Shown here piece by piece: positions 1-21,028 of a stretch of DNA of 21,028 nucleotides (the first letter of the stretch is position 1; each line of letters opens with the position of its first letter). Under the pieces are notes generated by a model. The model had not been told where the DNA came from. It saw nothing but the letters and a program-made list of their open reading frames with translations, and searched no databases. This DNA comes from a virus. A program made the translations under genes and the position numbers. The DNA is taken from positions 1 to 21,028 of the IMG/VR virus record IMGVR_UViG_3300035664_000103, one strand, 5' to 3'.

Positions 1-294
1 GTCACCTGGGGTGGCGTCGCGTTCACCGAGGTCGTGGGCGTGCCGGTCACCTACGCCGGTGGAGCGAGTCGCGGCCGGTCTGTCGTCTGGACCGACCAAG
101 CCGGTGCGGTCACGGTCGAGTGCCTCGGCTCGGCCAACATCTCGGCCGCCGAGTACGGCTTGCGGAAGCAACTGGTGATCTCAGGCGGCGGCGTGAACTT
201 GACGAGCTATGCAGTCTACGAGGGGTTCGTGATGACTCCCGAGGTCAACGGCGTGACTCGTTACACCGTGACCTTCAACCTCCTCGACGGGTGA
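1..294 (+). CDS. Probable tail tube/minor tail protein, C-terminal part (5' end outside window)
   Basis: An open frame runs from the first base of the window to a TGA at 292-294, giving 97 visible residues; the start lies upstream. The C-terminus (RYTVTFNLLDG) has the beta-strand-rich character of small tail tube or minor tail proteins. The role is inferred mainly from position: the gene lies immediately before the tail assembly chaperone and tape measure genes, where siphophages keep the tail tube gene. A GTG at 34 is in frame but is unlikely to be the real start, because the frame is open and coding-like upstream of it. Only 3 bases separate the stop from the next ATG, so it is co-transcribed with the chaperone gene. 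No catalytic motif is visible. Confidence 0.6.
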   Translation, partial: VTWGGVAFTEVVGVPVTYAGGASRGRSVVWTDQAGAVTVECLGSANISAAEYGLRKQLVISGGGVNLTSYAVYEGFVMTPEVNGVTRYTVTFNLLDG

Positions 295-297
295 TCC

Positions 298-642
298 ATG
301 CCGCTGACAGCCGACCAGATCAAAGCCGCCTGCAAGCCGAACATCAAGACGCTCGAGGTGCCGGGCCTCGGCGAAGTCTGCATCCGCACGATGTCGCTCC
401 GCGACCGCGACAGCTACGAGAAGGCTGCCATGGACGCTGGCGGCAAGCTCCCCGAGGACTGGCGAAGCGAGTACCTGTCTCGGTGCTTGTGCGATGCCGA
501 GGGCACGCTGCTGTTTCCTGGCCGCGAAGGCGTGGAGACGCTCAAGGGGCTCGACAGCACTGCGTTCTCTCGGCTCTTCGACCAGGCCCTGCGGCACAAC
601 CGCATGACGGAGGCCGACATCAAGGAACTGGCGGGAAACTGA
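298..642 (+). CDS. Tail assembly chaperone, short form (lambda gpG-like)
   Basis: A 114-residue protein just upstream of the tape measure gene, in the position of lambda gpG. The region MSLRDRDSYEKAA...SEYLSRCLCDAEGTLLFPGREGVETLKGLDSTAFSRLFDQAL resembles phage tail assembly chaperones that describe a slot tolerance and a per-residue activity. These proteins coat the tape measure protein and help recruit tail tube subunits in the host cytoplasm. The last sense codons, GGA AAC before the TGA at 640-642, form a slippery heptamer (633-639) that would let a fraction of ribosomes continue in the -1 frame. The start ATG at 298 follows the preceding stop by 3 bases. Assignment rests on position, length and the frameshift architecture more than on strong sequence identity. 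Confidence 0.75.
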   Translation: MPLTADQIKAACKPNIKTLEVPGLGEVCIRTMSLRDRDSYEKAAMDAGGKLPEDWRSEYLSRCLCDAEGTLLFPGREGVETLKGLDSTAFSRLFDQALRHNRMTEADIKELAGN

Positions 643-941
643 ACGCCCGGCCAGAGCGGCGTTTCGCGTTCCGCTTGGCCGGGCACCTGCACTGCACCCA
701 CGCGGAACTGCTTGACCGGATGGATTCTGCGGAGTTCTCGGAGTGGATTGCACTAGATCGGTTTTTTGAGCGGGTTGGTGACCACTGGCTGCAGACGGGA
801 CTACTGGCCGCGGCGATCCTCGCGCCGCACAGCAAGACGGCACCGGATCCCAAGAAGCTCATCGGCCTTGACGATCACGTACCCCGACACAGGACGCAGG
901 ATCTGGACGCACTGAAACGGCTACAGGCTGACCTCGGATGA
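298..941 (+). CDS. Tail assembly chaperone, frameshifted long form (lambda gpGT-like)
   Basis: This entry is the -1 frameshift product of the gene above. Slippage on G GGA AAC (633-639) moves the ribosome into the frame read from CTG at 639, which stays open to the TGA at 939-941 and has no good start of its own. The product would be about 214 residues: 114 from the G part and 100 from the T part. The added part (FRLAGHLHCTHAELLDRMDSAEF then SEWIALDRFF) closely matches the usual start of gpT-like domains, in which a short helix 'ELLxRMxSxEFxEW' is typical. In lambda, gpGT binds the tape measure protein through T and tail tube subunits through G. The T frame ends by a 4-base ATGA overlap with the tape measure gene, which suggests translational coupling. 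Confidence 0.8.
633..639 (+). promoter_or_regulatory. Programmed -1 ribosomal frameshift site GGGAAAC
   Basis: The heptamer reads G GGA AAC in the zero frame of the short chaperone, an X XXY YYZ slippery site, and is followed directly by the TGA stop at 640-642. Both tRNAs can re-pair one base back (GGG, AAA), and the -1 frame then continues for 100 codons. Lambda uses the closely related GGGAAAG at the same place. No stable downstream pseudoknot was identified by eye. Confidence 0.8.
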
Positions 942-2854
942 GCACGGCACTATCACTGGCGATGCAGATCAGCGCGAACACCGCGTCGCTGGCTGCATCC
1001 GTGCGCGACGTGAATGCCAAGCTCGACTCCATGGGCAACGCCGGCAAGCGTGCCGCGGCCGACCTCGGTGTGCTGAAGACGATTGAGATTTCGCGCGTGT
1101 TCGTGTCTGCGATCACGACCGCGGCCGGTTCGTTTCAGTCGCTCGTCGTCGGCTCGGCCTCTGCCGTCGCCGCTGTCGACGACCTGTCGAAGCGTACTGG
1201 CGTCTCTGCGTCTGCTCTGCAGGCCTACCAGTTCGCGGCCGACCAGTCTGGCGTTGGCCTTGAGACGTTCGGGCGAGGCATTCAGAAACTGACCGTGAAC
1301 CTCGGCGAGGCCCAGACCGGCAACGCCGCGGCGATCAAGTCGTTCACCGACCTCGGGCTGTCGGTCACCGAGCTCGCCGGGCTCTCGCCACAGGTGGCGT
1401 TCGAGAAGGTGGCCGCTGCCATCGCGGAACTGCCAAACCCTGCCCAGCAAGCCGCCGCGGCGGTGAGCCTGTTCGGCAAGAGCGGCATCGACTTGGTGCC
1501 CGTGTTCCAAGAGGGGGCCGGGTTTCTCCAGCAGATGCGAGAAGAGGCCGAGCGGCTCGGCACGGTGCTCTCGCAGGACCAGGTGAGCAACCTGGCTGCC
1601 CTCGACGATGCCATTTCTGCCGTCTCCGCTGCGTTCGGCGGGCTCACGAATCGCGTCGTGGCTGAGTTCGCACCGGCACTGACGGAAGCGGCGAAAAGTG
1701 CAGCCACGTTTCTCGGCACGCTCGACTCACGAGAACTGCTCGGCCAGGTGTCTCAATACTTCGACGTGCTCAAGGGTGCAGTCGAGGCATCTGCCGCAGC
1801 GTTCAAGCTCATGGCAGCGATCCTTGTGCCGTTGGCAGAGTTGGTGCTGCCTGTGGTTGCAAGCACGCTCGGGCTGATCGTCGACAACCTGACCGGTGCC
1901 GCGGTGGGTGCGAGCACAGCCGCCGTGGCCTATGGCCTGTACTCGGCAGGTGCATTTACCGCAGCAGGTGCGACCGCTGCCCTGACCACGGCGATCCGTG
2001 GGCTGCTCGCCTCAACCGGCATCGGCCTCTTGGTTGTGCTCTTGGGTGCCGTTGGTGCGGCTGCACTTGAGTACGCGTTGAAAGGCAAGCAGGCCAACGA
2101 AGAGGTGGCCGCGTCCGTCGAAGCCCCCAAGCAGCAGATGGAGGAGATGGCGGCAGCCTTCAAAAAGGCGACCGTCGATGCCGAGGAGTTCGGCAAGACG
2201 ATTGAAACTGCGTTCAAGGTCCCTGCGGACGTGACCGACCAGACGCTGATTCAGGGCGTCGTGGAGAAGGCAGGCTCCGCGTTCAAGCAGCTGGCGGCCG
2301 ACATCGGCAGCGTCGATGCGATCCCGCAAGAGTTGATCGACTCTTTTCAGCTGCTTCGCCAAGACATTGAGGCATACAACTCAGGCAGCAACGACGCCGC
2401 CATGGGGCAAGAGTTCATTGCTCAGTCGGCGGCGAGAGTGCTTGAGCTCACCAACAAAATCAACGAAGCGCGAGCCGAAGAACGGCAGCGTATCGATGAC
2501 GTGGTCGACGGCGTGAAGCGGGCCCAAGAGTTTGAGAAGCAATTGGCTGCCGACCGCGAGCGAGCACTGGAGCGGGTTGGTGAGCAGGAAAACAACCAGC
2601 TAGATGAGATCGCCCGCCGCACCGCCGAGATCGAGGCTGCACGCCTGGCGTCGCTCCGGGCTCGCAACAACGAGCCGCTGCGGGTGTCTGACATTCGCAC
2701 AAGCGAGGGCATGTCGCAGTTCATTTCTCTGGCGACCGGCCGCGAGGATCCGGCGATTGCCGAGTCTCGCCGGCAGACGGCAGAGCTTGAGTCGATGAAC
2801 CGCAAGTTGGATGCGATCCGCACTGAGAAGGCAGAAATCATGGGTGGCGCATGA
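938..2854 (+). CDS. Tail tape measure protein
   Basis: A 638-residue protein with the features of a siphophage tape measure protein, which sets tail length and leaves the tail during DNA injection. The N-terminal 50 residues form a heptad-rich helix (SANTASLAASVRDVNAKLDS). A region around residues 70-240 matches the common tape measure core: DDLSKRTGVSASALQAYQFAA, then LFGKSGIDLVPVF and later SNLAALDDAISAV. Hydrophobic, membrane-compatible stretches lie at about 290-316 and 358-380, with a weaker one near 321-350. The C-terminal third, from about residue 385, is charged and coiled-coil (EEMAAAFKKATVDAEEF; then long E/R-rich helices near 500-560). It is short for the family and would predict a fairly short tail. 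It starts by ATGA overlap with the gpT frame and ends by ATGA overlap with the next gene. Confidence 0.92.
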   Translation: MSTALSLAMQISANTASLAASVRDVNAKLDSMGNAGKRAAADLGVLKTIEISRVFVSAITTAAGSFQSLVVGSASAVAAVDDLSKRTGVSASALQAYQFAADQSGVGLETFGRGIQKLTVNLGEAQTGNAAAIKSFTDLGLSVTELAGLSPQVAFEKVAAAIAELPNPAQQAAAAVSLFGKSGIDLVPVFQEGAGFLQQMREEAERLGTVLSQDQVSNLAALDDAISAVSAAFGGLTNRVVAEFAPALTEAAKSAATFLGTLDSRELLGQVSQYFDVLKGAVEASAAAFKLMAAILVPLAELVLPVVASTLGLIVDNLTGAAVGASTAAVAYGLYSAGAFTAAGATAALTTAIRGLLASTGIGLLVVLLGAVGAAALEYALKGKQANEEVAASVEAPKQQMEEMAAAFKKATVDAEEFGKTIETAFKVPADVTDQTLIQGVVEKAGSAFKQLAADIGSVDAIPQELIDSFQLLRQDIEAYNSGSNDAAMGQEFIAQSAARVLELTNKINEARAEERQRIDDVVDGVKRAQEFEKQLAADRERALERVGEQENNQLDEIARRTAEIEAARLASLRARNNEPLRVSDIRTSEGMSQFISLATGREDPAIAESRRQTAELESMNRKLDAIRTEKAEIMGGA

Positions 2855-3729
2855 GCGTTGTCTCATACCGCGAGATCCTGCCGCGAACCTACTCCCACAA
2901 GCTGGGCGAGGCCCCGCGTGGCACGTCCAAGTGGGCGATCACGGTCAGCCAGCCCATTGGCCACCAGACTGCCATCGACACGGTCGGCATCTACCACGGC
3001 ACGGTGCATCCAGAGTACGCCTATCTCGTCTGCACCGACGCGTCGGTAACGGAGGCGGATCGGCACCACGTGGAGATCTCCTACACGTGGGAGGTGCCCG
3101 AGGCGGGGCAGGAGCTTGGCTTTCAGCCCAACCCAATCGCCAGGGCAGATGTCTGGTCGTTCTCGACCGGCGGGGCTCAGGTGCCGGCCCTGACCTACTA
3201 CAACGGCACCGGCAACGGCGACAGCAGGCCGCTGGTCAACGCTGCCAACGATTTCATTCAAGGGCTGACGCGACTTGAGGCTGAGGTGCGCGTCACGATA
3301 GCCGGGAATCGCGCCACGTTTCCCTCATCTGTCGCCGCAAGCGTCACGAATGCGGTCAACAGTGGGGCGTTCCTGTTTGGTACCGCTCACCAGTGGTTCT
3401 GTTCTGGCATAACCGGCACGCAGGCCAGCGAGGTCGTCAACGGCCAGGTGGTGAATTACTGGCAGGTTGGCGTCGAGCTCGTCTACCGGCAAAGCGGGCA
3501 TGATCTGCTGCTGCCTCACGTTGGCCTCGAGCAGCTCCACCCGGTACACGGGAAGGTTCCTTGCGTTGTGTACGACGAGGAAAACCAACGCTTAGTCGCA
3601 TCGGCTTTGCCGCAACCACTCCAGACCAACGGCCTGCAGAAGTTCCTAGGCTCTGCCCCCGACATCCTCACGCGACGCATCTACCCAGAGATCAACTTCA
3701 CGACCTATTTCGGCGTGCCGCCGTTCTGA
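2851..3729 (+). CDS. Phage structural protein of unknown function (distal tail/tip position)
   Basis: A 292-residue protein with no motif I can assign. It is rich in aromatic residues and beta-strand-like segments (WAITVSQPIGHQTAI, HHVEISYTWEVPEAGQ, WQVGVELVYRQSGHDLLLPHVG), as in virion proteins. It ends with an aromatic tail, NFTTYFGVPPF. It directly follows the tape measure gene with a 4-base ATGA overlap, the place where siphophages encode the distal tail protein or other tip components, so a tail-tip role is inferred from position alone. No signal peptide, transmembrane segment or catalytic motif is seen. A lysin or tail-fibre function is possible but unsupported. Confidence 0.7.
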   Translation: MSVVSYREILPRTYSHKLGEAPRGTSKWAITVSQPIGHQTAIDTVGIYHGTVHPEYAYLVCTDASVTEADRHHVEISYTWEVPEAGQELGFQPNPIARADVWSFSTGGAQVPALTYYNGTGNGDSRPLVNAANDFIQGLTRLEAEVRVTIAGNRATFPSSVAASVTNAVNSGAFLFGTAHQWFCSGITGTQASEVVNGQVVNYWQVGVELVYRQSGHDLLLPHVGLEQLHPVHGKVPCVVYDEENQRLVASALPQPLQTNGLQKFLGSAPDILTRRIYPEINFTTYFGVPPF

Positions 3730-3740
3730 CGAGGTGAACC

Positions 3741-4109
3741 ATGGCAGACATCTCCTACTCGATCCAGGCTCAGGTGCAGAAGGGCGCTCTGTCGCAGGCG
3801 TTTTCCGTCGCTGGCGTGACCGCCGACATGTCCGCAACGGGCCTGATCGCCACGACGCTCAGCCTCGGCACGTCCACCACCCAGATCTCGACGGCGGCGC
3901 TGACGAGCGTGGGGATGTGCTTTGCTCGGTCCCTCGCAACCTCGGAGACGCACGTGGTGACGATTGGCCGGCTCGACGGCACCACGCTCCACGGGGCCGT
4001 CGCCCTGCGTGCCGGCGAGGGGGCCGTGTTCCGCATGGCCGCTGGCAACTACGCGGCCAACGCTGCCGTGGCTGGCTCCCGCCTGCTGGTGCAGATCACG
4101 GAGGGCTGA
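3741..4109 (+). CDS. Small structural-type phage protein, unknown function
   Basis: A 122-residue protein starting at ATG 3741, preceded by a GAGGTGA ribosome-binding site. It is rich in Ala, Thr, Ser and Val, with alternating patterns (ISYSIQAQVQKGAL, LSLGTSTTQISTAALTSVG, FRMAAGNYAANAAVAGSRLLVQI) that suggest an all-beta fold. It sits between the presumed tip protein and two further unknown virion-type proteins in the tail operon, so it may be a small tail or head-decoration-like component. No family is recognised. Its stop at 4107-4109 is followed after one base by the GTG start of the next gene. Confidence 0.7.
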   Translation: MADISYSIQAQVQKGALSQAFSVAGVTADMSATGLIATTLSLGTSTTQISTAALTSVGMCFARSLATSETHVVTIGRLDGTTLHGAVALRAGEGAVFRMAAGNYAANAAVAGSRLLVQITEG

Positions 4110-4110
4110 C

Positions 4111-4467
4111 GTGCCACCAAAGCCCAACGGCAAGAACGACCGCAACGACCGCATCGCGTTTACGCGTGGCTCCGCAGAGCGGATCGCCAAAGTTGTGCGG
4201 CAAGTCGAGTCTGGCAACCGCGACGAGGCCGCGTTGTCGTTTGGATCGCGCGTGCCCGTGTCGGGACCGACGATCCGCATGGCGACGTTCACAGGCTCTT
4301 GGTCGAAGGACAGCAGCCGCATCGTGACGATCCGCAATTCGACCGCGACGCTGTCGGCCCTCAACGTGTTCGGCGTGGCTGGCTCGACCTCGTCAGGCAC
4401 ATGGGACTGCTGCGTGATCCGAGACGGCACCGCGTGGTTCTGCATTCAGGGGGAGTGCGTCACATGA
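4111..4467 (+). CDS. Small phage protein in tail module, unknown function
   Basis: A 118-residue protein read from GTG 4111, one base after the preceding stop. The N-terminus is very polar and basic (PPKPNGKNDRNDRIAFTRGSAERIAKVVRQVE). The second half is Ser/Thr/Gly-rich and beta-like (PTIRMATFTGSWSKDSSRI then STATLSALNVFGVAGSTSSG) and ends with three cysteines (WDCCVIRDGTAWFCIQGEC counts four in all). An upstream GTG at 3964 is in frame, but using it would overlap most of the preceding gene, so 4111 is preferred. It ends by an ATGA overlap with the next, much larger gene. A role as a small tail-fibre or tip subunit is possible from context only. Confidence 0.65.
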   Translation: MPPKPNGKNDRNDRIAFTRGSAERIAKVVRQVESGNRDEAALSFGSRVPVSGPTIRMATFTGSWSKDSSRIVTIRNSTATLSALNVFGVAGSTSSGTWDCCVIRDGTAWFCIQGECVT

Positions 4468-5603
4468 AAGGCGGGTTCGGGTGCTCGCCGTGTTGCGTGC
4501 CGTGCGATCCATGCACGAGGACATGCCAGAACCCGCACACAGGTGCCGCGTTTGAGGTTGTCTACACTCGCTTCTTTGAGGGCGCGGAGGCGGGGAACAC
4601 TACGGACGGTTTCTTTACCGCAACCGGAGACAGCGACACTTCCGACCCGTATGACGGGATGGACGGCGACGGTCCCTGGTATCAGCGCGTCAGCGGTGGG
4701 TTCACGCTCGGAGGTAGCAGTCCAGGCACTCGCTTTCCGTGCTCCGTGGTCGTGTCGTTTTGGCGCAACAATTACGTGCTTGGTGCCAGCACGATCCCGC
4801 CGCCGTCTTCCGCGCTGACGGAAAACATCGTTGAGGTGATCGTTTCGACGGGGTCACTTGTCGCCCCGGATGGTCGAGTCATCACGGCGGCGGATGGTGC
4901 GGTCACGGTCGGATCGGTGCCGCTTGTCTCCGGCGGAGGTGACGCTTCAACGTCAGACCCGCACACGGGGGAAGGGACCGTTTCGTATTCGTCACTCTGC
5001 GACAACGTGGAAACCACGTTTACGATTCGCGCTACGATCCGATGGAACACAAAGAAGCGCCAGCACGTTCTCTATGGGCTCGTGCGAGAGTGCTACGACG
5101 AGCCAGACCCAGATGATCCGACAGTCACATCCTGCGATACGTTTTGCGATGGCGACCCGCCGCCGGACGCGTTGTATTTGACGATCAGCGGCTTGTCTTC
5201 TGCGCCTGGATGGGCACCAACGACAGGGTCTCTGTCAGACGCAAGTCTCTTAAACGGAACTTACGTCATTGACCCTTGGTTGCGAGAAGCCGGGATATGC
5301 AATCAGTATTTGTCTCGATACGACAGCGATTGCAGCGACACGCTTTTTAAGTTGGTTGCCATCGTCAACATCGGCAACGGATTTGGCATCTATCCGGCAA
5401 GCGTGGCTACTATGTCGATAGGAGGCTACAAAACATTCAGCAACAAGTGCCATCTTGTCGTACTTAAATGCACTCTTCCATCAGGCGAAACAGAGTTCGA
5501 CGTTTGCAGTTCTACGTCGGGAACGGGTGAACTTGAGTTGCACGAGTTGCCATACGGAACAGCGTCCTACCTCACGACATTCAGCTGGACGCTGTCACCA
5601 TGA
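4464..5603 (+). CDS. Large tail-module protein with cysteine-rich N-terminus, possible fibre/receptor protein
   Basis: A 379-residue protein starting at ATG 4464 by a 4-base overlap. The first 25 residues hold six cysteines (positions 7, 10, 11, 14, 17 and 21), which suggests a metal-binding or disulphide-stabilised N-terminal cap. The rest is Gly/Ser/Thr/Asp-rich with many short beta strands and further paired cysteines (for example CDTFCDGDPPPD near residues 225-236), typical of surface-exposed virion proteins. The second half of the gene is visibly less GC-rich than its neighbours, as is common for fast-evolving host-recognition genes. It is the largest unknown in the tail-tip position, so a fibre or receptor-binding role is a reasonable inference but is not shown by any recognised domain. 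Confidence 0.65.
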   Translation: MKGGFGCSPCCVPCDPCTRTCQNPHTGAAFEVVYTRFFEGAEAGNTTDGFFTATGDSDTSDPYDGMDGDGPWYQRVSGGFTLGGSSPGTRFPCSVVVSFWRNNYVLGASTIPPPSSALTENIVEVIVSTGSLVAPDGRVITAADGAVTVGSVPLVSGGGDASTSDPHTGEGTVSYSSLCDNVETTFTIRATIRWNTKKRQHVLYGLVRECYDEPDPDDPTVTSCDTFCDGDPPPDALYLTISGLSSAPGWAPTTGSLSDASLLNGTYVIDPWLREAGICNQYLSRYDSDCSDTLFKLVAIVNIGNGFGIYPASVATMSIGGYKTFSNKCHLVVLKCTLPSGETEFDVCSSTSGTGELELHELPYGTASYLTTFSWTLSP

Positions 5604-6007
5604 ATTGCGACCTGTCAGCCCCCGACGCCACATGCCCGCGGTGCGGGTTCGTGTCCAAGGTCCGCGGGGCGATCCGCCAATGCCGAAAGCCAAAGCCAAA
5701 CCTCTGCGGCCCAGGCTGCCAGCTTCAACGCACCCTCGGGTGGTTTGGTCTCAAGGACGACGGCACATGCCGCTGTAAGGCCTACGCGGCACAGATGGAC
5801 GCATGGGGCCCTGACGAGTGCATCCGCCGGATCGAGGAAATCGTGCAGCACCTCCGAGAAGCGGCCGCCAAGCGTGGCCTGCCGTTCCTTGCCACGGCCG
5901 CGAGAATCGCCATAGGACGGGCCGTCGAAGCCGCGAGACAGGAGATGAGCCATGGCGAAGAAGCCGTCTCCAAAGCCCGAGAAACGAACGTGGGACGGCC
6001 TGGATGA
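5600..6007 (+). CDS. Cysteine-rich putative zinc-binding phage protein
   Basis: A 135-residue protein starting at ATG 5600 (ATGA overlap). The N-terminal half has eight cysteines: C3, C12-x2-C15, C28, C36-x3-C40 (CGPGC) and C57-x-C59, which suggests one or two zinc sites. The C-terminal half is helical (ECIRRIEEIVQHLREAAAKR, then GLPFLATAARIAIGRAVEAARQ). I have seen this arrangement, 'CGPGC...C.C...M...G...C....I..I..WLREEA..RGLPF', in small proteins after the tail-fibre genes of phages associated with Planctomycetes, where the function is unknown. It may bind nucleic acid or be a virion component. The last 56 bases overlap the next small gene in another frame. Confidence 0.7.
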   Translation: MNCDLSAPDATCPRCGFVSKVRGAIRQCRKPKPNLCGPGCQLQRTLGWFGLKDDGTCRCKAYAAQMDAWGPDECIRRIEEIVQHLREAAAKRGLPFLATAARIAIGRAVEAARQEMSHGEEAVSKARETNVGRPG

Positions 6008-6119
6008 GGACGACGTGACGGGTGCCGACGAGGCCGAAGATGCCATGCCGATTGAGTTCGGCCGAAAATCGAAGGAGCCGAAGCGTGGCAAAGCGAAAGA
6101 CAAGCCAGCCGAGCAGTAG
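5952..6119 (+). CDS. Small, highly charged phage protein (55 aa)
   Basis: A short frame from ATG 5952 to TAG 6117-6119, preceded by a good AGGAG at 5939-5943. The peptide is strongly charged: a basic N-terminus (MAKKPSPKPEKRTW), an acidic middle (DGLDEDDVTGADEAEDAM) and a basic C-terminus (GRKSKEPKRGKAKDKPAEQ). It is probably unstructured. It overlaps the end of the cysteine-rich gene and the start of the next gene. It is accepted because of the ribosome-binding site, the operon-like overlaps on both sides and codon use like its neighbours. Function is unknown. Confidence 0.5.
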   Translation: MAKKPSPKPEKRTWDGLDEDDVTGADEAEDAMPIEFGRKSKEPKRGKAKDKPAEQ

Positions 6120-6357
6120 CCTCGCCGATGCCATTCGGGCGAACGTCCCCCCGCCGGCCAGACGCACGCTCTGCTGGCACGAGCGACTTCCGGCCGAGGT
6201 GCTCTCCGAGCTCGAGGTGATCCGCCAAGAGCACCGCAGCGGCACGCTCGTCGGCAGCCGCACGGCCTTGGCCACGACGATCTCCGAGCAGCTGCGGCTC
6301 CGTGGTCTCTCCGAGGTCGGCAAGCAAGGAGTCGAAGCATGGCTCAGAAGCGGCTGA
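6085..6357 (+). CDS. Small basic phage protein (90 aa), unknown function
   Basis: The frame is read from GTG 6085, which follows GAAGGAG at 6071-6077 with 7 bases between; an upstream ATG at 6022 lies inside the preceding gene with no ribosome-binding site. The product is about 90 residues with a basic, proline-containing N-terminus (AKRKTSQPSSSLADAIRAN) and helical segments (LPAEVLSELEVIRQEHRS; RTALATTISEQLRLRGL). The C-terminal helices (LATTISEQLRLRGLSEVGKQGVEAWLR) resemble a small helix-turn-helix or RNA/DNA-binding fold, but I do not recognise the family. The end overlaps the phosphoesterase start by 19 bases, which suggests coupled translation. Confidence 0.65.
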   Translation: MAKRKTSQPSSSLADAIRANVPPPARRTLCWHERLPAEVLSELEVIRQEHRSGTLVGSRTALATTISEQLRLRGLSEVGKQGVEAWLRSG

Positions 6358-7406
6358 CCGATGCCGTGCGTGACGGCGTGGCAGAGCAGACTGACCTCGA
6401 GCGCGATGCCGAGCTCGCCCGGCTACGTGCCGAGACCGCGAACCTCCGCACGAAGTACAAGGCCTCCCTGGCTCGCATAGACGCCGAGCGGGCACGGGCC
6501 GACGCTCTGGCCGGTCTGCGTGGCATCGAGCCTCACAGGGCACGCCAGAAGGCCACGAAGACCAAGCGGCACGCGGCCACGATGGTCGTGCTGCTGTCGG
6601 ACTGGCACGTGGAGGAGCGGGTAGACCCGGCGACCGTCAACGGGCTCAACGACTACTCCCTCGAGGTGGCCGACCTGCGGATCGCGGAGCTTGGCGAGCG
6701 GTTCCGCGTCATGCTCGAGCACGAGCGACGCCTGGCCGACATCCGCCGCGTGGTGGTCTGGCTGGGGGGCGATTTCCTGTCGGGCCACATCCACGACGAC
6801 ACGGCCGAGCTCGCCCAGTTGGCACCCCTCGCGGCCACCCGCTGGGCCGGTGAGCGGATCCGGGGTTTCCTCGGTGCCGTGGCCGACCAGGCCGACGACG
6901 TGATCGTGGCGACCAACTCAGGCAACCACGGCCGCAGTACCGACAAGCTCCGCATCGGCACGGAGATGGAGCACTCTTTCGAACAGCACCTGTACCTGAC
7001 GCTGGCGGCCGGCGAGACGCGGCCAAACGTCTCGTGGCAAGTCGGCACTGGCTACCTCAACGTGCTCGACCTCGACGGCTTCCGCGTCCGGTTCCACCAC
7101 GGGCACGCCGTGCGATACCAGGGCGGCATCGGCGGAATCCACGTGCCGCTGAACAAGAGCATCGCCGCGTGGGATGCGACGCTCAAAGCCGATCTCACGT
7201 GCCTTGGGCACTGGCACCAGTTCAGCTGGGGCCGATCTGGCCGCTACGTGAGCAACGGCAGCGTGATTGGACATTCGGCCTACGCTGTCCGCATCAAAGC
7301 CGCGTATGAGCCGCCGTGCCAAGCCTGCGTGGTGATCGACCACGAGCGGCACGAGACGACCAAGGCATTCCCGCTGTTCTGTGATCGAGATCTGAGGAAG
7401 AAATGA
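6339..7406 (+). CDS. Calcineurin-like metallophosphoesterase
   Basis: A 355-residue protein with the complete set of two-metal phosphoesterase motifs: D88-x-H90 (LLSDWHVEE), GGD at 143-145 (WLGGDFLSGHIHDD), GNH at 195-197 (NSGNHGR), H-G-H at 254-256 and GHWH at 290-293. Residues 15-60 form a predicted coiled coil. These families cleave phosphodiesters in nucleic acids or small phosphorylated substrates; related phage proteins belong to the Mre11/SbcD-like superfamily, so a DNA-processing role is possible but the substrate is unknown. The start ATG 6339 has an AAGGAG upstream and overlaps the previous gene. The stop overlaps the next ATG by 4 bases. All metal ligands are present, so the enzyme should be active. 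Confidence 0.9.
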   Translation: MAQKRLTDAVRDGVAEQTDLERDAELARLRAETANLRTKYKASLARIDAERARADALAGLRGIEPHRARQKATKTKRHAATMVVLLSDWHVEERVDPATVNGLNDYSLEVADLRIAELGERFRVMLEHERRLADIRRVVVWLGGDFLSGHIHDDTAELAQLAPLAATRWAGERIRGFLGAVADQADDVIVATNSGNHGRSTDKLRIGTEMEHSFEQHLYLTLAAGETRPNVSWQVGTGYLNVLDLDGFRVRFHHGHAVRYQGGIGGIHVPLNKSIAAWDATLKADLTCLGHWHQFSWGRSGRYVSNGSVIGHSAYAVRIKAAYEPPCQACVVIDHERHETTKAFPLFCDRDLRKK

Positions 7407-7819
7407 CGCTACGCCCCGGCTCGGCCGAGTTCTGTGCCGTGCTCGACGAGATCGAGCAACTGCACCTGCGGAAGACGCTCGACTACGGCTGTGACGAGGA
7501 TGCGTTGTCGAACATCCGCTCAAGCTCGGATGTCATCAACGTCTCGCCGTGGGCTGGATGCATCCTGCGGATCAGCGACAAGATGCACCGGCTGCGGTCC
7601 TACTTCCGCCGCGGCCGAGTCGAGTTCGACGGCATTGAAGACACGCTTCTGGACATTGCGGCCTACGCCGTGATCGCCCTGGTGCTCTACCGCGAGTGGA
7701 GGCAGTCATGCCAGAGCTCCAGCCCCTTACCGAAAACGACATCGTGCGAATCGAGCACAGAGCCCGGCGATTCCAGGGAGCCTGGACCGGCACCAGCGGC
7801 ACACTCGCGGCCGACGTAA
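7403..7819 (+). CDS. DUF1599/Nmad1-like protein (all-alpha NTP-pyrophosphatase-like fold)
   Basis: A 138-residue protein starting at ATG 7403 (ATGA overlap, GAGGA upstream). Residues 15-97 carry the DUF1599 (nucleotide modification associated domain 1) pattern: K24...DYG (27-29), a central W50AGCILRISDKMHRL with R56, D59-K60 and R63, then E79-D-T-L-L-D84 followed by a hydrophobic helix (AAYAVIALVLYRE). Such proteins are related to MazG-like all-alpha nucleotide pyrophosphatases and occur near nucleotide-modification or replication genes of phages. The acidic residues at 79, 80 and 84 could bind magnesium. The C-terminal 40 residues look like low-complexity read-through over the next gene, which begins at 7708, so the functional domain probably ends near residue 100. 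Confidence 0.75.
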   Translation: MTLRPGSAEFCAVLDEIEQLHLRKTLDYGCDEDALSNIRSSSDVINVSPWAGCILRISDKMHRLRSYFRRGRVEFDGIEDTLLDIAAYAVIALVLYREWRQSCQSSSPLPKTTSCESSTEPGDSREPGPAPAAHSRPT

Positions 7820-7899
7820 TGCGACTGCTTGCCGAGCGGCGTAGGTTGCTCTGCGAGCTGGCCCACATGGAAAACCGACGACCACTCCCCGACAAATAG
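7708..7899 (+). CDS. Small phage protein (63 aa), unknown function
   Basis: The start ATG 7708 is supported by GGAGG at 7698-7702 with a 5-base spacer; a GTG at 7696 is in frame but lies inside that ribosome-binding site. The product is a short helical protein (TENDIVRIEHRARRFQ; LAADVMRLLAERRRLLCELAHME) with a possible coiled-coil C-terminus. It overlaps the last 112 bases of the DUF1599-like gene in another frame. It is the last rightward gene before the stem-loop at 7931-7962 and the leftward integrase. Function is unknown. Confidence 0.6.
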   Translation: MPELQPLTENDIVRIEHRARRFQGAWTGTSGTLAADVMRLLAERRRLLCELAHMENRRPLPDK

Positions 7900-7930
7900 G
7901 CTGGCGTTTTCATCCTTTCCGCCGCCCGCG

Positions 7931-7962
7931 CCGCCCTAGCCGTTCCTCCCCGGCTGGGGCGG
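7931..7962 (+). terminator. Strong stem-loop, likely transcription terminator after the late/tail operon
   Basis: CCGCCCTAGCCG (7931-7942) pairs with CGGCTGGGGCGG (7951-7962) through 12 base pairs with one T-G wobble and an 8-base loop. It is followed by TTGCGTTTC, which is only moderately T-rich. It lies between convergent genes, the rightward operon ending at 7899 and the leftward integrase ending at 8089, exactly where a terminator is expected. A near-repeat GCGTTTTCATC (7904-7914) / GCGTTTCATC (7965-7974) flanks it, so an attachment-site role cannot be excluded. Confidence 0.6.
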
Positions 7963-7969
7963 TTGCGTT

Positions 7970-8065
7970 TCATCGCCAGCCGTACCACCAACGCAGCACC
8001 GCTACGGCTGCAGTCATGATCAAGCCGACGACCAGGCGGTTGGCGAGCCAGCGGGTGTCTCTCAT
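7970..8065 (-). CDS. Possible 31-aa membrane peptide downstream of integrase
   Basis: On the minus strand, ATG at 8063-8065 opens a 31-codon frame to a TGA at 7970-7972. The peptide starts MRDTRWLANR and continues with one hydrophobic helix (LVVGLIMTAAVAVLRWW), ending YGWR. It would be a single-span membrane peptide with a basic N-terminus, and it follows the integrase stop by 23 bases on the same strand. No Shine-Dalgarno sequence precedes the ATG, so this is weak. It may be only a chance frame in an otherwise empty 190-base gap. Confidence 0.22.
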   Translation of the reverse strand: MRDTRWLANRLVVGLIMTAAVAVLRWWYGWR

Positions 8066-8088
8066 GGCAGGGAGTCTATCCAGGGGGC

Positions 8089-9000
8089 TCAGGCAGCGTC
8101 TTCTGGCACGAACTCGGCATCCGGGCCTCCGAGCTCGGGCAGGCGGCTTACGGCCGTCTCCGTGGGCCTCACGATACTGGGATCGAGGTAGACCGCCGTT
8201 GTCCGTGGATTGGAGTGCCCGAGGTGCTCGCTTGCATTGCCCCCTGCCGCGGCGAGGTACGAGGCCGACGACTTGCGGATCGAATGCAGGCCCCTCACAT
8301 GAACGCCAGCCCGCTTGCGGATGAGGTTCCACGCCGCGTACAGCGAATGCAGCTGCCCTGGGTACCGCCAGACCAGATCGCCGGGTGCACTGCGGTGCTC
8401 CCTGAGTTCGTCGGCGAGGCTCTGGCTGATAGCCCGCACGATGTCGCGGCTACGGCCCTTGCGAGTCTCAGCCAGGAACGTGATCTGCCGGCCATCCAGA
8501 TCGACCTCGGACCACCGAAGGGCCACCAGGGCCCCGCGTCGCTCGCCGGTCTCAAAGGCCACCCTGATCAGCGTTCGCCAGAACCACGCCACTGGGATCT
8601 GGCCGTACATCCGTTTCTTCCCGGTCGTGGCCGCGTGCATCATCGCCTGGAGCCCGTCGACCGTTGCGGCCTTTGGCGTGTGGTGCACGAGCCGCGTGCG
8701 TGGCAGGCTCGGGAACTGCTCCACGAGCCGCTTTTTGGCCGCGAACGACCATAGGGCACTGATCTGGGCCTTGTCCTTGGCGACTGTGTTGGCCGAGATC
8801 GTCTTGCCACCCCGCTTTTTTGCGTGGCTCCTGCTCTGAAGGAACCTCGCCACCTCGAGGTCGTCAAAATCGGAAGTCAGCGGCTCCCTTCCAAGGAACC
8901 GTTCCCAGTGGTCGATGGTGTTCTGGTAGATCACGATGCTACGCGGCGTCAGTTGGTGCAGCGGCGCGTATCGATTTAGCAGTAGCTCTCTGACAGTCAT
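8089..9000 (-). CDS. int: Tyrosine recombinase (phage integrase)
   Basis: A 303-residue, complete tyrosine recombinase. Residues 1-100 form the SAM-like core-binding domain (TPRSIVIYQNTIDHWERFLG...ISANTVAKDKAQISALWSFAAKK). The catalytic domain shows R154 (ETGERRGALVALRW), the beta-turn K181 (ETRKGRSRDI), H239-x-x-R242 (LHSIRKSSA), H262 (EHLGHSNPRTT) and the nucleophile Y271 (TAVYLDP). The catalytic set is complete, so the enzyme should integrate and excise the phage by strand exchange between attP and attB. There is no long arm-binding N-terminal domain, so it is of the shorter type. The minus-strand start ATG (8998-9000) has an AAGGGAG upstream. It is transcribed against the flanking operons and diverges from the helix-turn-helix gene at 9189, a likely partner in directionality control. 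Confidence 0.95.
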   Translation of the reverse strand: MTVRELLLNRYAPLHQLTPRSIVIYQNTIDHWERFLGREPLTSDFDDLEVARFLQSRSHAKKRGGKTISANTVAKDKAQISALWSFAAKKRLVEQFPSLPRTRLVHHTPKAATVDGLQAMMHAATTGKKRMYGQIPVAWFWRTLIRVAFETGERRGALVALRWSEVDLDGRQITFLAETRKGRSRDIVRAISQSLADELREHRSAPGDLVWRYPGQLHSLYAAWNLIRKRAGVHVRGLHSIRKSSASYLAAAGGNASEHLGHSNPRTTAVYLDPSIVRPTETAVSRLPELGGPDAEFVPEDAA

Positions 9001-9092
9001 GGCGCTCCCTTTCGTGGTGGGTCGCCTCCATGCGATTTCCGTCCTAGACGATCCTCCCGCACGGCCACCCAGAGCAGCAGGTTAGCATCGGT

Positions 9093-9104
9093 GTACAGTT
9101 GTAC
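9093..9104. promoter_or_regulatory. Palindrome between int and the HTH gene, candidate operator
   Basis: GTACA-GT-TGTAC is a perfect 12-base inverted repeat in the 188-base gap between the divergent integrase and helix-turn-helix genes. A further half-like GTAC occurs downstream near 9145 and 9174. Its place in a divergent regulatory region suggests an operator or recombination-directionality site. No clear -35/-10 pair was seen next to it. Confidence 0.3.
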
Positions 9105-9188
9105 TCCCATGCCCTCCGCTCCAACTCGGCCGGTTTTGAACTGTACGCAGAGTTGCGTTCAGATTCCGAGCCGGTACGCTTCCGGGGT

Positions 9189-9431
9189 ATGGTCGCTGTG
9201 GAATACGACACCATCGTTGACGAGCACGGCGTGCCCTGGATCGGGGGGCACGACGCCGCACGCCATTTGGGCGTGACCACGAACTACCTGCGGTTGCTCG
9301 CCAGGACTGGAAAGCTCACGCAAAAAGAGCTTGGGCCTCGCGTTCACGTGTACGTGTTCGACGAGATCGAGGCGATGTCTCGAGCCCCGGCCCAAACAGG
9401 CCGAAAGCGCTCTCGCAAAAACGCCAAGTAG
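9189..9431 (+). CDS. MerR/excisionase-type helix-turn-helix protein
   Basis: An 80-residue protein read from ATG 9189. The core GHDAARHLGVTTNYLRLLARTGKL followed by a short wing (ELGPRVHVYVFDEIEAMSR) fits the small MerR-like winged-helix fold used by excisionases and phage regulators. The tail is basic (TGRKRSRKNAK). A longer reading from TTG 9099 would add 30 residues, but this stretch runs through the presumed operator and lacks typical coding character, so the ATG is preferred even though its ribosome-binding site is weak. It diverges from the integrase gene, which suggests a role as recombination directionality factor or as regulator of int and the early operon. No CI-like repressor is visible nearby, so this may be the only regulator in the switch region. 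Confidence 0.7.
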   Translation: MVAVEYDTIVDEHGVPWIGGHDAARHLGVTTNYLRLLARTGKLTQKELGPRVHVYVFDEIEAMSRAPAQTGRKRSRKNAK

Positions 9432-9482
9432 GCCCCTCTGGCCCTTGGTTTCTAGGCGTTTCGTGATTTTTCACGCGCCCCC

Positions 9483-9512
9483 TTGACGGGTTTTCCCGTT
9501 ATCGGTTATCTT
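9483..9512 (+). promoter_or_regulatory. Candidate early promoter, TTGACG - 18 bp - TATCTT
   Basis: TTGACG (9483-9488) and TATCTT (9507-9512) are separated by 18 bases, close to a sigma-70-type promoter. The perfect inverted repeat ACGGG-TTTT-CCCGT (9486-9499) overlaps the -35 and spacer, which would suit a repressor operator. The orientation fits transcription of the early operon starting at 9710. Confidence 0.45.
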
Positions 9513-9630
9513 CCGCCCCGTTGTTCCGAAAGCGGTTTTTCGCTGCGTGGACCAACGTCCAGTGCGGGCCCGGTTTTGTCCGGTCTTCATGCTGGTTGTT
9601 CGGGGTGGACACTTCATTTTTTTGCGCCGC

Positions 9631-9658
9631 TTGCAACCGGTGCTAGCTGGCATATCTT
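9631..9658 (+). promoter_or_regulatory. Second candidate promoter, TTGCAA - 16 bp - TATCTT
   Basis: TTGCAA (9631-9636) and TATCTT (9653-9658) are 16 bases apart, and the -10 hexamer is the same as in the upstream candidate. It would start transcription about 45 bases before the ATG at 9710. The spacing is slightly short, so this is a weaker call. Confidence 0.3.
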
Positions 9659-9709
9659 GCCCAGACAGAACTGAACAAGCGTACACCAACCCATTGGGAG
9701 GAGACGGCA

Positions 9710-10018
9710 ATGGACGCTCACGACAACGAGTACGGCGGTGCGGTGGCTGGAATGTCCGAGGTCTACGGCGTGGTCCCCACGCCGCCGATCTGCGTGTCGG
9801 TGGGTTCCCGCCGCATCCCGGTCTGGAACGTGGGGGCAGTGGTCACGTGGACCGATGCCGAGGGCCGGCACCGGCACGGCAACGTGGTCGGCGTGACCTA
9901 TCTCCCCGGCGATTCGCGGGACGCCGATGACCGCGTCTACGCGATCCAGACGCGCGACCCGGTGACCCTTCGGCGCGAGTACGTCGACCTCGACCACACC
10001 GCACTCTGCGAGTGGTGA
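9710..10018 (+). CDS. First early-operon protein, unknown function (102 aa)
   Basis: ATG 9710 follows an excellent GGGAGGAG site. The product has a central beta-rich segment: RRIPVWNVGAVVTWTDAEG, then HRHGNVVGVTYLP and DRVYAIQTRDPVTLRREYVDL. This looks like a small KOW/SH3-like barrel, but I do not recognise a family. As the first gene after the candidate early promoters it would be expressed first on induction or infection, a common place for host-takeover or regulatory proteins. No signal peptide or transmembrane segment is seen. Confidence 0.7.
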   Translation: MDAHDNEYGGAVAGMSEVYGVVPTPPICVSVGSRRIPVWNVGAVVTWTDAEGRHRHGNVVGVTYLPGDSRDADDRVYAIQTRDPVTLRREYVDLDHTALCEW

Positions 10019-10170
10019 TCCGGCCGGTTTCGAACCAAGGACCGCCAACGGCTGGAGGCCGTGACGCGGAAGGAGTCGAGCGGAGCTCGAGCAGCAAGGA
10101 CGCACCAACTACCCGCCGAGCAGGACGCAGAGCGGGCCTTTTTCCACATTCCAGAACGCGGGAGGACGAC
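10019..10170 (+). other. 152-base gap with a weak terminator/attenuator-like stem
   Basis: No accepted gene lies here. CCCGC (10112-10116) can pair with GCGGG (10132-10136) across a 15-base loop and is followed by CCTTTTT, resembling a weak intrinsic terminator or attenuator inside the early operon. An 8-base palindrome GCTCGAGC lies at 10085-10092. An in-frame extension of the next gene up to 10012 is possible but lacks a ribosome-binding site. Confidence 0.3.
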
Positions 10171-10977
10171 GTGACGACAGCACTGACGACGACGGAACCG
10201 AGGGGCCTGACGCTCCACACGGTCGACGAGGCGATGCGATTCGGAAAGATGCTGGCTGCCAGCCAGTTCGCTCCCAAAGATTTTGCAAACAAGCCGGAAA
10301 GCTGCATTCTGGCGATCCAGCACGGGGCAGAGATCGGCCTCGGGCCGATGCAGAGCATCCAGAGCATTGCCTGCATCAACGGCAGGCCCGCGGTGTGGGG
10401 CGATGCCGCCCTGGCCCTCGTCATGGGATCGGCCGTCTGCGAGTACGTCCGCGAGCGTGTCGAGGGCGACAACGACCAGGCCGTGGCGATCTGCGAGGCC
10501 AAGCGGCGTGGCTACCCCTCGGCCACGACCGTGCAGTTCTCGGTGGCCGATGCCAAGCGGGCCGGGCTGTGGGGCAAGTCGGGCCCGTGGACGCAGTACC
10601 CGCGGCGGATGCTCCAGCTGCGGGCCCGAGGGTTTGCCCTCCGCGATGCGTTCCCTGACGTTCTCAAGGGCCTCGTGACGGCTGAGGAGGCACAGGACTA
10701 CCCGCAGGCCTCGCCGCCCGCAGAGGCCCCTGCCCCGGCCCCCCGGATCGAGCAGAAGCCGGTGGCCAACGACGACCGCATGGGCAAGGCCAGGTTGGCG
10801 ATCAACGCGGCGAAGAACACCCAGCAGCTGAACCAGATCGTGACCGCGATCTACGAGCGGCAGGCCGAGGGCGTCTTCACCAGTGCCAACGTCGACGAGT
10901 TGCTGGCCCTGGCTGACGGCAAGGCCGAACTGCTCCGCGGCGACGCCTACGAGGGGGACACCGATGCCGCGGAGTGA
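10171..10977 (+). CDS. recT: RecT-family single-strand annealing protein
   Basis: A 268-residue protein from GTG 10171, preceded by GGGAGGAC. Residues 15-175 match the RecT-type phage recombinases with the sequence style 'GxExGLxPMQxxQxIxxINGRPxxxGDAxLALV': here GAEIGLGPMQSIQSIACING at 52-71 and GRPAVWGDAALALV at 71-84, then FSVADAKRAGLWGKSGPWTQ and YPRRMLQLRARGFALRDAFP (143-162). The C-terminal 90 residues are a proline/alanine-rich linker (PPAEAPAPAPR) and a small helical tail, possibly for binding a partner such as a single-strand binding protein. These proteins anneal complementary single strands during phage recombination and concatemer repair. No exonuclease partner gene is recognised next to it, but RusA lies downstream at 19972. 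The next gene overlaps its end by 14 bases. Confidence 0.8.
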   Translation: MTTALTTTEPRGLTLHTVDEAMRFGKMLAASQFAPKDFANKPESCILAIQHGAEIGLGPMQSIQSIACINGRPAVWGDAALALVMGSAVCEYVRERVEGDNDQAVAICEAKRRGYPSATTVQFSVADAKRAGLWGKSGPWTQYPRRMLQLRARGFALRDAFPDVLKGLVTAEEAQDYPQASPPAEAPAPAPRIEQKPVANDDRMGKARLAINAAKNTQQLNQIVTAIYERQAEGVFTSANVDELLALADGKAELLRGDAYEGDTDAAE

Positions 10978-11338
10978 AGACCAGGACCGAGGCCAGTACC
11001 GGCCCGAAACCGATCCTGCCTGCGGCCCGTGGCGGCATTACCTCGAGGACCAGGCCGAGAAGGACCGCAAGGCTCGGATCATGTCCGACGAGGACTGCTC
11101 CTGCTACGCACACGAACGGCACTGGGAATCGCTGGAGTTGCGACAGATCGCCGCAGCGGGTGGGCCGGTCGACGCGTTGCTCGTCAAGGCGTTCTACGCG
11201 GGCCGGGCCAGTGCAAACCGCGAGCGGCCACACGCTCGCCGGATGGTTACCGACGCTCTGAATGCGTGTCACATCCAGTACCAGCGGGCAGCAGCGAAGG
11301 CGTTTCACACGATCATGCAGAACTGGGGGGGCGAATGA
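10964..11338 (+). CDS. Early phage protein of unknown function (124 aa)
   Basis: The start ATG 10964 lies inside the end of the RecT-like gene and follows GAGGGGGA, a usable ribosome-binding site. The N-terminal half is very polar (PRSEDQDRGQYRPETDP). The middle is helical and charged (YLEDQAEKDRKARIMSDEDC), with CSC and a possible helix bundle at the C-terminus (ARRMVTDALNACHIQYQRAAAKAF). No family is recognised. It is part of the tightly overlapping early operon and ends in an ATGA overlap with the next gene. Confidence 0.65.
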   Translation: MPRSEDQDRGQYRPETDPACGPWRHYLEDQAEKDRKARIMSDEDCSCYAHERHWESLELRQIAAAGGPVDALLVKAFYAGRASANRERPHARRMVTDALNACHIQYQRAAAKAFHTIMQNWGGE

Positions 11339-11571
11339 TTCCAGACGGCTGGCACTACGTGCCGCACGGTGCTCGCGAGCCGGTGCAGACGGTCGCGCCG
11401 CTGATCGGCGGCTACGACGACGGCAGCAGCGTCGACATTGGATCGTGCGAAGAACTGTCGGATCACCTCGAGGTGCCCGGCAAGGAGCACGTGCACTACT
11501 ACGCTCTTGAGCGTCGTGGCCACACGTGGGTGTACGTCTTCGTCCTGTCGGAGCGGAGGGCCGTGGCATGA
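11335..11571 (+). CDS. Small early phage protein (78 aa), unknown function
   Basis: ATG 11335 overlaps the preceding stop by 4 bases. GGGGGG lies just upstream and can serve as a Shine-Dalgarno sequence. The product contains WHYVPHGAREPVQTVAPLI and a C-terminal pair of beta strands (HVHYYALERRGHTWVYVFVLSER), suggesting a small alpha/beta protein. It has no recognised motif. It ends in an ATGA overlap with the following gene, which keeps the operon continuous. Confidence 0.65.
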   Translation: MIPDGWHYVPHGAREPVQTVAPLIGGYDDGSSVDIGSCEELSDHLEVPGKEHVHYYALERRGHTWVYVFVLSERRAVA

Positions 11572-11894
11572 CCACATTCAAAGGCCAGACCTACCTCGAC
11601 CTCGACGCTGGCGAGCGTGCCCGCGACGCCGGCCTGGCGTCGGTCGGAGGATCCGACTGGATCGAGCGTGCCGCGGCCGTCGTGGTTCGCGAGCTCGCCG
11701 GCCAGGAGGTGCTTGCCGAGTCGTTCCGCGTCGTCTGCGAGCGGCACGGGATCGGCCCGGAACACCACAACGGCTGGGGTGCGTTGACGATGGCGCTTGC
11801 CAGGGCAGGCACGATCACTGAGACGGGGCGGCTGGAGAAGAGCCGGGCCGTGAAGAGTCATGCACGGCGGCAGATGGTGTGGAGGGTGGCGTGA
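11568..11894 (+). CDS. Early phage protein with HHNxWGA motif (108 aa)
   Basis: Read from ATG 11568 (ATGA overlap). The C-terminal half, ERHGIGPEHHNGWGALTMAL then ARAGTITETGRLEKSRAVKS and HARRQMVWRVA, carries a pattern frequent in small phage proteins near replication genes ('HHNAWGA...G.I..TG.....SHAR...VW'). The predicted helices and short beta hairpin suggest a winged-helix fold. The biochemical role of that group is not established to my knowledge; DNA binding is a plausible guess. It is the last gene before the compositionally different ParB-like gene. Confidence 0.65.
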   Translation: MTTFKGQTYLDLDAGERARDAGLASVGGSDWIERAAAVVVRELAGQEVLAESFRVVCERHGIGPEHHNGWGALTMALARAGTITETGRLEKSRAVKSHARRQMVWRVA

Positions 11895-11959
11895 GGGGCG
11901 GCTGCGGCAAGGTGCTGCTGGCCAATGGTGGTGGAACGATTTCACGATTGGAGGATGCG

Positions 11960-12826
11960 ATGACATCAGAAGTTTTGAACGGGCACCACAACGGGCACAT
12001 CAACTTGGAGGAGCGAACCCCCAATGGGGTGTCCAAAGTCAGTCGCTACAAGTGGAAGTCAAATGATGACAAGGGAGAGTTTTCTTGGGTTCACAAGGCT
12101 GCGCTGAGCGTTGACTTTGCTTATCAGCGCGACGCCAATCACACCAAAGTTCTGGAGATCACAAAAGACTGGTCTTGGATGGGATGCGGAGTCATTCTCG
12201 TAGTTCGTAGGCCAGACGGGCTTCTTTACGTCATTGATGGTCAGCATCGTGTGTCTGCTGCGATGAAGAGAGATGACATCACGGACCTTCCATGCATGAT
12301 CTTCGACGTGTCGAAAGTTTGTGACGAGGCCAAGGGATTTCTCAACGCAAACACGCTCCGAAAGCCTGTTCCGGCAGTTGCTAAGTTTCGCGCAATGGTT
12401 GTGTCTGGAGATCGCCGGGCGCTCGATGTTCAAGAGGTTCTTGATGAGCTCGGGATGGTCATTGGAAAGAACGGCACACCTCGGATTTTTGGTTCGATTG
12501 CGTGGGCAGTCAAAGCAGCCGGTCAAGACGTTTCGTCGTTTAGGAAAACCATGTTCGCCGCCAAAGACCTCTGCGGCGATTCCGGGGCGATGGCGGAGTA
12601 TCTTTGTCGCGGGTTGTTCGAGCTGCAAAGGCGACACGGAGCGCTTGACGACGTCAAGTTTGTCAAGCGGATGATGTCCGTGGGATGGGAGGCAATTGTC
12701 AATGACATTCATGCGGCATGCGTCTACTTCAAGAAAGGCGGTGAACGCACGTTTATGGCCGGCATCATCAACGCAGTGAACAGAGGATTGAGAAATCGGT
12801 TCTACGACGATTCTCCGGCAAGCTGA
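11960..12826 (+). CDS. ParB/DGQHR-domain protein, AT-richer than its neighbours
   Basis: A 288-residue protein from ATG 11960, chosen because GGAGG (11950-11954) lies 5 bases upstream; an ATG at 11879 is in frame but overlaps the previous gene. Residues 50-117 form a ParB-like/sulfiredoxin-like domain: AYQRD (54-58), WSWMGCGVILVVRRPDGLLY and the key V91-I-D-G-Q-H-R97 motif followed by SAAMKRDDITDLPCMIFDV. The motif is typical of ParB-N/DGQHR proteins, some of which bind nucleotides or act as nucleases. The C-terminal 160 residues are helical without a recognised HTH. The coding sequence is clearly lower in GC and uses more A/T-ending codons than flanking genes, so it looks recently acquired. 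There is no ParA partner here, so plasmid-style partition is not supported; a regulatory or accessory (moron-type) role is more likely. Confidence 0.75.
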   Translation: MTSEVLNGHHNGHINLEERTPNGVSKVSRYKWKSNDDKGEFSWVHKAALSVDFAYQRDANHTKVLEITKDWSWMGCGVILVVRRPDGLLYVIDGQHRVSAAMKRDDITDLPCMIFDVSKVCDEAKGFLNANTLRKPVPAVAKFRAMVVSGDRRALDVQEVLDELGMVIGKNGTPRIFGSIAWAVKAAGQDVSSFRKTMFAAKDLCGDSGAMAEYLCRGLFELQRRHGALDDVKFVKRMMSVGWEAIVNDIHAACVYFKKGGERTFMAGIINAVNRGLRNRFYDDSPAS

Positions 12827-12853
12827 CTTTCGCCGCCCCCGTGATAGGCACGA

Positions 12854-12871
12854 CGCCGCTTCGACGCGGCG
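12854..12871 (+). other. Stem-loop before the replication initiator gene
   Basis: CGCCGC (12854-12859) and GCGGCG (12866-12871) form a 6-base-pair stem with loop TTCGAC, in the 89-base gap between the ParB-like gene and the initiator. It is followed by GGGG but not by a T run, so it is not a typical terminator. It might affect translation or mRNA processing of the initiator message. Confidence 0.35.
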
Positions 12872-12915
12872 GGGCGGATTGGATCGGTGAAGGATCGAGT
12901 AGACGGGGGGCACGG

Positions 12916-13776
12916 ATGGCCGGTGACTGGATCAAAATGCGTTCGGCGCTCACGACCTGCCCGAAGGTGGCGGCCATGGCCCGTGGCCTTGGCACATCCG
13001 AGGGCCTCGCAGGGCTACCACGCCAGGCCTTGAGGCTGATGGTGATTGGGGCCCTCCACTCCGTCTGGTCGGCCGTCAACGAGCACACGGCAGACGGCGT
13101 CATGGCCAACGCCTACCCGGAGGACCTGGACGACATTGCCGGGATCCACGGGTTTGGCATGGCCATGGCGACGGTCGGCTGGCTCGAGGTCGACTCGGTT
13201 GCCGGCACCCTGACGTTCCCAAACTTCGACCAGTGGAACACCCCCGGAAAAGACCGCACAAACGCCGAGCGGCAGCGTCGACACCGGGAGCGTAACGGTC
13301 CCGTAACGGACCGTAACGGCGTTACGGTAACGGAGCGTAACGGTGCCGTAACGGTGCGTAACGCCGTTACCGTAACGACAGAGAAGAGTAGAGAAGAGAA
13401 GAGAAGAGAAGAGACACACACTCCCTTCGGTCGTGTGTGTGTTGGCGACACACGCACCCAAGCCGATGGCTTGGAAGCTCATGGAGTCTGGGAAGCGTTC
13501 AGGCAGGCTTGGAACGCCACGGCCAACACCAAGCCGTACAACGCCCTCGGATGCCCTCCAGAGGCCCTTACGGCGGTTCTGGACCCGGTATTCCTCGCTG
13601 ACTACCCCAAGGCCCTCGAGCGGCTCGGAAAGTCGACGTTCTTTTCCGATCCAGCCTCGGTCACGTTCTTCATGAGGAACTGGGGGCGGATTTTGGCCGG
13701 CGAGTTCGACGGTCGGATTCAGAAGCAGGGCCGGGAGAAAGCCAAGGCATTCCAGCTAGACGAGGTGCAGCCATGA
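12916..13776 (+). CDS. Replication initiator, lambda O-like/replisome organizer, carrying an internal origin
   Basis: A 286-residue protein from ATG 12916. The N-terminal 110 residues (MAGDWIKMRSALTTCPKVAA then MARGLGTS...LPRQALRLMVIGALHSVWSAVN) are typical of phage replisome organizer/O-type proteins, which hold a winged-helix domain that binds origin repeats. Residues 113-170 are a highly charged linker (ERQRRHRER...EKSREEKRREE) that includes a 15-residue tandem duplication: ERNGPVTDRNGVTVT at 125-139 and ERNGAVTVRNAVTVT at 140-154. The C-terminal 110 residues are an alpha-helical domain (WEAFRQAWNATANTKPYNAL), often used to contact the helicase loader. The DNA coding for the linker contains repeated GTAACG boxes, as lambda O carries its own origin. 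The upstream GTG at 12841 is rejected because of the stem-loop and missing ribosome-binding site. The stop overlaps the next ATG by 4 bases. Confidence 0.82.
   Translation: MAGDWIKMRSALTTCPKVAAMARGLGTSEGLAGLPRQALRLMVIGALHSVWSAVNEHTADGVMANAYPEDLDDIAGIHGFGMAMATVGWLEVDSVAGTLTFPNFDQWNTPGKDRTNAERQRRHRERNGPVTDRNGVTVTERNGAVTVRNAVTVTTEKSREEKRREETHTPFGRVCVGDTRTQADGLEAHGVWEAFRQAWNATANTKPYNALGCPPEALTAVLDPVFLADYPKALERLGKSTFFSDPASVTFFMRNWGRILAGEFDGRIQKQGREKAKAFQLDEVQP
13288..13377 (+). repeat. Iteron array: two 45-bp tandem units with helically phased GTAACG boxes (candidate ori)
   Basis: Two head-to-tail 45-base units (13288-13332 and 13333-13377) differ at 5 positions. GTAACG occurs eight times in direct orientation, starting at 13292, 13303, 13313, 13327, 13337, 13348, 13358 and 13372; the steps are 11, 10, 14, 10, 11, 10 and 14 bases. 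Two inverted copies (CGTTAC) start at 13320 and 13365. All boxes recur exactly 45 bases apart between the units. Near-10.5-base phasing puts the boxes on one face of the helix, as expected for initiator binding. The array lies in the linker-coding part of the initiator gene, the same place as the lambda origin. Confidence 0.75.
13381..13413 (+). repeat. Purine-only tract (GAGAA repeats) next to the iterons
   Basis: Thirty-three bases are purines on the + strand except for one T at 13389, mostly GAGAA units. The tract begins 3 bases after the last iteron and codes for the charged EKSREEKRREE segment. Such strand-asymmetric tracts can ease melting or form triplex-like structure and often lie beside origin repeats. 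Confidence 0.6.
13414..13440 (+). repeat. ACACACAC/GTGTGTGT inverted repeat beside the purine tract
   Basis: ACACACAC (13414-13421) and GTGTGTGT (13433-13440) form an 8-base-pair stem with an 11-base loop. It directly follows the purine tract and is still inside the initiator coding sequence. It may be part of the origin, for example as a hairpin or an alternating purine-pyrimidine structure. Confidence 0.55.
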
Positions 13777-14318
13777 ATCTCGGGGAGTTCAACGTCTGGA
13801 TCAAGCGGCACCAGTCACTGTTCCCAAAGCTGACGGAGTGGCTTGGGAACCATCCCGAGCCGCGAGTAATCCTCGACGCCTGGGCGACGGCTTTGCGGTC
13901 GTGCCGGGCAGACCACGCACGTGATGCCACAAGCCGGATGCTCCGCGGCATCGCGCCGCTGGTGGAGTTCAACGACTGGAGCACGCTGCCAGCCGTGGTG
14001 ATCGCACACTGCCGCCCGCTGGGATCTGGCAAAGCGGAGCGATCTGGAGACGGCAACTACGTCAGCGGTGCTGTAGCCAGTGCTCTCCGAAAGGCTTTCA
14101 GGGAGAGGCCTCCCGAGAGTGACGGCGAGACGTTCGACGAGTTTGTGTCGCTGATCAAGGTGATGTCCCCGGACGACCTCGAGGACACAAAGAGCAGGAT
14201 CCTGAGCCGCCTGGACGACGGCAGGATCGGGATGCAGTCGGCAAGCCGGCTGATCGTGATGGCCATGGAACGGAAGAACGGGAACGGTGGCGGAAACGCA
14301 TTGAACGGAATTATCTAG
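13773..14318 (+). CDS. Probable helicase loader (lambda P position)
   Basis: A 181-residue protein starting by ATGA overlap with the initiator. The N-terminal part (LGEFNVWIKRHQSLFPKLTE, then a second helix ending in DAWATALRSC and RMLRGIAPLVEFNDWSTLPAV) resembles the helical N-terminal domain of phage helicase loaders such as the G39P/DnaI-N type, which have a pattern 'F..W...FP......W'. The C-terminal half is helical and charged (SLIKVMSPDDLEDTKSRILS) and ends in a Gly/Asn-rich tail. No Walker A motif is present, so it would not be a DnaC-type ATPase. Function is inferred mainly from position between the O-like gene and the sliding clamp. The stop is followed by AGGAGG for the next gene. 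Confidence 0.5.
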   Translation: MNLGEFNVWIKRHQSLFPKLTEWLGNHPEPRVILDAWATALRSCRADHARDATSRMLRGIAPLVEFNDWSTLPAVVIAHCRPLGSGKAERSGDGNYVSGAVASALRKAFRERPPESDGETFDEFVSLIKVMSPDDLEDTKSRILSRLDDGRIGMQSASRLIVMAMERKNGNGGGNALNGII

Positions 14319-14327
14319 GAGGAACCC

Positions 14328-15467
14328 ATGACGACAGCGACGAAGAAGCGGCCCGCGGCCGCGTGGACGATCCCAGCACCGGACCTGAGGGCGGCACTGA
14401 CCGCACTGGCACCGGCGATCAACGCAAGGCACACGATGTTCTCGGGCGTGCGGCTCGGTGCCTACGGTGCCGAGGCGTTCAACGGGGAACTGCGGGTGCT
14501 CGTCGACCTCGACGGAGCCGACTACGAGCCCTACATCGTGCCGCACGGCCGTCTGGCCGCGATTGCGGCCACGGCGGTAGGCGACGTGTCGTTCGTCCGA
14601 GACGGCAACACCGTCAAGATCACGGCTGGCCGTGGGCAGTGGGTGCTGCCGGTGATCGACGGCGAATGGCCCGAGCGTGGCGACGAAGCCGGGAAGCCGT
14701 TTCTGCGGCTGCCGGTGGACCAGTTCTGCAGGTTGGTGGAGTCGGTCGTCTCGGCCACGGACGGCGAGTCGAGCCGCTACGCCCTCGGCGGTGTGCTCGT
14801 CGAGCAGAAGGCTGGCGATGTCGCGTTTGTGGCGACGGACGGCCGCAGGCTGCACGTGGCCTACGCGGACGTAGACCAGGCGGTGGACGACGCGGCGGTG
14901 ATCATTCCGGCTCAGGCGATCCAGACCGTGGCCCGGCTGGCGAGGGGCCATGCCGACGAGGCGGTGCAGCTGTCCGTGTGCGGCAACGAGCTCGTCGTCG
15001 ACATGGAGGGCGTGACGCTCTGGGCTCGGCTGCTCGAGGGCCGCTTCCCACGGTGGCAGGACGTGATCCCGCAGGCCGTTCGGCCCGAGTTTGGCACCGG
15101 GCAGGACAAGATCTACCGGGAGCCGCCGAAGCACGCCGAGGTGACTGCCGGTGAGTTGCTGTCGGCCGTTCGTCAGGCGTCCATCGTGGTCAGCGAGACG
15201 AGCCGCGGGGTGCAGTTCGTGTTCGTCGACAACGGGCTGATGCTCACGGCCCGTTCGGCGGAGTGCGGCGAGTCGACCGTGACGGCCGAGCTCAGCATGT
15301 CTGGCCCGAAGGCGCAGGTGCGGCTGAACCCTGCCTACGTCGCTGGCTGGCTCGCACGTGTTGACGCGAGTGCCACCATTCAGGTGTTCGCCACGAACGC
15401 CGAGTCGGCGGTGGTGATGCGTCACGACGACGCCCTGGCGGTGATCATGCCTCTGGCAGACGAGTGA
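14328..15467 (+). CDS. dnaN: DNA polymerase III beta subunit-like sliding clamp
   Basis: A 379-residue protein of full length for bacterial beta clamps, which form a dimeric ring and tether the polymerase to DNA. The three clamp folds can be placed at about residues 1-122, 123-262 and 263-379. Diagnostic sequences are the clamp-like F-V-A-T-D-G-R-R-L segment near 167-175, followed by LHVAYADVD, and LLEGRFPRWQDVIPQAVRP (235-253), the counterpart of 'DGRFPDYRRVLP' in the cellular protein. The C-terminus MRHDDALAVIMPLADE matches the end of beta clamps that forms the peptide-binding pocket. ATG 14328 has AGGAGG immediately upstream. A phage-encoded clamp next to O/P-type genes would let the phage recruit host DNA polymerase III or its own enzymes selectively. 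No phage polymerase gene is in this window. Confidence 0.9.
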   Translation: MTTATKKRPAAAWTIPAPDLRAALTALAPAINARHTMFSGVRLGAYGAEAFNGELRVLVDLDGADYEPYIVPHGRLAAIAATAVGDVSFVRDGNTVKITAGRGQWVLPVIDGEWPERGDEAGKPFLRLPVDQFCRLVESVVSATDGESSRYALGGVLVEQKAGDVAFVATDGRRLHVAYADVDQAVDDAAVIIPAQAIQTVARLARGHADEAVQLSVCGNELVVDMEGVTLWARLLEGRFPRWQDVIPQAVRPEFGTGQDKIYREPPKHAEVTAGELLSAVRQASIVVSETSRGVQFVFVDNGLMLTARSAECGESTVTAELSMSGPKAQVRLNPAYVAGWLARVDASATIQVFATNAESAVVMRHDDALAVIMPLADE

Positions 15468-15757
15468 TGTGGCGACGGATCGACACCGACCCGCCCGAGA
15501 ACTACCAGGACTGTCTGGTGAGCGACGGGAAATCGTGGCCGGTGTGTGCGGTGGCTCAGGTGTTCGACGGAGTGGCGTGGCTGTACCCACGCGAGTTAAC
15601 GGTCGCGGACGGCTATTCACCGGAGTGGTGGATGCCGCTACCGCGGCCGCCACAACGGAGTGAGGAACGATGCGAAACGGATTTTTCGCGGTGGCGATTC
15701 TTGCGGTGGCTCTGGCCTCGACCTCGGCCGACGCCGGCCCCTGGCGGCGGAGCGTGA
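15467..15757 (+). CDS. DUF551-like small phage protein
   Basis: A 96-residue protein starting at ATG 15467, which shares one base with the dnaN stop (TGATG); a GTG at 15464 is an alternative. Residues 2-65 follow the DUF551 pattern found in many phage early regions: W-x-x-I-D-T-x-P-P...CLVSDGKSWPVCAVAQVF... ending WWMPLPRPP. The function of DUF551 is not known. The C-terminal 30 residues overlap the signal peptide region of the next gene and are rich in Trp, Pro and Arg, so the functional part probably ends near residue 68. A second DUF551-type protein is encoded at 18674-19165. Confidence 0.7.
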   Translation: MWRRIDTDPPENYQDCLVSDGKSWPVCAVAQVFDGVAWLYPRELTVADGYSPEWWMPLPRPPQRSEERCETDFSRWRFLRWLWPRPRPTPAPGGGA

Positions 15758-16044
15758 CGACGACCAGGGCGTCGAGCTGCACGGGCGGCAGCTGCTCGAC
15801 GGCTTCGACCCGGACGGTGACCCGCGGCGGCGGCGCTCAGGCCCACGCCGAATCGATGGCGGCCAGCGGCTCGATGGTCCACGCCGCGTCGCACGGCGCG
15901 ACCTACGAGGGCGTCGGAGTCGGCGGCAGTGCGGCCGCGGCCCTCGCTTCGTGTTGCAACAACGGCGGTGCGGTGCTCGAGGAGGGTGTCGCACGCGGGC
16001 GGGATGGCCGGTGGTATGCCTGCCGGCGGTACAGCCTGCGGTGA
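15670..16044 (+). CDS. Exported small cysteine-containing protein (YEGVG/CC family)
   Basis: A 124-residue protein with a clear signal peptide: MRNGFFAVAILAVALASTSA, cleavage likely near DAG (21-23). A Ser/Thr/Arg-rich linker with C37 and C42 follows. The conserved-looking domain at 57-124 has AHAESMAASGSMVHAASHG, then YEGVGVGGSAAAALASCC and GVARGRDGRWYACRRY, with a CC pair at 95-96 and C118. I believe similar short secreted proteins are common in planctomycete genomes and their phages; their function is unknown. In a phage early region such a product might act at the cell envelope, for example in superinfection exclusion, but this is a guess. It starts inside the DUF551 gene after a TGAGGAACG sequence. 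Confidence 0.65.
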   Translation: MRNGFFAVAILAVALASTSADAGPWRRSVTTTRASSCTGGSCSTASTRTVTRGGGAQAHAESMAASGSMVHAASHGATYEGVGVGGSAAAALASCCNNGGAVLEEGVARGRDGRWYACRRYSLR

Positions 16045-16050
16045 TGTTTG

Positions 16051-16129
16051 GCGGGTGCCCTTGGTGGGAGCCGCCGGAGTTGTTGTACAGCACTCCGGCC
16101 ATGCTGCTGGTTCGATTCCAGCCACTCGC
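16051..16129 (+). ncRNA. tRNA-like element 1 (acceptor and T arm intact, anticodon arm replaced by long hairpin)
   Basis: GCGGGTG (16051-16057) pairs with CACTCGC (16123-16129) through 7 base pairs with one G-T, as a tRNA acceptor stem. The T arm is canonical: GCTGG - TTCGATT - CCAGC (16106-16122), directly against the acceptor. A reduced D arm with a GG dinucleotide can form at about 16060-16070. In place of a 5+7 anticodon arm there is an 8-base-pair stem, GCCGGAGT (16073-16080) with ACTCCGGC (16092-16099), and an 11-base inner region that can pair further around GTAC. No CCA is encoded. The 7-base-loop anticodon with T33 is not present in a credible form, so a normal decoding tRNA is unlikely. 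Confidence 0.6.
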
Positions 16130-16136
16130 GTTGTTC

Positions 16137-16233
16137 GACGCCAATAGTTCAAGAGCTCCCTGCCCCATGCGGGCAGGGGCCGCAGCAGAATCCGGCGCTG
16201 CCGGGGATGCGGGTGCGAATCCCGTTTGGCGTC
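16137..16233 (+). ncRNA. tRNA-like element 2 (8-bp acceptor, T arm, 8-bp hairpin in place of anticodon arm)
   Basis: GACGCCAA (16137-16144) pairs perfectly with TTGGCGTC (16226-16233). The T arm is GCGGG - TGCGAAT - CCCGT (16209-16225), with G in place of the invariant T55. A short D-like stem AGTT/AGCT with a 4-base loop without GG lies at 16146-16157. The anticodon position is taken by CCCTGCCC (16158-16165) and GGGCAGGG (16171-16178) with a 5-base loop CATGC. About 30 bases with possible internal pairing (GCAGC/GCTGC) fill the variable region. The element follows the first after 7 bases, and both fill the gap between two exported-protein genes. Confidence 0.55.
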
Positions 16234-16267
16234 CTGTGATCGATGTGAACTCTCGGAGGGAATCGAG

Positions 16268-16573
16268 ATGCGTTTGATGCGTGTGGCTGTTGCGGTTGTG
16301 GCTCTTTGTCTCGTCGGTGCGTCGTCGCAGGGTGCTCTCCAGCGGACGCAACCGACCGCGAAATCGACGGCGGTGGGCCGTTGGTGGCAGCAGACGGTTC
16401 GGATTCACTACGCCAATGGATCGTGGGAGTGGGGCTACTACCGCTGGCACGGACACGCCGATTCGCGGGTCGGTGCGACCGTGTGGGTGTTGCTCCACGG
16501 CTCGACGCAGCAATCCGCGTGGGCGCTGATCGGTGCGCGGATCGAGGTGGTCGGGGCTCCGTATCCGGGTTGA
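16268..16573 (+). CDS. Small exported protein of unknown function (101 aa)
   Basis: ATG 16268 follows GGAGG (16255-16259) with an 8-base spacer and starts a signal peptide (MRLMRVAVAVVALCLVGASS). The mature part is rich in Trp, Gly and His (GRWWQQTVRIHYANGSWEWG, then YYRWHGHADSRVGATVWVLL), suggesting a compact beta fold outside the cytoplasm or in the periplasm. I do not recognise the family. It follows the two tRNA-like elements, and the neighbour at 15670 is also exported, so this part of the early region is envelope-directed. The cleavage site is likely after residue 20-22. Confidence 0.65.
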   Translation: MRLMRVAVAVVALCLVGASSQGALQRTQPTAKSTAVGRWWQQTVRIHYANGSWEWGYYRWHGHADSRVGATVWVLLHGSTQQSAWALIGARIEVVGAPYPG

Positions 16574-16652
16574 GTCGCTGTGAAAGAAATCGGGCCGAGC
16601 GTTGAACAGTGGTGAGCGTTATTCAAGCGGCACGGCCGCGGGAGGGGTGAGG

Positions 16653-16934
16653 ATGACCGTTTTAGGGACCGTCACGCGGGAGAAGCTGGCCGACAATCTG
16701 GAAGCGTACATCGACGACGCTTCTAAGATGCCCCACGATCCGCGTCCGTTTTTTCGGGCAATCGTCGCGGCACTGCGAGAGCCGATGCACATCCGCGATA
16801 CGTTCGCAGCGGCGGCGCTGACAGGGCTGCTGGCAAATGCGTCAGAGGTGAACGATGAACTTGCGGCTGAAGCTTTCACGGCGGCCGACGCGATGCTCGC
16901 CGCCCGCGAGCGGAAGGAGTCAGAGAATGGCTGA
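16653..16934 (+). CDS. Small acidic/helical phage protein (93 aa), unknown function
   Basis: The start ATG 16653 is preceded by GGAGGGGTGAGG. The product is helical and mildly acidic (TREKLADNLEAYIDDASKMP; FFRAIVAALREPMHIRDTFA; VNDELAAEAFTAADAMLAAR), with no known motif, signal peptide or membrane segment. An in-frame ATG at 16602 is possible but has no ribosome-binding site. The last codons overlap the start of the next gene at 16927. Function unknown. Confidence 0.6.
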   Translation: MTVLGTVTREKLADNLEAYIDDASKMPHDPRPFFRAIVAALREPMHIRDTFAAAALTGLLANASEVNDELAAEAFTAADAMLAARERKESENG

Positions 16935-18096
16935 CCACGCATGGTGCCGCGATCCGTCGCGTGACGAACGGGTCCGAGCGGCCGAGGACGGCAGGGCGGA
17001 GCCGCTGCCGACGTTGGAGGAGGCGATTGCGGACATGATCCCGAAAAGCGTTTCGGCATCATCCCCGGTGGATCAGGAAAACAAGGGGGACGGCATGCGC
17101 ACGGAGCGGGTCACGCTGGAGGTGACGCACGACGATAACGACGGGCACATCCAGTTCCGCAATTGGGATCAGATGCTGTTCGGTGAACAGAACGGCGTTA
17201 GGTTCCCCGGCGAATCCGTCCGCGTAGTCGAGGAGGCACACTTCGACGATCTCGCCCAGGTGGCGATGGAGCGTGACGCCGCGATCCGCGAGCGGGAGTC
17301 ATGGAAGCTCCTCGCCGACCGCACGAACGAAAGGCTTTCTGCGGCAGAGGCCCGCGTGGCCGAGCTGGAGCGTCAGGTCGACCAAGCCGACGCAGAGGAC
17401 GCAGACACGGGCTACGCCTTGCGGCTGTTCGTTGACGGTCGCCGCGTTCTCTCGCACGAACTGGGACCGACGCAGGCTGGGGCATTTCTCATCGCAGCGG
17501 ACCACCTCGCCAAGTATCTCCGCGAGGAATACAAGCCGATCACCGACGCGGCGAAGGCCCGCGTGTCTAAGCTGGAGGCCGCGAGCGGCGGCGGGGAGGT
17601 GGAAATGTCCCGAGCGGGACAGATCGAGTCTGCGGACGGCACGAACACGCCGAAATGCACCGAGCGGGACAATTTGGCCGCGAGCGGCGGCGGGGAGGGG
17701 GAGCCGGATGCCTTTGGAGTGGTGCGAAACGGCAATGTTGATGCCGTCACTCATCGCCTGTTCCGCAAGGATGCAGAGCGATCAGCGGAACAGTGGGGCG
17801 GCACCGTCGTCCCCCTCTACCGCCAACGTCCGCAGCCGCGCGGGTGGCTGACGGGTGAGGAGCGGGAGGCGTTGGAGTGGTGGGGGGGAAAAGACTGCCC
17901 TGTAAGCCATGGACAGGTAAATGCGTGGCGAGGGGCGATACGCAACCTCCTCGCCCGCTCGTCGCCGCCGGAGGTGGTGCTTGAGGAAAACCTTAATCTC
18001 TTCGATGCTCACGGGGATCGCGTTGCGGCGTTCGACGCCCACCGTGTTCGCAAAGCCCTCGCCGCCGCTGGCGTGCCCGTCAAGGAGTCTCCGTGA
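16927..18096 (+). CDS. Ea22-like coiled-coil phage protein with internal repeats (389 aa)
   Basis: ATG 16927 has AAGGAG 7 bases upstream; a second ATG at 17095 with AAGGGGGA upstream could give a shorter form lacking 56 residues. Residues about 110-160 form a coiled coil (MERDAAIRERESWKLLADRT then AAEARVAELERQVDQ). A Gly/Ser-rich linker contains AASGGGE twice, 33 codons apart. The C-terminal part (FGVVRNGNVDAVTHRLFRKD, GGTVVPLYRQRPQPRGWLTG, then EEREALEWWGGKD) resembles the 'VVPLY...LTxEE' end found in Ea22-like early phage proteins. Ea22-type proteins have no defined biochemical role. The mosaic structure fits genes assembled from exchangeable parts. The stop is embedded in a GTGATG junction with the next gene. 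Confidence 0.65.
   Translation: MADHAWCRDPSRDERVRAAEDGRAEPLPTLEEAIADMIPKSVSASSPVDQENKGDGMRTERVTLEVTHDDNDGHIQFRNWDQMLFGEQNGVRFPGESVRVVEEAHFDDLAQVAMERDAAIRERESWKLLADRTNERLSAAEARVAELERQVDQADAEDADTGYALRLFVDGRRVLSHELGPTQAGAFLIAADHLAKYLREEYKPITDAAKARVSKLEAASGGGEVEMSRAGQIESADGTNTPKCTERDNLAASGGGEGEPDAFGVVRNGNVDAVTHRLFRKDAERSAEQWGGTVVPLYRQRPQPRGWLTGEEREALEWWGGKDCPVSHGQVNAWRGAIRNLLARSSPPEVVLEENLNLFDAHGDRVAAFDAHRVRKALAAAGVPVKESP
17577..17698 (+). repeat. Pair of 23-bp direct repeats in the Ea22-like gene
   Basis: GGCC followed by GCGAGCGGCGGCGGGGAGG occurs at 17577-17599 and again at 17676-17698, 99 bases apart and in the same frame, encoding an EAASGGGE/LAASGGGE linker. A second shared word, CGAGCGGGACA, occurs at 17611-17621 and 17661-17671 between them. 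The arrangement suggests duplication of a linker cassette or a recombination junction. Confidence 0.8.
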
Positions 18097-18098
18097 TG
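18084..18098 (+). repeat. Gene-junction repeat copy 1 (SD, stop and start in 15 bp)
   Basis: GGAGTCTCCGTGATG contains a Shine-Dalgarno (GGAG), the TGA stop of the upstream gene and the ATG of the next. An identical copy lies at 18341-18355. GGAGTCTCC is itself an inverted repeat that could mask the Shine-Dalgarno. Confidence 0.75.
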
Positions 18099-18353
18099 AT
18101 CCGTCGATACCGTTACTGGTCGAAAAAAACAGACGGGTCGCGCACGCCTGGAACCGCGATATGTGTCGTCGGCAAGACGACGTTTAGCGGCGGCTGCTGG
18201 TGGGTTTGTGACTCGGCGGAACACAACGAGCCAGGGTCGTTCGGTCCTGAGGGCGGACGGTTCATGCTCCGTCGGATTGCTGGCCCGACGGCACAGACGT
18301 TCGACCTGGAACAGTTGATCGCGGAGACTGAAGCGTTTTTGGAGTCTCCGTGA
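18096..18353 (+). CDS. Small phage protein of unknown function (85 aa)
   Basis: ATG 18096 overlaps the preceding TGA by one base and follows AAGGAG at 18082-18087; a GTG at 18093 is also in frame. The product is alpha/beta-like (RYRYWSKKTDGSRTPGTAIC; CVVGKTTFSGGCWWVCDSAE) with three cysteines, and ends with an acidic helix (DLEQLIAETEAFLESP). No family is recognised. It sits between two copies of the 15-base junction repeat, as if it were a movable one-gene cassette. Confidence 0.65.
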   Translation: MIRRYRYWSKKTDGSRTPGTAICVVGKTTFSGGCWWVCDSAEHNEPGSFGPEGGRFMLRRIAGPTAQTFDLEQLIAETEAFLESP

Positions 18354-18355
18354 TG
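18341..18355 (+). repeat. Gene-junction repeat copy 2
   Basis: This is an exact copy of the 15-base GGAGTCTCCGTGATG at 18084-18098, again providing Shine-Dalgarno, stop and start at a gene boundary. The proteins on the left of both copies end in ESP. Confidence 0.75.
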
Positions 18356-18448
18356 TGCGAATGCAGCGATTACGATCCGCCGGAGTTCATGCGACAGCAG
18401 AGCGTCAAGGCGAGGAAGCGTCGCGTGGCTGTGAAGGAGGTTCAGTGA
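18353..18448 (+). CDS. Very short Cys-containing phage peptide (31 aa), possibly truncated zinc-finger family
   Basis: ATG 18353 to TGA 18446-18448, with GGAG at 18341-18344 upstream. The sequence MCECSDYDPPEFMRQQSVKA then RKRRVAVKEVQ matches the start of small phage proteins of the type 'MCxCxDYDPPxFY...RKARKxHRCxECxRxI', which normally continue into a CxxC zinc-binding region. Here only the first two cysteines remain, so it is either a degenerate short version or a free-standing peptide. Its end overlaps the GTG start of the next gene (GTGA), as expected for a coupled gene. Confidence 0.5.
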   Translation: MCECSDYDPPEFMRQQSVKARKRRVAVKEVQ

Positions 18449-18684
18449 AAACTCTGCTGACTGCTCTGCTGTTCGCGTTCGTCGATCATCGCCCGGCGAT
18501 GCCGCCGCCGCTGCCAGAGTGGTCGGTGGTAGAGGTTCTCATACCGCATCATCCTGTGCCGCCGTCTGGCGACAAGTGTGTTTGGGTTACGTTCGTCGTC
18601 CGTGACGGGACATTGCACGGCGGCGGTGGGACGATGCCGCTTCGGTGGCTGAACACCATGCCGTGGAGGAAAAGTGAGCGATAA
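18445..18684 (+). CDS. Small protein with signal-like N-terminus (79 aa)
   Basis: GTG 18445 has a perfect AAGGAGG at 18434-18440 and overlaps the preceding TGA. Residues 1-12 (MKTLLTALLFAF) form a short hydrophobic segment after a basic residue, suggesting a signal peptide or membrane anchor. The rest contains a proline-rich stretch (HRPAMPPPLPEW) and beta-like segments (SVVEVLIPHHPVPP; KCVWVTFVVRDGTLHGGGG). Family and function are unknown. Together with the genes at 15670 and 16268 it makes three probable exported proteins in this early region. The end overlaps the next gene by 11 bases. Confidence 0.55.
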   Translation: MKTLLTALLFAFVDHRPAMPPPLPEWSVVEVLIPHHPVPPSGDKCVWVTFVVRDGTLHGGGGTMPLRWLNTMPWRKSER

Positions 18685-19165
18685 CGAAAAAACGATTGGG
18701 AGGTGGGGCGTGAGTGAGCATCAACCAATCGACCTCGACGACCTTCGTCGCGTCAGCGTGAAGGTCCGCTGGATGACCGATGACAACTGGCTGGCCGACA
18801 TGGTCGAGTTGGCCTGCGACGAGATCTCCCGGCTCCGCGAGGACAACGACGAACAATGCCGATTGCACGGCGTCGGAAGCCAGCGCGAGCTACGCCAGCT
18901 TGCCGTCATCGAAGAACAGGCCAGGGAGATCGCCCGGCTCCGCGAGGAGCGGCGGTGGGTGCCGGTGGGGGAGAGGTTGCCGCCTGTCGGGCAAGACGAA
19001 AAAGTCCTTGTGGCTTGGCGGTATCAAGACGAGCCGAAAGAAGAGTTCGTGGTCTCTGAATCGTGGCACCTTCGCCTCGGACTATTCCTCGACAAGGAAG
19101 AGTTTGAGTTCCCGGGCGTGAAGTTCTGGATGCCGCTGCCGCCGGGGCCGGAGGGCGACGGGTGA
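18674..19165 (+). CDS. Coiled-coil plus DUF551-like phage protein (163 aa)
   Basis: The GTG start at 18674 follows GGAGG at 18665-18669. The N-terminal 50 residues carry a short acidic segment (QPIDLDDLRRVSVKVRWM). Residues 40-95 are a likely coiled coil (EISRLREDNDEQCRLHG; LAVIEEQAREIARLREER). The C-terminal 70 residues follow the DUF551 pattern: RRWVPVGERLPPVGQDEKVL, VAWRYQDEP and a final KFWMPLPPGP. The combination of coiled coil and DUF551 is frequent in phage early proteins; its role is unknown. It shares only the DUF551 part with the gene at 15467. The stop overlaps the next GTG by 4 bases. Confidence 0.7.
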   Translation: MSDNEKTIGRWGVSEHQPIDLDDLRRVSVKVRWMTDDNWLADMVELACDEISRLREDNDEQCRLHGVGSQRELRQLAVIEEQAREIARLREERRWVPVGERLPPVGQDEKVLVAWRYQDEPKEEFVVSESWHLRLGLFLDKEEFEFPGVKFWMPLPPGPEGDG

Positions 19166-19542
19166 CGACCAGGCCCAGCCGCGAGCAGTTCACTGCCGCC
19201 TACCTCAATCTCAGCCTGACGGTGGACGACATTGCCCTCCGGTTTCGCGTCAGCGACACAACGATCAAAAGCTGGGCACGTCGATTCAATCTGCCGCCGC
19301 GGAAGACAGGCGGATGGCGAGGAAACAAGCCAGCACCGCGAATCGTGCTTAAGGCAGAAGAGAACCATTGTGAGCCCGTAGACGACGGGCCGATGTGGGG
19401 CGATCCCACACCTGAGCAGATCGTGGAGCTTGCGGCGTACTGCCGGGCTCGCAACATCTTGACCATGCAGACCATGCAAGACCTGCACTGCGAGCACCGC
19501 CAGACTGGCCGGTGCTGGAGGTGCCGACGCGGCCTGACTTGA
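19162..19542 (+). CDS. Helix-turn-helix phage protein with C-terminal cysteines
   Basis: GTG 19162 overlaps the preceding stop (GTGA). Residues 8-43 form a homeodomain-like or terminase-small-subunit-like helix-turn-helix (AAYLNLSLTVDDIALRFRVS then DTTIKSWARRFNLPPR). The C-terminus has C93 and then C109, C118 and C121, with the word CWRCRRG, which might bind zinc. The HTH resembles those used by phage regulators and by transposase or terminase small subunits. Because it sits in the early region, a transcription regulator is more likely than a packaging protein. Confidence 0.6.
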   Translation: MTTRPSREQFTAAYLNLSLTVDDIALRFRVSDTTIKSWARRFNLPPRKTGGWRGNKPAPRIVLKAEENHCEPVDDGPMWGDPTPEQIVELAAYCRARNILTMQTMQDLHCEHRQTGRCWRCRRGLT

Positions 19543-19552
19543 CCAGAGCTTC

Positions 19553-19975
19553 ATGCTGGAACGCATGATCTGGGAAGTGCTGGCACTCCACGAGCTTGAC
19601 GACGACCTGGCCGAGCACTGCGCTGCGCACCTGTGCCGGGCAGGATCGGAGATGCAGCGGGAGTTTCGCGTCGGCCGGTCGAGGACGCCGCTGTGCGTGA
19701 CCTACGGTGAGGATGCAGACCCGGTCGGATGGGTTGCCACCCACGTCTGGCGTGGTGTCCAGACGGTCGAGGGGTTCGTGCATCCGCTACTGCGGCGTCG
19801 AGGGCTGGCCCGCATCAGCGTGCTCTCGCTTCTTTCGCGCGGACACCTCGACATCCGCAAGCCGGTCGCGGTGTTCTCGCCTGCGTGCGTCGAGCTCGCG
19901 TACCAGTGCCGTTTTGACGACGTGCGGCTGTTCCAGCGAGACAGAGTCGGCGACTGGCAGGAGACGCGGGCATGA
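19553..19975 (+). CDS. GNAT-like acetyltransferase family protein
   Basis: A 140-residue protein; ATG 19553 is chosen, with ATG 19565 as alternative, and neither has a strong ribosome-binding site. The centre follows the GNAT pattern: a beta strand PVGWVATHVWRGVQ, then VEGFVHPLLRRRGLARISVL (motif A, with the acetyl-CoA loop R-R-R-G-L-A) and, near the C-terminus, VAVFSPACVELAYQCRFDDV (motif B-like). GNAT enzymes move an acetyl group from acetyl-CoA to amines on small molecules or proteins. The phosphate-binding loop is imperfect (RRRGLA rather than QxxGxG/A), so activity is uncertain. Phage GNAT proteins may modify host factors. The end overlaps rusA by 4 bases. Confidence 0.6.
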   Translation: MLERMIWEVLALHELDDDLAEHCAAHLCRAGSEMQREFRVGRSRTPLCVTYGEDADPVGWVATHVWRGVQTVEGFVHPLLRRRGLARISVLSLLSRGHLDIRKPVAVFSPACVELAYQCRFDDVRLFQRDRVGDWQETRA

Positions 19976-20367
19976 TCTGCTTCACGGTCGACGGCGATCC
20001 AGTTCCGCAGCCGCGCCCGCGAGTGTCGACGCGGGGCGGATTCGCTCGGGCCTACGTTCCGGCATCGCATCCGGTGCATGCCTACCGCGAGGCCGTGGCT
20101 CTGTCGGCCACGATTGCAGGCCTCAGGGAGTGTTGCGAGCCATTGAACGTGTGCATCGTCGCGGTGTTCAAGCGGCCAGCGTCGCACGTGACGGCTCGAG
20201 GTGTCGTAAAGGCGACAGCCCCGAAAGTTCCTAGGCCAGACGTGGACAACATTGCCAAAGCGGTGCTCGACGCTCTCGGCGACTTCTTCGACGACACGCT
20301 GGTGGAATCGCTCTCGGTTTCCAAAAGCTACGGCGACGTGGCCTCAACGAAAGTGGTGATCGCGTGA
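19972..20367 (+). CDS. rusA: RusA-type Holliday junction resolvase
   Basis: A 131-residue protein starting at ATG 19972 (ATGA overlap). The N-terminus FTVDGDPVPQPRPRVSTRG is the usual RusA start (beta strand with 'P.pK.RPR'). The catalytic region PRPDVDNIAKAVLDALGDFF then DDTLVESLSVSKSYG carries D90 and D92 of PDVDN and the later D107/D108, which coordinate magnesium. RusA is a dimeric endonuclease that resolves four-way junctions made during phage recombination and clears branched DNA before packaging. It is probably the partner of the RecT-like protein at 10171. The stop overlaps the GTG of the methyltransferase gene. Confidence 0.92.
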   Translation: MICFTVDGDPVPQPRPRVSTRGGFARAYVPASHPVHAYREAVALSATIAGLRECCEPLNVCIVAVFKRPASHVTARGVVKATAPKVPRPDVDNIAKAVLDALGDFFDDTLVESLSVSKSYGDVASTKVVIA

Positions 20368-20888
20368 ACGACAAGAGCCTGCACGACTACCTCCGCGGCG
20401 TGGCGATCCAGCCGGGCGTGCGTCGGTACCTCGAGGTCGGATGCCGCGACGGCGACAGTCTGCGGCAGATCGTGGCCAACTCGGCCGTGCTCGAGCGGAT
20501 CGTGGTCTGCGACATGTGGGGGTCGCTGTACGGCGGCACCGGCCGCGGCAATCACGACCACATCGACGCGATGCTGAATGCGTTCGCTTTCACGGGCCAC
20601 CGGCTGTTCCTTGACGGCGACAGCAAAGAGCTCGTGCCGACGATCCACGACGAGTTCGACCTGGTGCTCGTGGACGGCGACCACTCGCCGGCAGGTGCCC
20701 TGGCAGACCTCACGCACTGCTGGCCGCTCGTCGAGCCCGGCGGGCAGCTGGTGTTCCACGACGTGTGCCATCCTGCCCATCGAGAACTGCGGGCACTGTT
20801 CCATGCGTTCATGGACGACAGGCCAGATTGCGACCAACGACTCGAGATCCTGGAGGGCCACGGCGTGGCAATCGCATGGAAGCGGTGA
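20364..20888 (+). CDS. Class I SAM-dependent methyltransferase (Methyltransf_24-like)
   Basis: A 174-residue protein from GTG 20364 (GTGA overlap). Motif I is YLEVGCRDGDSLRQI (22-36), with D50 (VVCD) at the end of the second strand as the likely ribose ligand. Motif IV is FDLVLVDGDHSPAGALADLT (98-117), followed by CWPLVEPGGQLVFHDVCHPA (119-138). The 'DGDHS...DL...W.LV.PGG...FHD' series is typical of Methyltransf_24 enzymes, often acting on small molecules or sugars rather than DNA. No DPPY-type DNA-methyltransferase motif is present. Its neighbour downstream may be a glycosyltransferase-like gene, so a glycan-related role is possible. Confidence 0.75.
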   Translation: MNDKSLHDYLRGVAIQPGVRRYLEVGCRDGDSLRQIVANSAVLERIVVCDMWGSLYGGTGRGNHDHIDAMLNAFAFTGHRLFLDGDSKELVPTIHDEFDLVLVDGDHSPAGALADLTHCWPLVEPGGQLVFHDVCHPAHRELRALFHAFMDDRPDCDQRLEILEGHGVAIAWKR

Positions 20889-21028
20889 CAGTGCAGCTGG
20901 ACGACTACACGCCTGACGTGGTGCTGCCGGTCGACAAAGAGTTCGCGATTCCGTACTCGCGAGCCGTAGAAGCAGGTGCAGAGATCGCGGCCCGGTCTCG
21001 CGTGGTGTTCTGCGGCATGGCTCGGCAG
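20876..21028 (+). CDS. Start of a further gene, 3' end outside window (possible glycosyltransferase-like)
   Basis: An open frame from ATG 20876 (overlapping the methyltransferase by 13 bases) continues past the window end. GTG at 20885 or 20891 are in-frame alternatives, and none has a clear ribosome-binding site. The visible 51 residues include PDVVLPVDKEFAIPYSRAVE and AARSRVVFCGMARQ. The 'VVFCGMAR' strand resembles the first beta strand of some phage-encoded glycosyltransferase-like proteins ('vvicGlaRd'), but too little is visible to assign a function. Confidence 0.5.
   Translation, partial: MEAVTVQLDDYTPDVVLPVDKEFAIPYSRAVEAGAEIAARSRVVFCGMARQ

Follow-up and report, generated by a model that had tools for sequence, protein, structure and literature searches.

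Anticodon-less tRNA-like RNAs form a conserved phage family behind an exported-protein gene

What kind of RNA fills the gap between two small exported-protein genes of an uncultivated phage, and what might it be for? The IMG/VR virus contig in question was analysed over 21,028 bases (the window) and carries a phage gene set that includes a tyrosine integrase, RecT, the DNA polymerase III beta clamp and RusA. The upstream gene of the pair (15670..16044, + strand) codes for a protein of 124 residues with a signal peptide and a C-terminal CCNNGG...GRWYACRRYS motif, for which a Pfam search gave no match; the next gene (16268..16573, + strand) codes for a second small exported protein of 101 residues. 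The gap runs from the stop codon of the first gene at 16044 to the ATG of the second at 16268 and contains two successive elements on the same strand, element 1 (16051..16129) and element 2 (16137..16233), separated by a spacer of 7 bases. No promoter was seen in this gap, nor any terminator beyond the hairpins themselves.

The initial annotation, made from the sequence alone, described in the two elements acceptor stems of 7 and 8 bp, T arms with 7-base loops and 8-bp hairpins with loops of 11 and 5 nt, respectively, and all of these are indeed present. A T arm with a matching 7-bp acceptor at the tRNA distance arises in shuffled sequence at a rate of about 0.8 per Mb (a single match in 1.26 Mb), so that two adjacent elements are not a product of chance. 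At their own thresholds, ARAGORN and Rfam report no match to a tRNA or tmRNA in the window; ARAGORN in relaxed mode returned hundreds of noise calls and was of no use. A coding reading was ruled out, since the length differences among the elements are not divisible by 3.

Homologous loci, designated here by L-numbers, were sought through relatives of the neighbouring proteins and through DNA patterns (a first pattern proved too loose, its matches being mostly tRNA-Gln and chance occurrences). An element of this kind was found on about 30 other IMG/VR contigs, and the 124-residue exported protein is its constant 5' neighbour. Where that protein is at least 58% identical, 23 of 23 loci carry the element downstream on the same strand (24 of 24 counting the window), and the first element begins 6-8 nt past the stop codon in 17 of the 24 and 39-128 nt past it in the others. 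On reading the loci with an exported protein 53-55% identical (L212, L213 and L239), or those of the weaker relatives L215, L231, L232 and L238, no element was found, and the form seen in L219/L230 (43%) is 55 nt long, lacks a D arm and has a 6-bp hairpin capped by GAAA. Two further phage groups carry an element elsewhere: that of L015 (85 nt) is situated away from the exported-protein gene, between genes that by eye are VRR-NUC-like and DUF3310-like, and that of L250/L244 (67 nt) is likewise not behind it. Near the L250 element, L283 contains several further sequences that have acceptor and T arms but an abnormal or greatly lengthened middle; these may be tRNAs that are degenerate or carry introns. 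In L192 and its relatives a conserved leader, GTGGTGCGTCACGACGGCGGCCACGGTTCGATTCC, precedes the downstream exported gene and carries the T-loop-like sequence GGTTCGATTCC.

The homologues lead to a different assignment of the arms of element 2. The acceptor strand GACGCCAA (16137..16144) forms 8 bp with TTGGCGTC (16226..16233), where CCA is not encoded. The D arm, originally regarded as reduced, proves to have a normal stem, in which GTTC (16147..16150) pairs with GAAT (16188-16191). Within its loop, at D-loop positions 16-17 as judged from the homologues, is an insert (16153..16183) which in relatives has another length and sequence or is absent. The 8-bp hairpin CCCTGCCC/GGGCAGGG with its 5-nt loop (16158-65/16171-78), taken previously for a long stem in place of the anticodon arm, is part of this insert and is missing from other members. 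The anticodon-arm equivalent is instead a hairpin that was overlooked at that stage, CCGGC-GCT-GCCGG (16192..16204), with 5 bp and a loop of 3 nt; homologues and covariation point to the same assignment. The T arm, GCGGG-TGCGAAT-CCCGT, follows at 16209..16225. We also considered an alternative in which the long hairpin is the anticodon arm and the 5+3 hairpin a class-II variable arm; it was rejected because GTTC and GAAT pair and covary, and because the D loop is ordinary in those members from which the long hairpin is missing.

For the assessment of this structure, 21 distinct cores were aligned in one frame with the inserts excised (alignment A4), and 26 pairs were counted: 8 in the acceptor, 4 in the D stem, 5 in the anticodon-arm equivalent, 5 in the T stem and the tertiary pairs 8-14, 15-48, 18-55 and 19-56. 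Standard pairs occupy 97.4% of the cells, compared with 37-48% when the structure is slid along the alignment, and both sides of the pair change at 18 of the 26 positions, including all 8 acceptor pairs and 3 of the 5 T-stem pairs. Double-change cells number 77, against 24 in shuffles, and none of 500 shuffles reaches the observed result; the 21 sequences are kin, so the shuffles overstate the significance, but the slid controls retain the kinship and yet score far lower. Across the family 97.6% of the D-stem cells are paired, with the third pair switching between U-A and C-G, a count that leans on the inserts having been cut by hand before alignment with the D stem as guide. The members with an ordinary D loop, L250 included, needed no such excision, and the nine insert-bearing sequences alone gave a covariation outcome of the same kind.

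The tertiary contacts are similarly constant. Pair 15-48 is A-U in 12 members and G-C in 9, with no exception, and U8-A14 and G19-C56 are invariant (21 of 21). G18-U55 is kept in 20 of the 21 and broken in the window only, where element 2 has A18 and G55 and no GG in its D loop; the loss of this contact had been noted correctly, and the comparison adds that it is private to the window. The family core thus comprises an 8-bp acceptor, U8, a 4-bp D stem, an elbow between the D and T loops and a T arm of 5 bp with a 7-nt loop, and the cloverleaf, with its three arms (acceptor, D and T) and its elbow contacts, is present family-wide (minus G18-U55 in element 2 of the window). Mismatches or bulges are present in L194, L200, L203 and L205. 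Element 2 therefore belongs to a conserved family of phage RNAs whose fold is borne out by compensatory changes and by covariation at tertiary pairs.

The members fall into two types according to the D loop. Type I, with an insert, includes the window, L002, L005, L006, L026, L095, L132, L133 and L135; L198, L200 and L202 are intermediate and were placed with type I by their D stem. The inserts vary in length and sequence and mostly form hairpins. Type II, with the ordinary D loop AGTGGCA, includes L003, L192-L195, L197, L199, L203-L205, L208-L210 and L246, and the D loop of L250 is likewise ordinary (AGTGGCA). L206 has an element as long as a normal tRNA, in which the anticodon arm is irregular. 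Two of the type I contigs (L005:6931-7470 and L135:6438-6767) also encode a candidate protein that by eye resembles tRNA-guanine transglycosylase/DpdA.

A 7-nt loop with U33 and an anticodon was not found in the members. In its place is a hairpin of 3-5 bp with a loop of 3-6 nt, mostly a tri- or tetraloop cap, several being of the stable UNCG type. The 5-bp versions include CCGGC-GCT-GCCGG, CCGGC-TCT-GCCGG, CCCGC-CTT-GCGGG and CTCGC-CAT-GCGAG; shorter ones are TCCC-AAT-GGGA, CCC-UUCG-GGG, CCC-UGCG-GGG and CCTC-AATT-GAGG, and the largest loop is that of CCTGA-AGTGCA-TCAGG. An anticodon hidden by a cleavable insert was ruled out, because type II members have no anticodon either. The anticodon arm is thus absent as a decoding device and the RNA is not a decoding tRNA, as supposed at the outset for structured tRNA-like elements without a usable anticodon. 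Close relatives contain no 5+7 anticodon arm, and their acceptor and T stems change in a compensatory manner; neither of the outcomes named initially as refuting the observation was seen.

Against the R1 model element 2 scores 66.5 bits, being itself part of the training set. Some relatives exceed the threshold of the general tRNA model (RF00005, 29 bits), namely L204 (38.5 bits), L015 (37 bits) and L192 (35.2 bits), and the window is not called; the Ala, Pro, Gln and Ser tRNAs that ARAGORN calls in some members are at differing, non-homologous places. Searches beyond the virus contigs recovered ordinary tRNAs. An exact pattern run on 84,980 bacterial genomes matched canonical tRNAs and chance sequences only, and blastn of the element sequences against INPHARED phages gave ordinary tRNAs or short matches only. 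The R1 model was also run on 246 genomes from the phylum to which L145, a Planctomycetaceae MAG, belongs, a phylum that is itself a guess for the phage host; the best scores were at most 58 bits and the top 20 were all ordinary tRNAs according to ARAGORN. The exported protein had no match in these 246 genomes or in the INPHARED phages.

Element 1 also adopts a cloverleaf as its minimum free energy fold (-39.4 kcal/mol). It consists of a 7-bp acceptor, GCGGGTG/CACTCGC (16051-57/16123-29), a D hairpin CCC-TTGGT-GGG (16058-16068), the 8-bp hairpin with an 11-nt loop (16073-80/16092-99) and a T arm GCTGG-TTCGATT-CCAGC (16106-16122), and it lacks U8 and A14. Among the contigs found, no homologue of element 1 was detected and the long hairpin has no counterpart. 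Its match to the tRNA-Sec model (RF01852) is 18.6 bits, under the threshold of 47 bits, and it shows no UCA anticodon. In other phages, L254 (Asp), L261 (Asn) and L257 (Arg) contain apparent tRNAs, recognized by eye, with D stems of 2-5 bp and the same 5-nt D loop, TTGGT; the D arm of element 1 is thus of a known reduced kind. We treat element 1 as a diverged tRNA-like element not assignable to a family; its fold and position suggest that it may be put to the same kind of use as element 2.

The ancestry of the family is suggested by larger phages. On contigs of up to 205 kb (part of L220-L237), the exported gene, about 38-53% identical, is located inside a tRNA array, in the order tRNA-Val, exported gene, often an Ile/Met-annotated tRNA or tRNA-like sequence, and then Glu, Leu and tmRNA. 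This array around the exported gene, ending in tmRNA (near locus position 3000), appears as a cassette common to small and very large phages. In L204 a tRNA-Met starts 5 nt behind the element, a spacing as in tRNA precursors. In this tRNA-Met(CAT) (L204:3474-3546) C1 and C72 are mismatched and the anticodon stem is rich in G, both of which are initiator marks, and it thus resembles a phage-borne initiator-like tRNA; its start also occurs at the contig end of L002. The family likely descends from a tRNA gene at the exported-gene site. Of the initial suggestion that the elements are remnants of broken tRNAs, the ancestry is thus retained as likely, given the true tRNAs at the same site in jumbo phages. 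As a description of their present state it fails, since the tRNA core is under selection.

For the function we tentatively favour a former tRNA kept as a recognition signal for RNase P and RNase Z, one that would set the 3' end of the exported-protein mRNA. Element 2 would be a derivative of a tRNA gene that lost decoding and kept the acceptor-T-arm helix (8+5 bp), the D stem and the D/T elbow, and it would be transcribed together with the exported-protein gene, forming the 3' untranslated region of that mRNA. Cleavage at the 5' end of the element, 6-8 nt past the stop codon in most relatives, would be the work of RNase P, which reads the acceptor/T helix and the elbow (G19-C56); this cut would leave the mRNA with a defined 3' end, detached from the next gene. 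The small RNA would then be finished by RNase Z or exonucleases, together with CCA addition. With decoding not needed, the D loop could accept inserts and the anticodon arm could dwindle to a hairpin with a cap.

We prefer such a signal, which was among the options listed originally and still has somewhat less than an even chance of being correct, because the constant features are the targets of RNase P and RNase Z, the lost ones are those that the ribosome needs, no promoter is seen and there are precedents at mRNA ends. The stacked G19-C56 pair is a feature that RNase P recognizes (PMC11693755), and an acceptor/T hairpin is by itself a sufficient RNase P substrate (PMC11143913). On this view the tRNA shape now serves the cutting or protection of the mRNA; co-transcription, cleavage and the 3'-end function are what we infer. 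Counted against processing are the elements of L015 and L250/L244 that are not behind the exported-protein gene, the G18-U55 contact lost in the window and the mismatches or bulges of some relatives. Moreover, cleavage alone could be satisfied by an ordinary tRNA or an acceptor/T hairpin, so the fact that pair 15-48 and the D stem are kept could indicate an RNA with a longer life.

Retention of the whole L-shaped core, including the D stem and pair 15-48, speaks for the main rival, ranked next, in which the element is released as a stable free mimic of tRNA and acts in trans, for instance as a decoy that competes for a host tRNA nuclease, or as a competitive inhibitor of that or another tRNA-acting enzyme that reads the acceptor or elbow. 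Having no anticodon, such a mimic would not itself be cleavable by anticodon nucleases. The location of elements beside phage tRNA genes would suit this role, and competitive inhibition of an anticodon nuclease has been suggested for the tRNA-like domain of Salmonella YrlA (PMC7790460). However, an RNA acting in trans needs no strict coupling to one gene at 6-8 nt, its own promoter is not seen and its target is not known, and we consider the proposal rather unlikely. Equally doubtful is its extension, a new class of stable anticodon-free mimics that would act in trans on tRNA-targeting defence or on the tRNA enzymes of the host and would have the exported-protein gene as partner in one cassette. 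We regard as less probable still that the elements are functionless, degenerating tRNA genes persisting by chance. The true tRNAs behind the same exported gene in jumbo phages, the G18/U55 loss in the window and the mismatches in some relatives would be consistent with decay, but covariation largely contradicts it: acceptor, D, T and 15-48 pairing is preserved through double changes across many phages. Furthermore, the anticodon arm is never random, being always a small stable hairpin, and the element is kept in all 24 close relatives.

A chargeable mini-tRNA that donates an amino acid outside translation is improbable. The 8-bp acceptor recalls tRNA-His or tRNA-Sec, and most members have a G-1:C73-like end pair, but L005, L015 and L250 have A-U at this place, and the two ends do not pair in L003 and L193; G3:U70 occurs in only 2 of the 21 (L198 and L202), and no aminoacyl-tRNA-dependent enzyme was seen among the 20 window proteins scanned. 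It is more improbable yet that the element originated as a copy of a host tRNA gene and serves as the attachment site of a prophage. Pieces of tRNA commonly serve as att sites and the phage has a tyrosine integrase (8089-9000), but the integrase is 7 kb from the elements, RNA-level tertiary covariation would be superfluous for att, and in L247 it is the 3' half of a tRNA-Arg that adjoins the integrase gene, with the tRNA-like element 5.6 kb off. This tRNA-Arg(ACG) half (L247:1000-1071; also L285 and L286), with a GC-rich hairpin for the 5' half and situated at a tyrosine integrase, is a probable attP.

If the preferred processing role is correct, a tRNA would here have become a 3'-end signal in a phage, and relatives have both the true and the stripped form at the same place. 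ARAGORN and Rfam miss or misread most members, and such elements are therefore likely to be under-annotated in phage genomes. To our knowledge, conserved tRNA shapes without an anticodon occur in vertebrate lncRNAs, plant mitochondria and bacterial Y RNAs, and we know of no phage family tied to one mRNA; in the open-licence papers covered, none of this kind was found.

Among the known systems, the tRNA-like domain of tmRNA resembles element 2 as first read, in having an acceptor and T arm and a long structure for the anticodon arm. However, tmRNA has no D stem and possesses a tag reading frame and G3:U70, unlike the phage family, save for G3:U70 in the two relatives. The YrlA Y RNA module of bacteria and some phages is, like the phage element, a tRNA mimic without decoding, but it requires a Ro-binding stem and an Rsr partner. 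TROVE (Ro/Rsr) was found in none of 20 virus records, mostly fragments (a control genome was positive), and in the loci read the bases past the 8-bp acceptor are not complementary and thus form no Ro-binding extension. With no tmRNA match either, both identities were rejected, and the affinity to tmRNA and Y RNA proposed initially is abandoned. Bacterial tRNA-Sec and tRNA-His share the 8-bp acceptor and 5-bp T stem with the family, which differs from them in lacking an anticodon and in having a D arm of ordinary size or with an insert.

A closer likeness is offered by plant mitochondrial t-elements, which are tRNA-derived, are situated at gene ends and serve as RNase P/Z signals. They differ from the phage element in being mitochondrial and close to known tRNAs, and we know of no t-element with a capped anticodon hairpin and a D-loop insert. 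The t-elements define mRNA ends, are CCA-tailed and are not charged (PMC11658184). As in the phage RNA, the mascRNA and menRNA of MALAT1 and NEAT1 (RF01684) combine an acceptor, T arm and D/T elbow with a compact loop and no anticodon, although the Rfam model matches L192 only weakly (17.5 bits) and the window not at all. These are products of vertebrate nuclear lncRNAs; their D arm is reduced and 8-nt linkers are missing, in contrast to the full D stem, U8 and pair 15-48 of the phage RNA. They lie at the 3' end of a longer transcript, and the phage element lies behind a stop codon. In mascRNA and menRNA the anticodon-equivalent stem is longer, with a compact loop and a conserved elbow, and the long RNA acquires its 3' end through cleavage by RNase P and RNase Z (PMC11693755).
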